This document shows, piece by piece, positions 1 to 64,000 of a stretch of DNA of 64,000 nucleotides; position 1 is the first letter of the stretch, and the number at the start of each line of letters is the position of its first letter. Source of the DNA: Gammaproteobacteria bacterium (lineage in GTDB: Bacteria; Pseudomonadota; Gammaproteobacteria; Nevskiales; Nevskiaceae); the NCBI GenBank assembly GCA_026398815.1, contig JAPLSA010000017.1, positions 310,001 through 374,000 on the forward strand. The letters run 5' to 3'. The position numbers and the translations under genes were made by a program. The notes under the pieces are model-generated. The model did not search any database and had not been told where the DNA came from. It was given only the letters and a program-made list of their open reading frames with translations.

Positions 1-628
1 GCAGCGTGCCGGTCAGGTAGACGTCCGATGCGTCGCCGACGTCGGCGACGACGGCCCGCGCCCGGGCATCGAAGCCGAGCCGCAGGTAGTCCTTCGGCGT
101 CAGCGCGTCGAGGGTCAGCGCGAACGCCGCCATGCTGCCGTCGGCCGATACCAGCGTGCCGCGATACAGCGGATTGGCCTGGATGTCCGCCGCGAACTGG
201 GCGACGACCGCCGGATCGCGGGCCGCCTGATCGGCGAAGCTGGTGACATCGATCTCGTCATCGCCGGCCTTGACGTTCGGCGCGTTGGCCAGCGAGTGGA
301 CGTCGGTGACGCCCGGCAGCTGACGGAAGCCGTCCGCGATGCGGGCGATGCGGGCGACGTGATCGGCGCTGTAGACGCTCGGCTCGAAGCGCACCGCGAT
401 CACCAGCGGATCGTCGATGCCGAAGGTCCTGCGCACCCGGTCGAGCACGGCGCGGCCGGGATCGTGGGCCGGCAGCAGCGCTTCCGCCGACGGATCGACC
501 TGGAACCGCACCTCGCGAGTCACCGGATTGACGCACAGCAGCAGCGCGATCACGGTGGCCACCGCCACGGCAGCCAGCACGGTACGCGGCCGCCTTGCGA
601 CGCCGCCGAGCCAGGCGACGGTATCCAT
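1..628 (-). CDS. MMPL/RND-family exporter, N-terminal part (cut by window edge)
   Basis: Only the first 209 codons are visible; the gene runs off the left edge. An arginine-rich N-terminus is followed by one strong membrane segment (about residues 14-33). A soluble periplasmic-looking domain comes next, with phrases such as DPLVIAVRF and DVHSLANAPNV, typical of the first loop of MMPL/RND transporters of the hopanoid or lipid-export type. The ATG overlaps the TGA of the upstream LolA-like gene (TGATG), so the two are translationally coupled. Family knowledge: these exporters often pair with an outer-membrane lipoprotein-sorting-like protein, as seen here. The substrate cannot be told from this fragment. 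Confidence 0.75.
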   Translation of the reverse strand, partial: MDTVAWLGGVARRPRTVLAAVAVATVIALLLCVNPVTREVRFQVDPSAEALLPAHDPGRAVLDRVRRTFGIDDPLVIAVRFEPSVYSADHVARIARIADGFRQLPGVTDVHSLANAPNVKAGDDEIDVTSFADQAARDPAVVAQFAADIQANPLYRGTLVSADGSMAAFALTLDALTPKDYLRLGFDARARAVVADVGDASDVYLTGTL

Positions 629-1413
629 CAGTTGCCGCGGTAGAACGAGGTCGGATCGAACAGCCGCGACGGCAGTTCGTCAGCGCTGCCGCTGACGCCG
701 GTCACCTTCAGCCGCGTGCGGGTGTTTTCCTTCAGGTCACGCATCAGCAGTTCGGACAGATACCAGTAGCCATCGGCACGCTTCAGGCTGTCGGCGGAGG
801 CGCTCAACTCCTTGCGCAGGGTCTTGCCCTCGAAGAACTCGGCTTTCAGCGCCGTGCACGACTGCCGGTCGACATAGGCCAGCACCCGGCTGTAGCGCGA
901 TGGCGACCCGGCGGGCGGCAGCAGGCTGAGCACCTCGACCGGCCGGTCGCCGAGCGTGGTCGGCTTTTCCAGCGCCGGCCGGGTATCGCCGAATGCGGCC
1001 TGCAGCTGCTTCATGTCGTTGTAGCTGAAGTCGGTGCCGAGCAGCGCGCCATCGCTGGACGCACCGCTGATCTTGCGCACCCGCTGGATCGCCGGCAGGT
1101 ACAGGAAGATCTCGTCGCTGCGGCCGGCGCCGCCTTCGCGCATCAGGTAGGCGGCACCGTCGAGATCGCGCGGCCGCGACACGCGCAGCAGCACGCGGAT
1201 CAGCCCGTCGGCGCGCGCGGCGTAGACCTTGCCCTTCAGCTGGCGCTCGGCGCCGCTGCGGTCGGTGGAGTTCAGTTCCACTTCCTTGATCTGCAGCGAC
1301 GGCGGAATGTTGGCCCGCATGCAGTCGAGCAGCTTCTGCGTTGCATCGTCGGCCTGCGTCGCTCCGGCCATGGCCAGCAGCAGCAGCGCGCCAAGCCAGC
1401 TTGTTGCCTTCAT
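628..1413 (-). CDS. LolA-like outer membrane lipoprotein-sorting family protein
   Basis: 261 residues with a clear Sec signal peptide (MKATSWLGALLLLAMAGATQA), so it is periplasmic. The body (KGKVYAARADGLIRVLL, then FLYLPAIQRVRKISG) resembles the LolA-like family that accompanies MMPL/RND exporters, with an unclosed beta-barrel fold binding a lipid or lipoprotein. The ATG at 1413 was chosen because the signal peptide begins there; the frame stays open further upstream but reads as arginine-rich shadow sequence. A purine-rich GGGGA lies just before the start. It is cotranscribed with the exporter it overlaps. Likely role: passing a hydrophobic cargo across the periplasm for that exporter (inference). 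Confidence 0.75.
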   Translation of the reverse strand: MKATSWLGALLLLAMAGATQADDATQKLLDCMRANIPPSLQIKEVELNSTDRSGAERQLKGKVYAARADGLIRVLLRVSRPRDLDGAAYLMREGGAGRSDEIFLYLPAIQRVRKISGASSDGALLGTDFSYNDMKQLQAAFGDTRPALEKPTTLGDRPVEVLSLLPPAGSPSRYSRVLAYVDRQSCTALKAEFFEGKTLRKELSASADSLKRADGYWYLSELLMRDLKENTRTRLKVTGVSGSADELPSRLFDPTSFYRGN

Positions 1414-1465
1414 GTGCCGTCCCCGGATCCCCGCGCCAAGCCTACCGCGCCCATTGGCCGAGCGG

Positions 1466-1762
1466 TCAGTCTTTCGGCCGGGCCTGCTCGAAGGCCGCCT
1501 GCTGCGCCGGCGTCGCCTCCTTCTGGTACAGCCGCTTCCACTCGCCGTACGGCATGCCGTAGACGCGCTCGCGGGCGGCGTCATCGCTGACCTCGGCGCC
1601 GAGGTCGCGGGCGGCGGCGGCGTACCACTTCGACAGGCAGTTGCGGCAGAAGCCGGCGAGATTCATCAGCTCGATGTTCTGCACGTCCTTGCGGGTGTCG
1701 AGGTGGTTCAGCAGGCGCTGCAGCACGGCGGCATCAAGACGGTCCCGAAGTTGCTGGTCCAT
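1466..1762 (-). CDS. DUF1244 family protein
   Basis: 98 residues, matching the usual length of the DUF1244 family. The signature is the block AGFCRNCLSKWY, with a CxxC pair, followed by a helical stretch ending in MPYGEWKRLYQ. It is small, soluble, without signal peptide, and of unknown biochemical function. The start is the ATG at 1762 (MDQQLRD); a longer reading adds only low-complexity threonine/arginine sequence. It lies 52 nt upstream of the LolA-like gene on the same strand and diverges from ndh. Family assignment is good; the role is not known. Confidence 0.8.
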   Translation of the reverse strand: MDQQLRDRLDAAVLQRLLNHLDTRKDVQNIELMNLAGFCRNCLSKWYAAAARDLGAEVSDDAARERVYGMPYGEWKRLYQKEATPAQQAAFEQARPKD

Positions 1763-1861
1763 GGTCGTGGCGGTGGTCGTTCGATTGAAAGCGCGATTGT
1801 GCGCGATGCCCGCTCGCCACCGCGACACCCCCTGCCCACCTGCCATCACTTGAGACAGTCA

Positions 1862-3133
1862 ATGTCCTCGCTTCCCCGTATCGTCATCGTCGGCGCCGGT
1901 TTCGGCGGCCTGACCGCCGCCCGCGCACTCGATGGCCTGGCCGTCGACCTGACCGTCGTCGACCGCCGCAATTTCCATCTTTTTCAGCCACTTCTGTACC
2001 AGGTGGCGACCGCTGGCCTGAATCCATCGGACGTCGCCTGGCCGGTACGCGGCATCCTGAGCCGGCAGAAGAACGCCCGCGTGCTGCTCGGCGAAGTCAC
2101 CGGCGTGGCCACCGGCAGCCAGGAAGTGCTGCTCGCCGACGGCCGGAAATTGCCGTACGACTGGCTGATCCTGGCGACCGGTGCCACCCACACCTATTTC
2201 GGCAACGATCACTGGGAACGTCACGCTCCGGGATTGAAGCGTGTCGACGACGCCACACTGATCCGCCGCCGGCTGCTGCTGGCGCTGGAGCACGCCGAGA
2301 ACAGCAGCGATCCCGTAGAGCGCCGGAAGCTGATGAGCGTCGCCATCGTCGGCGCGGGGCCGACCGGCGTCGAACTGGCCGGCGCGATCGCCGAGCTGTC
2401 GAGGAAAGTGCTGGTCCGCGACTTCCGCTCGATCGACCCGCGCGAAGTCCGCGTGGTGCTGGTCGAAGGCGCCGACCGGGTGCTGCTGTCGTTCCCGCCG
2501 GCGCTGTCGGCGTTCGCGCTGTCGGAACTGCGCAAGAAGGGCGTCGAAGTGATGCTCGACACCCGCGTCACCGGCTGCGATGCCGACGGCCTGCGCTTCG
2601 GCGACGGCAGCCATCTCGACGCCGCCACGGTCCTGTGGGCGGCCGGCGTCGCCGCCTCGCCGGCCGCGCGCTGGCTCGGCGTGCCGGCGGATCGCGCCGG
2701 CCGCGTGCAGGTGCAGCCGGATCTCAGCGTCGCGGGCCAGCCGCAGGTGTTCGTGATCGGCGACACCGCCGCGATCGTCCAGGACGGCAAGCAGGTGCCC
2801 GGTGTGGCGCCGGCGGCCAAGCAGCAGGGCCAGCACGTGGCCCGGACCATTCGCGCCGCGCTCGCCGGCAAGAAGGCGCCGGGGGCGTTCCGCTATCGCG
2901 ATTTCGGCAACCTGGCGACCATCGGCCGTCATTCGGCGGTGATCGACTTCGGCTTCGTCCGCATCAAGGGCCTGATCGCCTGGTGGCTGTGGGGCGTCGC
3001 CCACGTCTACTTCCTGATCGGCGCGCGCAACCGCATGCTGGTCGCGACACAATGGTTCTTCAACTACCTCAGCTACTCGCGAGCCGCGCGCCTGATCGTC
3101 GGCTCCGACCCGGACGCCACCAAGCCTCGATGA
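1862..3133 (+). CDS. ndh: Type II NADH:quinone oxidoreductase (NDH-2)
   Basis: 423 residues. It transfers electrons from NADH to the quinone pool without pumping protons, as a monotopic inner-membrane flavoprotein. Two Rossmann motifs are visible: GAGFGG near residue 12 for FAD and GAGPTGVELAG near residue 165 for NADH. The FAD-closing motif FVIGDTA follows near residue 300. The C-terminus carries the hydrophobic, aromatic anchor expected of NDH-2 (WWLWGVAHVYFLIG, then QWFFNYLSYSRAARL). The ATG at 1862 precedes SLPRIVIVGAG directly. The stop overlaps the selO start (ATGA), suggesting one transcript. Confidence 0.92.
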   Translation: MSSLPRIVIVGAGFGGLTAARALDGLAVDLTVVDRRNFHLFQPLLYQVATAGLNPSDVAWPVRGILSRQKNARVLLGEVTGVATGSQEVLLADGRKLPYDWLILATGATHTYFGNDHWERHAPGLKRVDDATLIRRRLLLALEHAENSSDPVERRKLMSVAIVGAGPTGVELAGAIAELSRKVLVRDFRSIDPREVRVVLVEGADRVLLSFPPALSAFALSELRKKGVEVMLDTRVTGCDADGLRFGDGSHLDAATVLWAAGVAASPAARWLGVPADRAGRVQVQPDLSVAGQPQVFVIGDTAAIVQDGKQVPGVAPAAKQQGQHVARTIRAALAGKKAPGAFRYRDFGNLATIGRHSAVIDFGFVRIKGLIAWWLWGVAHVYFLIGARNRMLVATQWFFNYLSYSRAARLIVGSDPDATKPR

Positions 3134-4617
3134 CCCTGCCCCCGCTGACGCCGCGCTTCGCAGCCCTTGGCGAGCCGTACTCGCTGCCGATCCCGGCCCG
3201 GCCGCTGCCGGACCCGCAGCTACTGCACCTGAACAGGCCGCTGGCCGCCGAACTGGGCCTGGACGCGGCCGCCATCGCCGATCCGGCCTTCACCGCGCGG
3301 ATGGCCGGCAACGCGCCGTGGCCGGGCTTCGATGCTCGCGCCTCGGTCTATGCCGGGCACCAGTTCGGCCAGTTCGTGCCGCAGCTCGGCGATGGCCGGG
3401 CGCTGTCGATCGCCGAGATCTCCGACGCCGTCGGCCGGCCGCAGGAACTGCAGCTGAAGGGCGCCGGGCCGACACCGTACTCGCGCCACGCCGATGGCCG
3501 CGCCGTGCTGCGCTCGTCGATCCGCGAGTATCTGTGCTCGGAGGCGATGCACGCCCTCGGCATTCCGACCACGCGGGCGCTGGCGCTGGTCGGCTCGCCG
3601 CAGCCGGTGCGCCGGGAAACGATGGAGACCGCCGCCGTGGTCTGCCGTGTGGCGCCCAGCTTCCTGCGCTTCGGCCATTTCGAGTTCTGGTACTACCGGC
3701 GCGAGCACGAGCGCCTGCAGCCGCTGGCCGATCACCTGATCGCCGGCCACTTCCCGGAATTCGACGGCGATCCGGACCGCCACGCGAAATGGCTGACCGA
3801 AGTGGTCGAGCGCACGGCCCGGCTGATGGCGCAGTGGCAGGCGGTCGGCTTCTGCCACGGCGTGATGAACACCGACAATTTTTCCGCGCTCGGCCTGACC
3901 CTCGACTACGGCCCGTTCGGCTTCCTTGATGCCTTCGATCCGCAGCACATCTGCAACCACACCGACCAGGGCGGCCGCTACGCTTGGGACCGCCAGCCGG
4001 TGATCGGCCACTGGAACTGCACCAAGCTGCTGCAGGCCTGCCTGCCGCTGCTCGGCGACACCCCGGAAGCGGCAGTGGCGCGCGCCCAGCCGATCGCCGA
4101 TCGCTACCCGGAAGCCTATGCAGCGGCGATGACCACGCGCTGGACCGCCAAGCTCGGCCTGCGCGAAAGCCGCGACGGCGACGAGGCGCTGATCAACCGC
4201 TGGCTCGGCCTGCTGGCGTCGAGCAAGGCCGACTTCACGCGCAGCTGGCGCCATCTGGCACGCGTGCGGGTCGCCGACGAGCAGCCGGATACTGTCGCCG
4301 GGGCCGGTCTGCGCGAGGAAATCCTCGATCTCGCCGCGTTCGACGCCTGGTTGCCCGACTACCGCGCCCGGCTGCGTGCCGAGCAGAGCGAGGACCGCGA
4401 ACGCGCGGCCCGGATGAACGCCGTCAATCCGAAATTCGTGCTGCGCAACCACCTCGCGCAGGCGGCGATCGCCCAGGCCGAAGCAGGCGATGCCAGCGAG
4501 ATCGCGCGGCTGTTCACCGTGCTCGCGCAGCCGTTTGCCGAACAGCCCGGCCACGAGGCCTACGCCGCCGAGCCGCCGCCGGAAGCGCGCCATATCGAGG
4601 TCAGCTGCTCGTCCTGA
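3130..4617 (+). CDS. selO: SelO-type protein adenylyltransferase (YdiU/UPF0061)
   Basis: 495 residues. SelO is a pseudokinase-fold enzyme that transfers AMP from ATP to hydroxyl side chains of target proteins. Recognisable blocks are GHQFGQFVPQLGDGRA, LKGAGPTPYSRHADGRAVL and HGVMNTDNFSALG with the metal-binding region, then DYGPFGFLDAF. The protein ends in SCSS, the C-terminal cysteine motif known from bacterial and eukaryotic SelO, where the Cys (Sec in animals) forms a redox switch. Its ATG overlaps the ndh stop by 4 nt. Pairing with a respiratory dehydrogenase fits the family's proposed redox role (inference). Confidence 0.93.
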   Translation: MTLPPLTPRFAALGEPYSLPIPARPLPDPQLLHLNRPLAAELGLDAAAIADPAFTARMAGNAPWPGFDARASVYAGHQFGQFVPQLGDGRALSIAEISDAVGRPQELQLKGAGPTPYSRHADGRAVLRSSIREYLCSEAMHALGIPTTRALALVGSPQPVRRETMETAAVVCRVAPSFLRFGHFEFWYYRREHERLQPLADHLIAGHFPEFDGDPDRHAKWLTEVVERTARLMAQWQAVGFCHGVMNTDNFSALGLTLDYGPFGFLDAFDPQHICNHTDQGGRYAWDRQPVIGHWNCTKLLQACLPLLGDTPEAAVARAQPIADRYPEAYAAAMTTRWTAKLGLRESRDGDEALINRWLGLLASSKADFTRSWRHLARVRVADEQPDTVAGAGLREEILDLAAFDAWLPDYRARLRAEQSEDRERAARMNAVNPKFVLRNHLAQAAIAQAEAGDASEIARLFTVLAQPFAEQPGHEAYAAEPPPEARHIEVSCSS

Positions 4618-4664
4618 CGCCCGGCCGGGCCGGCAACCTTCGGCCTGCTGGCAGACACGCCGCC

Positions 4665-4692
4665 GGCAACTGTGCAGTCCGTCACAGTTGCC
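4665..4692. promoter_or_regulatory. Inverted repeat between selO and the kinase gene
   Basis: A perfect 10-bp inverted repeat (GGCAACTGTG at 4665-4674 and CACAGTTGCC at 4683-4692) with an 8-nt spacer. No T-tract follows, so it is not a classical intrinsic terminator. It could be an operator for the winged-helix regulator encoded 110 nt downstream, or a factor-dependent end for ndh-selO. Function is inferred only. Confidence 0.35.
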
Positions 4693-4802
4693 GCGGTGAA
4701 CGGCTCGTCAAGAATCCGTCGAAAGCCTGAAGATCGTGTCTTCGTGACGCAGCGCACCTTTGCACCCTGACGCTCTTCGGCGCCGGGCTCGCAAGCGGTG
4801 CG

Positions 4803-7562
4803 ATGACCAGAACAACACGCTCATCACAGGCGACGGGGATGCCGAAAAAGATCGAACCTGACTTCAGTCAGCGCGCCGGTCCTGCACTGCACAGCGCGCG
4901 CTGGCGCTTCGGCGCGTTCGAGCTCGACGAAACCCGGCGCGAACTGCGCCGCGATGGCGAACTGCTGGCCCTCGAGCCTAAGCCACTGAACCTGCTGATG
5001 CTGCTGGTGCGCCATCCCGGCGAGCTGATCACCAAGAGCGAACTGCTGGACGCGCTGTGGACCGGCCGGATCGTCAACGAGGCCGTGGTCGGCAACTGCG
5101 TGTCCAGCGTCCGCGATGTACTGGGTGAGCAAGGCAGCATCTGGCTGAAGACCGTGCACGGCTTCGGCTACCGCTTCGATGCGCCGGTGCAGCTGCAGGA
5201 AGACGACCACCGCAGCGCCACCGTCGCCGAGGCCAGGCTCGGCTTCCAGATCGGCGACCAGCCGCCGCTGCGGCCGAACTGGCGGCTGCTGCGCCGCCTC
5301 GGCCAGACCGGCGATACCTGGCTGGCCGAACACGCCAAGCTGCGCGAACACCGCGTCTTCAAGTTCACCACCGACGCCAACGGCCTGTCGGCGCTCAAGC
5401 GCGAGGTGACCATCCACCGCCTGCTGCGGCAGAGCCTGGGCGACAAGGACCATTACGTCGATGTGCTCGACTGGAACTTCGACGAGCCGCCGTACTTCAT
5501 CGAAACCGAGTACTGCCAGGGCGGCAGCCTGCTGGAATGGCTCGACAGCCAGGGCGGCCCGGCGCGGGTGCCGATGGAGGCGCGCATCGAGCTGGTGGCC
5601 CGGATCGCCGATGCGCTGGCCGACGTCCATCTGGTCGGCGTGCTGCACAAGGATTTGAAGCCGGCCAACGTGTTCGTAGTGCCCGGCAGCGACGATATCC
5701 CGGGTATCCGTCTGGCCGACTTCGGCGCCAGCCGGATTCTCGATCCCAGCGTGCTCGCGCGGCTGGAAATCACCCGCGGCGGCTTCACCCAGATGATCGA
5801 CCCCGGCGCCGATCTCAACGCCGGCACCCTGCTCTACCTGGCACCCGAAGTCGCCGCCGGGCACCCGGCGACCGCCAAGGCCGACATCTACGCACTCGGC
5901 GTGATGCTCTACCAGTTCGTGGTCGGCAACCTGCGCCGGCAGCTCGGCGCCGGCTGGGAAGTCGGCATCGACGACCCGATGCTGCGCGACGACATCGCGG
6001 CCGCCGCCGAGAACAATCCGGAGCGCCGGCTCGCCAGCGCCGCCGAACTGGCAACCCGGCTGCGCGCACTGGCCGCCCGCCGCCAGGCCCATGTCGACGC
6101 CATCGAAGCCGCCCGCCGCGCCGAAGCGGCCCTGCGTGCTGCCGAGCGGATCAAGGCGCAGCGGTTCGGCGTGATTGCGGCCTTCGCCGCGCTGTTCGTG
6201 GGCTTTGCTGCCAGCACGATCCTGTATGTCGATGCACGGGCTGCACGGCAGCTTGCCGAACGCGAATCGACGCGTGCCGGCGACGAGGCCCGGCGTGCCG
6301 AAGCCGAAGCGCGCCGGGCCCAGGCGGTCAGCGAATTCCTGACGCATGACCTGTTCGCACCGGTGACCGCATGGAAGGTGCCGGTCAAGGACATGACGGT
6401 GGCAGCGCTGCTGAAGGCAGGTGCCAGCCGGGTCGGCGAACGGTTCGTCGATGATCCGGGGACTGCTGCCGACCTGAACGCCGCGCTCGGGCTGTCATTC
6501 AATGCGCTGGAGATGAGCGCCGAGGCGGAGGAACAGCTGGAGCGTGCGCTGGCCGGTCATCTGGCCGCCGGTGGCCGCGACGAGCGCAGCGCTGTCCGCG
6601 ATGCGGCCGAGCTGGCCACGCTGAAATTCGCGATGGGGCGCGACCCGGCCCATCTCGCCGACTATCAGGTGCTGGCGCAAGCCGCCACCGAACGCTACGG
6701 CGCGCTGGACAGTTCGGTACTGCGGCTCCGTTCCCAGGTCGCCTGGTCTTGGCTCCACCGAGGCCAGCTGGCAACCGCCCGTGATGCGTTCCGCAGCATT
6801 CTCGACGACCAGCTGAAGCACCACCCTGACGACGACGCGGCGATCGCCCTGACCTGCGACGGTCTTGCGGTCGCACTGTCCAAGTACGGCCGCTACGACG
6901 AGGCCGCTCAGGTCGCGAACGACGGCATCGCGCGGGCAGTGCGTGCGCACGGCGCGAGCCACGAAAGCGTCGGGCTGATGCAGCTGACGCTCGGACAGAT
7001 CGCCAACGAAACCGGACGCTACAACGACGCCGAAGCCGCTTTCCGAAGCGCACTCCGGATCGCCGATGCCTGGGGCGAAGCGCCAAGCGGACCGCGCATC
7101 ACGGCCATGGCAGGGCTGGCCAGAACCCGCCTGCTGCAGCGGCGTCACGACGAATCGATCGACCTCGCACGCCGTGCCCTGTCGGCGCTGCAGGACGAGA
7201 GCGGCTTCGATCAGTCGGTGCTGGTGCGGCTGGTGCTCGGCGAAGCCCTGCTCGACAAAGGCAACATCGCTGCTGCCGGCAATGAGCTGCAGGACGCCTT
7301 GCGCCGCAGCAGCACCCACTACGGGACGAACCACATCCTGACCCGGCAGATCCGCCTGGCGCTGGCCCGCCAGGCACTCGCGGCCGGCGACAGGGCGCAG
7401 GCCCGCCAGCAGCTGGCGACACCGGTAGCGCTGCGTTTCGACGATCTGGCGCCGACCCATGCACTGGCCAAGGAATGGACCCTGATCAGCCAGAGGCTCG
7501 GCCAGGATGCCCGGGAAGTCGCCGAGTCGCGGCTGCCAGCAGCGAAGGAACCGGCGCCGTGA
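4803..7562 (+). CDS. Winged-helix / Ser-Thr kinase / TM / TPR fusion protein
   Basis: 919 residues in four parts. Residues 34-126 are an OmpR/CadC-type winged helix (LALEPKPLNLLMLLV, TVHGFGYRF). Residues 160-420 are a Hanks-type kinase: degenerate glycine loop LGQTGDTW, Lys187 in RVFKF, Glu201, HKDLKPAN at 282-289 (HKD instead of HRD), DFG at 306 and APE at 347. A membrane helix spans about 455-475, flanked by charged alanine-rich coiled coil. The remainder is helical TPR-like repeats. All key catalytic residues are present. A later ATG at 4839 could be the true start, since no good ribosome site marks either. The stop overlaps the GTG of the radical SAM gene. Likely a membrane-anchored sensor that both binds DNA and phosphorylates; the partner is unknown. 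Confidence 0.85.
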   Translation: MTRTTRSSQATGMPKKIEPDFSQRAGPALHSARWRFGAFELDETRRELRRDGELLALEPKPLNLLMLLVRHPGELITKSELLDALWTGRIVNEAVVGNCVSSVRDVLGEQGSIWLKTVHGFGYRFDAPVQLQEDDHRSATVAEARLGFQIGDQPPLRPNWRLLRRLGQTGDTWLAEHAKLREHRVFKFTTDANGLSALKREVTIHRLLRQSLGDKDHYVDVLDWNFDEPPYFIETEYCQGGSLLEWLDSQGGPARVPMEARIELVARIADALADVHLVGVLHKDLKPANVFVVPGSDDIPGIRLADFGASRILDPSVLARLEITRGGFTQMIDPGADLNAGTLLYLAPEVAAGHPATAKADIYALGVMLYQFVVGNLRRQLGAGWEVGIDDPMLRDDIAAAAENNPERRLASAAELATRLRALAARRQAHVDAIEAARRAEAALRAAERIKAQRFGVIAAFAALFVGFAASTILYVDARAARQLAERESTRAGDEARRAEAEARRAQAVSEFLTHDLFAPVTAWKVPVKDMTVAALLKAGASRVGERFVDDPGTAADLNAALGLSFNALEMSAEAEEQLERALAGHLAAGGRDERSAVRDAAELATLKFAMGRDPAHLADYQVLAQAATERYGALDSSVLRLRSQVAWSWLHRGQLATARDAFRSILDDQLKHHPDDDAAIALTCDGLAVALSKYGRYDEAAQVANDGIARAVRAHGASHESVGLMQLTLGQIANETGRYNDAEAAFRSALRIADAWGEAPSGPRITAMAGLARTRLLQRRHDESIDLARRALSALQDESGFDQSVLVRLVLGEALLDKGNIAAAGNELQDALRRSSTHYGTNHILTRQIRLALARQALAAGDRAQARQQLATPVALRFDDLAPTHALAKEWTLISQRLGQDAREVAESRLPAAKEPAP

Positions 7563-8503
7563 GACTCGGCATCGAGATCACTTCGCGTTGCAATGCCCGC
7601 TGCGCGCATTGCTCCGCCGCTTGCGGCCCGCAGGGCACTGCCGCGCTCGGCACCGACGAACTGCGTGCCGTGATGGACCAGGCCGCGGCGCTGAACACCG
7701 GGCAGCTGGAGTTCGCCCTCACTGGCGGCGAGCCGTTTCTCGACCTGGCGCAGCTTCGCGCACTCATTGCGCACGGTCGGGCGCTGGGCGCCGTTGTCGG
7801 CTGTGTCAGCAACGGCTTCTGGGCAACCTCGGTATCGCGCGGGGTCGAGGTGCTGGCGCCGCTGGCCGACGCCGGACTGCGCCTGCTTGGCATCAGCAGC
7901 AGCCGCTTCCATCGCGCCTTCGTTCCGGCAGAACGGGTGGCCCATGCACTGCAAGCCGCGCGGCAATGCGGGCTGCGCACGGTACTCAAGCAGGCGGTGA
8001 TAGAAGCCGATCTGTCGAGCGCGCCGGACGCCGATCTGTCTGCCGCTGCCGCCTGGGCTGACGAGGTCGAGTCGTTCGCCGTCATCGGACCCGGACGAAG
8101 CCAGGGCGCGGTTGCCGACCACGAGCTGATACGCCCGCGTGGCATTCCGCTCGGCCGTTGCCCATCGGAAGACACGATGATCGCAGCCGATGGACGGGTG
8201 CTCGCCTGCTGCAGTTCCGGGCCGGTTTCCGAACTGCACACGCTGGGCGATATCCGCACGGCGACACTCGCACGCGCACTGGATCGCCTGCACCGCGATC
8301 CCGTTCACCAGCGTCTTCGTGCTGCCGGGCCAGCATCGTTTTTGCCAGCCGTGGTGCGCGCGGGTCATCAGGCTCGGCTCCGCGAAGGCTATGTCGACAC
8401 CTGCGATCTCTGCACACATCTGGCGTCCGATCCGCAGCTGGCATCGGTCGTCCGCGACAGTGCCCATGAAACTTACCCTGAACGATCACCACGAGGAGCT
8501 TGA
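7559..8503 (+). CDS. Radical SAM protein with SPASM-like C-terminus
   Basis: 314 residues from a GTG that overlaps the kinase stop (GTGA). The cluster motif CNARCAHC (Cys11, Cys15, Cys18) starts almost at the N-terminus, followed by TGGEPFLD, the SAM-contacting GGE motif. The C-terminal part has CPSEDTMIAADGRVLACC, which contains the Gx4C of SPASM/twitch domains, and later CDLC, so at least one auxiliary iron-sulfur cluster is likely. Family knowledge: SPASM radical SAM enzymes modify ribosomal peptides or protein side chains. It lies directly upstream of a 111-residue protein with cysteines. A longer ATG start at 7475 is possible but sits inside kinase coding sequence and lacks family sequence. 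Confidence 0.85.
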   Translation: MRLGIEITSRCNARCAHCSAACGPQGTAALGTDELRAVMDQAAALNTGQLEFALTGGEPFLDLAQLRALIAHGRALGAVVGCVSNGFWATSVSRGVEVLAPLADAGLRLLGISSSRFHRAFVPAERVAHALQAARQCGLRTVLKQAVIEADLSSAPDADLSAAAAWADEVESFAVIGPGRSQGAVADHELIRPRGIPLGRCPSEDTMIAADGRVLACCSSGPVSELHTLGDIRTATLARALDRLHRDPVHQRLRAAGPASFLPAVVRAGHQARLREGYVDTCDLCTHLASDPQLASVVRDSAHETYPERSPRGA

Positions 8504-8505
8504 CC

Positions 8506-8841
8506 ATGACTGAAGGATTGCGTGCGCCGACCGTCGGCGATCTGATCACTGCTTTCGAAGATGCAATCAAGGACAAGGCTGCCGCAGGCCTGTTGAGTAC
8601 CAATCCCGCAGACTTCGCCAAAGCTCGGGGCTGGACATTCGCGGGCAATAACGATCCGCGCATCAACAAGTTCAAGAGTGTCCAGCCGGAAGCCTTCGAT
8701 CCCGTGCAGGACTTGCTGAAGCTGACACCAGCCGAGAAGCAAGAAGAAGCAGTCGAACTGATCGCCAAGAGTCTATGCGCCGCTACCCGCATCGTGCGCT
8801 GGGCGGGCGCAAGCAAGGACGACTTGGCACCTCTTTGCTGA
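8506..8841 (+). CDS. Short hypothetical protein, candidate radical SAM substrate
   Basis: 111 residues; I do not recognise the family. The ATG at 8506 follows the radical SAM stop by 2 nt and has a strong GAGGAG at 8493-8498. The protein is soluble and helical, without a signal peptide. A central basic/aromatic patch (RGWTFAGNNDPRINKFK) precedes a charged helix. It has only two cysteines, Cys91 and the very last residue Cys111 (LAPLC). By eye its base composition is less GC-rich than its neighbours. Position and size suit a precursor or protein substrate of the radical SAM enzyme, or a recognition partner (inference). It converges on the peroxidase gene with 22 nt between stops. Confidence 0.7.
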   Translation: MTEGLRAPTVGDLITAFEDAIKDKAAAGLLSTNPADFAKARGWTFAGNNDPRINKFKSVQPEAFDPVQDLLKLTPAEKQEEAVELIAKSLCAATRIVRWAGASKDDLAPLC

Positions 8842-8863
8842 CGAGGCGCAGGCTGCAGGCCGC

Positions 8864-10309
8864 TCAGGCTCCGAACTTCATGCCTGCTGCGCGCAGCAGG
8901 CATTCGAGATCGAATTCGCCGTCGCGCATCAGCAAAGGGTCAGGCCTGAAGTCGCTGCCGCCACGCAGGATCGAGTAAGGGTCCTTCTGCAGGACACCGA
9001 TCAGCGTCTCGGCGACGATTCGCGCGCCCAGTCCAGCCAACCGACAGCCGTTGCCACGAGGCTGTTCAGCCTCGCGCAACACGTAGAACCATAACGGCAC
9101 GTGGTCCAGTCGGTAGTGCTCGAAACCGGCCCAGATCTCGGGCTCTTCGAGCACCCGGATTTCGGATGAGGAGATCAGCGCGGCCGCAAACATGGCGGCC
9201 GCGCGCCCATCGGGCAGGCGCAGTCGGGCTCCGCGCAGCAGGTTACGGACCGAAAGCACTCCGTTGTCACTCCCGTCGCGCAGCACTTCGCCAGGCAAAC
9301 CGCGCAGCGGGTCGGAGAGGGAGGGCCTGATGCGGTTCGAAAACTGAACGTCGATGCCGTTTCCGACCAGCAACGACCAGTCGACCACGTCCTGCTGGCG
9401 AACCGGTCCACCGCGCAGGCTGGTTCGAACATCGTTCTCCTCTGGGACCTCGTAGCGGTCGCTCATCGGGAGCGCCGGAAACGTGGGAATGAAACGTTTG
9501 GGCAAATTGCGGTTGATCTGGTAGCGACCGCGAACCTGGCAATGTCCAAAGCGGAAGGCAGCGCCCGAAAACTCGACCGGGATGAATGCTTCAGCGGCCG
9601 CATCCAGCGGGTCATAGAGCCGTCGGCCATTCAGAAGGATGTCGTCGACAAGTGACTGCCCGACGATCCTCCGCAGATAGTCTTTCAGCACCACCCACTG
9701 GTAATGCCAGCGGAGCTTCTGCCGGGCAGCTTCATGCCTCGTACGCCAGTCCTGGTGGCTCGCTGCGCCCACCCAGTGGTTGTGCAGACGCAGAAAAGCG
9801 ACGGTCAGCTGGCTGATCAACAGATTCTCGTCGTTGCGGCGGTCAGCGAGCAGCGGCGTGCCGTCCTCAAGACGCGGAAGATCAAACTTCAGGTCGTCGC
9901 CACGGTCGGCCTGCAGCACCCTGCCGAGCCGGAAACAACCTGGCTGCGCCTGATCGAACAGATGCGGCGCATCGTGCGGCCCCTGGCCGTACAAGGAATC
10001 AAGCTCCAGCGCCGCCGTCCTGAAGTTGCGGGTCGCGGTCGAATCGATCTCGGCCTCGAAGGTCGAGACAAGATCGAGCGTCAGGTCGTGATCGACGAAC
10101 TGGCCGAAATAGGTGTAGGCCGCCGGGATATCGGGGTTTCCAATCTCCTTCAGGTCGCCACGATCGATCATCGACAGGCCGAGATCGCGCAGCGCGCGCT
10201 CGTCGAAATTGCTCGCACCGATCAGCGGCGGCGGCAGCAACCGGCCGTATTTGGCAGAGGCCGGCGAGAATGCCGGTGACTCGATCGGCCGAATGTTGCC
10301 CTGGCTCAT
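8864..10309 (-). CDS. Animal-type heme peroxidase family protein
   Basis: 481 residues of the peroxidase-cyclooxygenase superfamily. The distal motif is FGQFVDHDLTLD (Gln70, His74), matching the GQxxDHD of myeloperoxidase-like enzymes. RRNDENLLISQLTVAFLRLHN carries the catalytic-arginine region. The proximal side is FRFGH, with the heme-ligand histidine. There is no signal peptide, so a cytoplasmic or leaderless product is likely. A CGGAGGG site sits about 10 nt before the ATG. The start is 15 nt from the end of the HDAC-like gene on the same strand, so it is probably read from the same transcript. Substrate unknown. Confidence 0.88.
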   Translation of the reverse strand: MSQGNIRPIESPAFSPASAKYGRLLPPPLIGASNFDERALRDLGLSMIDRGDLKEIGNPDIPAAYTYFGQFVDHDLTLDLVSTFEAEIDSTATRNFRTAALELDSLYGQGPHDAPHLFDQAQPGCFRLGRVLQADRGDDLKFDLPRLEDGTPLLADRRNDENLLISQLTVAFLRLHNHWVGAASHQDWRTRHEAARQKLRWHYQWVVLKDYLRRIVGQSLVDDILLNGRRLYDPLDAAAEAFIPVEFSGAAFRFGHCQVRGRYQINRNLPKRFIPTFPALPMSDRYEVPEENDVRTSLRGGPVRQQDVVDWSLLVGNGIDVQFSNRIRPSLSDPLRGLPGEVLRDGSDNGVLSVRNLLRGARLRLPDGRAAAMFAAALISSSEIRVLEEPEIWAGFEHYRLDHVPLWFYVLREAEQPRGNGCRLAGLGARIVAETLIGVLQKDPYSILRGGSDFRPDPLLMRDGEFDLECLLRAAGMKFGA

Positions 10310-10324
10310 TCCGATGACCCTCCG

Positions 10325-11254
10325 TCAAACCGTGAATGGCCGCACGAACGACTCCACGCTGCGCGCCAGCGCGAACAGGTCGTAGCCGCCTTCCAGCGTC
10401 GCCACCACGCGGCCGCTGGCGTGGCGATCGGCCCATTGGCGGATGCGGCTGCCGATCCACGAGAAGTCGTCGAATACCAGGTCCAGGCCCGCCAACGGGT
10501 CCTGGCCGTGGGCGTCGAAGCCGGCAGATACCAGGATCAGCTGCGGCTGGAAGGCGTCGATCGCCGGTGCCCAGCGGCTGTCGACCGCCGCCCGGAACGC
10601 CTCGCTGCCATCGCCGGCGCGAAGCGGTGCGTCGACGATATGCAGCTGCAGCGGATCGCTGACCCAGCCGGGGTAATACGGGTCCTGGTAGGTGTTGCAG
10701 ACCAGCACGCGGGGATCGTCGCGGAAGATGTCGGAGGTGCCGTTGCCGTAGTGCACGTCGAAATCCAGCACGGCGACGCGCTCCAGGCCGCTGGCCAGCG
10801 CATGAGCGGCGCCGACGGCGACGTTGTCGAACAGGCAGAAGCCCATCGCCCGGCGACGCTCGGCGTGATGGCCGGGCGGGCGCACGGCGCAGAACGCGAA
10901 ACGGGTCTTGCCGGCCAGCACTTCGTCGACCCCAAGCACGACCGCGCCGGCGGCGGCCTGCGCGGCTTCGGCGCTGTGGGCGTTCATCGCGGTGTCACCG
11001 TCGATGCGCTGGTAGGCCCCTGGCTGCGGCCGCGCAGCGAGCAGGAAATCGACCAGCCTCGGCTCGTGCACCCGCACCAGCGCCTCGCGGCTGGCCAGTG
11101 GCGCGGTGGCCTGCCGGAACATCGGCAGAAGGCCGCTGGCGATCATCCGGTCGTGGATCGCGTGCAGACGCTCGATCGACTCGGGATGGCCGGCGCCCAT
11201 CTCGTGGCGGGCACAGGCGGGATGGGTGATCCACAGCGGAATGGCGATGCTCAT
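10325..11254 (-). CDS. Histone deacetylase-like amidohydrolase
   Basis: 309 residues, the size of bacterial class II HDAC-like deacetylases. Zinc and catalytic motifs are all present: RPPGHHAERRRAMGFC (His-His pair), LDFDVHYGNGT (Asp and His ligands) and AGFDAHGQDPLAG (third ligand), ending in LEGGYD. It hydrolyses acetyl or acyl amides on proteins, polyamines or small molecules; the target is not predictable. The ATG at 11254 (MSIAIPLWITHP) was chosen because the fold begins there. The heme peroxidase follows with a 15-nt gap. It diverges from the cysteine-repeat protein gene. Confidence 0.9.
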   Translation of the reverse strand: MSIAIPLWITHPACARHEMGAGHPESIERLHAIHDRMIASGLLPMFRQATAPLASREALVRVHEPRLVDFLLAARPQPGAYQRIDGDTAMNAHSAEAAQAAAGAVVLGVDEVLAGKTRFAFCAVRPPGHHAERRRAMGFCLFDNVAVGAAHALASGLERVAVLDFDVHYGNGTSDIFRDDPRVLVCNTYQDPYYPGWVSDPLQLHIVDAPLRAGDGSEAFRAAVDSRWAPAIDAFQPQLILVSAGFDAHGQDPLAGLDLVFDDFSWIGSRIRQWADRHASGRVVATLEGGYDLFALARSVESFVRPFTV

Positions 11255-11392
11255 GGCGGCATTTCGGGTGGCGGCAACGGCGCTGTCAAGCGTGGTGGCG
11301 GTTGACGGAGGCGGCCGCTCCACCAGCACCCCACGGGCACCGCTTTCGTGGTTTGCTATCGCCACAATTCGAACCACCTTGAGGAGATTCCG

Positions 11393-11779
11393 ATGCGCCG
11401 CATCCCGTCTGCAGTCTTGATGGCCCTGCTTGCGGCAGGTCTGTGGTCCGGCACGGCGCGCGCCGCCAGCGGTGCGGCCGGCGACTACTGCCGTGAACAT
11501 CCGGAGGCCTGCGCGGCGGCCGGCGAGCGGCTGAAGCAGCGTTGCGCAGCCGATCCGGCCGCCTGCGAGCGGGTGCACGAGCGGGTCGACGACCTGAAGG
11601 CCCGCTGCGAGGCCAATCCGGATGCCTGCGACGCCCGCAAGCAGGAACTGCGCGATCGCGCCGAAACGCTGCGTGACCGCTGCGAGGCCGACCCCGAGGC
11701 CTGCGAGCAGCAGAAGCAGAAGCTGCGCGAACGCATCAAGGAACGCCGGGACCAGCGGCCGACGACGACCCCGCACTGA
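11393..11779 (+). CDS. Secreted protein with four CX6C repeats
   Basis: 128 residues with a signal peptide ending near GTARA, so exported. The mature part is almost all charged helix built on four repeats of the form C-x3-P-x2-C: CREHPEAC, CAADPAAC, CEANPDAC and CEADPEAC, each followed by 12-17 Glu/Arg/Lys-rich residues. Eight regularly spaced cysteines in a helical rod suggest disulfides or metal/heme binding, but no CxxCH is present. I do not recognise a named family. A strong GAGGAG at 11381-11386 precedes the ATG by 6 nt. It has its own upstream region, divergent from the HDAC-like gene. Confidence 0.75.
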   Translation: MRRIPSAVLMALLAAGLWSGTARAASGAAGDYCREHPEACAAAGERLKQRCAADPAACERVHERVDDLKARCEANPDACDARKQELRDRAETLRDRCEADPEACEQQKQKLRERIKERRDQRPTTTPH

Positions 11780-11817
11780 GTCACCGTGCAGGCTTCGCAA
11801 GCCGCCCGGACCGTCCG

Positions 11818-12633
11818 ATGACCGATCCCGTCGCCCCTCCCGGCCTGATCGACAGCGCCCGCCGGGTGCCGCTGCTCGACTGGCTGCTGCTGGTGCTGGC
11901 GCTGGTGTCGATCGGCCTGCTGAGCTGGGAAAGCTGGGGCCGGGTGTCGCCGGCGCTCAGCGCCCGGCTGATCGCCGCCGATTACGCGATCTGCGCGATC
12001 TTCGCCGTCGAGTTCCTGTGGCGCTGGTGGCAGGACGGCTGGAGCCGCCGTTATCTGGTCCGCAACTGGTACGAGATCCTCGGCATGATCCCGGTCTCCG
12101 AGCCGGCGCTGCGCGGCTTCCGGCTGTTCCGGGTGGTGCGGATCGTGATCCTGCTGTCGCGCTTCGGCATGGCTGCCGATCGCGCGCTGGGCGACGAGTT
12201 CACCTATCGCCTGGTCAGCCGCTTCAAGGACGCCGTGCTGCGCGCAATCGGTGGCGTGGTGACGCTGGCGGTGCTGGCGGAAGTGTCCGAAGTGCTGAAG
12301 AAAGGCACCTACACCCGCAACATCGCCCGCGCGCTGGAAGAGAACGATCGCGAGCTGCGCGCCATGATCGCCGACAAGCTGAAGGCGCATCCGCGTACCC
12401 GGGCGCTGAACCGGTTGCCGTTCTACGGCGACATCGTCAACTCGGTGATCGACACCGCGATCGGCATCGTCCACGACGTGCTCAACGACCCACGCACCGA
12501 CGAACTGGTGGCCGATGTGCTGCGCGAGAACATCGACCAGCTGCGCGCCGCCGTGCAGGCCCGCGAGGACGCCCGCCACCCGCCACCGTCGACGCCGCCA
12601 CCGCCGACCATTGCTCCGGCACGGCAGCCGTAG
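11818..12633 (+). CDS. Voltage-sensor-like (ion transporter family) membrane protein
   Basis: 271 residues. The N-terminal half has three to four membrane segments: about 19-38, 51-72, a short third one, then RGFRLFRVVRIVILLSRF. That last segment has arginines every third or fourth residue, like the S4 helix of voltage-gated channels. FAVEFLWRWW matches the S2 pattern of the ion-transport family. I find no pore helix or selectivity filter after S4. The rest is a helical soluble region and a Pro-rich tail. So it looks like a voltage-sensor domain with a different effector, or a channel subunit without a pore. It starts 38 nt after the cysteine-repeat gene. Confidence 0.65.
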   Translation: MTDPVAPPGLIDSARRVPLLDWLLLVLALVSIGLLSWESWGRVSPALSARLIAADYAICAIFAVEFLWRWWQDGWSRRYLVRNWYEILGMIPVSEPALRGFRLFRVVRIVILLSRFGMAADRALGDEFTYRLVSRFKDAVLRAIGGVVTLAVLAEVSEVLKKGTYTRNIARALEENDRELRAMIADKLKAHPRTRALNRLPFYGDIVNSVIDTAIGIVHDVLNDPRTDELVADVLRENIDQLRAAVQAREDARHPPPSTPPPPTIAPARQP

Positions 12634-12728
12634 CCGATGCCATTGCACTACCGTTCCGGCCTCGACAGCGTCTGGCTGCCGACGTGGCGGCCCCTGACGG
12701 CCGCCGCCCGCACCGGGAGCTGCTGCAG

Positions 12729-14300
12729 GTGATACGCCGTCGCAAACGCAAGCTGGCGATGATCGCCCTGGCCGCCGTGGTGGCCGGGCTGCTGCCGCCG
12801 GCACTGACCCTGGCGGTGACCTGGCAGCACGCCAATGGCGATGCCCGGCAGCGACTGGACCGCTACGCCCTGCTGCTGGAGCAGCGCGTCGACGATGTGT
12901 TCGGCGCCGCCGAAACCTCGCTGGCCGAGCTGGTGACGACGGTCGACGCCGACTGTCCGGAAGCCAGCCTCGAGCGGCTGCGCAAGGTGGTCTACACCTC
13001 GCTGTACTTCCGTGAAGCCGGCCTGCTGATCGACGGCCGAATGGTCTGCTCCAACCTGCGCCGCTACGCGCCACCCGTATGGGTGCCGAATCTCGATCCG
13101 CCGCCGTGGCCTGCCGATGGCATCCAAATTGATGCCCCGGCGCTGACGCTGGAAGACGAGGTGTCGATCCGCGTACTGCGCAGCGGCGGGCCACGGCAGG
13201 CCGCCGGGCTGGCGATCAGCCTGCTGCTCAACCCGCGCGAGCTGCTGGAACCGGTGCGGGCAGCGATCGACGCAAACTCGATCGCGCTGCGCATCGAACG
13301 CCTCGATGGCCGGGTGCTGGCCCGCGCCGGCAGCGCAGCCGTGATCGAAGACGCCGACAGCCTGGTCCGCAGCCACGAATCCCGGCGCTATCCGCTGCGC
13401 ATCGTCGTCAGCGGCTCGCGCGACGAGCTGATCGGCGCCTGGTGGGAAAACACGGCCCTGTTCGTCGCGCTCGGGCTGGCGATATCGCTGCCACTGTTCC
13501 TGCTGCTGGTTCGACTGGACCGCCGCGAACGCTCGATGGACGCGGCCCTGGTCGACGCGCTGGAGAACGACGAGCTGCGCGTGCACTACCAGCCGATCCA
13601 CGCCAGCGATGGCCTGCGGGTGGTCGGCGCCGAAGCGCTGCTGCGCTGGCAGCACCCGCAGAAGGGCCTGATCATGCCCGGCGTGTTCGTGCCGCTGGCC
13701 GAGCTGTCCGGGCAGATCATCCCGATGACGGCCTGGCTGATGCGCCAGGTGCGGTGCGATCTGGAACCGCTGCTCGAGGCCTATCCCGGCTTTTACGTGG
13801 CGCTGAACCTGAGCCCTCGGCATTTCAGCGATCCGGAACTGCCGACGCTGGTGCACGACGTGTTCGGCGATCGCTTCGCCGACGGCCGGCTGGTGTTCGA
13901 GATCACCGAGCGGGAGCTGCTGTCGTCGTCCGACAACGTCGCCAGCCAGGTGATCGACATGCTGCGGGCACAAGGCGCGCGGATCGCGCTCGACGACTTC
14001 GGCACCGGCTACTCGTCGCTGCGCTACCTCGCCCAGTTCCACTTCGACCTGCTGAAGATCGACAAGGCCTTCGTCGATGCCATCGGCACCGAATCGGTCA
14101 CGGCCGGGCTGGTCGAGGACATGGTGACGATGGCGCGCCGGCTGGGCCTGGCCACGGTGGCCGAAGGCGTGGAGACCGATTTCCAGATCGAGCGCCTGCG
14201 CGCGGCAGGCGTCGACTATCTGCAGGGCTGGCGGCTGGCGGCGGCGCTGCCGCTGGCCGAGCTGCGCCGCTATCTGGAGCGCGGCGGCAAGGCCGGCTGA
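12729..14300 (+). CDS. CSS-motif EAL-domain c-di-GMP phosphodiesterase
   Basis: 523 residues. An N-terminal membrane helix (about 10-32) leads to a periplasmic domain with a cysteine pair: Cys in VDADCPEA and Cys in MVCSNL, the CSS motif. A second helix comes near 245-262, then a cytoplasmic EAL domain. EAL catalytic residues are all present: EALLRW, LNLSPRHF, ITEREL, LDDFGTGYSSL, KIDKAFV and AEGVET. Family knowledge: periplasmic disulfide status at the CSS site controls cleavage of c-di-GMP. The GTG at 12729 (VIRRRKRKLAM) was preferred because it fits the usual length and topology; ATG at 12759 is an alternative. It probably lowers c-di-GMP and thus favours motility over attachment. Confidence 0.88.
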   Translation: MIRRRKRKLAMIALAAVVAGLLPPALTLAVTWQHANGDARQRLDRYALLLEQRVDDVFGAAETSLAELVTTVDADCPEASLERLRKVVYTSLYFREAGLLIDGRMVCSNLRRYAPPVWVPNLDPPPWPADGIQIDAPALTLEDEVSIRVLRSGGPRQAAGLAISLLLNPRELLEPVRAAIDANSIALRIERLDGRVLARAGSAAVIEDADSLVRSHESRRYPLRIVVSGSRDELIGAWWENTALFVALGLAISLPLFLLLVRLDRRERSMDAALVDALENDELRVHYQPIHASDGLRVVGAEALLRWQHPQKGLIMPGVFVPLAELSGQIIPMTAWLMRQVRCDLEPLLEAYPGFYVALNLSPRHFSDPELPTLVHDVFGDRFADGRLVFEITERELLSSSDNVASQVIDMLRAQGARIALDDFGTGYSSLRYLAQFHFDLLKIDKAFVDAIGTESVTAGLVEDMVTMARRLGLATVAEGVETDFQIERLRAAGVDYLQGWRLAAALPLAELRRYLERGGKAG

Positions 14301-14391
14301 AGCGCGCCGGGGGCGGACCCGGGCCCCGTGCGGATGGCGGCGCGCTTCGGCAACAATGCGCCGCTGATCCGCCACCGAGCCCGAGCATCCG

Positions 14392-15471
14392 ATGACCGAC
14401 ATCGCCGCCCCGCTGGACACCGCCGGCACCGTCCGCGACGAGAACGCCTTCGATCCCGCGCGGATCCTGCCGTTCCTGAAGTCGCAGATTCCCGACCTTG
14501 CCGACGGTCCGCTGGAGCTGCGGCAATTCCCCGGTGGCGCCTCGAACCTGACCTACCAGCTGACGGTCGGCAGCCGCCAGATGATCCTGCGCCGGCCGCC
14601 GTCCGGCACCAAGGCCAAGGGCGCCCATGACATGGGCCGCGAATTCCGCGTGCTGGAGCGGCTGAACCCGCACTTCGCCTGCCCGAAGCCGCTGGCCTAC
14701 TGCGAGGACAGCAGCCTGATCGGCTCGGATTTCTACGTGATGGACAAGCTGACCGGCGTGATCCTGCGCCGCGACCTGCCGGCCGGCGTGCAGTACAGCC
14801 CGGAGCGCGCGCGCCAGCTGTGCCTGAACCTGATCGACACCCAGATCGCGCTGCACGAGCTGGACTACCAGGCCGCCGGCCTGTCCGACATGGGCAAGCC
14901 GGCCGGCTATGTCGCGCGCCAGGTCAGCGGCTGGAGCGAACGGCTGGCGCGGGTCATCACCGACGACATCCCGAGTTACGACGCGATCATCCGCTGGCTC
15001 CGCGATCACATGCCGGCCGACTCGGCGCGGCCGGCGATCATCCACAACGACTACCGCTACGACAACGTGGTGCTGAGCCCTGACGACGGGCTGACGGTGA
15101 TCGGCGTGCTCGACTGGGAAATGGCCACGCTCGGCGATCCGCTGCTTGATCTCGGCTCCTCGCTGGCCTACTGGGTCGAAGCCGGCGACCCGCCGGAGAT
15201 GCAGGCCATCCGCATGCAGCCGTCGAACATCCCCGGCATGCTGAGCCGCGCGGAAATCATCCGGCACTACGAGGAAAAGACCGGCCGCGCGATTCCGAAC
15301 GCCGACTGGTACTACGTGTTCGGCCTGTTCCGGCTCGGCGTCATCGCCCAGCAAATCTACTACCGCTACAAGCTCGGCCAGACCACCAATCCCAAGTTCA
15401 AGGCCTTCGGCCTGTTCGTCACCGTGCTGGCGCAGGTCTGCGAACGGGTGATGGCCCGCTCGCCGCTCTGA
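14392..15471 (+). CDS. APH-like phosphotransferase (ACAD10/11-type)
   Basis: 359 residues of the aminoglycoside-phosphotransferase/choline-kinase fold. Visible are the nucleotide region FPGGASNLTYQL, the catalytic IIHNDYRYDNVV, and the metal site LDWEMATLGDPLLDLG. These match the subgroup found beside acyl-CoA dehydrogenases and fused to them in ACAD10/11, where the kinase phosphorylates 4-hydroxyacyl-CoA or a related substrate. It is not a resistance gene on present evidence. The region also contains acyl-CoA dehydrogenase, SDR and acyl-CoA ligase genes, which fits that lipid role. The ATG at 14392 follows the EAL gene by 91 nt. Confidence 0.85.
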   Translation: MTDIAAPLDTAGTVRDENAFDPARILPFLKSQIPDLADGPLELRQFPGGASNLTYQLTVGSRQMILRRPPSGTKAKGAHDMGREFRVLERLNPHFACPKPLAYCEDSSLIGSDFYVMDKLTGVILRRDLPAGVQYSPERARQLCLNLIDTQIALHELDYQAAGLSDMGKPAGYVARQVSGWSERLARVITDDIPSYDAIIRWLRDHMPADSARPAIIHNDYRYDNVVLSPDDGLTVIGVLDWEMATLGDPLLDLGSSLAYWVEAGDPPEMQAIRMQPSNIPGMLSRAEIIRHYEEKTGRAIPNADWYYVFGLFRLGVIAQQIYYRYKLGQTTNPKFKAFGLFVTVLAQVCERVMARSPL

Positions 15472-15482
15472 GCCCACGCGGC

Positions 15483-15824
15483 ATGGATCTACACGACTCG
15501 ATCAGCGCCGACGACGACGCCCGTCACGAGCGCCTCCTCGAACGGCTGCTGACCGCCGCCACCAGCATGACCGGCATCTGCGTCGGCCTGCTCGGCGCGG
15601 TCAATGCGTTTGCCCGCTCGCGCAACATCGAAACGCTGGCCGACGACGTGCTGGCGATGAACGCGCTGATGTTCCTGATCTGCTGCTACCTGGTGGTCTG
15701 GGGGCTGCGCACCGGCAGCCGGCGCACCACCGCGAGGCTGCTGCGGGCGGTGGAGACGCTGTTCCTGGCGTCGATGACGCTGCTGGTGGCGATCGGTTTC
15801 TTCGTCGTCTATTCGGTGCTGTAG
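15483..15824 (+). CDS. Small membrane protein of unknown function
   Basis: 113 residues. An acidic N-terminus (MDLHDSISADDDARHE) is followed by three hydrophobic segments, near residues 27-43, 58-77 and 89-111, with an Arg-rich loop between the last two (RTGSRRTTARLLR). I do not recognise the family. It starts 11 nt after the APH-like gene and is likely cotranscribed with it. It converges on the M48 peptidase gene with 26 nt between stops. Confidence 0.65.
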   Translation: MDLHDSISADDDARHERLLERLLTAATSMTGICVGLLGAVNAFARSRNIETLADDVLAMNALMFLICCYLVVWGLRTGSRRTTARLLRAVETLFLASMTLLVAIGFFVVYSVL

Positions 15825-15850
15825 CCGGCGCCGCGAAACCCGGCCCGAGC

Positions 15851-17707
15851 TCAGGCCCGATAGATCAGGCTGCCGGCGGCCATCCGGGTCGCCCGCTTGA
15901 ACAAGGCCTTCAGCTCCGAGCGATGGACAGCCACGGTCAGGGTATCGGCGAGGTCCAGCGCCCGGCGAATCTCGGTTTCGGCGAGCGCCGGCTTGATCCG
16001 CTTGTACCAGCGCGGCTTGACCAGCAGCAGCCAGGCCGGCTGCTCCGGAAACACCGCGACCTTCTTGCGCACCAGCCACAGCTGGCCCAGCCAGGGCAGC
16101 GTCGCGGCCAGCGTGCGCAGCCGCTCGACGTCGCCGGCCTCCAGGCCGTGGTCCAGATAGTCGTCCTTCGGCCGGAACTCGGCGCGCTCGGCAGCGGCCT
16201 GCTGCTCCAGATCGTCACGCGCCTGCCAGGCGTCGATGTACGGCTGCGCTTCCGCTTCCCGACCCCGATCCATCAGGTACTGGTGAACGAGCGCCGCCCC
16301 GGGCTTGATCGCATTCGGGTCCTGCTGCATCACCGCATCGATCAGCGCGATGCCGGCTTCGTCGCCCTGGCCGAGCAGGATCTGGCCGATCGCGTAACGC
16401 GCCTCGGCACTGTCCGGATAGGTTTCGGCGAAGGCCTGGAAACGCGGCAGCGCCGTCGCCGGATCGTGGACGATCTCGGTCAGCAGCGCCTGCCGCCAGC
16501 GGGCCGCGCGGTCGAGTTCGCCGGCGTCGGCCGCCTGCTCGTCGAGCGCCGCCAGTTCCCGCCGCTCCTGCTGGCGCTGCTCGTGGCGCTCGCGCCATGG
16601 CTGGCTGATGCCGGCACGCCAGCGTTCGTCGAACTCCTTGGCCAGCACTTCGGCGGTCGGCCCGAGAAAGGCGGCGGCCGCCGATTGCGTGGCGGCCGGC
16701 GGCACCGCTGCGGCCGCCCCCAGCGCGGCGAGCCGATCGCCGAGCGCCGGATGGGTGTCGGACCAGCTGGTCCGGCGCTGCAGGGCCCGCTGCAGGCGCG
16801 CCGGGGCGTCGCTCCAGTCGGCGTAACGATGACCGCCTTCGAGCAGTTGCGCGTAGGGCTGCGCCAGCGGCTCGGGATCGTGCGGCAGCCGCTGCCAGAC
16901 CGGCTTCCAGACCTGGCTTTCCTGGTAGTCGTGCCCGATCTGGGCGATCACCAGCGCTTCGGCCGCCGGCAAGGCGCCGACCAGCCGGGCACTGGCGGCA
17001 TCGGCCGCGTACTCCTGCGCCCGCGCCAGCACGAACGAATAGGCGTTGAACTTCGGCCCGAACCAGGCGAAGAAGCGACGGAAGAAGAAGCCGCCGCGCT
17101 GATCGAACTGCTGCTGCAACCGCGCCCACAACACCCGCATGCGGTAGATGCGGCCGGTGAGCCGCGAGTCACCGGCGCCGAAGTGGCCGAACTCGTGGGC
17201 CAGCACGGCGCGGAACTGATCCGGCGACATCGCCGACATCATCGGCAGCCCCAGGATCAGGTAGTTGCGCCACCCGCCGAGCGCACCGAGCCGCGCATGC
17301 TGGGCGACGGCGGCGTTGTAGTCGTCGGTAACCAGCACCCGATGCGGTTTCGGGCCGGGAATCGCGGCACGAATGCGCTCGATCTCGGCAAACAGAGCCG
17401 GCGCCTCGGCCGGCTTCAGCAGCCGGCCCTGAGGCGGATCGAAGCGCACCCAGATCGACTTCAGCACCGACCACGAGAACCAGATCGGCAACCAGATGAT
17501 CTTCAGCAGCTTGACCAGCAGGATCGGCTGCAGGAAGCAGATCACCACCAGCACCAGGCTAGTCAGCAGCGCCAGCACCACCAGCAGCAGCACGTACAGG
17601 TAGCCGACCGCGGCCAGCGCGAACACTTCCAGCCGGAAGCGCGTCGGGTGCCGCTGGGCGCGTTCGGTAAGACGCTGGACCAGCGCGCGGAAGCCCTGTT
17701 CGGTCAT
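15851..17707 (-). CDS. M48-family membrane zinc metallopeptidase
   Basis: 618 residues. Two to three membrane segments (about 29-90) precede the peptidase domain. The zinc motif HEFGHFGAGD sits near residue 175, with the third ligand in AQEYAADAASARLVG. The arrangement resembles HtpX/Ste24 peptidases, which clear damaged membrane proteins. The C-terminal third is helical and TPR-like (AEARYAIGQILLGQGDE), unusual for HtpX and perhaps for substrate binding. Start ATG at 17707; longer readings lack family sequence. It diverges from the SDR gene across about 100 nt. Confidence 0.85.
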   Translation of the reverse strand: MTEQGFRALVQRLTERAQRHPTRFRLEVFALAAVGYLYVLLLVVLALLTSLVLVVICFLQPILLVKLLKIIWLPIWFSWSVLKSIWVRFDPPQGRLLKPAEAPALFAEIERIRAAIPGPKPHRVLVTDDYNAAVAQHARLGALGGWRNYLILGLPMMSAMSPDQFRAVLAHEFGHFGAGDSRLTGRIYRMRVLWARLQQQFDQRGGFFFRRFFAWFGPKFNAYSFVLARAQEYAADAASARLVGALPAAEALVIAQIGHDYQESQVWKPVWQRLPHDPEPLAQPYAQLLEGGHRYADWSDAPARLQRALQRRTSWSDTHPALGDRLAALGAAAAVPPAATQSAAAAFLGPTAEVLAKEFDERWRAGISQPWRERHEQRQQERRELAALDEQAADAGELDRAARWRQALLTEIVHDPATALPRFQAFAETYPDSAEARYAIGQILLGQGDEAGIALIDAVMQQDPNAIKPGAALVHQYLMDRGREAEAQPYIDAWQARDDLEQQAAAERAEFRPKDDYLDHGLEAGDVERLRTLAATLPWLGQLWLVRKKVAVFPEQPAWLLLVKPRWYKRIKPALAETEIRRALDLADTLTVAVHRSELKALFKRATRMAAGSLIYRA

Positions 17708-17809
17708 GCCTGCCCCCGTGTTGTCGAGTGGTGATCGCCAGCGCTTCGCCGGAGGATCGCTGCGGCTAAACTCGCCGCTCGCAATCACGATAATCGACCC
17801 GGAGCGGCC

Positions 17810-18586
17810 ATGGCGACTCAACTTTTCGATCTGACCGGCAAGGTCGCGCTGATCACCGGCGCCTCGCGCGGCATCGGCGAAGCCACCGCCCGGCTGCTGG
17901 CCGAACAGGGCGCTCATGTGGTGATCTCCAGCCGCAAGCAGGAAGACCTCGACGTGGTCGCTGCCAGCATCATCGCCAACGGCGGCAAGGCCACCGCGAT
18001 CGCCGCGCACCAGGGCGAATCGGCCGCACTGAAGGCGCTGATGGCCGAGATCGAAGCCGGCCTCGGCAGGCTCGACATCCTGGTCAACAACGCCGCCACC
18101 AATCCCTACTTCGGCCATATCAGCGACACCGAGATGTCGATGGTCGACAAGACCTTGCAGGTCAACATCAAGGGCTATTTCGAGCTGGCGGCGCTGGCCT
18201 CCAAGCTGATGAAGAAGAGCGGCGGTGGTGCGATCGTCAACATCGCCTCGATCAACGGCGTGAAGCCGGGCATGTACCAGGGCATCTACTCGATCACCAA
18301 GGCGGCGGTGATCAACATGACCCAGGCTTTCGCCAAGGAATGCGCGTCCTGGAACGTGCGCTGCAACGCCGTGCTGCCGGGGCTGACCGAAACCAAGTTC
18401 GCTTCGGCGCTGACCAAGAACGACCAGCTGATGAAGCAGGTGCTGCCGCAGATTCCGCTGGGCCGCGCCGCCCAGCCGGCGGAAATCGCGCCGGCGATCC
18501 TCTATCTGGTGTCGCCGGCATCGAGCTATGTGACCGGCACCACGCTGACGGTCGACGGCGGCCTGATCGGCTGCGGCGGGCTCTGA
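17810..18586 (+). CDS. Short-chain dehydrogenase/reductase
   Basis: 258 residues, typical SDR length. The cofactor motif TGASRGIG is at 17-24, NNAA near 92, an active-site serine in NIASINGV, and the YSITK motif (Tyr and Lys) near 164. The C-terminus ends in YVTGTTLTVDGGLIGCGGL, as in classical SDRs. RK rather than an acidic residue at the end of beta 2 (ISSRKQ) favours NADP(H). Substrate unknown; nearby acyl-CoA genes suggest a hydroxyacyl or ketoacyl compound (inference). The LON-domain gene follows after 17 nt. Confidence 0.9.
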   Translation: MATQLFDLTGKVALITGASRGIGEATARLLAEQGAHVVISSRKQEDLDVVAASIIANGGKATAIAAHQGESAALKALMAEIEAGLGRLDILVNNAATNPYFGHISDTEMSMVDKTLQVNIKGYFELAALASKLMKKSGGGAIVNIASINGVKPGMYQGIYSITKAAVINMTQAFAKECASWNVRCNAVLPGLTETKFASALTKNDQLMKQVLPQIPLGRAAQPAEIAPAILYLVSPASSYVTGTTLTVDGGLIGCGGL

Positions 18587-18603
18587 ACCGGACAGCCGCG
18601 GCG

Positions 18604-19194
18604 ATGGCGATGGAAATCCCGATCTTCCCGCTCGGCACCGTGCTGTTCCCGGGCGGCCGGCTGCCGCTGCGCATCTTCGAGCCGCGCTACGTGGAGATGA
18701 CCAAGGCCTGCATCCGCGACAACAGCGTGTTCGGCGTGGCGCTGATCGTCGGCGGCTTCGAGGTCGGCACGCCGGCGGTGCCGGCCAAGGTCGGCTGCAC
18801 GGCGCGCATCAGCGACTGGGAAGTGCCGAACCCCGGCCTGTTCACCTTGAACACGCGCGGCGAAAGCATCTTCCGGCTGCTCGACCGGCGCGCCCAGCCC
18901 GATGGCCTGATCATCGGCACCGTGGAGCTGATCGACCCGCCCGACCCGACCGGCGTGCCCGAACGCTACGCGCCGCTGCAGCAGCTGCTGGGCGATCTGA
19001 TCAAGGACCTGGGCGAGGAGAATTTCGCGCAACCCACCCGCTTCGACGACGCGGCCTGGGTCGCCAGTCGCCTGGCCGAACTGCTGCCGATTGCGCCCGA
19101 GCGCAAGCAGAAACTGCTGGAAGCGACGCGCCCGCTGGCGATGCTGGCCGATGTCGAAACCCTGCTGCGGCAGCTGCGGGACGATCGCCCATGA
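18604..19194 (+). CDS. LON peptidase substrate-binding-domain protein
   Basis: 196 residues consisting only of the N-terminal LON domain: IPIFPLGTVLFPGG near the start, LPLRIFEPRYVEM, and FTLNTRGESIFRLL. No ATPase or protease part follows, so it is a stand-alone LAN-domain protein like those next to DUF1415 genes in proteobacteria. Function is not established. Two ATGs (18604 and 18610) are possible. Its stop overlaps the start of the DUF1415 gene (ATGA), so the two are coupled. Confidence 0.87.
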   Translation: MAMEIPIFPLGTVLFPGGRLPLRIFEPRYVEMTKACIRDNSVFGVALIVGGFEVGTPAVPAKVGCTARISDWEVPNPGLFTLNTRGESIFRLLDRRAQPDGLIIGTVELIDPPDPTGVPERYAPLQQLLGDLIKDLGEENFAQPTRFDDAAWVASRLAELLPIAPERKQKLLEATRPLAMLADVETLLRQLRDDRP

Positions 19195-19760
19195 ACCCGC
19201 CGACGCCGCCGGACCTGCATCCGGTCGAAGCCCAGGTGCGTGCCTGGCTGGAGAGCATCGTCATCGACCTGAACCTGTGCCCGTTCGCAGCGCGACCATT
19301 CCGCGACAACCGGGTGCGGGTGCTGGTCAGCGAAGCCCGCAGCGGCGTGGAGCTGCTGACCGATCTGCAATTGGAGCTGGCGCGGCTGGCCGACACGCCA
19401 CCGGCGACTCTGGAAACGACGCTGATCGCGATCCCGAATTTCCTCGCCGACTTCCTCGACTACAACGATTTCCTCGACGACGTCGACGCCCTGCTCGACC
19501 AGTACGAGTGGTCCGGCGAATTCCAGGTGGCCAGCTTCCATCCGCATTACCAGTTCGCCGGCACCTTGCCGACCGAGGCCGGCAACTACACCAACCGCTC
19601 GCCGGTGCCGATCCTGCACCTGCTGCGCGAGGACAGCGTGGCCGCCGCAATCGACAGCCACCCGGACCCGGAAGGGATTCCCGAGGCCAATGTCGCGAAG
19701 CTCGAAGCGATGAGTCTTGCCGAACGCCGGCGCCTGTTCAGCTTCCTGAAGCCGGACTGA
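19191..19760 (+). CDS. DUF1415 family protein
   Basis: 189 residues, full length for the family. Typical blocks are IVIDLNLCPFA with a conserved cysteine, FLADFLDYNDFLD, and ASFHPHYQFAGT with two histidines, then NRSPVPILHLLRE. The conserved Cys/His/Asp residues suggest an enzyme or metal site, but no reaction is known to me. It is cotranscribed with the LON-domain gene through a 4-nt overlap. Confidence 0.88.
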   Translation: MNPPTPPDLHPVEAQVRAWLESIVIDLNLCPFAARPFRDNRVRVLVSEARSGVELLTDLQLELARLADTPPATLETTLIAIPNFLADFLDYNDFLDDVDALLDQYEWSGEFQVASFHPHYQFAGTLPTEAGNYTNRSPVPILHLLREDSVAAAIDSHPDPEGIPEANVAKLEAMSLAERRRLFSFLKPD

Positions 19761-19944
19761 GGCACTGCCCTGCGTCCTCGCATGGCGACCCTGCGGCTAT
19801 AGTTCGCAGCGCTGCGCGACAGCCCCGTCGCCGCTTGTCGAAATCATGTGAATCGCGTGCCAGCACAGGCGCCCGCCGCGCCGGCCGGCACGCGATCAAA
19901 CGCTGATCTTCACCTACTCACCGAACGCATCAGGAGACCCCACG

Positions 19945-21603
19945 ATGACCTCGCTGCCGCCGATCGATCGCACGCCGTCCGCCTACAACTACCAGCTGCT
20001 GATCAAGCACCTGCTGACCAGCCCGATCAATCGCGCGTCGAAGAACGAGATCGTCTATCGCGACAAGGCGCGCTTCACCTATCCGCAGTTCGTCGAGCGC
20101 GTGCACCGGGCCGCGAACCTCCTGACCGCGCTCGGCGCCAAGCCGGGCATGACGGTGGCGGTGATGGAATGGGACAGCCAGCGCTACCTCGATCTGTACT
20201 TCGCGATCCCGATGCTCGGCTGCGTGATGCAGACCGTGAACATCCGCCTGAGCCCGGAGCAGATGCTGTACACGATGAACCATGCGGCGGCCGACATCGT
20301 GCTGGTCAACACCGATTTCGTGCCGGTGCTGGAATCGCTGCTGGACAAGCTGGAAACGGTCAAGCAGTACGTGGTGATCGCCGAGGACGGCCAGCTGCCG
20401 GCGTCGAAGATCCCGTTTGCCGGCGAGTACGAAACGCTGCTCGCGCAGGCGACGCCGTGCTTCGATTTCCCGGAGTTCGACGAGAACGCCCGGATGTCGA
20501 CCTTCTACACGTCCGGCACCACCGGGCTGCCGAAGGGCGTCTACTACAGCCATCGCCAGATGATGCTGCACACGCTGGGCGTCGCCTCCACCTTCGGCAC
20601 TGCGCCGGTGCAGGGGCGCGTGCATCAGGACGACGTCTACATGGCGATCACCCCGATGTTCCATGTCCACGCCTGGGGCATGCCGTACGTCGCGACGATG
20701 CTCGGCCTCAAGCAGGTCTACGCCGGCCGCTACACGCCGGACGTGCTGCTGCAGCTGATCGCCAAGGAAGGCGTCACCTACTCGCACTGCGTGCCGACCA
20801 TCCTGCACATGATCCTGAGCCACCCGATGGCCAAGGAAGTGGACCTGTCGCGCTGGAAGGTGCTGATCGGCGGCTCGGCGCTGCCGAAGGGCCTGGCCAA
20901 GGCCGCACTCGATCGCGGCATCGACGTGTTCACCGGCTACGGCATGAGCGAGACCGGCCCGCTGCAGATCATCAACCACATCCCCACCGACCAGCTCGGC
21001 GGCGACAACGACCATCAGGCGTCCCTGCGCGTGCGCACCGGACGCCCGGCGCTGCTGTGCGACGTTCGCGCCGTCGATGCCAACGTCCAGCCGCTGCCGA
21101 ACGACGGCAAGTCGACCGGCGAAATCGTGTTCCGCTCGATCTGGACCACGCAGGGCTACTACAAGAACCCGGCAGCGTCCGAAGAACTCTGGCAGGGCGG
21201 CTGGATGCACTCGGGTGACATCGGCAGCTTCGGCGACGACGGCGTGCTGGTGATCTCCGATCGCGTCAAGGACGTCATCAAGACCGGCGGCGAATGGGTG
21301 TCGTCGCTGGATCTGGAAAACCTGATCTCCGCCCACCCCTGCGTCTCGGAAGTGGCGGTGATCGGCATCAAGGACCCGAAGTGGGGCGAGCGCCCGGTGG
21401 CGCTGATCGTGCTCAAGGCCGGCGAAACCGGCGACGAAGCCGAGATCAAGCGCTACATGATGACCTTCGCCGACAAGGGCGTGATCTCCAAGTACGGCGT
21501 GCCGGAACGCGTGCTGTTCGTCGAGGCGCTGGACAAGACCAGCGTCGGCAAGCTCGACAAGAAAGTGCTGCGCGTGAAGTACGCGGAGGCTGGCGCAGCC
21601 TGA
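19945..21603 (+). CDS. Fatty-acyl-CoA ligase (AMP-forming, AlkK-like)
   Basis: 552 residues. It activates a medium- or long-chain fatty acid to its CoA ester via an acyl-adenylate. Motifs: FYTSGTTGLPKGVYYSH (P-loop-like A3), GYGMSETGP (A5), HSGDIGSFG (A7), DRVKDVIKTGGEWVSS (A8) and TSVGKLDKKVLR with the catalytic Lys near the C-terminus. The GGEWVSS form is typical of the AlkK-like fatty-acid ligase group. AGGAGA at 19932-19937 sits 7 nt before the ATG. Transcription ends at the strong hairpin just after the stop. Confidence 0.9.
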   Translation: MTSLPPIDRTPSAYNYQLLIKHLLTSPINRASKNEIVYRDKARFTYPQFVERVHRAANLLTALGAKPGMTVAVMEWDSQRYLDLYFAIPMLGCVMQTVNIRLSPEQMLYTMNHAAADIVLVNTDFVPVLESLLDKLETVKQYVVIAEDGQLPASKIPFAGEYETLLAQATPCFDFPEFDENARMSTFYTSGTTGLPKGVYYSHRQMMLHTLGVASTFGTAPVQGRVHQDDVYMAITPMFHVHAWGMPYVATMLGLKQVYAGRYTPDVLLQLIAKEGVTYSHCVPTILHMILSHPMAKEVDLSRWKVLIGGSALPKGLAKAALDRGIDVFTGYGMSETGPLQIINHIPTDQLGGDNDHQASLRVRTGRPALLCDVRAVDANVQPLPNDGKSTGEIVFRSIWTTQGYYKNPAASEELWQGGWMHSGDIGSFGDDGVLVISDRVKDVIKTGGEWVSSLDLENLISAHPCVSEVAVIGIKDPKWGERPVALIVLKAGETGDEAEIKRYMMTFADKGVISKYGVPERVLFVEALDKTSVGKLDKKVLRVKYAEAGAA

Positions 21604-21620
21604 ACGCGGACTCTCGCTGA

Positions 21621-21665
21621 CCGCATTCGCCCTGCAGCGGTCATGCCGCTGCAGGGCGAATGCGG
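21621..21665. terminator. Strong hairpin terminator between convergent genes
   Basis: A perfect 20-bp inverted repeat (21621-21640 and 21646-21665) with a 5-nt loop, followed on the plus strand by only TTT. It separates the acyl-CoA ligase from the converging subtilase gene and can fold in either transcript. Confidence 0.8.
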
Positions 21666-21690
21666 TTTCAGGCGCTAGGCATAGCGATCG

Positions 21691-23442
21691 TCACTGCGGG
21701 CTGCCGCACAGTGTGTAGGCGCCCGGTGCCGCCGTGGCGCGGATGCCCCAGCGGTAGGTGGCGCCGGCGGCGCCGGTGAAGCTGATGCGTTCGGCCGAGG
21801 TGCCGGCGGCATCCGAGCGGGCGACGATGCTCCAGGCGCTGCCGCTCTTGCGCTGCAGGTACAGGTCCAGGTTGCTGGCGTCGGCACCGCTCAGGCTGCC
21901 TTCGATCGGCCCTGCGGCGCCGAGCGTGAAGCCAAGCTCGCTGGGCTGCGCGGTCAGTGCGCCCTTGGTGGCCAGTTCGCCCTGGTAGGCGAGGAAGCCT
22001 GCCGGGCACAGTGGCGGCGGTGGCGGGTCGATGATGATGCCGGCCTGCACGTAGGCAACGGCCGCCGCCGCGTCGACGATGCCGCTGCCGCAGCCGGAAC
22101 AGGCCGCCGGGAAGGCGCGGGCCGTGGTGGTCAGCGCGGTCTTCACTTCATCCGGCGTAATCGACGGCTTGACGCTGTAGAGCAGCGCGACCACGCCAGC
22201 GACGTGCGGAGTGGCCATGCTGGTGCCCTGGTAGAACGCATAGGCGTCGGCACCGGGACCCTTGGTGCCGGCGTTCAGGGTAGACAGCACGCCGTTGCCG
22301 GCCGCCCGGCCGTCGCCGCCGGGCGCTGCCAGCGTCACCACGGTGCCGAAGTTCGAGTAGCTGGCGCGTCCACCGTTGCGACCGACTGCCGCCACCGTGA
22401 TCACGCCAGGGCAGTTCGACGGCGTGTGGTTGTTGGCGTTGCCGTTGTCGTTGCCGGCGGCCACCACCACGGTGGTGCCGCGGCTGATCGCGCCCTGGAT
22501 CGCCAGCCGCGTGGTGTTGTCGCAGGCGCCGGAGCCGCCCAGGCTCATGTTGATGACCTGCGCCTTGTTCGGGTTGGCGGGCACGTCGGGCACCGTGCCG
22601 CCGGAGGCCCAGATGATGCCGTCGGCGATGTCGGAGGTGTAACCGCCGCACTTGCCGAGCCCGCGCACCGGCAGCACCTTGGCGCCATAGGCGACGCCGG
22701 CCACGCCCAGCGCGTTGTTGCTGACGGCGGCGATGGTGCCGGCGACATGGGTGCCGTGCCAGGAACTGCTGGCCGACAGGTTCAGCCCGCACTCGAAGTT
22801 GCGCACCCAGTCGCCCGGATCGCGGGCATCGGCATCGCGCAGGTTGCCGTCGTTGGCGGTGGCGAGGTCGCTGATCATGTCGTAGCCGCCGACGATGTTG
22901 GCGGCCAGATCGGCATGCGGGCGATAGCCGGTGTCGATCACCGCCACGGTCACGCCGGTGCCGGTGGTGACGTCCCAGGCCGCCGGTGCGCGAATGCCGC
23001 CGACCGCTTCGTAATAGCCCCACTGCTCGCTGTAGCGCGGATCGTTCGGCGTCGATGTCGGCTGCAGCAGGCGGTCTTCCTCGATGTAGTCGATCGCCGC
23101 ATCGGCCTTGAACTCGGCGATCAATGCGGCCAGCTCCGCGGCATCCACCCGTCGGCCGATGCGCAGCACGTCGGCCTGGGTGCCGGTGCTGCGCAGCCAT
23201 TGCAGCGCCACGCCCCGGCGGCTGCCGATCAGGCTGGCCAGCGCCTGTGCCTGCTTCTGGTGCGCCGCCGTCGACAGCGCCGGGCGCTTGAACTTGACGA
23301 TCAAGCGCTGGGTCGGCCCGCTGTCCGCAGCCTGCGTGGCTGCCGTGACCAGCAGGAAAGCACCGGCGACCAGTGCCGAGGCCATCGGCCCGATGCCGAG
23401 CCGGCGCGGCCGCCGGCCCTTCGAATTGCTGACTGATTCCAT
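21691..23442 (-). CDS. Secreted subtilisin-like serine protease (S8) with C-terminal domain
   Basis: 583 residues. A basic N-terminus and a hydrophobic stretch ending near AATQAA form the signal peptide. A propeptide of the inhibitor-I9 kind follows (QRLIVKFKRP). The catalytic triad is in AVIDTGYRPH (Asp), SWHGTHVAGTIA (His) and QGTSMATPHVAG (Ser), with the oxyanion Asn in AAGNDNGN. After a PPPPP linker comes a beta-rich domain (LGAAGPIEGSLSG, DLYLQRKSG) like the pre-peptidase C-terminal type, usually removed on maturation. Start ATG at 23442 with GGGAG upstream. It is probably an extracellular protease for scavenging. Confidence 0.92.
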   Translation of the reverse strand: MESVSNSKGRRPRRLGIGPMASALVAGAFLLVTAATQAADSGPTQRLIVKFKRPALSTAAHQKQAQALASLIGSRRGVALQWLRSTGTQADVLRIGRRVDAAELAALIAEFKADAAIDYIEEDRLLQPTSTPNDPRYSEQWGYYEAVGGIRAPAAWDVTTGTGVTVAVIDTGYRPHADLAANIVGGYDMISDLATANDGNLRDADARDPGDWVRNFECGLNLSASSSWHGTHVAGTIAAVSNNALGVAGVAYGAKVLPVRGLGKCGGYTSDIADGIIWASGGTVPDVPANPNKAQVINMSLGGSGACDNTTRLAIQGAISRGTTVVVAAGNDNGNANNHTPSNCPGVITVAAVGRNGGRASYSNFGTVVTLAAPGGDGRAAGNGVLSTLNAGTKGPGADAYAFYQGTSMATPHVAGVVALLYSVKPSITPDEVKTALTTTARAFPAACSGCGSGIVDAAAAVAYVQAGIIIDPPPPPLCPAGFLAYQGELATKGALTAQPSELGFTLGAAGPIEGSLSGADASNLDLYLQRKSGSAWSIVARSDAAGTSAERISFTGAAGATYRWGIRATAAPGAYTLCGSPQ

Positions 23443-23495
23443 GTTCTGCTCCCTATGTTCTTGTGTGGTGAAGACCCAACGGGGTCCGACGCGCG

Positions 23496-23522
23496 GGTTG
23501 GCAACCGAATTTCGTGCCAACC
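23496..23522. promoter_or_regulatory. Inverted repeat upstream of the subtilase
   Basis: An 8-bp inverted repeat GGTTGGCA/TGCCAACC with an 11-nt spacer, 54 nt before the subtilase ATG. The spacing suits a dimeric regulator. No nearby regulator is an obvious partner, so this is tentative. The rest of the 289-nt gap (23443-23731) shows nothing else I can name. Confidence 0.3.
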
Positions 23523-23731
23523 GGCGTGAGTCCATCACGAAAACCGCACCGGGAACCAGCCGCATCAGCCCTCGGCATGCCGAAAGCCGCGGCCATTGGA
23601 GACCTCGATCAAGCCGGGAACGAAGAACAGGCCGCCCGCCGCCGATGGACCGGCAACGCGACGCGGCCTCAGGCGGAACCAGCGGAATCGCCACGCCTCG
23701 GACCCGAGGCGCAAAGGCGAGCAGCGCGACT

Positions 23732-24211
23732 TCAGTCGAGCGGCAGCCGCATGTCGCAGCGATCGATGCCGGGCGCGAAGCCGCCCGGCACCAACCTGAC
23801 GGTGACGAAGCCGAAGCGCTGGTAGAAACCGGCCGCGTGCTGGCTGGTGCTCAGGCGCACCTCGCGTACGCCGCCTTCCGCGCGGATCGCGGCGAGCCGC
23901 GCTTCCAGCAGCACCCGGCCGTAGCCGCTGCGGTGCTGCTCGCGCCGGACCATGGCCCAGCAGAAATCGGCGCTGTCGCCGCGCTCGTTCAGCGCATAGC
24001 CGGCACTACCCTGCACGGCCCCGGTGGCGTCGACCGCCACGAAGTAACGGCCGCGCGAACGCTCCGGCAGGCTGTCGAGGTAATCCTCGAAATCGGCGCG
24101 CTCGGCGACATCGAAGAACTTCGGCACATTGCTGTCGAAGGCCCGCAGGCAGGCGGCGCGATCGTCCGGCCGGTACAGCCGCGCGGTCACCGCAGCAGCG
24201 CTGGCGTTCAT
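23732..24211 (-). CDS. GNAT-family N-acetyltransferase
   Basis: 159 residues. The acetyl-CoA-binding core is visible as RSGYGRVLLEARLAAIRAEG (motif A, RxxGxG/A), followed by VRLSTSQHAAGFYQRFGF (motif B, with the FYQRFGF typical of GNATs). The protein sequence begins at ATG 24211, which overlaps the stop of the acyl-CoA ligase gene (ATGA), so they share a transcript. Substrate unknown. Confidence 0.87.
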   Translation of the reverse strand: MNASAAAVTARLYRPDDRAACLRAFDSNVPKFFDVAERADFEDYLDSLPERSRGRYFVAVDATGAVQGSAGYALNERGDSADFCWAMVRREQHRSGYGRVLLEARLAAIRAEGGVREVRLSTSQHAAGFYQRFGFVTVRLVPGGFAPGIDRCDMRLPLD

Positions 24212-25905
24212 GCGCCGAGCTGCCAGACCACGGCCCGCCGCTGACGCGACCAGCCTTCGAAGTGCTTGCTGTAAGACTCTTCGACGATGTTGCGCTTGAT
24301 CTTCAGCGTGGGCGTGATGAAGCCGTTCTCCACCGTCCACGAGCCCGGCACCACGGCGATGAAGCTCAGGTGCTCATGCGGATCGGCGGCCTCGTTGGCG
24401 CTCGCCATGATCGCGCCGAGCGAAGCGGTCAGCGCATCGCGCAGCGCCAGGTCGGCCCCGAAGGCACTCTGCGCATCCGGGCTCAGGATGGCGATCGCGA
24501 ACGGTTGCGGGAAGCCGGCGCCGGTGACGCAGACCGCTTCGATCTTCGGATGCGCCGACAGGCGATTCTCGATCGGCGCCGGCGCCACGTACTTGCCCTT
24601 GCCGGTCTTGAACAGTTCCTTGACCCGGCCGGTGATGCGCAGGCGGTTGTCACTGTCGATCTCGCCGCGATCACCGGTATGCAGCCAGCCGTCCTCGGTC
24701 AGCGCCTCGCGGGTTTTCTCCGGCTCCTTGAAGTAGCCCATCATGTTGCACGGCGAGCGGACCAGGATTTCGCCGTTCTCGGCAATCCGATGCTCCACGT
24801 CGTCGTACGGCACGCCAACATAGCCCGGCCGCCCTTGCCCCGGCTTGCTGCCGTGGGACACGCCGAAGTTCTCCGACATCCCGTAGCCCTCCAGCAGTTC
24901 CAGCCCGAGCGTGCCGTACCAGCGGATCAGACTGGCCGGCATGGGTGCGGCGCCACCGCCGGCGAAGCGCACGGTGTCGAAACCGAGCTGCTTCAGGATC
25001 TTCTTCTTGACGATGCGGCCGAGGAACGGAATCCGGAACAGCCGGTCGAGCTTTTCCTTCGGCGCCTTCGCGAACACGCCCTGCTGGAACTTCACCCACA
25101 GGCGCGGCACCGAGATGAACAAGGTCGGCCGGGCACGCTGCAGGTCCTTGAGGAAGGTGTCCTGCGTTTCCGCGAAGTAGAGCTGGGTGCCACAGCGGAT
25201 CGACACGGATTCCACCGCCCAGCGCTCGGCGATGTGCGACAGCGGCAGGTAGGACAGCATGCGGTCGGCCGGCGTCGGCGCGATGCGCTGCTCCATCGCG
25301 ATCGGCGCCCGGCCGATGGTGCCGAAGCTGTGCATCACGCCCTTGGGCATGCCGGTGGTGCCGGAGGTGTAGACGATAGTCGCCAGCTCGTCGGCCGCCC
25401 GCCGGGTCTCGCCCGGCATCGGCGGATTCGACGCGACGATGTCATCCCACTGGCGGTGGTCGTCGGTCGGCGACAGCGCGCAGCCGAAGCGCAGCAGCTC
25501 GTCCGGAATGCCGGGCCGCATCATCGCGTAGTCGTCGAGCTTGCCGACGAAGATCGCCTTCGATTCGCTGTGCTCCAGGATCTGCCGCACCGAGGTCGCG
25601 GTCAGCGTCGGATACAGCGGCACGCTGACATAGCCGGCCATCCAGATCGCGAGGTCGGTCATGATCCAGTGGGCGCAGTTCTTCGACAGGATCGCCACCT
25701 TGGCGTCGACCGGCCACTGGTGGATGCGGCCGTAGGACTGCAGCCATTCGGCCACCCGCCGCGCCTCGTCGATGGCCTCGGCCCAGGTCCAGGTGCGAAC
25801 CGCGCCGCCGCCCATCGGCTGGGTCAGCCAGGGCTGGTCGGCCAGCTCCTTTTCCCAGCGATAGATACGGGCCAGCGGGAGGGCATCGGGTGGAAGCTGC
25901 GCCAT
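24208..25905 (-). CDS. Long-chain acyl-CoA synthetase (AMP-forming)
   Basis: 565 residues of the long-chain FACS group. Motifs: YTSGTTGMPKGVMHS (A3), LLEGYGMSENFG (A5), LHTGDRGEID (A7) and LFKTGKGKYVAPAPIEN (A8), the last typical of eukaryote-like long-chain synthetases. It couples fatty acids to CoA for beta-oxidation or lipid synthesis. It diverges from an acyl-CoA dehydrogenase gene over 110 nt, an arrangement that suggests joint control of fatty-acid use. A GNAT gene follows with overlapping stop and start. Confidence 0.9.
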   Translation of the reverse strand: MAQLPPDALPLARIYRWEKELADQPWLTQPMGGGAVRTWTWAEAIDEARRVAEWLQSYGRIHQWPVDAKVAILSKNCAHWIMTDLAIWMAGYVSVPLYPTLTATSVRQILEHSESKAIFVGKLDDYAMMRPGIPDELLRFGCALSPTDDHRQWDDIVASNPPMPGETRRAADELATIVYTSGTTGMPKGVMHSFGTIGRAPIAMEQRIAPTPADRMLSYLPLSHIAERWAVESVSIRCGTQLYFAETQDTFLKDLQRARPTLFISVPRLWVKFQQGVFAKAPKEKLDRLFRIPFLGRIVKKKILKQLGFDTVRFAGGGAAPMPASLIRWYGTLGLELLEGYGMSENFGVSHGSKPGQGRPGYVGVPYDDVEHRIAENGEILVRSPCNMMGYFKEPEKTREALTEDGWLHTGDRGEIDSDNRLRITGRVKELFKTGKGKYVAPAPIENRLSAHPKIEAVCVTGAGFPQPFAIAILSPDAQSAFGADLALRDALTASLGAIMASANEAADPHEHLSFIAVVPGSWTVENGFITPTLKIKRNIVEESYSKHFEGWSRQRRAVVWQLGA

Positions 25906-26015
25906 GTCGGGTGTCCTTTGAAGGCTTCGGGTAATAGTGATTGTCGTAACAAATATTCTTCTGGCGTGATGGTACGCCGAGCACTACAGTCTGCGAAACC
26001 GCTACGACAGACAGG
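25906..26015. promoter_or_regulatory. Divergent promoter region, acyl-CoA synthetase / acyl-CoA dehydrogenase
   Basis: A 110-nt gap that must carry both promoters. It has an AT-rich stretch (GTAATAGTGATTGTCGTAAC and the following AAATATTCTT) standing out from the GC-rich surroundings. I cannot define exact -35 and -10 boxes or a convincing operator here. Confidence 0.5.
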
Positions 26016-27188
26016 ATGATTACCGTGACTCGTGCCCAGAATGCCTCGCTCGCTTCGCCGTTCTACACCGCTGAACACGAGGCCTTCCGGACCCAGGTCC
26101 GCCGCTTCGTCGAGCGTGAATGTGCACCGAACATCGAAGCCTGGGAAGCCGCCGAGGAACTGCCGCGCGCACTGCACGCCAAGGCGGCGGAAGTCGGCCT
26201 GCTCGGCGTCGGCTTCCCGGAAGCCTATGGCGGCATCGAGGTGCCGGACCTGTTCTATCTGGTCATCGCGGTCGAGGAACTGGCCCGCACCGGCAGCGGC
26301 GGCCTGATCGCCAGCCTGCTGAGCCACGGCATCGCCAGCCCGCCGCTGGTGCACATGGGCAGCCACGAGCAGAAGGAGAAATTCCTGGCGCCGGTGCTGC
26401 GCGGCGAAAAGATCGCCGCCCTCGGCATCACCGAGCCGGGCGGCGGCTCGGATGTCGCCAACCTGCGCACGAAGGCGGTGCGCGACGGCGACCACTACAT
26501 CGTCAACGGCTCGAAGACCTTCATCACTTCCGGCATGCGCGCCGACTACCTGACCGTGGCCGTCCGCACCGGCGGCGACGGCATGAACGGCGTGTCGCTG
26601 CTGGTGGTCGAGGCCGGCACGCCGGGCTTCAGCCGCACGCCGCTGCACAAGATGGGCTGGTGGTGTTCGGACACCGCCACGCTGTACTTCCAGGATTGCC
26701 GGGTGCCGGTGGCCAACCGCATCGGCCCGGAAAACGCCGGCTTCATGGCGATCATGATGAACTTCAACAGCGAGCGGATCATGCTTGCCGCCCAGGCCTG
26801 GGCCTCGGCGCAAGTCTGCTACGAGGACGCGGTGACCTGGGCGCGCGAACGGCAGACTTTCGGCAAGCCGCTGATCACCCGGCAGGTGATCCGCCACAAG
26901 CTGGTCGACATGAAGATGCGCATCGACAGCGTCAAGGCCCAGCTCGACATCCTGTGCTGGCGCATCGCACAGAAGCAGATGCCGATCGCCGATGTCTGCC
27001 TGCTGAAGAACCTCGCGACCTCGACCCTGGAATACGTGGCCGGCGAAGCGGTGCAGATTCTCGGCGGCGCCGGCTACCTGCGCGGCGCCAGAGTCGAGCG
27101 GATCTTCCGCGAAACCAAGGTGCTGTCGATCGGCGGCGGCGCCTCGGAAATCATGAAGGACCTGGCGTCGAAGCAACTCGGCTTCTGA
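26016..27188 (+). CDS. Acyl-CoA dehydrogenase
   Basis: 390 residues. It oxidises acyl-CoA at the alpha-beta bond with FAD, passing electrons to ETF. Signatures: ALGITEPGGGSDVANLRT (FAD and substrate contact), YIVNGSKTFITSG, ARERQTFGKPL and QILGGAGYLRGARVERIFRE with the C-terminal FAD/dimer motif. The usual catalytic Glu region near residue 370 reads RIFRETKVLSIGGGASEIM, as in many bacterial members. Chain-length preference cannot be read. It starts divergently from the acyl-CoA synthetase gene. Confidence 0.92.
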   Translation: MITVTRAQNASLASPFYTAEHEAFRTQVRRFVERECAPNIEAWEAAEELPRALHAKAAEVGLLGVGFPEAYGGIEVPDLFYLVIAVEELARTGSGGLIASLLSHGIASPPLVHMGSHEQKEKFLAPVLRGEKIAALGITEPGGGSDVANLRTKAVRDGDHYIVNGSKTFITSGMRADYLTVAVRTGGDGMNGVSLLVVEAGTPGFSRTPLHKMGWWCSDTATLYFQDCRVPVANRIGPENAGFMAIMMNFNSERIMLAAQAWASAQVCYEDAVTWARERQTFGKPLITRQVIRHKLVDMKMRIDSVKAQLDILCWRIAQKQMPIADVCLLKNLATSTLEYVAGEAVQILGGAGYLRGARVERIFRETKVLSIGGGASEIMKDLASKQLGF

Positions 27189-27216
27189 AGCGCCGGAATC
27201 GGGCGACAATCGGGCC

Positions 27217-27891
27217 ATGAACATGACCGACGAAAACCTTGCCCCCGCCATCTGCATCGACGCCGACCATCCGGCAATCGCCGCGTTTGCCGTCGAGGTG
27301 GTCGGCAGCCGCCAGGAACCGCGTGACAAGGCGATCGCGCTGTACTACGCGGTGCGTGACCGCATCCGCTACGACCCCTACGCGATCGACCTGTCCGACC
27401 ACGGCCTGAAAGCCAGCACCACGCTGCTGGACGGCCGCGGCTGGTGCGTGCCGAAGGCCGCACTGCTGGCCGCCGCGTGCCGCGCGGCTGGCGTGCCGGC
27501 GCGGGTCGGCTTCGCCGACGTGAAGAACCATCTGTCGACCGAGCGGCTGCGCCAGACCATGCAGACCGACGTCTTCTACTGGCACGGCTACACGGCGATC
27601 CTGATTGACGGCGTCTGGCTCAAGGCGACGCCGGCCTTCAACATCGAGCTGTGCGAGAAATTCGCGCTGCAGCCGCTGGAATTCGACGGCCGCGAGGATT
27701 CGATCTACCACCCGTTCGACCTCAACGGGAACCGCCACATGGAATACCTGCAGCTGCGCGGCGAAATGGCCGACGTGCCGGCCGCGACCTTGCGCAGCGA
27801 GTTCGCGCGGCTCTATCCCTACCTGCTGAAGCTGAACCAGGACGCGGATTTCAGCGCCGATGTCGATGCCGAAGTGGCGCGCAGCGGCTGA
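27217..27891 (+). CDS. Transglutaminase-like cysteine protein
   Basis: 224 residues with the transglutaminase-core triad: Cys in GRGWCVPKAALLAAACRAAG, His in YWHGYTAILIDG, and an Asp/Asn soon after (KATPAFN). No signal peptide. Bacterial members are mostly peptidases or amidases, and the reaction here is unknown. It begins 28 nt after the acyl-CoA dehydrogenase and is likely cotranscribed, ending at a terminator 16 nt after the stop. Confidence 0.87.
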   Translation: MNMTDENLAPAICIDADHPAIAAFAVEVVGSRQEPRDKAIALYYAVRDRIRYDPYAIDLSDHGLKASTTLLDGRGWCVPKAALLAAACRAAGVPARVGFADVKNHLSTERLRQTMQTDVFYWHGYTAILIDGVWLKATPAFNIELCEKFALQPLEFDGREDSIYHPFDLNGNRHMEYLQLRGEMADVPAATLRSEFARLYPYLLKLNQDADFSADVDAEVARSG

Positions 27892-27906
27892 TCCGGCGCG
27901 GCCATG

Positions 27907-27944
27907 AAAAAGCCCGGAAGGCCAAGCGGCGTTCCGGGCTTTTT
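27907..27944. terminator. Bidirectional intrinsic terminator
   Basis: A perfect 13-bp stem (AAAAAGCCCGGAA at 27907-27919, TTCCGGGCTTTTT at 27932-27944) with a 12-nt loop, U-tract on both strands. It separates the transglutaminase-like gene from the converging prpF-like gene. Confidence 0.92.
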
Positions 27945-27963
27945 CTTTCGACGCTTCAGTCGA

Positions 27964-29151
27964 TCAGAAGCAGTCACCCGGCACGTGCACCCAGCCGCTC
28001 ATCAGCACCCGGGCGCTGCGCGACATGATCGCCTTCTTGACCACCCACTGGCCGTTCTCCTGCACGGCGGCAGCGCCGACCCGCAGGCTGCCGCTCGGAT
28101 GGCCGAAGCGCACCGCTTCGCGGGCACCACCACCGGCAGCGAGGTTGACCAGGGTGCCGGGGATCGCGGCAGCCGTGCCGATCGCCACCGCAGCGGTGCC
28201 CATCATCGCGTGGTGCAGCTTGCCCATCGACAGCGCGCGGACGTTCAGGTCGATCTCGCTGGCCTTGATCGCCTTGCCGCTCGACGAGGTGTAGTCGGCC
28301 GGCGGCGCGACGAAAGCGACCTTCGGCGTGTGCTGGCGGGTCGCGGCTTCCGACACGTCCTTGATCAGGCCCATGCGCAACGCACCCGCGGCGCGGATGG
28401 TCTCGAACTTCTTCAGCCACTCGGGGCTGCTGTTGATCGCCTCGCGCAGCTCGGTGCCGGTGCAGCCGATCTCGGCGGCATTGATGAACACGGTCGGAAT
28501 GCCGGCGTTGATCATCGTCGCTTTCAGGGTGCCGATGCCTGGCACCTCGAGGTCATCGACCAGGTTGCCGGTCGGGAACATCGAGCCGCCCTCGTCGCCT
28601 TCCTCGGCCGGATCAAGGAATTCGATCACCACTTCGGCCGCCGGGAAGGTCACGCCGTCCAGCTCGAAATCGCCGGTTTCCTGCACCGCGCCGTTGCTGA
28701 TCGGCACGTGGGCGACGATCGTCTTGTTGATCTGGGTCTGCCAGATGCGCACCACGCAGACGCCGTTCTGCGGCACCCGCGCCGGGTCGACCAGGCCGTT
28801 GCTGATCGCGAACGAGCCGACGGCGGCGGTCAGGTTGCCGCAATTGCCGGACCAGTCGACGAAGGCCTTGTCGATCGACACCTGGCCGAAACGGTAATCG
28901 ACATCGTGATCGGCCCGGGTGCTCTTCGACAGGATCACGGTCTTGGAGGTCGACGAGGTCGCGCCGCCCATGCCGTCGATCTGCGCCGCGTACGGGTCCG
29001 GCGAGCCGATCACCCGCAGCAGCAGCTTGTCGCGTGCCGGCCCCGGCACCTGGGCGGCAGCGGGCAGGTCGTCGAGCTTGAAGAACACGCCTTTCGACGT
29101 GCCGCCACGCATGTAGGTGGCGGGAATCCGGATCTGCGGGGACGCGGGCAT
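27964..29151 (-). CDS. prpF: PrpF/GalD-family isomerase
   Basis: 395 residues, the normal PrpF length. Recognisable are YMRGGTSKGVFF at the start, DGMGGATSSTSKTVI, DWSGNCGNLTAAVG with the catalytic cysteine, and GKLHHAMMGTAAVAI. PrpF isomerises 2-methylaconitate in the methylcitrate cycle; GalD is a close relative acting on 4-oxalomesaconate. The usual partners prpB, prpC and acnD are not in this window, so the exact reaction is uncertain. Start ATG at 29151 because family sequence begins there. Confidence 0.87.
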   Translation of the reverse strand: MPASPQIRIPATYMRGGTSKGVFFKLDDLPAAAQVPGPARDKLLLRVIGSPDPYAAQIDGMGGATSSTSKTVILSKSTRADHDVDYRFGQVSIDKAFVDWSGNCGNLTAAVGSFAISNGLVDPARVPQNGVCVVRIWQTQINKTIVAHVPISNGAVQETGDFELDGVTFPAAEVVIEFLDPAEEGDEGGSMFPTGNLVDDLEVPGIGTLKATMINAGIPTVFINAAEIGCTGTELREAINSSPEWLKKFETIRAAGALRMGLIKDVSEAATRQHTPKVAFVAPPADYTSSSGKAIKASEIDLNVRALSMGKLHHAMMGTAAVAIGTAAAIPGTLVNLAAGGGAREAVRFGHPSGSLRVGAAAVQENGQWVVKKAIMSRSARVLMSGWVHVPGDCF

Positions 29152-29365
29152 GGGCAACGGGGCCTCGGGCTGTGGAGAAGGAGCGGGCCAGACCGACCGT
29201 CCGGGCAGCAGCCGACCGGCATGACGCGCGGCGCGAATTATCGCATGCAGCCATGCCGCGCCCGCCGCAACGCGTGCAATCCGCACGGCGTTCATGCCCC
29301 GATGCGCCCGCCTCCGGCACAATCGCGCACGGCATCCCACCACTCACTCACGCGGAGCAACGCCC

Positions 29366-30178
29366 ATGGCCATGGACGTGATCGACTACAAGCTGTACGG
29401 CGAAGACATGCAGTTCGTGGAAATCGAACTCGACCCCAACGAGGCGGCGATCGGCGAAGCCGGCGCGATGATGTTCATGGAAGACGGCATCACCATGGAC
29501 ACCATCTTTGGCGACGGCTCGCAGGCCAACAAGGGCTTCTGGGGCGCGCTGGCCGGGGCCGGCAAGCGGCTGGTGACCGGCGAAAGCCTGTTCACCACGG
29601 TGTTCTCGAACCAAGGCATGGGCAAGCGCAAGGTGGCTTTCGCCGCGCCGTATCCGGGCACCATCCTGCCGGTGCACCTGCCGGATGTCGGCGGCACGCT
29701 GATCTGCCAGAAGGATTCCTTCCTGTGCGCGGCGAAGGGCGTGTCGATCGGCATCGCGTTCCAGAAGCGGCTCGGCGTCGGCCTGTTCGGCGGCGAGGGC
29801 TTCATCATGCAGAAGCTCGACGGCGACGGCCTGGCCTTCGTCCACGCCGGCGGCACGATGCACGAGCGCACCCTGGCGCCGGGCGAGATCCTGAGAGTCG
29901 ACACCGGCTGCATCGTGGCGCTGCAGCCGTCGGTGGATTTCGACATCCAGTACGTCGGCAAGCTGAAGTCGGCGCTGTTCTCCGGCGAAGGCCTGTTCTA
30001 TGCCGTGCTCAGAGGCCCGGGCAAGATCTGGCTGCAGTCGCTGCCGCTGTCGCGAATGGCCAACCGCATCGTCATGGCGGCGCCGGCGATCGGCGGCCGC
30101 TCGCGCGACGAAGGCTCGCTGCTCGGCGGCGTCGCCGCTGGCGGCCTGCTCGGAGGCCTGCTCGGCAGCGACGAGTGA
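29366..30178 (+). CDS. AIM24/TIGR00266 family protein
   Basis: 270 residues with the family pattern [48 protein letters not shown] and [17 protein letters not shown]. Predicted beta-rich double-jelly-roll fold; biochemical role unknown, with yeast AIM24 being mitochondrial. It ends in a glycine-rich tail ([19 protein letters not shown]), which could insert in or touch a membrane. Start ATG at 29366. It is divergent from prpF. Confidence 0.88.
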
Positions 30179-30249
30179 GCCGCCGCGAACTTGCCGCCAT
30201 TCCACCCGTCTGACCTTCGGCGCTTCCGCCGCCCGACCTGGAGTTCATC

Positions 30250-31257
30250 GTGAACCTGCATCTGCCTTCGCCGCCCCCGCCCCGCCCCGCCGTGCGCCGG
30301 CTGCTCGCCGCCGGCCTGGTGCTGTCCGGCCTGTTCGGCTGTTCCGCGCCGTCCGTGCAAGCCGAGCCGGCCGCCGCCGCTTCCGGCCCCAATGCCGCCG
30401 CCACGGCCACGGCCAACGGCAGTGCCAACTGCAAGGCGATCGGTGATTTCTACTGGGAGGTCGGTGACGGCAAGGGCGCCGTGGTGTCCGGTTCAGTCGG
30501 TGACGAGTACGCGCCGGACAAGACCCTCAAGATTGCTTCGGCGTCGAAGTTCATCTGGGGCGCCTACGTGCTCGAAAAGATCGGCAGGAACAGCCAGCCG
30601 GACGAACGCACCGTGCAGGCGCTGACCATGCGCTCCGGCCTCGTGGCGTTCAATCCGATCGCCTGTCTGCTGAGCCGCACGGCCAGTTCCTGCCTGGCCT
30701 CGCGCAGCAACGCCCAACAGGATTCCAGCGCGGTCGGCAAGTTTTCGTATGGCGGTGGTCACGACCAGAAGCTGGCCGTCGATCTCGGCCTCGGCGATTT
30801 CAACGCCGCGCAGATGACCCGTGAAGTGCAGAGCTACCTCGGCAGCGATCTCGGCCTGATCTACGACAAGCCGCAGCCGGCCGGCGGCATGGAAGGCACA
30901 CCGGCAGGCTATGCCGGCTTCCTGCGCAAGATCATCAACGGCCAGCTGCGGATGAAGGATTTCCTCGGCAAGGACGCGGTCTGCACCTTGCCCGGCAGCT
31001 GCCCGGGCGCGCTGACCAGCCCGGTCAAGGAAGCCTGGCACTACAGCCTCAACCACTGGGTCGAGGACGATCCGCGCACCGGTGACGGCAGCTTCTCGTC
31101 GCCGGGCCTGCTCGGCTTCTATCCGTGGATTTCCAAGGACAAGACTACTTACGGCATCGTCGCCCGCGAACAGCTGCGCGCCAATTCGTACTGGACCAGC
31201 GTCCAGTGCGGCCGCGACATCCGCAAGGCCTACTTCACCGGCAAGGCGGTTCAGTAG
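30250..31257 (+). CDS. Lipoprotein, serine-hydrolase/beta-lactamase-like
   Basis: 335 residues from a GTG. A long basic N-region with hydrophobic core ends in GLFGC (Cys31), a plausible lipobox, so likely lipid-anchored. A Ser-x-x-Lys motif appears in KIASASKFIWG, with a later Tyr/Ser motif candidate HYSLNHW. These recall class C beta-lactamase/PBP-like serine hydrolases, but the third motif (KTG) is not clear. The frame is well supported by length and the terminator after it. The catalytic role is therefore only probable. Confidence 0.65.
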   Translation: MNLHLPSPPPPRPAVRRLLAAGLVLSGLFGCSAPSVQAEPAAAASGPNAAATATANGSANCKAIGDFYWEVGDGKGAVVSGSVGDEYAPDKTLKIASASKFIWGAYVLEKIGRNSQPDERTVQALTMRSGLVAFNPIACLLSRTASSCLASRSNAQQDSSAVGKFSYGGGHDQKLAVDLGLGDFNAAQMTREVQSYLGSDLGLIYDKPQPAGGMEGTPAGYAGFLRKIINGQLRMKDFLGKDAVCTLPGSCPGALTSPVKEAWHYSLNHWVEDDPRTGDGSFSSPGLLGFYPWISKDKTTYGIVAREQLRANSYWTSVQCGRDIRKAYFTGKAVQ

Positions 31258-31277
31258 CGGTCGATCCGCTACGAACG

Positions 31278-31304
31278 ACGCGCCGCTGACCACGGCGCGT
31301 TTTT
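31278..31304 (+). terminator. Intrinsic terminator after the lipoprotein gene
   Basis: An 8-bp perfect stem ACGCGCCG/CGGCGCGT with a 7-nt loop, directly followed by a run of T (CGTTTTTCTT). It lies 20 nt after the stop codon. Confidence 0.85.
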
Positions 31305-31415
31305 CTTGGTGGGATGGGGCGGAGAACGGGGTCGAAGGGGCCGCGCCGGTATCATCGCCGGCAACAGCAACAGCGAGGCGTCGCGATCGACGATGCCGGC
31401 TCACCGGGGGACGGC

Positions 31416-32840
31416 GTGAATCCAGGCAATCCGATGTCCCGGCTGGCGCTGCGCTTCTGCGCCTGGTCGGAAAAGTGGTTTCCGGATGCCTGGGTGTTTT
31501 CGGTGTCGGCGGTGCTGATCGTCTGCGTGGCGGCGCTGGCGATTGGCGCCACACCTGCCGCGACGGCGCGGGCCTTCGGTGACGGCGCCTGGTCGCTGAT
31601 CCCGTTCACGATGCAGGTCTGCTATGTGCTGATCGGCGGCCATGTGGTAGCGCTGTCGCCGCCGGTGGCGCGGCTGATCGAGCGGCTGGCTGCGCGGCCG
31701 CAGACCGGCCCGGGCGCGGTCGGGCTGGTGGCAATGACCTGCATGGCGCTGTCGCTGCTGCACTGGGCGCTGGGCTTCGTCGCCGCCGGCCTGCTGGTGC
31801 GGGCGCTGGCACGGCGCAGCGATCTGCCGATGGACTACCGCGCCGCGTCGGCGGCCGGCTATCTCGGCCTCGGCGCGGTCTGGGCGCTGGGGCTGTCGTC
31901 GACCGCCGCGCAGTTCCAGGCCAACGCCGCCAGCATGTCGAAGGAACTGCTGGCGATCACCGGCGTGATTCCGTTCACCCAGACCATCTTCCTGTGGCAA
32001 TCGCTGGCGATGACCGCGGTGATCGTCGCGATGTCGTGGTTCGTCGCCGTGCGTTCCGCGCCGCAGGCGGCGCAGGCACAGACCGCAGCGCAGCTCGGCA
32101 TCGACGTGTCGCTGCCGGCCCCGGCCGAATCTCGCGCGCTGCGCCCCGGCGAGCGGGCCGAGCACAGCATCGTGCTGAACCTGCTGCTGGCAGCGCTCGG
32201 TGCCGCCTGGCTGTGGGACGAGTTCACGGCGCGCGGCTTTGTCGCGGCGATCGCCAACCTGAATACCTACAACTTCCTGTTCCTGGTCGTCGGCCTGCTG
32301 CTGCAAGGCACGCCGAGACGCTTCCTGGACGCGGTGACCCATTCGGTGCCGGCGACGGCCGGAATCATGATCCAGTTCCCGCTGTACGCCGGCATCGCCA
32401 TGGTGCTGACCGCCGCCAAGGCGCCGGATGGCGCGACGATCGCCGGCCATCTGTCGGATTTCTTCGCCGGCATCGCCACGCGCGAAAGCTTTCCGGTGGT
32501 GATCGGTCTGTACTCGGCCACGCTCGGCTTCTTCGTGCCGAGCGGCGGCGGCAAGTGGCTGATCGAGGCGCCGTACGTGATGCAGGCGGCCAATGACCTG
32601 CGGGTGCATCTGGGCTGGGGCGTGATGATCTACAACGCCGCCGAAGCGTTGCCGAACCTGATCAACCCGCTGTTCATGCTGCCGCTGCTCGGCATCGTCA
32701 AGCTGAAAGTCCGCGACATCGTCGGCTATACGTTCATGCAGTTCATCGTCCACCTGCCGGTGGTCCTGCTGCTGCTCTGGGCGCTGGGGCTGACGCTCGA
32801 CTACATCCCGCCGCAGATCCCGCCGGGGCTGACGCCATGA
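31416..32840 (+). CDS. AtoE-family short-chain fatty acid transporter
   Basis: 474 residues with about 11-12 membrane segments. Family features include WSLIPFTMQVCYVLIGGHVVA, HWALGFVAAGLLVRALAR, STAAQFQANAASM and FVPSGGGKWLIEAPYVMQAA. AtoE proteins take up short-chain fatty acids such as butyrate or acetoacetate. The GTG at 31416, 4 nt after a GGGGGA, was chosen; ATG at 31434 is an alternative. It overlaps the next transporter gene by 4 nt, so the two make a coupled pair. Confidence 0.87.
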   Translation: MNPGNPMSRLALRFCAWSEKWFPDAWVFSVSAVLIVCVAALAIGATPAATARAFGDGAWSLIPFTMQVCYVLIGGHVVALSPPVARLIERLAARPQTGPGAVGLVAMTCMALSLLHWALGFVAAGLLVRALARRSDLPMDYRAASAAGYLGLGAVWALGLSSTAAQFQANAASMSKELLAITGVIPFTQTIFLWQSLAMTAVIVAMSWFVAVRSAPQAAQAQTAAQLGIDVSLPAPAESRALRPGERAEHSIVLNLLLAALGAAWLWDEFTARGFVAAIANLNTYNFLFLVVGLLLQGTPRRFLDAVTHSVPATAGIMIQFPLYAGIAMVLTAAKAPDGATIAGHLSDFFAGIATRESFPVVIGLYSATLGFFVPSGGGKWLIEAPYVMQAANDLRVHLGWGVMIYNAAEALPNLINPLFMLPLLGIVKLKVRDIVGYTFMQFIVHLPVVLLLLWALGLTLDYIPPQIPPGLTP

Positions 32841-34123
32841 CGGCCGCGCCGATGACGCCGCGCGCCCGCTTCCGGGCGATCTTCAGTGGTTCGATCGGCA
32901 ACCTGGTCGAGTATTACGACTGGTACGCCTACTCGGCGTTCGCGCTGTATTTCTCCAAGGCTTTCTTCCCCGGCAGCAGCCCCACGGCGCAGCTGCTGAA
33001 CACCGCCGGCGTGTTCGCGCTCGGCTTTTTCATGCGGCCGATCGGCGGCTGGCTGATGGGCAGCCTCGCCGACCGGAAAGGCCGCCGCGCGGCCATGCTG
33101 CTGTCGGTGCTGATGATGTGCGCTGGCTCGCTGACCATCGCGATCACGCCCGGCTATGCCGAGATCGGTGTGGCCGCACCGGTCATCCTGATCGCCTGCC
33201 GGCTGATTCAAGGCCTGAGCCTGGGCGGCGAGTACGGGATTTCGGCGACCTATCTCAGCGAAGTGGCCAGCCGCGAGCATCGCGGTTTCTGGTCGAGCTT
33301 CCAGTACGTGACCCTGATTCTCGGCCAGCTCAGCGCCCTGGCCCTGCTGATCGTGCTGCAGCGCTGGCTGCTGACGCCGCAGCAGCTCGACGATTGGGGC
33401 TGGCGAATTCCGTTCGCGATCGGCGGCCTGCTGGCGCTGGCGGCGCTGTGGCTGCGGCGCGGCCTGCACGAGACCGACAGCTTCACGCGGCAGGCGGCAC
33501 CGGAACGCGCGCCGATGCGCCGGCTGCTGCGCGAGCACCCGAGGCAGGTGGCGATGGTGGTCGGCCTGACCCTGGGCGGCACGCTGGCGTTCTACACCTG
33601 CACCACCTACATGCAGAAGTTCATGGTCAACACGGCCGGCTTCTCGAAGGACGACGCGACCCTGATCTCGGCCGCTGCGCTCACCGTCTACATGCTGCTG
33701 CAGCCACTGTTCGGCGCGGCTTCCGACCGCATCGGCCGCAAGCCGCTGCTGGTGTTCTTCGGCCTTGCCGGCACGCTCGGCACGGTGCCGATGCTGACCG
33801 TGCTGGCCACCGTGCGCGAGCCGCTGGCGGCGTTCGCGCTGATGCTGGCCGGGCTGGTGGTGATCAGCGGCTACACGGCGGTCAATGCGGTGGTCAAGGC
33901 CGAGCTGTTTCCGGTCGCGGTGCGGGCGCTGGGCGTCGGTCTGCCGTACGCGGCCACGGTGTCGCTGTTCGGCGGCACGGCGGAGTACGTGGCGCTGTGG
34001 TTCAAGCAGGCCGGCGTCGAGGCCGGCTTCTACTGGTACGTCGCGGCGATGATCGGCGTGTCGCTGCTGGTCTATCTGCGGCTGCCGGAAACCCGCGACC
34101 AGTCGCGCATCGACCGCGACTGA
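32837..34123 (+). CDS. MFS transporter, metabolite:H+ symporter group (KgtP-like)
   Basis: 428 residues with 12 membrane segments. Family motifs: GNLVEYYDWYAYSAFALYF at the start, FFMRPIGGWLMGSLADRKGRR (MFS motif A), LIQGLSLGGEYG, and SDRIGRKPLL in the second half. These match the MHS group importing dicarboxylates, osmolytes or aromatic acids. Its ATG overlaps the AtoE stop. The pair suggests a shared carbon-source role; the substrate is not predictable. Confidence 0.9.
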   Translation: MTAAPMTPRARFRAIFSGSIGNLVEYYDWYAYSAFALYFSKAFFPGSSPTAQLLNTAGVFALGFFMRPIGGWLMGSLADRKGRRAAMLLSVLMMCAGSLTIAITPGYAEIGVAAPVILIACRLIQGLSLGGEYGISATYLSEVASREHRGFWSSFQYVTLILGQLSALALLIVLQRWLLTPQQLDDWGWRIPFAIGGLLALAALWLRRGLHETDSFTRQAAPERAPMRRLLREHPRQVAMVVGLTLGGTLAFYTCTTYMQKFMVNTAGFSKDDATLISAAALTVYMLLQPLFGAASDRIGRKPLLVFFGLAGTLGTVPMLTVLATVREPLAAFALMLAGLVVISGYTAVNAVVKAELFPVAVRALGVGLPYAATVSLFGGTAEYVALWFKQAGVEAGFYWYVAAMIGVSLLVYLRLPETRDQSRIDRD

Positions 34124-34281
34124 CCGGCCTCATCCGGCCGCCATGTCCAGTACCGGATATGGCGAATCGGCCACCAGCCGACGACGCGCCGACAGTTCAG
34201 TCTCAATTCAGGAAGCCGGCGTAGTCTCAGCCTCGCAACGTGCAAACCCCACCCCCGCACGTCCATCCGAGGAACGCCGTC

Positions 34282-34827
34282 ATGAACGCCCAGATCACTT
34301 CCCTGCTGACCGCTGTCGCCGTGCTTGGCACGTCTGCCACCGCACAGGCTGGCCGCCGCAATGACAACACCGACTACGCCGACGTGATCAGCAGCCGCCC
34401 GATCTACACCGACGTGCGCGTGTCCGTTCCCCGCGAGGAGTGCTACCAGGAAAAGGTCGTCTATGACGACGGCTATCGGGGCCGCGACAACAGCGGCGTC
34501 GGCGCGGTGCTGGGTGCGGTGGTCGGCGGCGTGGTCGGCAACCGCTTCGGCCAGGGTTCCGGCCGGGCGGTGGCGACTGCCGCTGGCGCCGTGGTCGGTG
34601 CCAGCGCCGGCGCCAGCATCGGCCGCAACAACAGCCGCGGTTACCGCGAGCCGTCGTACGGCTACGAGGAACGTTGCCGGACGATCGACGAAAGCCGCTA
34701 CGAACAGCGTGTCGATGGCTATGACGTGCGTTATCGTTACCACGGCCGCATCTACGACACCCGCCTGCCGTATGACCCGGGCGACCGCCTGGCGGTGAAC
34801 GTCAACGTCAGCCCGGCCGACTACTAA
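34282..34827 (+). CDS. Glycine-zipper (2TM) envelope protein
   Basis: 181 residues with a signal peptide ending in ATAQA. A central glycine zipper (GAVLGAVVGGVVGNRFGQG, then AAGAVVGASAGASIG) is typical of the SlyB/17-kDa-antigen group that sits in or spans the outer membrane. The flanks are rich in Tyr, Arg and Asp, with one Cys on each side (EECYQE and EERCRT) that may pair. GAGGAA precedes the ATG by 7 nt. No lipobox is visible, unlike SlyB. Confidence 0.82.
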   Translation: MNAQITSLLTAVAVLGTSATAQAGRRNDNTDYADVISSRPIYTDVRVSVPREECYQEKVVYDDGYRGRDNSGVGAVLGAVVGGVVGNRFGQGSGRAVATAAGAVVGASAGASIGRNNSRGYREPSYGYEERCRTIDESRYEQRVDGYDVRYRYHGRIYDTRLPYDPGDRLAVNVNVSPADY

Positions 34828-34871
34828 AACCTGCCGTCCTCGACCTCCGCCTGCCTCGCCGAGAAACTCCG

Positions 34872-35168
34872 ATGCGCGCCGCTCTCGCCATGATCGTCCT
34901 TGCCGCAAGCCTGCTGGCTGCCAGCCAGCCGGCGATGGCGGATCGGCGCGGCGGCCTGCTCGGGCTCGATACCCAGTTCCTCAACCCGGGCCGCGAGGCG
35001 CGTGACCGGGACGATTCCCCCCGTGGCGGCCTGAGCCCGAACGAGGCCGCCAAGCGCGCCCAGCGCGAGAACGGCGGCGGCCGCGTGCTGTCGGTGGAGC
35101 CGAGCGGCGACGGCTATCGCGTCAAGCTGCTGCGCGACGGCGAAGTCCGCGTCGTGCACGTGCAGTAG
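34872..35168 (+). CDS. PepSY-domain periplasmic protein
   Basis: 98 residues with a signal peptide (ending near QPAMA). The C-terminal half reads LSPNEAAKRAQ, GGGRVLSVEP and GDGYRVKLLRDGEVRVVHV, the PepSY pattern. It lies 56 nt before a response-regulator gene. Such small PepSY proteins often accompany PhoPQ-like systems and may modulate the sensor (inference). Confidence 0.85.
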   Translation: MRAALAMIVLAASLLAASQPAMADRRGGLLGLDTQFLNPGREARDRDDSPRGGLSPNEAAKRAQRENGGGRVLSVEPSGDGYRVKLLRDGEVRVVHVQ

Positions 35169-35224
35169 TTCGCCCGCAGAATCAGCCAGTCCTGCCGTTC
35201 CACCGCAGCCCCCCGGAGCCGTCG

Positions 35225-35902
35225 ATGCGCGCGCTTGTCGTCGAAGATGATCCTGCCCTGCGCGAGCAGGTTCGCCGCCACCTCGCCGACGAGGGCTACA
35301 TCGTCGATGTCGCCGCCGATGGCGAGCAGGGCCAGTACATGGCCGTGGAATACCCGGTGGACCTGGCGATCATCGACCTCGGCCTGCCGAAGACGCCGGG
35401 CATCGCCATCATCCAGGCGGTGCGCAAGGCCGGCCGCAGCTATCCGATCCTGATCCTCACCGCGCGTGACGGCTGGCAGAGCAAGGTCGAGGGCCTGGAG
35501 GCCGGCGCCGATGACTATCTGGTCAAGCCATTCCACAAGGAAGAACTGCTGGCGCGTGCCCGGGCGCTGGTCCGGCGCAGCGTCGGCTGGACCACGTCGC
35601 AGCTGGAATCCGGGCCGATCATCCTCAATACCGCCGCCAAGACCGTCAGCCTGCACGGCACGACCGTCGAACTGACGGCCTACGAATACCGGCTGCTCGA
35701 ATACCTGGTGATGCACGCCGGCGAGGTGGTGTCGAAATCGACGCTGACCGAGCATCTGTACAGCGAGGACGAGGAGCGCGATTCCAACGTCATCGAAGTG
35801 TTCATCCGTCGCCTGCGCACCAAGCTCGATCCGGACGGCTCGCTGAACCCGATCGCCACCCAGCGCGGCAGCGGCTACCGCTGGACCCTGCCCAGGGCGT
35901 GA
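35225..35902 (+). CDS. OmpR/PhoP-family response regulator
   Basis: 225 residues. Receiver domain: acidic pocket VVEDD, phospho-acceptor Asp in AIIDLGLP near residue 51, Thr in LTARD, and Lys in LVKPF. The DNA-binding winged helix follows (ELTAYEYRLLEYLV, RRLRTKLDPDG, RGSGYRW). The size and sequence style are those of PhoP/QseB regulators. It sits immediately upstream of its histidine kinase (25 nt) and downstream of a PepSY gene. Confidence 0.92.
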   Translation: MRALVVEDDPALREQVRRHLADEGYIVDVAADGEQGQYMAVEYPVDLAIIDLGLPKTPGIAIIQAVRKAGRSYPILILTARDGWQSKVEGLEAGADDYLVKPFHKEELLARARALVRRSVGWTTSQLESGPIILNTAAKTVSLHGTTVELTAYEYRLLEYLVMHAGEVVSKSTLTEHLYSEDEERDSNVIEVFIRRLRTKLDPDGSLNPIATQRGSGYRWTLPRA

Positions 35903-35927
35903 ACGCGGCAGGCGCGGTGCGTCGCCG

Positions 35928-37286
35928 GTGAAATCGCTGCGCGCCCGGCTGCTGCTGGCGGCCACGCTGGTGCTGGTGGTGTTCATGCTGCTGTGCGGCG
36001 CCGGCCTCGACCAGGCCTTCCGCAGCACCTCGATCCAGGTCCAGCGCGACAAGCAGCTCGGCCTGATCTTCGCGCTGCTCGGCGCAGCCGAATTCGACGA
36101 CAGCGGCGGCGTGCGGATCAACAGCGGCACCCTGCCCGATCCTCGGCTCGGCCGCGTGCAGTCCGGCCTGGAGGCGCTGGTCTTCAACGAGCGCGGCAAG
36201 GTCATCTGGCGCAGCCCGAGCTTCGCCGGCGACGTGCCGGAGCTGCTGGCGCCGGAGGTCGGCAACAGCCTGTTCAGCGACCTCGAAGACCGCTTCGCGA
36301 TGACCTACGGCGTCCGCTGGGTCACCGAAACCGGCGGCCTGCGGCTGTTCGGCGGCGGCAAGAAGAAACAGAGCCGCTACACCGTCGCGATCATGGAGGA
36401 CAAGGCCGACTACCGCGCCCAGCTGCAGGCCTTCCGCCGCGTGCTGTGGACCTGGCTCGGCGGCGCGGCGGTGGCGCTGATCCTGGTCCAGGTGGCAGTG
36501 CTCAGCTGGGGCCTGGCGCCGCTGCGCAAGCTGGTCCGCGAACTGCGCGGCGTGGAATCCGGGCAGCAGTCGCGTATCGAAGCCGGTTACCCGGACGAAC
36601 TCACGCCGCTGGCCGAGGGCCTCAACACCATGATTTCCGCCGAACGCAACCAGCAGCAGCGCTACCGCAACGCGCTCGACGACCTCGCCCACTCGCTGAA
36701 GACCCCGCTGGCCGTGCTGCGCGGCGTGGTGGAAGACCAGACGTTGCCCGCCGATGCCCGCGACCGCATGGTCGACCCGGTCGACCGCATGCAGCAGATC
36801 ACCCATCACCAGCTGCGCAAGGCCGCCGCCGCCGGCCGCCGCACGCTCGCCGAGCCGGTCCGGCTGAGGCCGCTGACCGACAAGATCGTCGGCGCGCTGG
36901 TCAAGGTCTACGCCACCAAGCAGCTCCGCTTCACGATCGACATCGCCGACAGCCTGAAGGCCCGTGCCGACGAAGGCGATCTCTACGAACTGCTCGGCAA
37001 TCTGCTCGACAACGCCGCCAAATGGGCCAGGACCGAGGTACGCATGCAGGCCGACATCCGCAATCGGATGCTGGTGCTGGTGATCGACGACGACGGCCCC
37101 GGCTTCCCCGAAGACGCCGACAAGCTGCTCAGCCGCGGCGTCCGCGCCGACAGCATCACGCCTGGCCAGGGCATCGGCCTGGGCGCGGTCGCGGAACTGG
37201 TGAAGGTCTACGACGGCAGCGTCGAGCTGTCGCGTGCGGATGCAGGGCTGGGCGGCGCGCGGGTGACGGTCAGCCTGTCGGTCTGA
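35928..37286 (+). CDS. PhoQ-like sensor histidine kinase
   Basis: 452 residues from a GTG. Two membrane helices (about 8-27 and 172-192) enclose a periplasmic sensor domain with acidic stretches. A HAMP-like linker leads to the H-box DLAHSLKTPLAVL, then N-box NLLDNAAKWA, G1 DDDGPGF and G2 GQGIGLG. The short H-box context (HSLKTPLAVL) is the PhoQ form. It partners the upstream response regulator. The ligand, perhaps Mg2+ or cationic peptides as for PhoQ, cannot be proven here. Confidence 0.9.
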   Translation: MKSLRARLLLAATLVLVVFMLLCGAGLDQAFRSTSIQVQRDKQLGLIFALLGAAEFDDSGGVRINSGTLPDPRLGRVQSGLEALVFNERGKVIWRSPSFAGDVPELLAPEVGNSLFSDLEDRFAMTYGVRWVTETGGLRLFGGGKKKQSRYTVAIMEDKADYRAQLQAFRRVLWTWLGGAAVALILVQVAVLSWGLAPLRKLVRELRGVESGQQSRIEAGYPDELTPLAEGLNTMISAERNQQQRYRNALDDLAHSLKTPLAVLRGVVEDQTLPADARDRMVDPVDRMQQITHHQLRKAAAAGRRTLAEPVRLRPLTDKIVGALVKVYATKQLRFTIDIADSLKARADEGDLYELLGNLLDNAAKWARTEVRMQADIRNRMLVLVIDDDGPGFPEDADKLLSRGVRADSITPGQGIGLGAVAELVKVYDGSVELSRADAGLGGARVTVSLSV

Positions 37287-37356
37287 ACGGATCGTCGGGC
37301 CTCGCTCCGCGGCCTCGGTACCGACCGGACGACTGCAGCGCCTTGGGCCATTGCGC

Positions 37357-37380
37357 TTAACGTTGACGATGTTACGTTAA
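37357..37380. promoter_or_regulatory. Palindromic operator candidate upstream of the SOI-like gene
   Basis: A perfect 7-bp inverted repeat TTAACGT/ACGTTAA with a 10-nt spacer, in an AT-rich island within a GC-rich 244-nt gap, about 150 nt before the SOI-like gene. The symmetry suits a dimeric repressor or activator binding over a promoter. No regulator gene lies directly beside it. Confidence 0.45.
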
Positions 37381-37530
37381 TGCTGTGTACTGAATCCGGG
37401 TGCGGCCTCGCAGGCCGCTGATCGCGGCCCGTCTGGCCGCGCACCCTGCCGCACCGTCCCGCGTCGTCAGACAGCGCGCGACTGCGGCAATCTCGCACTC
37501 ACATACCGACAAGAACGAAGGGGAAGACCG

Positions 37531-38037
37531 ATGGATCAGGAGTCCTGGGTAGTTGCGGGCAAGGGGTTTTCAGACCGGATCAGCGGCAAGCTGCTCACGC
37601 ACTGCTTCATCATGATGTTCTTGGGCTTCATGGGCGGATTCGTCTGGCTCATCGCGCTGGCCGGCAATGTCTTCCACATCGTGCCGCTGCCGCGCTTCGA
37701 GATCATCGTGCCCGACCAGAAGGAGCTGCTGCGGAACGTCCACGTCGGAACGATCCTGAACTCGATCTACGTGATGGCGATGGTGGCCTTGAGCGGGCGG
37801 CTGAACTTCAGCGTCCGGCAGGCCAAGTGGGTGTACTACTGGGCCATCGTGCTGCTGTGGGGAAACATGATCGGCTACTCCACCGCCGTCTACGCCCCGG
37901 AACGCGGCCTGCAGCCGATCGGCGACTGGCCGAACCTGGTGTCCTACGGCACGTTCTATATCGCCGTCGTTGCGGCCACCATCACCACCGGCATCTGCCT
38001 GTACAACGCCATCCGCGCCGGCCGCAGCCCGGCTTGA
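37531..38037 (+). CDS. Styrene-oxide-isomerase-like membrane protein
   Basis: 168 residues with four membrane helices. It resembles StyC: StyC's AHSGPALNGMMVIAVA corresponds to VHVGTILNSIYVMAMVA here, keeping the His and Asn, and the later block keeps NxxGY and the PxRGL of NFSPNRGL (here YAPERGLQPIG). Family knowledge: StyC is a heme-b membrane enzyme that isomerises epoxides to aldehydes (Meinwald rearrangement). GGGGAAG precedes the ATG. No styrene monooxygenase or aldehyde dehydrogenase gene is adjacent, so the substrate may be different. Assignment is by remembered similarity, not alignment. Confidence 0.65.
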   Translation: MDQESWVVAGKGFSDRISGKLLTHCFIMMFLGFMGGFVWLIALAGNVFHIVPLPRFEIIVPDQKELLRNVHVGTILNSIYVMAMVALSGRLNFSVRQAKWVYYWAIVLLWGNMIGYSTAVYAPERGLQPIGDWPNLVSYGTFYIAVVAATITTGICLYNAIRAGRSPA

Positions 38038-38049
38038 GGACCTGCTGGC

Positions 38050-38076
38050 GGCAGCCTGTGCGAACTGACGGCTGCC
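38050..38076. terminator. Possible hairpin between convergent genes
   Basis: A 7-bp inverted repeat GGCAGCC/GGCTGCC with a 13-nt loop in the 73-nt gap between the SOI-like gene and dbpA. No T-tract; weak. Confidence 0.3.
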
Positions 38077-38110
38077 CGCAGCGCCTGATGGCGGTGCTGC
38101 AGGCAGCCAC

Positions 38111-39496
38111 TCAATCGATCGGCCGCACCCGGAAGTTCTTGCCCTTGATCTTGCCGGCCTTCAGCCCTTCGATCGCGCTCTTGGCGAAGCGGCGGTCGAT
38201 GGCGACGTAGGTTCGGGTATCGAAGCTCGAAATCTTGCCGACCGCTTCCTTGGCAAGCCCGGCAGCGCCGGTCAGCGCGCCGAGCAGGTCGCCGGGGCGC
38301 AGCTTGTCGCGGCGGCCGGCGTCGATGCAGATGGTCACGAACACCGGCGGCACCGGACGATCCGGTGACAGCGCCGACATCGGCAGCTTGGCCGTCGTCG
38401 CAGTGAAGCCGAGCTTGGCTTCGATGGCGGTCAGGCGGCTGCGCTCACGGGCGGTGAACAGGTGCAAAGCGGTGCCGCGCTTGCCGGCCCGGCCGGTGCG
38501 GCCGACGCGGTGGACGTGCTGGTCCGGCTCCAGTGGCAGCTCGTAGCTGATCACCAGCGCCAGTTCCTTGATGTCCAGGCCACGGGCAGCGACATCGGTG
38601 GCGATCAGCACACGGGCCGAGCCGTTGATGAAACGCACCAGCACTTCGTCGCGGTCGCGCTGGTCGATATCGCCATGCAGCGACAGCACCGAAAAGCCGC
38701 GCTTGCGCAGCTGCACTTCCAGATCCTGGGCGTCGTTCTTGGTGTGCGCGAAGACCAGCGCGGACTCCGGCCGCTGGGTGCTCAGCAGGTGCGCCAGCGC
38801 ATCGAGGCGGCGGGTCGGCTCCACTTCGTAGAACGTCTGTTCGATCTGGGCGGTGACGACCTCGTGGTCGACAGTGATCGTCACCGGCTCACGCTGCAGC
38901 CGCTTCGACAACACCCGGACGGCATCCGGAAACGTCGCCGAGAAGAACAGCGTCTGCCGGCTCGCCGGCGTGCGTTCGACGATCGCGCGGCTGGCCGCCT
39001 CGAAATCGCCGTCGAGCATGCGGTCGGCCTCGTCGAGCACCAGCATCCTCAGGCCACCGAGCTTCAGGTGGCCGTCGTCGATCAGTTCCTGCACCCGGCC
39101 GGCCATGCCGACGACGATGTGCGGATCGTGTTCCAGCGACGCCACCTGCGGCCGCTTGGAAATGCCGCCGCCGATCACGGTCAGCTTCACGTTCGGCAGG
39201 CAGCGCGCCAGATTGCGGATTTCACGGGCGATCTGGTCGGCCAGTTCGCGGGTCGGGCACAGGATCAGCGCCTGCGTGCTCGGCACCGCCGGGTCGATCT
39301 TCGACAGCACGCCGAGGCCGTAGGCGGCCGTTTTGCCGCTACCGGTGCGGGCCTGGCCGATCACGTCGCGGCCGGCAAGGATCACCGGCAGGCTCTGCGC
39401 CTGGATCGGCGTCATGGTGTGGAACGCCAGCGAATCCAGCGCCTGCAGCAGCAGCGGATTCAGCGGGAGCGTTGCGAAAGCTTGCGGGTTTTCCAC
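38111..39496 (-). CDS. dbpA: DEAD-box ATP-dependent RNA helicase DbpA
   Basis: 461 residues from a GTG (VENPQAFATLPL), close to the E. coli DbpA length. Motifs: Q-motif TMTPIQAQ, motif I ARTGSGKTA, Ia PTRELADQ, II DEADRML, III SAT, and VI HRVGRTGRAG. The C-terminal domain carries the DbpA-specific RNA-binding tail (RPGDLLGALTGAAGL, KIKGKNFRVR) that targets 23S rRNA hairpin 92 for 50S assembly. Odd points: the usual TPGR reads MAGR and the MGF after DEADRMLD reads GDF. It is convergent with the SOI-like gene. Confidence 0.92.
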   Translation of the reverse strand: MENPQAFATLPLNPLLLQALDSLAFHTMTPIQAQSLPVILAGRDVIGQARTGSGKTAAYGLGVLSKIDPAVPSTQALILCPTRELADQIAREIRNLARCLPNVKLTVIGGGISKRPQVASLEHDPHIVVGMAGRVQELIDDGHLKLGGLRMLVLDEADRMLDGDFEAASRAIVERTPASRQTLFFSATFPDAVRVLSKRLQREPVTITVDHEVVTAQIEQTFYEVEPTRRLDALAHLLSTQRPESALVFAHTKNDAQDLEVQLRKRGFSVLSLHGDIDQRDRDEVLVRFINGSARVLIATDVAARGLDIKELALVISYELPLEPDQHVHRVGRTGRAGKRGTALHLFTARERSRLTAIEAKLGFTATTAKLPMSALSPDRPVPPVFVTICIDAGRRDKLRPGDLLGALTGAAGLAKEAVGKISSFDTRTYVAIDRRFAKSAIEGLKAGKIKGKNFRVRPID

Positions 39497-39681
39497 GGGC
39501 GAACACCATTGATCAGCCGCGCCGGCCGGCGCGGGCCGCGAATTGTGAGGCCAGGCCCGGCCGCGTGCAGGCGCGCCGCCGTTCGGGGTCCGGAAGGCAC
39601 CGCCGGTCCGCCGCCAAACCGTCGCGACTCCAGTTCCGGCGCCGGCGGCCGATCTGCGGACAGACGCCACCGGAGCCTTCG

Positions 39682-40194
39682 ATGCCGTGCCGAATCCCTG
39701 CTTCCCGACGTTTCGCCGCCGCGCTCGCCGCCGGCAGCCTGATCGCGATGCCTGCCGCCGATGCCGCCACTGCCAGCGGCAGCCTCACCGTCACTGCCTC
39801 GGTGGCGTCGGTGTGCCTGATCGCCAACGGCACGCTGGCCTTCGGCAGCTACGACCCGACGGCCGCCTCGGCGCTGAACGGCAGCACCACCGTCACCCTC
39901 ACCTGCACGCTCGGCACGCCGTACCAGATCGGCCTCGATGCCGGCACCGGGGCCGGCGCCACGGTGGCGCTGCGGCGCCTGAGCAGCGGCGGCAACACGC
40001 TGGGCTATCACCTGTTCCGCGACGCCAGCCGCACGCTGAACTGGGGCAACACGCCGGGCACCGACACGCTGGACGCCACGTCGTCGGCCAGCGCGCTGAC
40101 CAACACCATCACCATCTACGGCCAGATTCCGGCCAGCGCTGCCGTGCCCACCGGCAGCTACAGCGACAGCGTCGCGATCACCGTCAACTACTGA
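39682..40194 (+). CDS. Csu-type fimbrial subunit (spore coat U domain)
   Basis: 170 residues with a signal peptide ending near AADAA. The spore-coat-U/Csu pilin pattern is clear: ASVCLIANGTLAFGSYDP, TLTCTLGTPYQIGLDAG, and the terminal PTGSYSDSVAITVNY. It is the first of a four-gene archaic chaperone-usher cluster and would be the major or minor pilin. Two cysteines form the expected disulfide. The start ATG at 39682 was chosen for the signal peptide. Confidence 0.9.
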   Translation: MPCRIPASRRFAAALAAGSLIAMPAADAATASGSLTVTASVASVCLIANGTLAFGSYDPTAASALNGSTTVTLTCTLGTPYQIGLDAGTGAGATVALRRLSSGGNTLGYHLFRDASRTLNWGNTPGTDTLDATSSASALTNTITIYGQIPASAAVPTGSYSDSVAITVNY

Positions 40195-40213
40195 GCCCGG
40201 AAGGCCACGCGCC

Positions 40214-40957
40214 ATGCGCCGCTCCCTCGCCGTCGCCGCGCTTGCCGTGCTGCCGCTGGCGGCCGAAGCCGGCGCGCTGACCGTCAATCCGATCCGCCTT
40301 GAACTGGCTGCCGGCCAGGCCGCCACCTCGATGACCATCGGCAACGCCGCCGATGCGCCAGCCACCGTGCAGGTCAGCGTCCAGCGCTGGCAGCATCGCG
40401 ACGGCGCCGACCAGTTGGAGCCCGCCACCGGCGGCGACGCGCCGATCATCACGCCGCCGATGTTCCAGCTGGCGCCCGGCGCCAGCCAGATCGTCCGCAT
40501 CGGCTTCGCCGGCCGTCATGCCACGGCCGAGGAAGGTCGCTGGCGGCTGGTCGTCGAGGAACTGCCGCCGGCCCAGGCCCAGGCTCAGGCCCAAACGCTG
40601 CCGGTGGCGCTGGCGCCGATGCAGATCGCCACCCGGCTGCGGGTCAGCCTGCCGCTGTTCCGGCTGCCGGCCGTGGTCCGCTCGCAACTCGACTGGCAGC
40701 TCGATCGCGCGTCGTCCGGCAGCAGTCCGGCGCTGGTCGTGGTCAATCGCGGCACCACCACCGAACGGATCGACCGTGCCCAGCTGCACGGCGGCGACGC
40801 CGCGCTGGCCGGCATCGCCGGGCCGGTCTACCTGTTTCCCGGCGAGCAGCGCCGCTTTCCGCTGCCGGCCTCGGCGATCGCCGCGACGGCGCCGCAGCTG
40901 AGCGTCGCCGGCAGCGTGCCGCTCGATGACCATGCGCTGGCCTGGCCGGCGGAATGA
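40214..40957 (+). CDS. Periplasmic fimbrial chaperone
   Basis: 247 residues with a short signal peptide (LPLAAEAGA). PapD-like two-domain chaperone: LTVNPIRLELAAGQAATSMTI in the first domain, then FQLAPGASQIVRIGF and the conserved Arg/Lys subunit-binding sites. It binds pilin subunits in the periplasm by donor-strand complementation. It follows the first subunit by 19 nt and overlaps the usher by about 30 nt. Confidence 0.9.
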   Translation: MRRSLAVAALAVLPLAAEAGALTVNPIRLELAAGQAATSMTIGNAADAPATVQVSVQRWQHRDGADQLEPATGGDAPIITPPMFQLAPGASQIVRIGFAGRHATAEEGRWRLVVEELPPAQAQAQAQTLPVALAPMQIATRLRVSLPLFRLPAVVRSQLDWQLDRASSGSSPALVVVNRGTTTERIDRAQLHGGDAALAGIAGPVYLFPGEQRRFPLPASAIAATAPQLSVAGSVPLDDHALAWPAE

Positions 40958-43286
40958 GCGGCGCGCACTGCTGATCGTCGCTGCGGCCGGCCACGCGGCT
41001 GCCGCGCAGGCCGGCGTGATCGCCACCGAAGCGGTCTGGTTCGCAGCCGATCCCTGCCCGGCCCACGGCGTCGCCATGACGCCGCTGAGCGGACGCCGCG
41101 CTGTGCTCAGTGTCCACGCCCATCCCGGCCAGCCGGCCGAAGACACCGTGCTGCTGATGGGGGCCGATGCCCGCTGGCGCGCCCCGTACGACAGCTGGCA
41201 GCGCTGGACGCCGCTGCCGCCGTCGGCCGTGGAAACCGATGCCGACGGCCAGCGCTGGGCGGTGCTCGATGCCGATCAGGGCCTGATGCTGCGCCACGAT
41301 GCCTGCACGGCGGAGCTGTGGATCGACGCCAATCCGCAACGCGTGCAGGCCCTGCGCTTCGACGACGACAACCGGCCCGAGCTCAGCCCGGCGGCACTCG
41401 GCGGCTATCTGAACCTCGATGCCCGCTACGGCGGCCTGGCTGGCCGCGACGCCGCCAGCAGCCTGATCGATCTCGGCGCCTTCGGCCGGCTCGGCAGCGG
41501 CCGGTCCAGCGTCTACCTGGATCGCCGCATCCTGCGCCGGCTCGACAGCTACTGGCTGGTCGACGATGCCGACCAGCTGCGCCGCATCCGCCTCGGCGAT
41601 GCCGTGACCCGCAGCGCCGACTGGGAAACTCCGGTCCGCTTCGCCGGCCTGCAATGGGGTACCGAATTCGCGCTGCAGCCGGATCGCATCACCTTTCCGC
41701 TGCCCTCGATCGCCGGCTCGGCCGCGCTGGCCTCCACCGCGCAGCTGTACGTCAACGGCGTCCGCCAGGCCCGGCCGCAGCCGCTGGAAGCCGGCGATTT
41801 CCGCTTCGACAGCGTGCCGACCTTGACCGGCAGCGGCGAGCTGCAGGTGAAGCTGCGCGATGCGCTGGGCCGCGAGCAGACCATCACCCAGCCGTTCTAC
41901 GCCTCGCCGAGGCTGCTGGCGTCAGGGCTGCGCGAGCAGGTGCTCGAAGCCGGCCTGCTGCGCGAGGACTACGCCGGCACCGATGATCGCTACACCCGCC
42001 CTTTGCTGGCCGCTGGCCTGCGGCAGGGGCTTGATGACCGGCTGACCGCGCAGCTACGCGCCAGCGCCACCGACCGCCGCCAGGTCGCCGGCGCCGGGCT
42101 GGACCGCATCGTGCCGGCGCTCGGGCTGTTCAGCGCCGGCGGCGCGCTGTCGAACGGCGAACGCGGCGCCGGCGCGCAGCTGAGCCTGGCGTTCGAACGC
42201 ATCGACGAACACTTCAGCCTGTCGCTGCGCCACCGCATGGCCAGCCGCGACTACAGCGATCCCGGCCGCGCGCCGGGCAGCCTCCGGCTGTCCGACGCCG
42301 CACGGCTGTCCTGGCGGCTGCCGGGCAGCGGCACCGCCAGCGTCGTCTATCTCGACGAACAGGGCTGGACCGCCGACGCGGCCGGCAGCCGCCTGGCCGG
42401 CTTCGGCTGGAGCCAGTCGTTCGGCCGCGACCTACAGGCCTACGCCAGCTGGCTGCACGCGCTGCACGGCGCCGGCGGCGACAGCCTGGTGATCGGCCTG
42501 ACTTCGACGTTCGGCCACGGCAGCAGCGCCGGCCTGCAGGCCGGCCGCGACGGCGACGCCAGCCGCCTGCTGGCGACCGCCCAGCACGCGCCCGAAGGAC
42601 CGCTGGGCCTGGCGTGGCGCGCCAGCGCCGATGCCGACGACCGTGGCCTGCGCGAAGCGGAAGCCGCCTGGAACACGACGCGCGGCCGTTACGCTGTCGG
42701 CTACGCCGGCATCGACGGTCGCAGCGCGCCCAGCGCCGGGCTGCAGACCGCGCTGGCGATCGTCGATGGCCGCAGCTACTGGTCGGCGCCGATCCGCGAC
42801 AGCTTCGCGGTGGTCGACACCGGCGGCGTCGCCGACGTGCGGGTGCTGCGCGAGAACCAGCTGGTCGGCCGCAGCGACGCCAGCGGCCATCTGCTGCTGG
42901 CCGATCTGCAGCCGTTCCAGCGCAACCGCCTGGCGATCGACGATCGCGATCTGCCGGTGGCGCTCGGCATCGTCGCCGGCAGCCAGTCGGTGGTGCCGCC
43001 GGCCGGCGCCGGCATCGCCGTGCATTTCGAAGTCGATCATCACAGCCGGCAGCGGCTGCGGCTGGTCGACGAGCAGGACCAGCCGATTCCGGCCGGCGCG
43101 GCGCTGTGGCGCGATGCCGAGCCGCTGCCGTTGCCGGTCGGCTACGACGGGCTGGTCTACGCCGAGCTTGGCAGCACCCGAGGACATCTCAGCGCCCAGT
43201 GGCCGGGCGGCTCCTGCACGGCCGCGCTGCCGGCCAGCGGCGACACCCTGCGCTGCCGCGTCACCCATCTGCAGGCGCGCCGATGA
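40926..43286 (+). CDS. Fimbrial outer membrane usher
   Basis: 786 residues with a signal peptide. Usher features are VYLDRRILRRLDSYWLVDDA, the barrel region with QLYVNGVRQARPQPLEAGDFRFDS and PTLTGSGELQVKLRD, then PAGAGIAVHFEV toward the plug/C-terminal domains. It forms the outer-membrane pore that assembles the fimbria. ATG at 40926 overlaps the end of the chaperone gene; ATG at 40932 is an alternative. Its stop overlaps the start of the next subunit gene. Confidence 0.9.
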   Translation: MTMRWPGRRNERRALLIVAAAGHAAAAQAGVIATEAVWFAADPCPAHGVAMTPLSGRRAVLSVHAHPGQPAEDTVLLMGADARWRAPYDSWQRWTPLPPSAVETDADGQRWAVLDADQGLMLRHDACTAELWIDANPQRVQALRFDDDNRPELSPAALGGYLNLDARYGGLAGRDAASSLIDLGAFGRLGSGRSSVYLDRRILRRLDSYWLVDDADQLRRIRLGDAVTRSADWETPVRFAGLQWGTEFALQPDRITFPLPSIAGSAALASTAQLYVNGVRQARPQPLEAGDFRFDSVPTLTGSGELQVKLRDALGREQTITQPFYASPRLLASGLREQVLEAGLLREDYAGTDDRYTRPLLAAGLRQGLDDRLTAQLRASATDRRQVAGAGLDRIVPALGLFSAGGALSNGERGAGAQLSLAFERIDEHFSLSLRHRMASRDYSDPGRAPGSLRLSDAARLSWRLPGSGTASVVYLDEQGWTADAAGSRLAGFGWSQSFGRDLQAYASWLHALHGAGGDSLVIGLTSTFGHGSSAGLQAGRDGDASRLLATAQHAPEGPLGLAWRASADADDRGLREAEAAWNTTRGRYAVGYAGIDGRSAPSAGLQTALAIVDGRSYWSAPIRDSFAVVDTGGVADVRVLRENQLVGRSDASGHLLLADLQPFQRNRLAIDDRDLPVALGIVAGSQSVVPPAGAGIAVHFEVDHHSRQRLRLVDEQDQPIPAGAALWRDAEPLPLPVGYDGLVYAELGSTRGHLSAQWPGGSCTAALPASGDTLRCRVTHLQARR

Positions 43287-43738
43287 CGCGGCTGCCACTT
43301 GCGCTGGTCGTGGTCGGTCTGCTGCTGGCGCCGCGCGCCGAAGCGCTGCTGGCCAGCTGCACGGCCTCGTCCACCGGCGTCGCCTTCGGCAGCTACAACC
43401 CGATCGCGGCGACGCCGACCTACGCCGGCGGCAATGTCGCCGTGACCTGTAGCGGCCTCGGCCTGCTGGTCAGCTACACGGTCCTGCTGTCCGGCGGCGG
43501 CAGCGGCAATGTCGCCAGCCGGCGGATGAACGCCGGGGCCCGGCTGCTGCCGTACAACGTCTACACCAGCGCGGCCTACACCACGGTCTGGGACAACGTC
43601 ACCGGCGTTTCCGGCGGCTTCCTGATCGGGCTTGGCAGCACCACGTTCAATCACCCGGTCTATGGCCGCATCCTGGCCCAGCAGCCGGCACCGGCCGGCA
43701 GCTACAGCGACAGTCTGGTGATCACGGTGAACTATTGA
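43283..43738 (+). CDS. Second Csu-type fimbrial subunit
   Basis: 151 residues with a signal peptide ending near APRAEA. Same spore-coat-U fold: SCTASSTGVAFGSYNPIA, NVAVTCSGLGLLVSYTVLLS, and a C-terminal PAGSYSDSLVITVNY nearly identical to that of the first subunit. As the last gene after the usher it probably takes the tip-adhesin place (CsuE-like), though it is shorter than CsuE. It is translationally coupled to the usher by a 4-nt overlap. Confidence 0.85.
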   Translation: MTRLPLALVVVGLLLAPRAEALLASCTASSTGVAFGSYNPIAATPTYAGGNVAVTCSGLGLLVSYTVLLSGGGSGNVASRRMNAGARLLPYNVYTSAAYTTVWDNVTGVSGGFLIGLGSTTFNHPVYGRILAQQPAPAGSYSDSLVITVNY

Positions 43739-43789
43739 GGGCGGCGTGGATTCGGGTAGCGTGCGCGCATCGCCACCTCCGGAAGCCCC

Positions 43790-44344
43790 ATGAACAGCGT
43801 CATCGACGAACTCCGCGCCCAGGCCCAGGCCAGCGGCAACAAGCTGAGCCGCAGCGAGCAACGGGTGATCGACCGGGTGGCCCGACGGCTGCACGTCAGC
43901 CGCGACACCCAGCGCGCCTACGAAGACGCGATGACGTTCGGCGAGCGTCTGGCCGACCGCATCGCCGCGTTCGGCGGCTCCTGGACCTTCATCCTGATCT
44001 TCCTCGGCCTGCTGGCCGCCTGGGTGCTGGTCAACACGGTGATCCTGTCGCGGGTCGGCACGCAGTTCGATCCCTACCCGTACGTGTTCCTGAACCTGAT
44101 CCTGTCGATGCTGGCGGCGATCCAGGCGCCGGTGATCATGATGTCGCAGAACCGGCAGGCGACGAAGGACCGCGCCGCCGCCGAGCACGACTACGAAGTC
44201 AACCTGAAGGCGGAGCTGGAAATCCTGGCGCTGCACCAGAAGGTCGACGCGCTGCGCGAGCGCCAGTGGATCGAACTGGTCGAGATGCAGCGGCGGCAGA
44301 TCGAGCTGCTGGAGCGCCTGCTGATCGATCGCAGCAGCGACTGA
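43790..44344 (+). CDS. DUF1003 family membrane protein
   Basis: 184 residues. Two membrane helices near 64-84 and 100-120, separated by a short loop, then a long charged coiled coil. Family blocks: FGERLADRIAAFGGSWTFI, NLILSMLAAIQAPVIMMSQNRQ and the DR...AEHDYEVNLKAELEI stretch. Membrane protein of unknown function. It begins 51 nt after the fimbrial cluster; cotranscription is unclear. Confidence 0.9.
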   Translation: MNSVIDELRAQAQASGNKLSRSEQRVIDRVARRLHVSRDTQRAYEDAMTFGERLADRIAAFGGSWTFILIFLGLLAAWVLVNTVILSRVGTQFDPYPYVFLNLILSMLAAIQAPVIMMSQNRQATKDRAAAEHDYEVNLKAELEILALHQKVDALRERQWIELVEMQRRQIELLERLLIDRSSD

Positions 44345-44378
44345 ACGCCCCGCCGCTTGCGCCACTTTTGCCGGCAAA

Positions 44379-44393
44379 CGATAATCACTCTCA
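44379..44393 (+). promoter_or_regulatory. Fur box candidate
   Basis: CGATAATCACTCTCA matches the 7-1-7 Fur consensus TGATAATNATTATCA at 11 of 14 positions. It lies 72 nt upstream of the TonB-receptor start, where Fur would repress under iron sufficiency. Confidence 0.6.
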
Positions 44394-44464
44394 ACTAGGC
44401 AGCGCGCGACACCAGCCACCGAATCCCGCCGCAACAGCGGCTTTTCCAGGCTGGAGATGTTTCG

Positions 44465-46639
44465 ATGCGAGTGGTTCTGGCAAGTGCCGCAGCGCTCCTG
44501 AGCGCGGCGATGAGCGGGTCCCTGCAGGCGCAGGACGTAGATACCAGGGTCGATGACGGCGCCGCTCCGGCCGCCACCGACGCGGCCGGGACCCAGCCCC
44601 AAGCCGCCGCCGGCGACGAAAAGCCGGTCGAACTGGGCACCGTGCTGATCGTTGGCAAGCGTGCCGAGCGCACCAGCAAGGGCGCCACTGGCCTGAAGAT
44701 GAGCCTGCTGGAAACGCCGCAGTCGATCAGCACCGTCGACCGCCAGCAGATCGACAACTTCGCGGCCTTCAGCCTCAACGATGCCCTGAAGCTCGCCACC
44801 GGCATCAATGTCGAGGAATGGGAAACCAACCGCACGAATTACCTGGCGCGCGGCTTCGAGATCAAGAGCACGCAGATCGACGGTATTGGCATGCCCAACG
44901 ACTGGGGCATCGTCACCGGCGCGATGGACGCCTTCGGCTACGAGAAGCTCGAAGTCATTCGCGGCGCCAACGGCCTGCTGACCGGCGTCGGCAACTCCGC
45001 CGGCACGCTGAACTACGTGCGCAAGCGGCCGACCAACCGGCGCGAAGGCAGCATCGGTGTGTCGGTCGGCTCCTTCGATTTCAGGCGCATCGAGGCGGAT
45101 TACTCCACGCCGCTGACCGACGACGGCCGCTGGGCCGGGCGCGTCGTGCTGGCCGGAGAGGACAAGGATTCCTGGCTGCGCGGCCGGCAAGACGACCGGA
45201 CCTACGGCTATGCGGTGATCGACGGCCAGATCGGCGAGCACTCGACCCTGACCTTCGGCTACTCGCACCAGCAGGCCAATACCGAAGGCAATCTCTGGGG
45301 CGCGCTGGTGCTGTCCAACAGCGACGGCACGCAGGCCGAGTTCCCGCGCAGCGCATCGACCTCGCTGGACTGGACGTTCTGGGACACCCGGACGCAGACC
45401 GCTTTCGCCGAATACACCTACGCGATCGCGCCGGACTGGAACGCCAAGCTCAGCTACAACTACCGCGCGACCGACGACGACGGCTACCTGTTCTACGTCT
45501 ACACGTTGACCGGCCTGGACCCGGACACGCATACCGGGTTGGTCGGCAATCCCGGCAGTTTCCCGAGCGAGTCCGAAGCGCATCTGTTCGATCTGAATCT
45601 CGACGGCCGCTTCGAGCTGTTCGGCCACCAGCACCAGCTGCTGCTGGGCCTGGCGCGCTCGACCAGCAACGCCGACATGCAATGGCGGCCGGTGCCGGCG
45701 GACGACCCCAGCTTCGGCGCCCTGCCGGCGTTCCCGTACCCCGGCGACGCCTTCCCGATGCCGGCCTTCGGCGACGCCACCTTCTACAGTACCGACGAGC
45801 AGACGCTGACCCGCGGCTATGGCGCCACCCAGCTGAGCCTGACCGAGGCCGCCAAGCTCGTGCTCGGCTTCAACTGGGCGCGCTACAGCCGCAAGGGCAG
45901 GAGCATCTACAGCGAGCCCTACGACCAGACCGAAAGCGAACTCTCGCCGTACGCCGGGCTCACCTACCAGCTGACACCCCATCTGCTCGGCTACGCCAGC
46001 TACTCGGACATCTACCAGCCGCAGGACCAGACCGACATCGACGGCCGTTTCCTCGATCCGTCCAAGGGCGTCAACTATGAAGTGGGCGTCAAGAGCGGCT
46101 GGCTGCAGCGCCGGCTGATCGCCACGCTGGCCTGGTTCACCGCCGAACAGAAGAATCTCGCCACCTTCGCCGGTCTCAACAGCGCCGGCCAGTACTACTA
46201 CCAGGGCCTGGCGGTGGAATCGAAGGGCTTCGAGTTCGAAGTCAGCGGCAAGCCGCATGCGCTGGTCGACGTGGTGCTCGGCTTCACGGCGCTGCAGTTG
46301 CACGGCGACGACGGCGGCAATGTCTACGACTGGGTCCCGCGCCGCACCGTAAACCTGCAGGCCTCCGGCCGCATTCCCGGCCTGACCGATCTGACGCTCG
46401 GCATCGGCGGACGCTGGCAGAGCAGCATCAGCAAGCTCGACGAAAACACCAACGTCACGATCCGCCAGGGCGACTACGCCCTGATCAATGCCTTCGCGCG
46501 CTACGCGCTGGGGCACGGCGTCAGCCTGCAGATCAACGGCAACAACCTGAGCAACGAGAAGTACATCACCAGCCTCTATCAGGTCGGCTTCTACGGCGCA
46601 CCGCGCAACGTGGTGGCCGGGCTGGAATGGAAGTTCTGA
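44465..46639 (+). CDS. TonB-dependent siderophore receptor
   Basis: 724 residues. Signal peptide to about residue 22. The plug domain has the TonB-box-like region and then ETPQSISTVDRQQIDNF, LARGFEIKSTQIDGI and EVIRGANGLLTGVGNSAG, typical of siderophore receptors of the FpvA/FhuE/PupB type. A 22-strand barrel follows, ending in the aromatic C-terminus GLEWKF. It imports a ferric siderophore. A Fur box candidate at 44379 supports iron regulation. The specific siderophore is not predictable. Confidence 0.9.
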   Translation: MRVVLASAAALLSAAMSGSLQAQDVDTRVDDGAAPAATDAAGTQPQAAAGDEKPVELGTVLIVGKRAERTSKGATGLKMSLLETPQSISTVDRQQIDNFAAFSLNDALKLATGINVEEWETNRTNYLARGFEIKSTQIDGIGMPNDWGIVTGAMDAFGYEKLEVIRGANGLLTGVGNSAGTLNYVRKRPTNRREGSIGVSVGSFDFRRIEADYSTPLTDDGRWAGRVVLAGEDKDSWLRGRQDDRTYGYAVIDGQIGEHSTLTFGYSHQQANTEGNLWGALVLSNSDGTQAEFPRSASTSLDWTFWDTRTQTAFAEYTYAIAPDWNAKLSYNYRATDDDGYLFYVYTLTGLDPDTHTGLVGNPGSFPSESEAHLFDLNLDGRFELFGHQHQLLLGLARSTSNADMQWRPVPADDPSFGALPAFPYPGDAFPMPAFGDATFYSTDEQTLTRGYGATQLSLTEAAKLVLGFNWARYSRKGRSIYSEPYDQTESELSPYAGLTYQLTPHLLGYASYSDIYQPQDQTDIDGRFLDPSKGVNYEVGVKSGWLQRRLIATLAWFTAEQKNLATFAGLNSAGQYYYQGLAVESKGFEFEVSGKPHALVDVVLGFTALQLHGDDGGNVYDWVPRRTVNLQASGRIPGLTDLTLGIGGRWQSSISKLDENTNVTIRQGDYALINAFARYALGHGVSLQINGNNLSNEKYITSLYQVGFYGAPRNVVAGLEWKF

Positions 46640-46760
46640 GGCCGCAGCACCTGTGGTCCGGCGCACGGTCGAGGTCGGCCCTGGCGCCGTGAGCCGCGCG
46701 CGCCTGCTACGGTGGCGATGCCAGCACGTCCTGCTGCCATCGCCACCCCATTTCGTTCCG

Positions 46761-47819
46761 ATGTCCGAATCCGCCGTTGCCGCAAATTCCTCGCCCGCGC
46801 CGCTGCCGCCCTCGGCCAGCAGCCGTTTCGATCGCCTGCTGGCGCTGCTGAACCGCCATCCGCTGCTGCTGCCGCTGGGCAGCTTCGCGTTCGGCATCGG
46901 CAGCTTCCTGCTGGTGCAGCGGGGCGAGCATCTGGCGCGCGTGATGGCGGTGATCGCCCTGCTCGGCTGGCCCTGGCTGCTGGCCGAAGGCGCGCTCGGC
47001 CGCTGGATGGCCCGCCACTCGCGCGGCCGGCTGCCGGTCGCCACCGCCCGTTTCCTGACCCAGCAGGCGCAGCAGGAACTGCTGTTCTTCTCGCTGCCGT
47101 TCCTGTTCACGGCGATGCAGCCGGTGCCCGGCCAGATCCTGTTCGTGGCGCTGGCCGCACTGCTGGCCGTGGCTTCGGCGCTCGACCCGGTCTACTGGCA
47201 TCGGATCGCGCCGAATGCGGCGCTGTCGATGGGTTTCCACGCCGGCTGCACGTTCGTCGCCGCACTGGTGATCCTGCCGATCGCCGTGCACCTTCCGGCC
47301 GAAACCGCGCTGCCGATCGCTTTCGGCATCACCGCGCTGACCCTGGCGATCAGCCTGCCGAGGCTGATCCGCGACGCCGACGATCCGCGCAGCCGCCAGC
47401 GCCGACTGGCCTACGGCACGCTGGTGGCACTGCTGCTGGCGGCCGGATGGCTGCTGCGGGCCGCCATTCCACCGGCCGGCCTGTGGGTGCGCGATGCCCG
47501 GATCACCACCGCCATCGAAGGCAACGCACCCGGCGCTGCCATCACCCGGGTCGATGGCGCCACGCTCGCCGATGGCCTGATCGCCTTCGTCGCAGTGCGC
47601 GCGCCGCAGGGGCTGTCGCAGGCGGTGATCTTCGAGTGGTGGCACGGCGATGCCGTCGTCGATCGCATCCCGGCGCAGATCTCCGGTGGCCGCGAAGCCG
47701 GCTTCCGCACCTACAGCCGCAAGCTCAACTTCGGCGACCAGCCGCTCGGCCGCTGGCGCGTCGACCTGCGTACGCCGCAGGGCCAGCTGATCGCGCGGCT
47801 GGGCTTCGAGGTGCGCTGA
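46761..47819 (+). CDS. DUF5924/DUF2914 membrane protein
   Basis: 352 residues. The N-terminal half has about 6-7 membrane helices (from LLPLGSFAFGIGSFLLV on). The C-terminal domain (AVIFEWWHGDAVVDRIP, TYSRKLNFGDQPLGRWRVDL, GQLIARLGFEV) is a periplasmic beta domain matching DUF2914. Function unknown. Start ATG at 46761 (MSESAVAAN). It is convergent with the MarR gene. Confidence 0.78.
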   Translation: MSESAVAANSSPAPLPPSASSRFDRLLALLNRHPLLLPLGSFAFGIGSFLLVQRGEHLARVMAVIALLGWPWLLAEGALGRWMARHSRGRLPVATARFLTQQAQQELLFFSLPFLFTAMQPVPGQILFVALAALLAVASALDPVYWHRIAPNAALSMGFHAGCTFVAALVILPIAVHLPAETALPIAFGITALTLAISLPRLIRDADDPRSRQRRLAYGTLVALLLAAGWLLRAAIPPAGLWVRDARITTAIEGNAPGAAITRVDGATLADGLIAFVAVRAPQGLSQAVIFEWWHGDAVVDRIPAQISGGREAGFRTYSRKLNFGDQPLGRWRVDLRTPQGQLIARLGFEVR

Positions 47820-47831
47820 CGGGCGTGCCGG

Positions 47832-48476
47832 CTAGCGCCGCGTGCGGCGCGGCTTGACGGCCGCCGTCGCCGCTTCCAGCGCAGCCGGCGGCACCGGCTT
47901 TTCGCGCTCGACGATGTCGATGATGGCGCTGACCCGAGTCAGGAAATGCACGCCCTGCGCGGATTCCTCGTCGCGCAGGTGGTTGACCATGCGCTGCAGG
48001 AAGCGATGGCCCTGGGCCACCATCCAGGCGATCTGCTCCTCGCCGGCCGGCGTCAGCACCACATAGCGTTCGCGGGCCGACAGCGGGTTCTCGACGATCG
48101 CCAGCAGTTCGTACGGCGGCTTGGCCAGCACCCGCAGCGCCTTGGAGATCGCCGAGTTGCCGATCTCGAACCAGCGGGTGATCGAGCGCTCGATGTCCTT
48201 GCGCGCCATCCGCGTGCCGCCTTCGCCTTCGCTGCGGATCAGCCACAGGATCGCGACCTGATGGCGGGTCAGCCGGCCACCGCGCAGCGCGTCTTCGATG
48301 CCGATGCCGATCTTGTAGTGGACCGGATAGAACAGGTCGAGGAAGTCGCGCGCCGCCCGCGAGATGCCGGTGACGGGCGCCGCAGCGACCACCGCCGTAT
48401 CGACGGTTTCCCCCGCCTGCGGGTCTGCCCCGTTTGACCGCGCCTCGATTCCGGTTTTATTGTGTCTTCGAGACAT
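47832..48476 (-). CDS. MarR-family transcriptional regulator
   Basis: 214 residues. The winged-helix core is visible: LTRHQVAILWLIRS, SITRWFEIGNSAISKALRVL (recognition helix), and ERYVVLTPAGEEQI (wing). N-terminal extension of about 60 residues. It diverges from the P450 gene over 76 nt, the arrangement expected for a MarR repressor of an inducible oxidase. The start ATG at 48476 was preferred; an earlier start reads into non-conserved sequence. Confidence 0.87.
   Translation of the reverse strand: MSRRHNKTGIEARSNGADPQAGETVDTAVVAAAPVTGISRAARDFLDLFYPVHYKIGIGIEDALRGGRLTRHQVAILWLIRSEGEGGTRMARKDIERSITRWFEIGNSAISKALRVLAKPPYELLAIVENPLSARERYVVLTPAGEEQIAWMVAQGHRFLQRMVNHLRDEESAQGVHFLTRVSAIIDIVEREKPVPPAALEAATAAVKPRRTRR
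48463..48475. promoter_or_regulatory. Possible MarR operator
   Basis: Inverted repeat TGTCT/AGACA with a 3-nt spacer, overlapping the MarR start codon and about 80 nt before the P450 ATG. Short arms; it could be autoregulatory, but the evidence is weak. Confidence 0.3.
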
Positions 48477-48552
48477 AGTTTCCCGTAGCCATAAAAATGC
48501 AAAGCCGTTCGCGGCGGCGCACGAACCATTATCGAACAGCGAGGAGAGCTTC

Positions 48553-50178
48553 ATGCAGCGACAGTTCCAGGCCAGCGATCTGGCCACACCCGAGATCATC
48601 GCCAACCCCTATCCGGCCTATGCGGCGCTGCGTGCGCAGTCGCCGCTGCCGGGCTATGCGGACTGGCCGCCCGGTACCGTGCCCGGCCGCGATGCGCCGC
48701 TGAAGGCCTGGGCGCTGCTGAGCCATGCGCATGTGCAGGCGGCCGCGCGCGATCCGGTGACGTTCTCCTCCGCGAACTTCCAGCAGGACACCGGCGCGCC
48801 GACGCTGATGCTGGTCAATCACGACGATCCGGAGCACGCCAAGCTGCGGCGCATCGTGGTCAAGGCGTTCACGCCGAAACGGGTGCGCGAACTGCGGCCG
48901 GCGATCGAAGCCGTGGTCCGCGACCTGCTCGGCCAGTTGCCGGCCGGCGAGTTCGATGGCGTGTCGGCGCTGTGCGCCGGCCTGCCGGCGCGGCTGATGG
49001 TGCATCTGCTCGGCCTGCCGGCCGACCTGACCGATCGCTTCCAGCGCTGGTCCAACGCCTTCATGCTCAGCGCCGACCTGTCGGCCGAGGAACGCGACGC
49101 CAGCAATCGCGAGATGGTTGGCTACTTCATGCAGACCGTCGCCGAACGGGCGGCCCGGCTGGCCCGGGGCGAAGCGCCGAACGACGATCTGATCGACGCG
49201 CTGCTGATAGCCGAATCGGAAGGCCAGAAGCTCAGCCAGGACGAGGTCTGGCGCTTCTGCTTCACGCTGGTCGTCGCCGGCAGCGAAACCACCATGTACT
49301 TCGCGACCAACTGCCTGCAGATGCTGGCCCAGCAGCCCGAGGTGTGGGCCACGCTGCAGGCGGATCGCGGCAAGATCGGCCGCTTCCTCAGCGAAACGCT
49401 GCGGATGACCGGCCCGCCGCAGCGGCTGTTCCGGCAGGTCATGCGCGACGTCGAGATCGGCGGCCAGCGGATCGCCGCCGGCGAATGGGTGGCGCTGTTC
49501 TTCGCCTCGGCGAACCACGATCCCGAGGTGTTTCCGGAACCGGACCGCTTCCGCCTCGATCGCGACAACGCCGGCCAGCACCTGAGCTTCGGTCACGGCA
49601 TCCACTACTGCCTCGGCGCGCCGCTGGCCAGCCTGGAAGTCGAATGCCTGATCAGCGGCCTGCTCGATGGTTATCGCAGCCTGCGGCCGGGCCTGGCGCC
49701 CGCCATTCCGCAGACCGCCACGCTGCTGCAGCACAGCTGCACCACCCTGCCCCTGATCCTGGAGCCGAATGTCATGCGCCTCGAAGAACGCAATGTCGCG
49801 ATGGTCAAGGAAGTCTTCGCCCGCTTCGGCGCTGCCGATGTGCCGGGCATCCTCGAACTGCTCGACGAGCAGGTGGTGATCGACTTCTACGGCCCGCCGG
49901 TGATCCCTTACGCCGGCCACTACGAAACGCGCAGCGAAGCCCGGCGCTTCTTCGACACGGTGCTGGCCTCGGTCGACATCCACCAGTTCGATGCCGAGGA
50001 GTTCATCGCCAGCGACGACAAGGTGGTGGTCACCGGCCACCTGCGCCTCACCGCGCGCCGCACCGGCGGCAACATCGATTCCGACTTCGTGCACGTGATC
50101 ACCGTGCGGGACGGCAAGTGGCTGCACTTCCGGGATTTCATGAACACCGCCATCGCCCAGCAGGCGTTCGGCGGCTGA
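48553..50178 (+). CDS. Cytochrome P450 fused to a SnoaL-like domain
   Basis: 541 residues, longer than the usual 400 of a bacterial P450. Residues 1-400 are the P450: oxygen-binding VAGSETTMYF in helix I, ExxR in SETLRM, and the heme loop FGHGIHYCLGAPLA with the axial Cys. From about residue 408 on comes a separate domain, MRLEERNVAMVKEVFARFG then VVIDFYGPPVIPYAG and GKWLHFRDFMNTA, the NTF2/SnoaL fold used by cyclases and hydratases. GAGGAGAG at 48541 precedes the ATG. An internal ATG at 49774 with GGAG 9 nt before it could also make the SnoaL part alone (134 residues). The gene is likely under the divergent MarR. Substrate unknown. Confidence 0.87.
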   Translation: MQRQFQASDLATPEIIANPYPAYAALRAQSPLPGYADWPPGTVPGRDAPLKAWALLSHAHVQAAARDPVTFSSANFQQDTGAPTLMLVNHDDPEHAKLRRIVVKAFTPKRVRELRPAIEAVVRDLLGQLPAGEFDGVSALCAGLPARLMVHLLGLPADLTDRFQRWSNAFMLSADLSAEERDASNREMVGYFMQTVAERAARLARGEAPNDDLIDALLIAESEGQKLSQDEVWRFCFTLVVAGSETTMYFATNCLQMLAQQPEVWATLQADRGKIGRFLSETLRMTGPPQRLFRQVMRDVEIGGQRIAAGEWVALFFASANHDPEVFPEPDRFRLDRDNAGQHLSFGHGIHYCLGAPLASLEVECLISGLLDGYRSLRPGLAPAIPQTATLLQHSCTTLPLILEPNVMRLEERNVAMVKEVFARFGAADVPGILELLDEQVVIDFYGPPVIPYAGHYETRSEARRFFDTVLASVDIHQFDAEEFIASDDKVVVTGHLRLTARRTGGNIDSDFVHVITVRDGKWLHFRDFMNTAIAQQAFGG

Positions 50179-50303
50179 TCGATCGATGACCGGCCGGGGC
50201 GGTCACGGCCGGCCCCGGCCGGCACTGCAGGGAACGCCACTGACAAGCCGCGTCGGCCGCGCAGGAAGCGGCGTCGACGCCTCCATCAAGCGAGCACACA
50301 GCC

Positions 50304-50498
50304 ATGCTGTCATTTGATCAACGCAACAGAATCTGGACCCGCGAGTGCTCGCGCTGCCTCGCGGAGCAGGAACCGACGCCGCCGTTCGGCCCGGATTTCC
50401 TGTGCTGGGTGCTGGACCTACCGGCGGCGTCGCCGTCGGCAGCCTATTTCCTCATCGAACGCGAACCCGCCGCGCGTATCCAGCCCGGCGATCGCTAG
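50304..50498 (+). CDS. Possible small protein between the P450 and the tRNA
   Basis: 64 residues from ATG to a TAG. It has two cysteines as CSRC and no recognisable domain. The only evidence is an open frame in a stretch that otherwise has no gene (50179-50582). No good ribosome site. The rest of that gap is the end of the P450 transcript and the tRNA terminator. It may be noise. Confidence 0.25.
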   Translation: MLSFDQRNRIWTRECSRCLAEQEPTPPFGPDFLCWVLDLPAASPSAAYFLIEREPAARIQPGDR

Positions 50499-50528
50499 GC
50501 TCCGGGAACTTGCCGGCGCCACGGTCCG

Positions 50529-50569
50529 GAAACGACAACGGCCACCTCGCAGGTGGCCGTTGTCGTTTC
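50529..50569. terminator. Hairpin terminator downstream of tRNA-Pro
   Basis: A perfect 19-bp inverted repeat (50529-50547 and 50551-50569) with a 3-nt loop (CGC). It sits 13 nt beyond the tRNA 3' end on the minus strand. The arm ends in TTTC, a short U-tract in either direction. It is most simply the tRNA transcript terminator. Confidence 0.8.
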
Positions 50570-50582
50570 AATCCTGGATGAC

Positions 50583-50659
50583 TGGTCGGAGAGACAGGAA
50601 TCGAACCTGCGACCCCCTGCTCCCAAAGCAGGTGCTCTACCAAGCTGAGCTACTCTCCG
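50583..50659 (-). tRNA. tRNA-Pro (anticodon TGG)
   Basis: 77 nt including an encoded CCA. Acceptor arms CGGAGAG and CTCTCCG pair. D-arm GCTC...GAGC; anticodon stem CCTGC/GCAGG with loop TTTGGGA, giving anticodon UGG; T-arm GCAGGTTCGATTCCTGT. It decodes proline codons CCN, mainly CCA and CCG. Confidence 0.97.
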
Positions 50660-50693
50660 AAGGCGCGCATCTTACTCGTTTGCCGATCGCGCG

Positions 50694-50708
50694 GTGCCGG
50701 CGCGGCAC
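50694..50708 (-). terminator. Possible hairpin after the ubiI-like gene
   Basis: A 6-bp stem GTGCCG/CGGCAC with a 3-nt loop, 36 nt beyond the stop of the ubiquinone hydroxylase gene. No T-run, so weak. Confidence 0.25.
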
Positions 50709-50743
50709 GTCTGACCTTGTGATCGTCGGCATGGAACGCGGCG

Positions 50744-51940
50744 TCAACCGCTCCCGGCCGCAGCCTGGCGCGCCAGCAGCGCCTTGATCGGGGCGATCCG
50801 GTTGACCGTCTCCAGCCCCAGCCCGAGCACCTCACGCAGGCCGGGCAGCGCACTGCCGAAGCCGCGATAGAGGCCATCGGTCAGGGCCAGCATCTCCAGA
50901 TTGGCGGCCTTGCGGGCGCGGCTGTACGCCGACAGCGCACGCGCCGACGCCCAGTCGCGGCCGGCATCGCGGGCGGCAGCCAGCACGGTGACCAGTTCGG
51001 CCACATCGGCGAAACCGAGATTGGCGCCCTGCCCGGCCAGCGGATGGATGGCGTGCGCGGCATCGCCGACCAGCACCAAACCATCGCGGTGGTAGTCGCG
51101 GGCGTGCAGCAGGCGCAGCGGAAACGCGCTGCGCGCACCCAGCGCCGTGACCTCGCCAAGCGCGTGCTGGCTGGCCTCGGCCAGCGCGGCAGCGAAGGCC
51201 CGGTCGTCCAGCGCCAGCAGTTCGGCAGCGCGCGCGGTATCGGCCGACCAGACGATCGAATGGCGGCCATCGGCGAGCGGCAGGAAGGCCAGCGGCCCGG
51301 TCTCGAGAAAGCGCTGGAAGGCGCGACCGGCCGGTGCTTCGGCGAGCGTCAGCTGGGCGACGATCGCGCGCTGCGCGTAGCGCCAGGTCACGGTGTCGAT
51401 GCCGGCCTGCTCGCGCAGCGGCGAGTCGGCGCCATCGGCGGCCACTACCAGCCGGGCGCGCAGCTGCTCGCCGTTGCCGATCTGCAGCACGCCGTGGGTG
51501 TCATCGCCACCGGGCTCCGGCAGCTGCACGGACAGCACCTGCACGCCGGTGCGGACCGGCAAGTCGCCGAGCCGCTGCCAGGCGGCGGCACGGATCAAAT
51601 CCTGTTCGACGATCCAGCCGAGCGCGGCCTGGCCGCTGTCGGCGGCGTCGAACAGCAGTCCGAGTTCGGCGGCGCGCGCCCAGACCTGCATCTGCCGGTA
51701 CGGGCTGATGCGGGCAGCCGCGATCGCCGGCCAGACACCGAGCCGTTCCAGCAGGCGGGCGGACGAGGCGGCAACGGCATAGACGCGGCTGTCGTACTGC
51801 GCCGGATCGAACGGCGGCGGCGGCCCGCCCTGTTCGACCAGCTGCACCGAAAAACCGGCCTGGTGCAGCGCCAGCGCCGCGACCACGCCAACCGGGCCGC
51901 CGCCGACGACGGCGATGTCACAGCGATCGGCCCGGCTCAT
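50744..51940 (-). CDS. ubiI: Ubiquinone-biosynthesis FAD hydroxylase (UbiI/UbiF/VisC type)
   Basis: 398 residues of the UbiH/COQ6 family. FAD motif GGGPVG near residue 13, the DG motif VVAADGADSPLRE, and LVGDAAHAIHPLAGQGANLGFADV for the flavin pyrophosphate. It hydroxylates the polyprenyl-phenol ring in ubiquinone synthesis; by position it corresponds to UbiI (C5 hydroxylase) in the E. coli ygfB-pepP-ubiH-ubiI cluster, but UbiF or UbiM-like specificity cannot be excluded. Its ATG overlaps the ubiH stop (ATGA). Confidence 0.85.
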   Translation of the reverse strand: MSRADRCDIAVVGGGPVGVVAALALHQAGFSVQLVEQGGPPPPFDPAQYDSRVYAVAASSARLLERLGVWPAIAAARISPYRQMQVWARAAELGLLFDAADSGQAALGWIVEQDLIRAAAWQRLGDLPVRTGVQVLSVQLPEPGGDDTHGVLQIGNGEQLRARLVVAADGADSPLREQAGIDTVTWRYAQRAIVAQLTLAEAPAGRAFQRFLETGPLAFLPLADGRHSIVWSADTARAAELLALDDRAFAAALAEASQHALGEVTALGARSAFPLRLLHARDYHRDGLVLVGDAAHAIHPLAGQGANLGFADVAELVTVLAAARDAGRDWASARALSAYSRARKAANLEMLALTDGLYRGFGSALPGLREVLGLGLETVNRIAPIKALLARQAAAGSG

Positions 51941-53133
51941 GAGACGACACCTCGGCTGGCCGGCAGGCCGAGATGGCCCAGGTGCTGGCGCAGCAGCGCT
52001 TCGCGGATCGGCGGTGCCAGGCTGGCGGCCACCAGCCCCCAGTGCCGCGCCTGCGACAGGCCGGGCGCGCGGTTGGAGAACGCCCGGACCAGCAGGTCGG
52101 TGAAGCCGGTGACCCGTTCGCGATCGGTGCGGCGGCTGCTGGCGTAATCGGCCAGCAGCGCCGGCGCGCCGGGATCGGCGGCGGCCGCGACCCGCTCGGC
52201 CAGATGGGCGACATCGCGCAGCCCCAGGTTGAAGCCCTGCGCGGCCACCGGATGCAGGCTTTGCGCGGCATTGCCGATCAGCACGCAGCGCGGCGCCACC
52301 ACCGCTTCGCTGACCACCCGCGACAGCGGCCAGGCGCGCCGCGCGCCGAGCGCGGTGAAGCGTCCCAGGCGACCGCCGAAGACGGCCTGCGCGGCCGCTC
52401 GGTAGTGTTCGTCGGTGCAATCCATCATTGCAGCGGCCTGCTCGCTGGGCATCGTCCAGACCAGCGAAGCGGCGTCATCCGGCTTCGGAATCAGCGCCAT
52501 CGGGCCATCCGGCGTGAACCGTTCGTAGGCCACGCCCTGGTGCGGGCGCGACAGGCGCACCGCCGACACGATGGCGTGCTGGCGGTAGTCGCGCTGCTCG
52601 GCGGCGATGCCGAGCAGCGTCCGGACGCTGGACTGCGCGCCGTCGGCGGCCGCCACCAGCCGGGCGCGTACCGCGCTGCCGTCATCGAGGCCGAGCAGCA
52701 CCGCATCGCCCTGATCGTCCAGCGCGACCACGCGGGCCGGCTGCCGCAGCTCGAGATTGCCGGCCTGCTTCATGGCCGCCGCCAGCGCCGCGCCGATCGC
52801 CCGCAGCGGCAGGTTGTAGCCCAGCGCCGCAATGCCGGCCTCGTCGGCATCGAAGCGGGTGCTGCCGAAGCGGCCTTTCTCGGAGATATGGGTCGCCAGG
52901 ATGGCGGCGGCGTCCGGCCGCAATGCCGGCCAGACGCCGAAGTCGTCGAGGATGCGTTGACTGGCGTCGTTGAGCGCGATGCAGCGCTCGTCCCAGCTCG
53001 GCGGGCTCTGCGGCGGCGCGGCTGCTTCGATCAGCACCACCCGGTGCCGGCTGCGGGCCAGGCGCACGGCCAGGCTGGCGCCGACCAGGCCACCGCCGAC
53101 GATTGCGATGTCGTGGGTCACTGCGGAATTCAT
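51937..53133 (-). CDS. ubiH: 2-octaprenyl-6-methoxyphenol hydroxylase UbiH
   Basis: 398 residues. FAD motif GGGLVGASLA, DG motif AADGAQSSVRT, and the flavin motif GNAAQSLHPVAAQGFNLGLRDV, where GN replaces the usual GD, as I recall for UbiH. It adds the C1 hydroxyl of the ubiquinone ring using O2. It is the third or fourth gene of the pepP-ubiH-ubiI operon and overlaps the next gene. The DUF3667 gene sits 7 nt downstream of pepP's neighbour, between pepP and ubiH. Confidence 0.9.
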   Translation of the reverse strand: MNSAVTHDIAIVGGGLVGASLAVRLARSRHRVVLIEAAAPPQSPPSWDERCIALNDASQRILDDFGVWPALRPDAAAILATHISEKGRFGSTRFDADEAGIAALGYNLPLRAIGAALAAAMKQAGNLELRQPARVVALDDQGDAVLLGLDDGSAVRARLVAAADGAQSSVRTLLGIAAEQRDYRQHAIVSAVRLSRPHQGVAYERFTPDGPMALIPKPDDAASLVWTMPSEQAAAMMDCTDEHYRAAAQAVFGGRLGRFTALGARRAWPLSRVVSEAVVAPRCVLIGNAAQSLHPVAAQGFNLGLRDVAHLAERVAAAADPGAPALLADYASSRRTDRERVTGFTDLLVRAFSNRAPGLSQARHWGLVAASLAPPIREALLRQHLGHLGLPASRGVVS

Positions 53134-53140
53134 CAGGGGA

Positions 53141-54088
53141 TCAGAGCAAGGCCAGGGGAAGCAGGATAGCCAGCGCCATGACCAGCGCCATGGCGATCAC
53201 GTAGACCAGGCACAGCAGCAGCACGAACAGCGCGGTCGACAGCCGGCCGCCGCCATGCACGCGACGCAGCGCCAGCCACAGGTAGACCGGCATCGCCAGC
53301 GCCAGCACCTCATCGAAGCGGCCGATCACCGGCAGCAGGCCGGCCAGCAGCACCAGGAAGATGAACGAGTGGAAGTTCACCGCGAACAGCAGGTGCACCG
53401 CGTAGTTCGCACCGCGCCGCAGATAGCCGAGCTTCAGGAACGCGGCGAACAGTGGCATCAGCAGAAACATCGCCACCGGCGCCCAGCCGGTGAAGGTGTC
53501 GAAGATGCGCTCGGTCAGCTCTTCCCTGGGCAGCGACAGCAGCAGGTCGAGCCGGTGGTTGGCGCGGGCATCGAAGTCCGGAAAGCCGGTGTCGACGTGC
53601 ATCTCGCCACGGTGGCGCGGCGCAGTACTGGCCTCTTCGCCGCCAGCCTTTGCGCTGCTGCCGGCGCCGTCGGCCGCAGCTGCCGGGCGATCGGCCGTGG
53701 CCGAGGAGCTGTCGACCGGCGTTTCCGGCCCGCTACCGATCTGCATGAAGCCGGTGTTGCCCGACAGCCCGAGCACCGCGAAGAACAGGATGCTCAGCGC
53801 CAGATAGAGCCGCAGCGGCCGCACATAGCGCTGGCGACGGCCGGCGACGTATTCGAGCGTCAGCGCGCCCGGCTTCAGCAGCAGCGACTGCAGCGTGCGC
53901 CACAGCTGGCCCTGCAGCGCGAAGGTCTGCTCGGCGAACTCGGCGATGAAATGCCCGACCGTCGGCATCTCGATCCGGGTTTCCTGCCCGCAGACCGGGC
54001 AGTAGCTGACGTCGGCGCGGGCACCGCAGTTGCGACAGAACGGGCCGTCGACCGGCGCCGGCTGCAGCGAAGGGCGCGTGGCGTGCAC
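53141..54088 (-). CDS. DUF3667-like zinc-ribbon membrane protein
   Basis: 315 residues from a GTG set directly against the pepP stop. An N-terminal zinc ribbon CRNCG...CPVCG (about 18-34) is followed by a helical segment and four or five membrane helices (LRLYLALSILFFAVLG onward). A long Ala/Ser/Glu-rich loop lies between them. It matches the DUF3667 style. Function unknown. It is inserted between pepP and ubiH, genes that are adjacent in E. coli. Confidence 0.75.
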   Translation of the reverse strand: MHATRPSLQPAPVDGPFCRNCGARADVSYCPVCGQETRIEMPTVGHFIAEFAEQTFALQGQLWRTLQSLLLKPGALTLEYVAGRRQRYVRPLRLYLALSILFFAVLGLSGNTGFMQIGSGPETPVDSSSATADRPAAAADGAGSSAKAGGEEASTAPRHRGEMHVDTGFPDFDARANHRLDLLLSLPREELTERIFDTFTGWAPVAMFLLMPLFAAFLKLGYLRRGANYAVHLLFAVNFHSFIFLVLLAGLLPVIGRFDEVLALAMPVYLWLALRRVHGGGRLSTALFVLLLCLVYVIAMALVMALAILLPLALL

Positions 54089-55411
54089 TCAGCCCCGCAT
54101 CAGCGCTTCGATGTCGGCCACGGCTTTCGGCACGCCGGCGGTCAGCACTTCTGGCGCGCCAGAGGTGACCAGCACGTCGTCCTCGATGCGGATGCCGATG
54201 CCGTGGAAACGCGGATCGACGCCTTCGCTGCCGGGCGCGATGTAGAGGCCCGGCTCGACGGTCATCACCATGCCAGGCTGGAACGGCCGCGCCACGCCAT
54301 CGATCTTGTAGCGGCCGACATCGTGGACATCGAGTCCCAGCCAGTGGCCGGTGCCATGCATGTAGAACTGCCGGTGCCGGCCTTCGGCGATCAGGCTGTC
54401 GACGTCGCCGGTAAGCAGGCCGAGCGCGACCATGCCCTCGGTCAGCACCTTGGTTGCCACCTCATGCGGACGCGACGAGGCATTGCCGGAGGTCAGCTCG
54501 GCGATCGCGGCGAGCTGGGCGGCCAGCACCACTTCGTAGACCTCGCGCTGCGCGCCCGAATAGCGCCCGTTGACCGGGAACGTGCGGGTGATGTCGGCGG
54601 TGTAGCCCTGGTACTCGCCGCCGGCGTCGATCAGCAGCAGGTCGCCGTCGTTGAGCTGCGACTCGTTTTCCTTGTAATGCAGGATGCAGGCGTTCTCGCC
54701 GCCGCCGACGATCGAGCCGTAGCCGCACTCCATGCCGTGGCGCTCGAACTCGTGATGGATCTCGGCTGCCACCGCCCATTCCCAGCCGCCGGGACGGGTG
54801 CTGCGCATCGCCCGCACGTGTGCGCCAGCCGTCACCTGGCAGGCGTGGCGGAGCAGCGCCAGCTCGGCCTCGGTCTTGATCAGGCGCTGCTCGTGCAACG
54901 TTGATTCCAGCGCCACGATGTCGGTCGGCGCGGCCGCCCCGCGACGCGACACCTCGCGGATCTCGCGCACCACGGCGGCGATCCGGCCATCCCATTCCGG
55001 GTGCTCGCCCAGCGTGTAGAACAGCCGATTGCGGCCGGCCAGCAGGCTCTGCAGCTGCTGCTCGAAGTCGCCGATCACGAAGGCCTGGTCGGCGCCGTAG
55101 CGGCTCACCGCGCCTTCCGGCCCGGCCCGGCGGCCGTCCCAGATTTCCCGCGCCGGATCGCGCGGCCGGACGAACAGCAGGAACGCGCCCTCGCTGCGCC
55201 CTGGCGCCAGCACCAGCATGGCGTCCGGCTCGTTGAAGCCGGTCAGGTAGAGGAAGTCGGAATCCTGCCGAAAGCGGTAATGGGCGTCGCGGTTGCGGAT
55301 CACCTCGCGCGCCGACGGCACGATCGCCACGCTGTCCGGGCCGATGGCGGCCAGCAGGCGGGCGCGGCGCGCGGCGTATTCGGCGAGTTCGGCGGCTGTC
55401 GGGGCAGGCAT
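54089..55411 (-). CDS. pepP: Xaa-Pro aminopeptidase PepP
   Basis: 440 residues, as in E. coli (441). It removes the N-terminal residue before proline, using two manganese ions. Metal ligands: Asp in LLIDAGGE, Asp in TADITRTF, His in MHGTGHWLGLDVHD, Glu in TVEPGLY, Glu in IRIEDDV. The N-terminal creatinase-type domain is complete (DSDFLYLTGFNEPDAMLVL). ATG at 55411 was chosen over a TTG at 55420. It follows the UPF0149 gene by 9 nt. Confidence 0.93.
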   Translation of the reverse strand: MPAPTAAELAEYAARRARLLAAIGPDSVAIVPSAREVIRNRDAHYRFRQDSDFLYLTGFNEPDAMLVLAPGRSEGAFLLFVRPRDPAREIWDGRRAGPEGAVSRYGADQAFVIGDFEQQLQSLLAGRNRLFYTLGEHPEWDGRIAAVVREIREVSRRGAAAPTDIVALESTLHEQRLIKTEAELALLRHACQVTAGAHVRAMRSTRPGGWEWAVAAEIHHEFERHGMECGYGSIVGGGENACILHYKENESQLNDGDLLLIDAGGEYQGYTADITRTFPVNGRYSGAQREVYEVVLAAQLAAIAELTSGNASSRPHEVATKVLTEGMVALGLLTGDVDSLIAEGRHRQFYMHGTGHWLGLDVHDVGRYKIDGVARPFQPGMVMTVEPGLYIAPGSEGVDPRFHGIGIRIEDDVLVTSGAPEVLTAGVPKAVADIEALMRG

Positions 55412-55420
55412 GAGCGGCAA

Positions 55421-55978
55421 TCAGTGGATGGTCGGCGACGCGCCGGGCGCGCCATGGCGCGGGTGCAGTTCCATGAACACCAGCTGGGCGCCGACGCGGA
55501 TGTACTCGACCAGCTCGGCGTAGGCGTTTTCCTCGCCCTCATCGTCGTCGCCGGAATCCAGCGACGAGCGGGTGAACTCGGTAAGGTCCTTGACGATCTC
55601 CCGGACTTCCTCGCTGCACTCGCGCAGGTTCAGCTTGATGCGGCCGGCCAGCCCGTACAGGAAGCCTTCGCACCAGGCGCCGAGCGCAGCAGCGCGATCC
55701 GCCAGGCTGGCGTCGTCGTCCGGCAACATCGGGGCGAACGCCGACTGCAGGTCGGTCAGCGAGCCCAGGGTTTCGTCGCGCAGCGCCAGCAGCGCGGCAC
55801 GATCGCCGGCCTCGGGATGGCTTTCGACTTCGTCGAGCAGGGCGACCGGGTCGACCTCCTCGGGCTTCTGGCGGCACAGCGCACCGCAAAGGCTGCCGTG
55901 ATAGGCGGCGGCCTCGTCGTCGTAGCCGACTCGGGCCATCAGCGCGACGAGCGCCGGGTAATCGATGGGGTTGGTCAT
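55421..55978 (-). CDS. ygfB: UPF0149 family protein YgfB
   Basis: 185 residues. Family blocks: SLCGALC near residue 30, LGAWCEGFLYGLAG, and the acidic SGDDDEGEENAYAELVEYIRVGAQLVFMEL. All-helical cytoplasmic protein; in Pseudomonas a relative modulates gene expression of an amidase. It is the first gene of the ygfB-pepP-(DUF3667)-ubiH-ubiI operon. Start ATG at 55978. Confidence 0.88.
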   Translation of the reverse strand: MTNPIDYPALVALMARVGYDDEAAAYHGSLCGALCRQKPEEVDPVALLDEVESHPEAGDRAALLALRDETLGSLTDLQSAFAPMLPDDDASLADRAAALGAWCEGFLYGLAGRIKLNLRECSEEVREIVKDLTEFTRSSLDSGDDDEGEENAYAELVEYIRVGAQLVFMELHPRHGAPGASPTIH

Positions 55979-56043
55979 GCCGCGATTATATGTCGCGAGC
56001 GCGCCCTGACCTGCTGCGGGCCCGCAGTTCGAGGACAGCAAAA

Positions 56044-56179
56044 TCAAAAGTGAAACGCAAAGGCGCAAAGAACGGCAAAGAGGAGGAAATCAAAAGCTGT
56101 TCAGGAAAGCAGCACCCGACATTCACTTGTGTCTTTGCGTCCTTTCTTTTCCCTTTGCGCCTTTGCGTTTAACTTTTGA
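56044..56179. repeat. Long inverted repeat of dispersed type
   Basis: Arms 56044-56070 and 56153-56179 pair at 26 of 27 positions, around the core CGCAAAGGCGCAAAG. The 82-nt middle is also purine- or pyrimidine-biased, with partly matching inner blocks. The AT- and purine-skewed composition is unlike the genes around it. Sequences of this kind recur as intergenic elements in many bacterial genomes. It fills the gap between ygfB and ruvA (convergent with nothing), where ruvB might have been. Confidence 0.75.
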
Positions 56180-56214
56180 CGCTTGATTCTTTGTGTTGCG
56201 CCAGCCGCCATGCC

Positions 56215-56814
56215 TTAGCGCACCGCGCGTTTCAGCGCTTCGCGGATGATCTGATCGGTGCTCATGTCGTCCTTGTGCACGGCATCGGTCAGCTTCTGCG
56301 CTTCCACCGGCTTGTAGCCAAGCGATTCCAGCGCGGCGCGCGCTTCGGCCAGCGGGCTGGCGGCGATCGTGATGCCGGCCGAGGTCAGCGCGCCGGCATC
56401 GCCCGGCCCGCCGGCACCAGCCTTGTCGCGCAGTTCGATGACGATGCGCTCGGCGGTCTTCTTGCCGATGCCGGGCAGCTTCACCAGCCGGCCGGTTTCC
56501 GCCGCCCGGACGGCGGCCCAGAAATCCTCGACGCCGATGCCGGACAGGATCGCCAGCGCCAGCTTCGGGCCGATGCCGGTGATCTTGATGATCTCGCGGA
56601 ACAGCGCCTTCTCTGCGGCGGTGGCGAAGCCGAACAGCAGATGGGCGTCCTCGCGGATCACCAGATGGGTCTGCAGCACGATCGCGGTGCCGATCGCCGG
56701 CAGCTTGAAGAACGTCGACATCGGCGCTTCGACTTCGTAGCCGACGCCGCCGACATCGAGCAGCAGCATCGGCGGCTGCTTGGCGATCAGGGTGCCGCTG
56801 AGTCGTCCGATCAT
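56215..56814 (-). CDS. ruvA: Holliday junction helicase subunit RuvA
   Basis: 199 residues. The N-terminal OB domain MIGRLSGTLIAKQPP is followed by helix-hairpin-helix motifs (KITGIGPKLALAIL and KLPGIGKKTAERIV), and the C-terminal domain that binds RuvB (AALESLGYKPVEAQKL). RuvA holds the four-way junction for RuvB-driven branch migration. It is 11 nt downstream of ruvC. No ruvB follows. Confidence 0.95.
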   Translation of the reverse strand: MIGRLSGTLIAKQPPMLLLDVGGVGYEVEAPMSTFFKLPAIGTAIVLQTHLVIREDAHLLFGFATAAEKALFREIIKITGIGPKLALAILSGIGVEDFWAAVRAAETGRLVKLPGIGKKTAERIVIELRDKAGAGGPGDAGALTSAGITIAASPLAEARAALESLGYKPVEAQKLTDAVHKDDMSTDQIIREALKRAVR

Positions 56815-56825
56815 GGGTCAGGCCT

Positions 56826-57389
56826 TCAACGCGGGGAGGAGATTCTCGGCTTGGCGACGCTGGCATTGCCCCAGGCGCCGCGCAGCGCTTCGCCGGTGCG
56901 CAGCACCGTGCCGCGCACGTGGGCATGGCAGAGCGCCACCGCCAGCGCATCGGAGGCATCGGTCGGTGCGGTTTCCGGCAACGCCAGCAGGATGCGGATC
57001 ATGTGCTGCACCTGCTGTTTCTCGGCCCGGCCGCTGCCGACCACGGCCGACTTGATCTGCGCCGGCGCGTATTCGGCCACGCTCAGCCCGGCCGCAGCCA
57101 GTGCACAGATCGCCGCCCCTCGGGCCTGGCCGAGAACCAGCGCGCTCGAGACGTTGCGGTTGACGAACACTTCCTCGATCGCCGATTCCTGCGGTGCGTA
57201 CTGGCGCACTACCTCACCGATCTCGGTGAAGATCCGCAGCAGCCGCGCCGGCAGTTCGCCCTTGTCGAGATGAATGCGACCGTGATCGATGCAGCGCGAG
57301 CGGTTGCCGGCGTGTTCGATCACGCCCCAGCCGGTGATCCGCGAGCCGGGGTCGATGCCGAGAATGCGGACCGGGGCGCTGGCCGCCAC
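56826..57389 (-). CDS. ruvC: Holliday junction resolvase RuvC
   Basis: 187 residues from a GTG. RNase H-fold endonuclease with acidic residues in ILGIDPGSRITGWG (Asp), AIEEVFV (Glu) and PTDASDALAVALCHA (two Asp), plus QARGAAICALA. It cuts Holliday junctions. It starts 2 nt after the yebC stop, forming yebC-ruvC-ruvA as in E. coli. Confidence 0.95.
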   Translation of the reverse strand: MAASAPVRILGIDPGSRITGWGVIEHAGNRSRCIDHGRIHLDKGELPARLLRIFTEIGEVVRQYAPQESAIEEVFVNRNVSSALVLGQARGAAICALAAAGLSVAEYAPAQIKSAVVGSGRAEKQQVQHMIRILLALPETAPTDASDALAVALCHAHVRGTVLRTGEALRGAWGNASVAKPRISSPR

Positions 57390-57391
57390 CT

Positions 57392-58114
57392 TCAGGCCGG
57401 AAGTTCGGCGTTGTGGTGCACGTCCTGCACGTCGTCGAGTTCCTCGAGACGGGCGATCAGCTTGGCCATCTGTGCGGCCGCTTCGCCGTCCAGCGCGGTG
57501 CGCGTCGCGGGCCGCATGACGACATCGGAGTCGATCGGCGTCAGCCCGGCCGCTTCCAGCGCGCCCTTGACCGCGAGATAGGCGTCCGGCGTGGTCAGCA
57601 CGTCGACGAAGCCGTCTTCCGACAGCACGTCGTCGGCGCCGGAATCCAGCGCCACTTCCATGATCCGGTCTTCGAGTGCCGCGTTGTCGCGGATGTCGAA
57701 GATGATTTCACCGGTGCGGGTGAACTGGAACGCCACCGAGCCCGACGTGCCGAGGTTGCCGCCGTTGCGGCTGAACGCCGCACGCACGTCGGCCACGGTA
57801 CGGGTGGCGTTGTCGGTCATGCAGTCGACCATCACCGCGACACCGCCGGGGCCGTAGCCCTCGTAGCGGATTTCGACGACCTGCTCGGTGGCGCCCTCGC
57901 CGGTGCCGCGCTTGATCGCCCGCTCGACCGTGTCCTTGGTCATGTTCGCGGTCAGCGCCTTGTCGATCGCCAGCCGCAGGCGCGGGTTGGCGTTGGCATC
58001 ACCACCGCCGCTGCGGGCGGCGATGGTGATCTCGCGAATGAACTTGGTGAACTTCTTCGCCTTGACCGCGTCGGCCGCGTTCTTGCGACTTTCGATGGAA
58101 GGACCACGACCCAT
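57392..58114 (-). CDS. yebC: YebC/PmpR (TACO1) family protein
   Basis: 240 residues with the complete family pattern: start MGRGPSIESRKNAADAVK, KFIREITIAARSGGGDANANPRLRLA, IKRGTGEGATEQVVEIRYEGYGPGG, and AFSRNGGNLGTSGSVAFQF. YebC-type proteins act as transcription regulators and, as shown for relatives, help translation of proline stretches. It is the first of the yebC-ruvC-ruvA unit. Confidence 0.95.
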   Translation of the reverse strand: MGRGPSIESRKNAADAVKAKKFTKFIREITIAARSGGGDANANPRLRLAIDKALTANMTKDTVERAIKRGTGEGATEQVVEIRYEGYGPGGVAVMVDCMTDNATRTVADVRAAFSRNGGNLGTSGSVAFQFTRTGEIIFDIRDNAALEDRIMEVALDSGADDVLSEDGFVDVLTTPDAYLAVKGALEAAGLTPIDSDVVMRPATRTALDGEAAAQMAKLIARLEELDDVQDVHHNAELPA

Positions 58115-58147
58115 GAATGACTCCGCTGCGTCTGTTGGAAGCGCTGC

Positions 58148-59608
58148 TCAGCGCTTCTTGTTGGCCGAGTGGATCGCGTGGCCGTCCACCGCGAGCGCGG
58201 CCTCGTGGAAGGTTTCCGACAAGGTCGGATGGCCGTGCATGGTCAGCTGGATGTCCTGCGTGGTGGCGGCGAACTCCAGCGCCAGCACCGCTTCGGCGCA
58301 CAGCTCCGAGACGTACGGGCCGATCATGTGGACGCCGAGCACGCGATCGGTCTTGGCATCGGACACGAACTTGACCTGGCCAGCCACCGATTCGATGGCG
58401 CGCGCGCGGCCGTTGGCGGCGAACGGGCTGGAGCCGACCTTCACCTCGTGACCGGCCGCCTTGGCCTGCTCTTCCGACAGCCCGACCCAGGCGATTTCCG
58501 GGTTGGTGTAGATCACCGACGGAATGGCGTTGTAGTTCACTTCCGACTTCTCGCCGTGCAGCTGCTCGATCAGCACCACGCCTTCCTCGATCGCCTTGTG
58601 CGCCAGCATCGCGCCGCCGATCACGTCGCCGACCGCATAGATGCCCGGTGCCGAGGTCTTGTAGCCCTTGTCGACCTTGACGAAGCCACGCTCGTCGAGC
58701 GCCACGCCGGCAGCGTCGGCACCGAGGTTGTCGGTGTACGGACGGCGGCCGACGGCGACGATCAGCTTGTCGAACACTTCGGTCTTCGACTGGCCGTCCT
58801 GCTCGTAGGTCACCGTCACGTCCTTGTCGGACTTGGCCACCGCGGTGACCTTGGCGCCGAGGCGGATGTCGAGGCCCTGCTTGGCGAACTGGCGCAGCGC
58901 TTCCTTGGAAATGGCCGCGTCGACCATCGGCAGGAAGCCCGGCAGCGCTTCGAGGATCGTGGTCTTGGCGCCGAGGCGCGACCACACCGAACCGAGTTCG
59001 ACGCCGATCACGCCGGCGCCGATGATGCCGAGGCGGCCCGGCACGGCGGCGAATTCCAGCGCGCCCCAGGAGTCGACGATCTTGTCGCCGTCGAACGGCG
59101 CGATCTTCTTCAGCTCGACCGGCGCGGAGCCGGTGGCGATGATGATGTGCTTGCCCGAGTAGACCTCGGTCTTGCCGTCATGCGCGGTGTACTGCACCTG
59201 ACCGTTGCCGAGCAGCTTGCCGAAGCCGAACAGGCCGGTGACCTTGTTGGCCTGGAACAGCATCTTGACGCCGCCGGAGTTGGCCTTCGACACGGCCTGC
59301 TTGCGCTCCTGCATCTTGGCGATGTCGATGGTCGGCGACGACACGCCGATGCCGTGCACCGCGAACTCGTGGCCGGCCTTGTGGAACAGCTCCGACGACT
59401 CCAGCAGCGCCTTCGACGGAATGCAGCCGGCGTTCAGGCAGGTGCCGCCAAAGCTCGGGCTGTTGTCGCGGTTGAGCCAGCCGTCGATGCACAGCGTCTT
59501 CAGGCCCAGCTGTCCGGCGCGGATCGCGGCGGGATAGCCGCCGGGGCCGCCACCGATGACGATGACGTCGAAGGACTTGTCTGATGCCGGGCTTGAGGTG
59601 TCGCTCAT
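58148..59608 (-). CDS. lpdA: Dihydrolipoyl dehydrogenase (E3)
   Basis: 486 residues. FAD motif GGGPGGYPAA, redox-active GGTCLNAGCIPSKALL (two Cys), NAD motif GAGVIGVELGS, and the C-terminal His-Glu catalytic pair HGHPTLSETFHEA. It reoxidises dihydrolipoamide of 2-oxoacid dehydrogenase complexes. Interestingly it is alone, without sucAB or ace genes adjacent. Start ATG at 59608. Confidence 0.93.
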   Translation of the reverse strand: MSDTSSPASDKSFDVIVIGGGPGGYPAAIRAGQLGLKTLCIDGWLNRDNSPSFGGTCLNAGCIPSKALLESSELFHKAGHEFAVHGIGVSSPTIDIAKMQERKQAVSKANSGGVKMLFQANKVTGLFGFGKLLGNGQVQYTAHDGKTEVYSGKHIIIATGSAPVELKKIAPFDGDKIVDSWGALEFAAVPGRLGIIGAGVIGVELGSVWSRLGAKTTILEALPGFLPMVDAAISKEALRQFAKQGLDIRLGAKVTAVAKSDKDVTVTYEQDGQSKTEVFDKLIVAVGRRPYTDNLGADAAGVALDERGFVKVDKGYKTSAPGIYAVGDVIGGAMLAHKAIEEGVVLIEQLHGEKSEVNYNAIPSVIYTNPEIAWVGLSEEQAKAAGHEVKVGSSPFAANGRARAIESVAGQVKFVSDAKTDRVLGVHMIGPYVSELCAEAVLALEFAATTQDIQLTMHGHPTLSETFHEAALAVDGHAIHSANKKR

Positions 59609-59766
59609 GATCGCGTGCAGCTCCGTGAAGGGCGGGTCGGAAAGCAGCGCAGGCTCTGTCGCGCGGTCAGCGGTGAACCTGTCGTGGGGGCGCTACTTTA
59701 CCGCAAGGCCTGCGACCTCCGGCACGTGCCAGCCGAAAGTCGAACATTCACGAAGCGTGCGAGGGC

Positions 59767-60480
59767 CTACCCCTGGCTGCGGCTGTCGAGTTCCCGGGCG
59801 CCAGCCATCAGGCAGGCAAACAGGCTCTTCAGATGGGCGTGGACCTGCTCGATCGGGCCGCGCGGATCGCTGATCAGCCACTCGGTCATCAGCTCGCGGA
59901 TGGCGCCGATCATGCCGATGCAGGTCCGCAGGTAATCGCGGTCCGGCAGTTCGCCGGTCGCCACCAGCGCCCGCGTGAAGCTGTTCAGCACACCGGCGAA
60001 TTCGTGGATCGCGGCGCGCCGGCGATCGAACATCTCGCTGCTGACGCCGATCACCTCGACGCACAGGATGCGGGTGCGCCGGGGGTCCTGCGTGCAGCCG
60101 TCGACGAAGGCGCGCAGCGCGGCTTCCATCCGCTCTTGCGGCGTCTGCGATTCGCGCAGCAGCGCTTCGGTCACCACCCGGCGGGTGTCCAGCATGATCC
60201 GGTCGTACAAGGCCACCAGCACGGCCTCGCGCGACTCGAAATGCTCGTAGAAATGCCGGGTCGTGACCCGCGCCGTCGAGCACAGCAGCTCGATCGGCGT
60301 GCGCGAGAAGCCGCGTTCGGCAAACAGGTCGAGTGCGGCCTCAAGCAGGCGCTGGCGACGCTCGGCAGCCAGTTGTTCGGACGTTCGTCCGGCGTAGCCG
60401 CGCCGCTTGGGCGGCGTGCGGAACCCGGGACCGCCCGGCAGCAAGGCGGCAGCCGATCCTGACGGATCAATCATGGACAT
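59767..60480 (-). CDS. TetR-family transcriptional regulator
   Basis: 237 residues. The HTH is RLLEAALDLFAERGFSRTP then TARVTTRHFYEHFESREAVL, a standard TetR DNA-binding domain after an extended N-terminus of about 35 residues. The C-terminal helical domain would bind a ligand, perhaps an acyl-CoA, judged from the neighbouring crotonase and acyl-CoA synthetase genes (inference). Start ATG at 60480, with a second ATG at 60474. The TetR gene lies downstream of the crotonase on the same strand. Confidence 0.87.
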   Translation of the reverse strand: MSMIDPSGSAAALLPGGPGFRTPPKRRGYAGRTSEQLAAERRQRLLEAALDLFAERGFSRTPIELLCSTARVTTRHFYEHFESREAVLVALYDRIMLDTRRVVTEALLRESQTPQERMEAALRAFVDGCTQDPRRTRILCVEVIGVSSEMFDRRRAAIHEFAGVLNSFTRALVATGELPDRDYLRTCIGMIGAIRELMTEWLISDPRGPIEQVHAHLKSLFACLMAGARELDSRSQG

Positions 60481-60489
60481 GCGGTACAC

Positions 60490-60776
60490 CCCGTGGCTTC
60501 GCGCGGGGTCTTGGCCCCGGCGATATTAGAATTTCCGGCGCTGTTTTAGCAGGTACTCGGGAACTCTGCACGGATTGACAACAACCGAATCACCTGCCAG
60601 TAAAAACCTCATTCGGTTCAACGGCGAGGGCATTATCTGCACTCGTCATATTTTCGGAATATCGAATTTTCCGATCTTGCCGGGCGGCAAGCTTTCCGTG
60701 CGTTCATGCAAGCTCGCGATGACCCCGGGTTCGACCCGCCAGCCGGCTGCGCGGCGGCGAGTCGACAGCGGGTGCC
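60490..60776. promoter_or_regulatory. AT-richer intergenic region upstream of the TetR gene
   Basis: About 290 nt with low GC for this genome, including ATATTTTCGGAATATCGAATT and TTGACA at 60575. A small hairpin CTTGCC/GGCAAG lies at 60676-60691. It is the end of the crotonase transcript and the promoter of the TetR gene. I cannot define a clear operator. Confidence 0.5.
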
Positions 60777-61580
60777 TCAGCGGCCGGTGAAACGGGCCGG
60801 ACGGCGCTCGACGAACGAGGCCACGCCTTCCTTGACGTCATCGCTGCCCATGATCGGCGAGAGGTCGCGGACCAGCCGCTCGATCGCCACCTGATCGCCC
60901 TGCTCGATGGCGATCCGCGACGACTTGAGGCTGGCGTAGACACCGAGCGGCGCCTGGGCGGCGACCCGTTCGGCAATCGCCAGGCCGCGCTCGAACTGCT
61001 GGCCGGCCGGCACCACTTCCTGGACGAGGCCGATGCGCAGCGCCTCGGCGGCATTGAACTCGTCGCCGGTCAGCAAGTACTTCTGGGCATTGCCCCAGCC
61101 GAACTCCTGGACCATGCGCACCGTCGCACCGCCGACTGCATAGATGCCGCGCTTCACTTCGATCTGGCCGAAGCGGCAGTCGTCGGCGGCGACACGGATA
61201 TCGGCGGCCAGCGCCAGTTCGATCGCCACCGTGAAGCAGATGCCGTGCATCGCGAAGATCACCGGCTTCGACACCCGCTTTTCCGGGATCAGGCCGAACG
61301 GATCGCGTTCGTGCTCCGCCAAATCCGGCCACTGGCCGGAGGCGAAGGCCGGGGTCCACTGGGTCAGTTCCAGCCCGGCGGTAAAGGCCTTGCCGTTGGC
61401 CGACACCAGCGCGCAACGCAGTTCCGGATCGGTATCCAGCAGGCCGTAGGCGGCAGCCAGCTGGTGATGCATCTCCAGGTCGAAGGCGTTGTATTTCTCC
61501 GGCCGGTTGAAGGTGATCAGCAGCACATGGCCGCGGCGTTCGGTGAGGATCTTCGGTGCGGCGGCAGGGGTCTGGGTCAT
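60777..61580 (-). CDS. Crotonase/enoyl-CoA hydratase family protein
   Basis: 267 residues. Crotonase fold with FNRPEKYNAFDLEM, first oxyanion strand FTAGLELTQW, and catalytic-Glu region FGQIEVKRGIYAVGGATVR. The canonical GGG of the second oxyanion turn reads TVA (ICFTVAIELALAADI). It hydrates or isomerises an unsaturated acyl-CoA, but the changed turn makes the exact reaction uncertain. It diverges from the LuxR-ligase fusion across 91 nt. Confidence 0.88.
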   Translation of the reverse strand: MTQTPAAAPKILTERRGHVLLITFNRPEKYNAFDLEMHHQLAAAYGLLDTDPELRCALVSANGKAFTAGLELTQWTPAFASGQWPDLAEHERDPFGLIPEKRVSKPVIFAMHGICFTVAIELALAADIRVAADDCRFGQIEVKRGIYAVGGATVRMVQEFGWGNAQKYLLTGDEFNAAEALRIGLVQEVVPAGQQFERGLAIAERVAAQAPLGVYASLKSSRIAIEQGDQVAIERLVRDLSPIMGSDDVKEGVASFVERRPARFTGR

Positions 61581-61671
61581 GGCGGGCGGTGGCGGACAGC
61601 GGTGGAGGAAACGGCGATCAGCGCAGGCAGTGCGGCAGTGGCGCGCCGGCCCCGGATGTTAGCCTCCCGGC

Positions 61672-63528
61672 ATGCGCGCCACGATCCCCGAAGCCCTGAC
61701 CCAGCGAGAGCAGCGGGTACTCGCCCGTCTGGAGCAGGGCCTGTCCAACCGGCAGATCAGCGAAGCGCTGTTCATCAGCGAGCAGACGGTCAAATTCCAC
61801 CTGAAGAACATCTACGCCAAGCTCGGCGTCCACGGCCGGGTGCAGGCGGTGATGCACGCCCGCCGGGCAGCCGGCGAGGCGTCGGCCGCACCGCGCAGCG
61901 CCGATGCTGATGCCGCACTCGTCGCCCAGGCGCGGCGCCGGCAGATGGAGCCGGTGCTGAGCCCGCTGGAATTCCTGCGCCATCGCCGCCAGCAGCATCG
62001 CGACCGCGAGGCCGTGGTCGACGGCAGCTTGCGCTGGACCTGGGGCGAGTTCGCCGACTACTGCGACCGCGTCGCCATCGCGCTGGCGGCGCTCGGCGTG
62101 CAGCGCGGCCAGCGAGTGGCGGTGATTGCCGCTGGCGGCCACGAGACGCTGGCGCTGTTTCATGCGGTGCCGGCGCTGGGTGCGGTGATCGTGCCGATCG
62201 ACACCCGGCTGCCGGCCGTCGACCAGCTGGCGCTGGTCCGTCACTGCGAGGCGCAGCTGCTGTGTGCCGACCTGGAGGCCATCGACACCCTCGCCGCCGG
62301 CCCCGGCCTTGCCGAGCTGCAGGGCCTGCCGCGCGCCGCGCTCGGCGGCAGCCGGTCCGGCTGGATCGCGCTGGGCCTGCGGGTCGCGGAAGCCGGCGGT
62401 CCGCCGCCAGCGGCCGAGATCGCCGATGACGACCTGATCGCGATCGCCTACACCAGCGGCACCACCGGCGCGCCGCGCGGCGTGATGATCAGCCATCGCA
62501 ATGCCTGGATGAACAGCATGCGCTGCCTGCTGCACTGGCCGCTGGGCGTCGACGACCGCTACCTGTGGCTGCTGTCGTTCGCGCACGCCAACGGCTGGGG
62601 CTATGTCTGGACCGTAGTCGCCGCCGGCGCCACCCAGGTCTGCACGCGGGAACGCAGCCTGCTCGGCAATCTGGCCCTGCTCGGCGCCGAGCGGGTCACC
62701 GCGTTCTGCGCCGGCCGCTCGACATTGCAGGCCGCCACCCAGGCCGCAGCCGCCGACCTGCCCGCAGTGCCGCGCGGCATCCGCGTGCTGGTTGCCGGCT
62801 CGGCGCCGTCACCGACGCTGCTGGCCCGGCTCGACCGCGCCTATGGCTTCCGGATCACCCACGGCTACGGCCTGACCGAGACCGCCGTGTTCGTCGCCTT
62901 CAACGAAGTGCCGGCCAGCCTCGCCGCCGGCGGCGACGAATCGGCGCGTGCCCAGCACCTTGCCCAGCAGGGCATCCCGGCACTGGGCGCCTGCGAGGTA
63001 CGGATCGTCGACGAGGAAGGCGTCGACGTGCCGGCCGACGGCCGCAGCCTCGGCGAAGTGATCGTCCGCAGCAGCAGCCTGATGCGCGGCTACTGGCGCG
63101 ATCCCGAAGCGAGCCTGCGGGCGCTCGAAGACGGCTGGTTCCACACCGGCGACGCGGCGGTGATGCACGCCGGCGGCAGCTTCGAGATCCGCGACCGGAT
63201 CAAGGACATCATCATCAGCGACGACCAGCTGGTCGCCTCGCTGGAAGTCGAGGCCGTGCTCGTCCAGCACCCGGACGTCATCGAAGCCGCCGTGATCGGC
63301 GTCCCCGATCCGGCGCTCGGCGAGCGGATCGTCGCCTGGATCGTGCTGCGCAATCCGTACAGCTTCGATGTCGCCACGCTGCAAGCGCATGTCGCCGGCC
63401 GGCTGGCCGCGTTCAAGCGGCCGCACCGCTACGAAGTCACCCGGACGCTGCCGCGCACCGCCACCGGCAAGCTCGCCAAGCAGGTGCTGCGCGAGCAGGC
63501 GCGCAGCGTTTCCCCCTCCTTGGAGTAG
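61672..63528 (+). CDS. LuxR-type HTH fused to acyl-CoA synthetase
   Basis: 618 residues. Residues 8-66 form a complete LuxR/GerE helix-turn-helix: LTQREQRVLARLEQG, then SNRQISEALFISEQTVKFHL and KNIYAKLG. After a linker (about 70-95), an adenylate-forming ligase follows: YTSGTTGAPRGVMISH (A3, with Arg for the usual Lys), HGYGLTETAV (A5), WFHTGDAAV (A7), RDRIKDIIISDDQLVAS (A8, where GGEN is expected), and the C-terminal TATGKLAKQVLR with the catalytic Lys. One reading frame, no frameshift. It would combine DNA binding with acyl activation; it diverges from the crotonase and is followed by another acyl-CoA synthetase. Fusion is seen; function is inferred. Confidence 0.88.
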   Translation: MRATIPEALTQREQRVLARLEQGLSNRQISEALFISEQTVKFHLKNIYAKLGVHGRVQAVMHARRAAGEASAAPRSADADAALVAQARRRQMEPVLSPLEFLRHRRQQHRDREAVVDGSLRWTWGEFADYCDRVAIALAALGVQRGQRVAVIAAGGHETLALFHAVPALGAVIVPIDTRLPAVDQLALVRHCEAQLLCADLEAIDTLAAGPGLAELQGLPRAALGGSRSGWIALGLRVAEAGGPPPAAEIADDDLIAIAYTSGTTGAPRGVMISHRNAWMNSMRCLLHWPLGVDDRYLWLLSFAHANGWGYVWTVVAAGATQVCTRERSLLGNLALLGAERVTAFCAGRSTLQAATQAAAADLPAVPRGIRVLVAGSAPSPTLLARLDRAYGFRITHGYGLTETAVFVAFNEVPASLAAGGDESARAQHLAQQGIPALGACEVRIVDEEGVDVPADGRSLGEVIVRSSSLMRGYWRDPEASLRALEDGWFHTGDAAVMHAGGSFEIRDRIKDIIISDDQLVASLEVEAVLVQHPDVIEAAVIGVPDPALGERIVAWIVLRNPYSFDVATLQAHVAGRLAAFKRPHRYEVTRTLPRTATGKLAKQVLREQARSVSPSLE

Positions 63529-63581
63529 TTCGGCGGCGGCGATCCTCGCCTAAGGTGCGCGCCAGCCAAGGAGCCCACCTG

Positions 63582-64000
63582 ATGACCCCCACCGACGCCG
63601 GCCAGGCCTTCCGCGCCGCCCGCGATGTCCTGCTCGCCCATCGCCGCGATGCCGCCACCGCCTGCCGGGAATTCCACTGGCCGGAAGCAGCGCCGTTCAA
63701 CTGGGCGCTGGATCATTTCGACCACCTGGCGCACGGCAATGAAGCCACCGCGCTGTGGATCGTCGAAGCCGACGGCCGCGAAAGCCGGCGAAGCTTCGCG
63801 GCGCTGTCGGCCGCCTCGGACGCCATCGCCAACGGCCTGCGCGCCCAGGGCCTGCGCCGCGGCGATCGGGTGCTGGTGATGCTGCCGAACACCGTCGAGC
63901 TGTGGGAAACGATGCTGGCGCTGATGAAGCTCGGCGCCGTGCTGAGCCCGGCGACGATGCTGCTGTCCAGCGACGAGCTGGCTGATCGCGTCGAACGCGG
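63582..64000 (+). CDS. Acyl-CoA synthetase, N-terminal part (cut by window edge)
   Basis: 139 codons visible, then the window ends. The start (FNWALDHFDHLA, then RSFAALSAASDAIANGL and GDRVLVMLPNTVELWETMLALMKLGAV) matches adenylate-forming ligases of the medium-chain acyl/benzoate-CoA type. It lies 53 nt after the LuxR-ligase fusion, on the same strand, and probably shares its transcript. The active-site motifs lie beyond the edge, so substrate class is open. Confidence 0.82.
   Translation, partial: MTPTDAGQAFRAARDVLLAHRRDAATACREFHWPEAAPFNWALDHFDHLAHGNEATALWIVEADGRESRRSFAALSAASDAIANGLRAQGLRRGDRVLVMLPNTVELWETMLALMKLGAVLSPATMLLSSDELADRVER

Follow-up and report, generated by a model that had tools for sequence, protein, structure and literature searches.

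ANL (AMP-binding) enzymes undergo a large movement of the C-domain that is coupled to their ligands. The biotin protein ligase BirA carries a winged helix-turn-helix (HTH) on a ligase fold of a different kind. Group I relatives of BirA exist which are devoid of a DNA-binding domain, and the adenylate serves as the regulatory ligand (accessible part of PMC4016012). A proline dehydrogenase also represses the put operon, uniting enzyme and regulator in one chain (PMC6978683, in the portion available). ANL enzymes themselves have been re-engineered as sensors, and in two that were tested adenylation was kept and thioesterification was significantly affected (available text of PMC10590383).

This work addresses a natural protein in which a LuxR/GerE-type HTH stands in front of an ANL ligase. 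It is encoded near the right end of the window, which is the whole stretch of 64,000 nucleotides analysed here, from a genome of the Nevskiaceae. The initial annotation, made from the letters of the window, described a complete GerE-type HTH joined in frame to a ligase, and this description holds. The gene is one uninterrupted open reading frame (ORF) of 618 aa, and an in-frame TAG lies upstream of its ATG with three sense codons in between (Table 1). Pfam places GerE at residues 8-63 (80.0 bits against a cut-off of 23.5, profile positions 2-57 of 57), AMP-binding at residues 103-475 (PF00501, 238.6 bits) and AMP-binding_C at residues 525-600 (PF13193, 73.5 bits). With a complete GerE HTH above the curated cut-off the protein belongs to PF00196, and with AMP-binding, AMP-binding_C, motifs A3, A5 and A7, the A8 hinge and the A10 Lys it belongs to the ANL superfamily, carrying Arg for Lys in A3. 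The Pfam scan of the fusion found neither the N-terminal autoinducer-binding domain of LuxR quorum-sensing regulators nor a biotin-ligase catalytic domain. At third codon positions the GC fraction is 0.89 for the HTH, 0.81 for the linker and 0.91 for the ligase; the three genes on the left have 0.87-0.92 and the ligase gene that follows (ligase 2) 0.91, values that make the frame look coding over its whole length. Judged from its sequence, the protein may be a one-component regulator with a ligase half that has kept the adenylation, or at least the binding, of a carboxylic acid and makes little thioester, a reading that we place just short of an even chance.

Table 1. Features of the fusion gene and its surroundings, in coordinates of the window.
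Feature	Position	Strand	Evidence
Fusion gene: N-terminal LuxR/GerE HTH + ANL (AMP-binding) ligase	61672..63528	+	ORF, Pfam, full-length Panacagrimonas relatives
HTH domain, residues 7-63	61690..61860	+	GerE 80 bits, conservation, sequence matches to solved LuxR-type HTHs
Flexible linker, residues 64-95, including Met92 (61945-61947)	61861..61956	+	pLDDT, low identity, alignment
AMP-binding N-domain, residues 103-475	61978..63096	+	PF00501
A3 (P-loop) YTSGTTGAPRGVM, residues 260-272, Arg269 in place of Lys	62449..62487	+	alignment
Arg349 replacing a near-invariant Pro (CAAPT -> CAG[RK]x)	62716..62718	+	alignment
A8 loop, DDQL for GGEN (residues 517-520)	63220..63231	+	alignment
AMP-binding_C, residues 525-600, ending at catalytic Lys600 (63469-63471)	63244..63471	+	PF13193
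Inserted segment, fusion + ligase 2	61586..64000, continuing to about window-equivalent 65298	.	blastn against five relatives
Intergenic region, crotonase start to fusion start, possible shared promoter/operator	61581..61671	.	coordinates
Imperfect inverted repeat over the fusion start codon, weak operator candidate	61638..61682	.	
Crotonase/enoyl-CoA hydratase, PRK06563 subfamily	60777..61580	-	356 bits, cut-off 261
TetR-family regulator downstream of the crotonase	59767..60489	-	Pfam
Ligase 2, stand-alone acyl-CoA synthetase, 564 aa, cut by the window end	63582..64000	+	

By sequence, the HTH matches chains of NarL, VraR, GerE and DevR. Outside the fusions its best match, at 86 bits, is L087:5974, an 83-residue frame of a Verrucomicrobia record with little beyond a LuxR-type HTH. 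The AlphaFold model of the fusion (mean pLDDT 78.7, 14 rows) shows a single state, which is no evidence about conformation. The ANL ligase is mostly modelled with good confidence, weaker around residues 350-440, and the HTH, with helices at residues 11-21, 26-33 and 37-66, stands at about 77-84; pLDDT falls below 50 in the linker region (residues 53-95). Among the 50 fold matches listed of 649 (E up to 0.001) the titles are of ANL type, examples being 1ult, amide bond synthetases and MenE.

The domain-architecture search called for by the initial annotation recovered the same full-length fusion, at 45-48% identity to that of the window, in three genomes of Panacagrimonas (Nevskiaceae), namely P. 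perspica DSM 26377 and two MAGs. The architecture was found in 4 of the 85 genomes of the order, as searched at E up to 1e-200 with at most 15 candidates scored per genome. Chance and a sequencing or assembly artefact are ruled out, since the same fusion occurs in three genomes of another genus. The class sample (369 genomes, 1e-32) returned the window's own genome and one HTH-less match starting at profile position 79, and the phylum sample (398 genomes, 1e-30) returned the fusion in its own genome alone; these two samples overlap, were drawn from larger groups and had at most 9 candidates scored per genome. Narrow HTH patterns matched 390 stretches in a species-genome collection, 312 of them encoding relatives, and both domains shared one ORF at 3 of the 79 loci drawn from the best 80 of these 312. 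On plasmids 152 records were matched, and among the 8 matches listed all start at query residue 91-96, without the HTH. A widespread architecture was thus not found in the order, class, phylum, species-genome or plasmid searches, all of which distant or weaker fusions could escape. As a separate observation, 17 loci among L061-L135, from varied proteobacteria and a Binatota record, hold a large LuxR-type regulator with C-terminal HTH (ORFs of 901-1202 aa) plus an acyl-CoA ligase gene; the ranking of loci favoured such co-occurrence, and the number is no measure of enrichment.

The initial annotation had also not seen a coupling of metabolism and transcription of this make-up described. Among the papers listed by our literature search, no title or abstract opening describes an HTH-ANL ligase fusion, and in PMC3466318, which surveys the LuxR domains of actinobacteria, the term AMP-binding is absent from the main text, as available. 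As read here, the fusion would be of an already known kind, the enzyme-derived one-component regulator; what the listed papers do not show is this pairing of two common domains.

To compare the ligase halves, 108 ORFs with a ligase domain were reduced, by dropping duplicates and spans under 470 residues, to a set of 61 ligases (4 fused, 57 HTH-less), which comes mostly from loci retrieved because they resembled the fusion and is no random sample of ANL enzymes. A tree was built from 37 of the 61, selected by locus. It unites the fused ligases in a single clade with support of 100/99, nested on long branches among HTH-less ligases, next to those of G073 and G256. The HTH-less paralogues of Panacagrimonas do not stand beside the fused clade, in a part of the tree where branches are long. 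The window copy, whose letter make-up is unusual, has the longest fused branch (1.85), and its join with the fusion of G041 is flagged as possible long-branch attraction.

Every one of the four genomes holds, together with its fusion, an HTH-less paralogue with GGEN, and fusion and paralogue of the same genome are 43-58% identical over 513-514 positions and have the ANL motifs in common. The four paralogues pass PRK06187 (515-533 bits, cut-off 476) and score best with PRK08162 (601-614, below its cut-off of 677), while the window's fusion lies below both cut-offs, with 403.5 against 476 and 379.9 against 677. Between genomes the fused ligases are 44.6-70.3% identical, whereas across the same pairs of genomes the HTH-less paralogues keep 72.3-87.4%.

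In the three Panacagrimonas pairs the HTH is the most constrained part of the protein: by the Nei-Gojobori method its dN/dS, resting on 57 codons, is 0.025/0.416, 0.118/0.722 and 0.117/0.869 (0.06, 0.16 and 0.13), compared with 0.214/0.608, 0.406/0.778 and 0.449/0.869 (0.35, 0.52 and 0.52) for the ligase N-domain. For the closest pair, the ratio is about 1.15 in the linker, which rests on 25 codons, and 0.23 in the HTH-less paralogue. HTH identity is 94.7% between the two closest fusions, linker identity between fusions is 16-44%, and Lys41 and Lys45 of the recognition helix are present in all four. Pairs with the window give HTH ratios of 0.46, 0.71 and 0.75, against 0.66, 0.65 and 0.75 in the ligase N-domain; synonymous sites are close to saturation in these pairs, and identities are 56-63% for the HTH against 42-48% for the ligase domains. 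For Panacagrimonas, selection on the HTH is thus shown; for the window it is no more than suggested, because the ratios of the window pairs are not clearly lower than those of the ligase.

These values bear on the idea that the HTH is a passenger, without DNA binding, on an ordinary or decaying ligase. The fusion is rare, the window copy sits on a long branch, and its HTH ratios just given would suit such a passenger. The window's Met92 would suit it too, as it aligns with the start Met of the HTH-less paralogues, at the point where the ligase part begins, and as an internal start it could give the window ligase alone. In the other three fusions, however, the Met92 column reads Ile, Ile and Pro, and the old ligase start is therefore gone; GTG or TTG codons lie near that point, and internal initiation there may occur, to judge from the codons. 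The HTH is complete in two genera, and a passenger is hard to square with an HTH dN/dS below that of the ligase in all three Panacagrimonas pairs. We consider the passenger improbable, and continue with the one-component regulator.

In the ligase half, a column was taken as near-invariant when at least 93% of the 57 HTH-less ligases have one residue, which gave 32 columns; 26 are unchanged in all four fusions, 2 are changed in all four and 4 in one to three. Among those kept throughout are G263, T264, H305, E403 (A5), D494 (A7), R509 and D512 (A8) and K600 (A10); the terminal catalytic Lys, K600, which the initial annotation had noted as retained, is Lys in all 57 HTH-less ligases and all four fusions. 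The two columns changed in every fusion are position 349, with R/R/K/R where 55 of 57 HTH-less ligases have Pro, and position 518, the pantetheine-tunnel glycine of ANL acyl-CoA synthetases, with Asp in 4/4 fusions and Gly in 57/57 HTH-less ligases. Position 520 is L/L/L/I in the fusions, Asn in 51/57 and Leu in 1/57 of the HTH-less ligases. The partly changed columns are Lys269, Thr265, N155 and P302. The Arg reported in A3 is present in the window at the P-loop Lys269, a Lys in 57/57 HTH-less ligases, and is a trait of only three of the four fusions; in G041 Thr265 has become Gly, and the A5 residue Thr402 has become Ser. The reported exchange of GGEN for SDDQ is right as to A8 and one residue out of register, because Ser516 is the conserved Ser that precedes the tetrad and the residues aligned with GGEN are DDQL. 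The fused ligases have also changed elsewhere than at position 518: all four fusions differ at 18 of the 194 columns that do not vary among 18 close HTH-less orthologues, including 349, 518 and 520.

A phmmer alignment to the Thermus enzyme equates 518 with Gly442, 520 with Trp444, 509 with residue 433 and 600 with residue 524. According to the part of PMC6122825 at hand, Gly442 has index 648, and the same glycine in 4-chlorobenzoate:CoA ligase (CBL), Gly409, lines the pantetheine tunnel; when Gly409 was replaced by Leu, activity was lost only in thioesterification. Index 650, which corresponds to Leu520 of the fusion, contacts the AMP phosphate; in CBL the contact is made by Asn and is restricted to the thioesterification conformation (PMC6122825, same part). 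Motif A8 is tied to the pantetheine tunnel also by PMC8388817, as far as its available text goes. The most uniform and strongest change therefore falls on the second half-reaction, and the residues of the first half-reaction are mostly, though not wholly, intact. The A8 change is thus more telling than the initial annotation had it, as the CoA-tunnel glycine is altered in all four. Since that glycine is Asp, poor hand-over of the acyl group to CoA is predicted, by extrapolation from Leu in CBL to Asp here.

The same residues allow three other readings of the ligase half. It could be a catalytically dead sensor of acid, ATP/AMP or acyl-CoA, with DNA binding that follows occupancy only; the ligase half has diverged more, two near-invariant sites carry charged replacements, and the P-loop Lys or Thr is altered in each fusion. 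We nevertheless hold this to be unlikely: Lys600, Asp494, Arg509, His305 and Glu403 persist in 4/4 fusions, and the kept Lys600 counts against it because mere binding of a ligand would call for no catalytic Lys. The opposite reading, a trigger enzyme that is still a full acyl-CoA synthetase and also binds DNA, would explain the intact A10 Lys and most core motif residues, as well as a fold near solved ANL ligases, and enzymes doubling as repressors are known (PMC6978683, available portion). Set against it are the Asp that replaces the pantetheine-tunnel glycine in every fusion and the GGEN paralogues in the same genomes, and we rate it as distinctly unlikely. A transfer of the acyl-adenylate to a non-CoA acceptor, such as an amine or carrier protein, with the HTH placing or regulating the chemistry, would fit the retention of most adenylation residues together with the loss of the CoA-tunnel glycine, and amide bond synthetases are among the closest folds listed. 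It would leave the conserved HTH unexplained, however, and no acceptor gene was recognised beside the fusions among ORFs of 120 aa or more, a size at which a small carrier protein would be missed; we regard this transfer as very improbable.

The one-component regulator is the reading that we favour. In its more specific form, the protein would be an acyl-adenylate-sensing transcription factor, in which the CoA step is disabled by the A8 change from Gly to Asp and the acyl-AMP state is held as a signal read by the LuxR HTH. This form, suggested by the residue pattern, would be a convergent counterpart of BirA made from unrelated domains; it is tentative, and we see it as possible rather than probable. 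In the one-component reading as such, the HTH of a LuxR-type regulator would have been added to the front of a duplicated acyl-CoA ligase. The HTH would bind DNA, and the ligase half would bind a carboxylic acid and ATP and probably form an acyl-adenylate, since most catalytic residues are kept. A long-lived acyl-AMP state and closure of the domains could then alter dimerisation or the presentation of the HTH, and thereby control transcription, in the manner of BirA but with unrelated domains. The likeliest target would be the fusion's own operon, including the stand-alone ligase behind it.

The initial annotation had proposed that the protein could directly regulate its neighbours, the divergent crotonase gene among them. 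Its layout is right: 91 nt separate the two divergent genes, and another acyl-CoA synthetase, ligase 2, starts 53 nt after the fusion stop (best model MbcS, 344.7 bits, below the cut-off of 850). Control of the crotonase is not supported by synteny. The crotonase is 90-96% identical in six genomes of the same genus, and blastn alignments to five relatives end at 61581-61585 and begin again at 65298-65299. The fusion and ligase 2 lie between these breaks, in a 3.7-kb insertion; the crotonase next to it is native. In all five mapped relatives (G007, G014, G002, G016 and G013; protein search in four, DNA homology in G013) the crotonase adjoins a 128-aa ORF with no gene between. Beyond this ORF, which is without a Pfam match, follow ThiF-family, PrmC-like, release-factor and glutamyl-tRNA-reductase genes (Pfam, on the copies of the window's genome). 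The crotonase as a conserved target is thereby ruled out, since it holds the same place without the fusion in 5/5 mapped relatives, and no feature singles it out as a long-standing target. The insertion has cut it off from the genes that precede it in relatives, and it may therefore now use the 91 nt shared with the fusion. What stands of the proposed coupling of metabolism and transcription is a real HTH-ligase fusion in two genera, which is consistent with such coupling; the crotonase as the regulated gene is not supported.

The TetR-family regulator is probably the likelier local regulator; its gene accompanies the crotonase in G014 too, whose crotonase has no fusion beside it. To the left of the TetR gene lies a dihydrolipoamide-dehydrogenase-like gene on the minus strand (Pyr_redox domains), which we take to be lpd. 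A scan of 61581-61671 for sigma-70-like promoters found no site. The inverted repeat over the fusion start codon consists of two 14-nt arms (86%), 17 nt apart, in GC-rich sequence. The two-gene insertion between crotonase and 128-aa ORF is precise, and its far junction is common to G010; the G010 contig starts inside ligase 2, which is 96% identical over residues 219-563.

The surroundings differ in Panacagrimonas. In all three genomes (L142, L143 and L145) a DnaJ-like co-chaperone gene immediately precedes the fusion, at 24-99 nt as judged from longest ORFs, and in two of them the HTH-less ligase follows the fusion after 119-129 nt. In G041 the fusion and the HTH-less ligase each lie close to the end of a contig, an arrangement compatible with the same order but no proof of it. 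A stand-alone ligase thus follows the fusion on the same strand in the window and in 2/3 Panacagrimonas genomes, the ligases being of different subfamilies; in Panacagrimonas it may reflect mere tandem duplication. As to how the fusion arose, 45 of the 75 other HTHs scored among the fetched loci sit C-terminally in ORFs of at least 800 aa, and the fusion may have originated when the 3' end of a large LuxR-type gene ran into a ligase gene.

If our reading is true, the steps by which a metabolite-sensing transcription factor emerged from the large ANL superfamily can be named: a ligase gene was duplicated, an HTH was acquired in front of the former start codon, and the glycine of the CoA tunnel was lost. 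The question of enzyme to sensor would then be directly testable, because four genomes each hold the fusion and an HTH-less paralogue. The protein would also represent a natural scaffold for acid-responsive regulators.

Compared with its HTH-less paralogues, the fusion has the same ANL motifs and adds the HTH, Asp for Gly in A8, Arg or Lys for Pro349 and a faster divergence. With LuxR/GerE-type regulators, including the large (LAL-like) ones, it has a complete GerE HTH in common; unlike in these, the HTH is N-terminal and its partner is a metabolic ligase. The trigger enzyme PutA, presumably the proline dehydrogenase that represses the put operon, is enzyme and regulator in one chain, as is proposed for the fusion, with a different enzyme and a different DNA-binding domain. 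GECFINDER biosensors likewise use ANL enzymes as ligand sensors, but they are engineered, fluorescent and not DNA-binding (PMC10590383, available text). Group II biotin protein ligase (BirA) has, like the fusion, an N-terminal DNA-binding domain on an adenylate-forming ligase. The fusion, in contrast, combines a LuxR HTH with an ANL ligase, and the Pfam scan shows in it no catalytic domain like that of BirA; the likeness is one of analogy, not homology. BirA keeps its second step and transfers biotin, whereas the second step of the fusion is predicted to be impaired.
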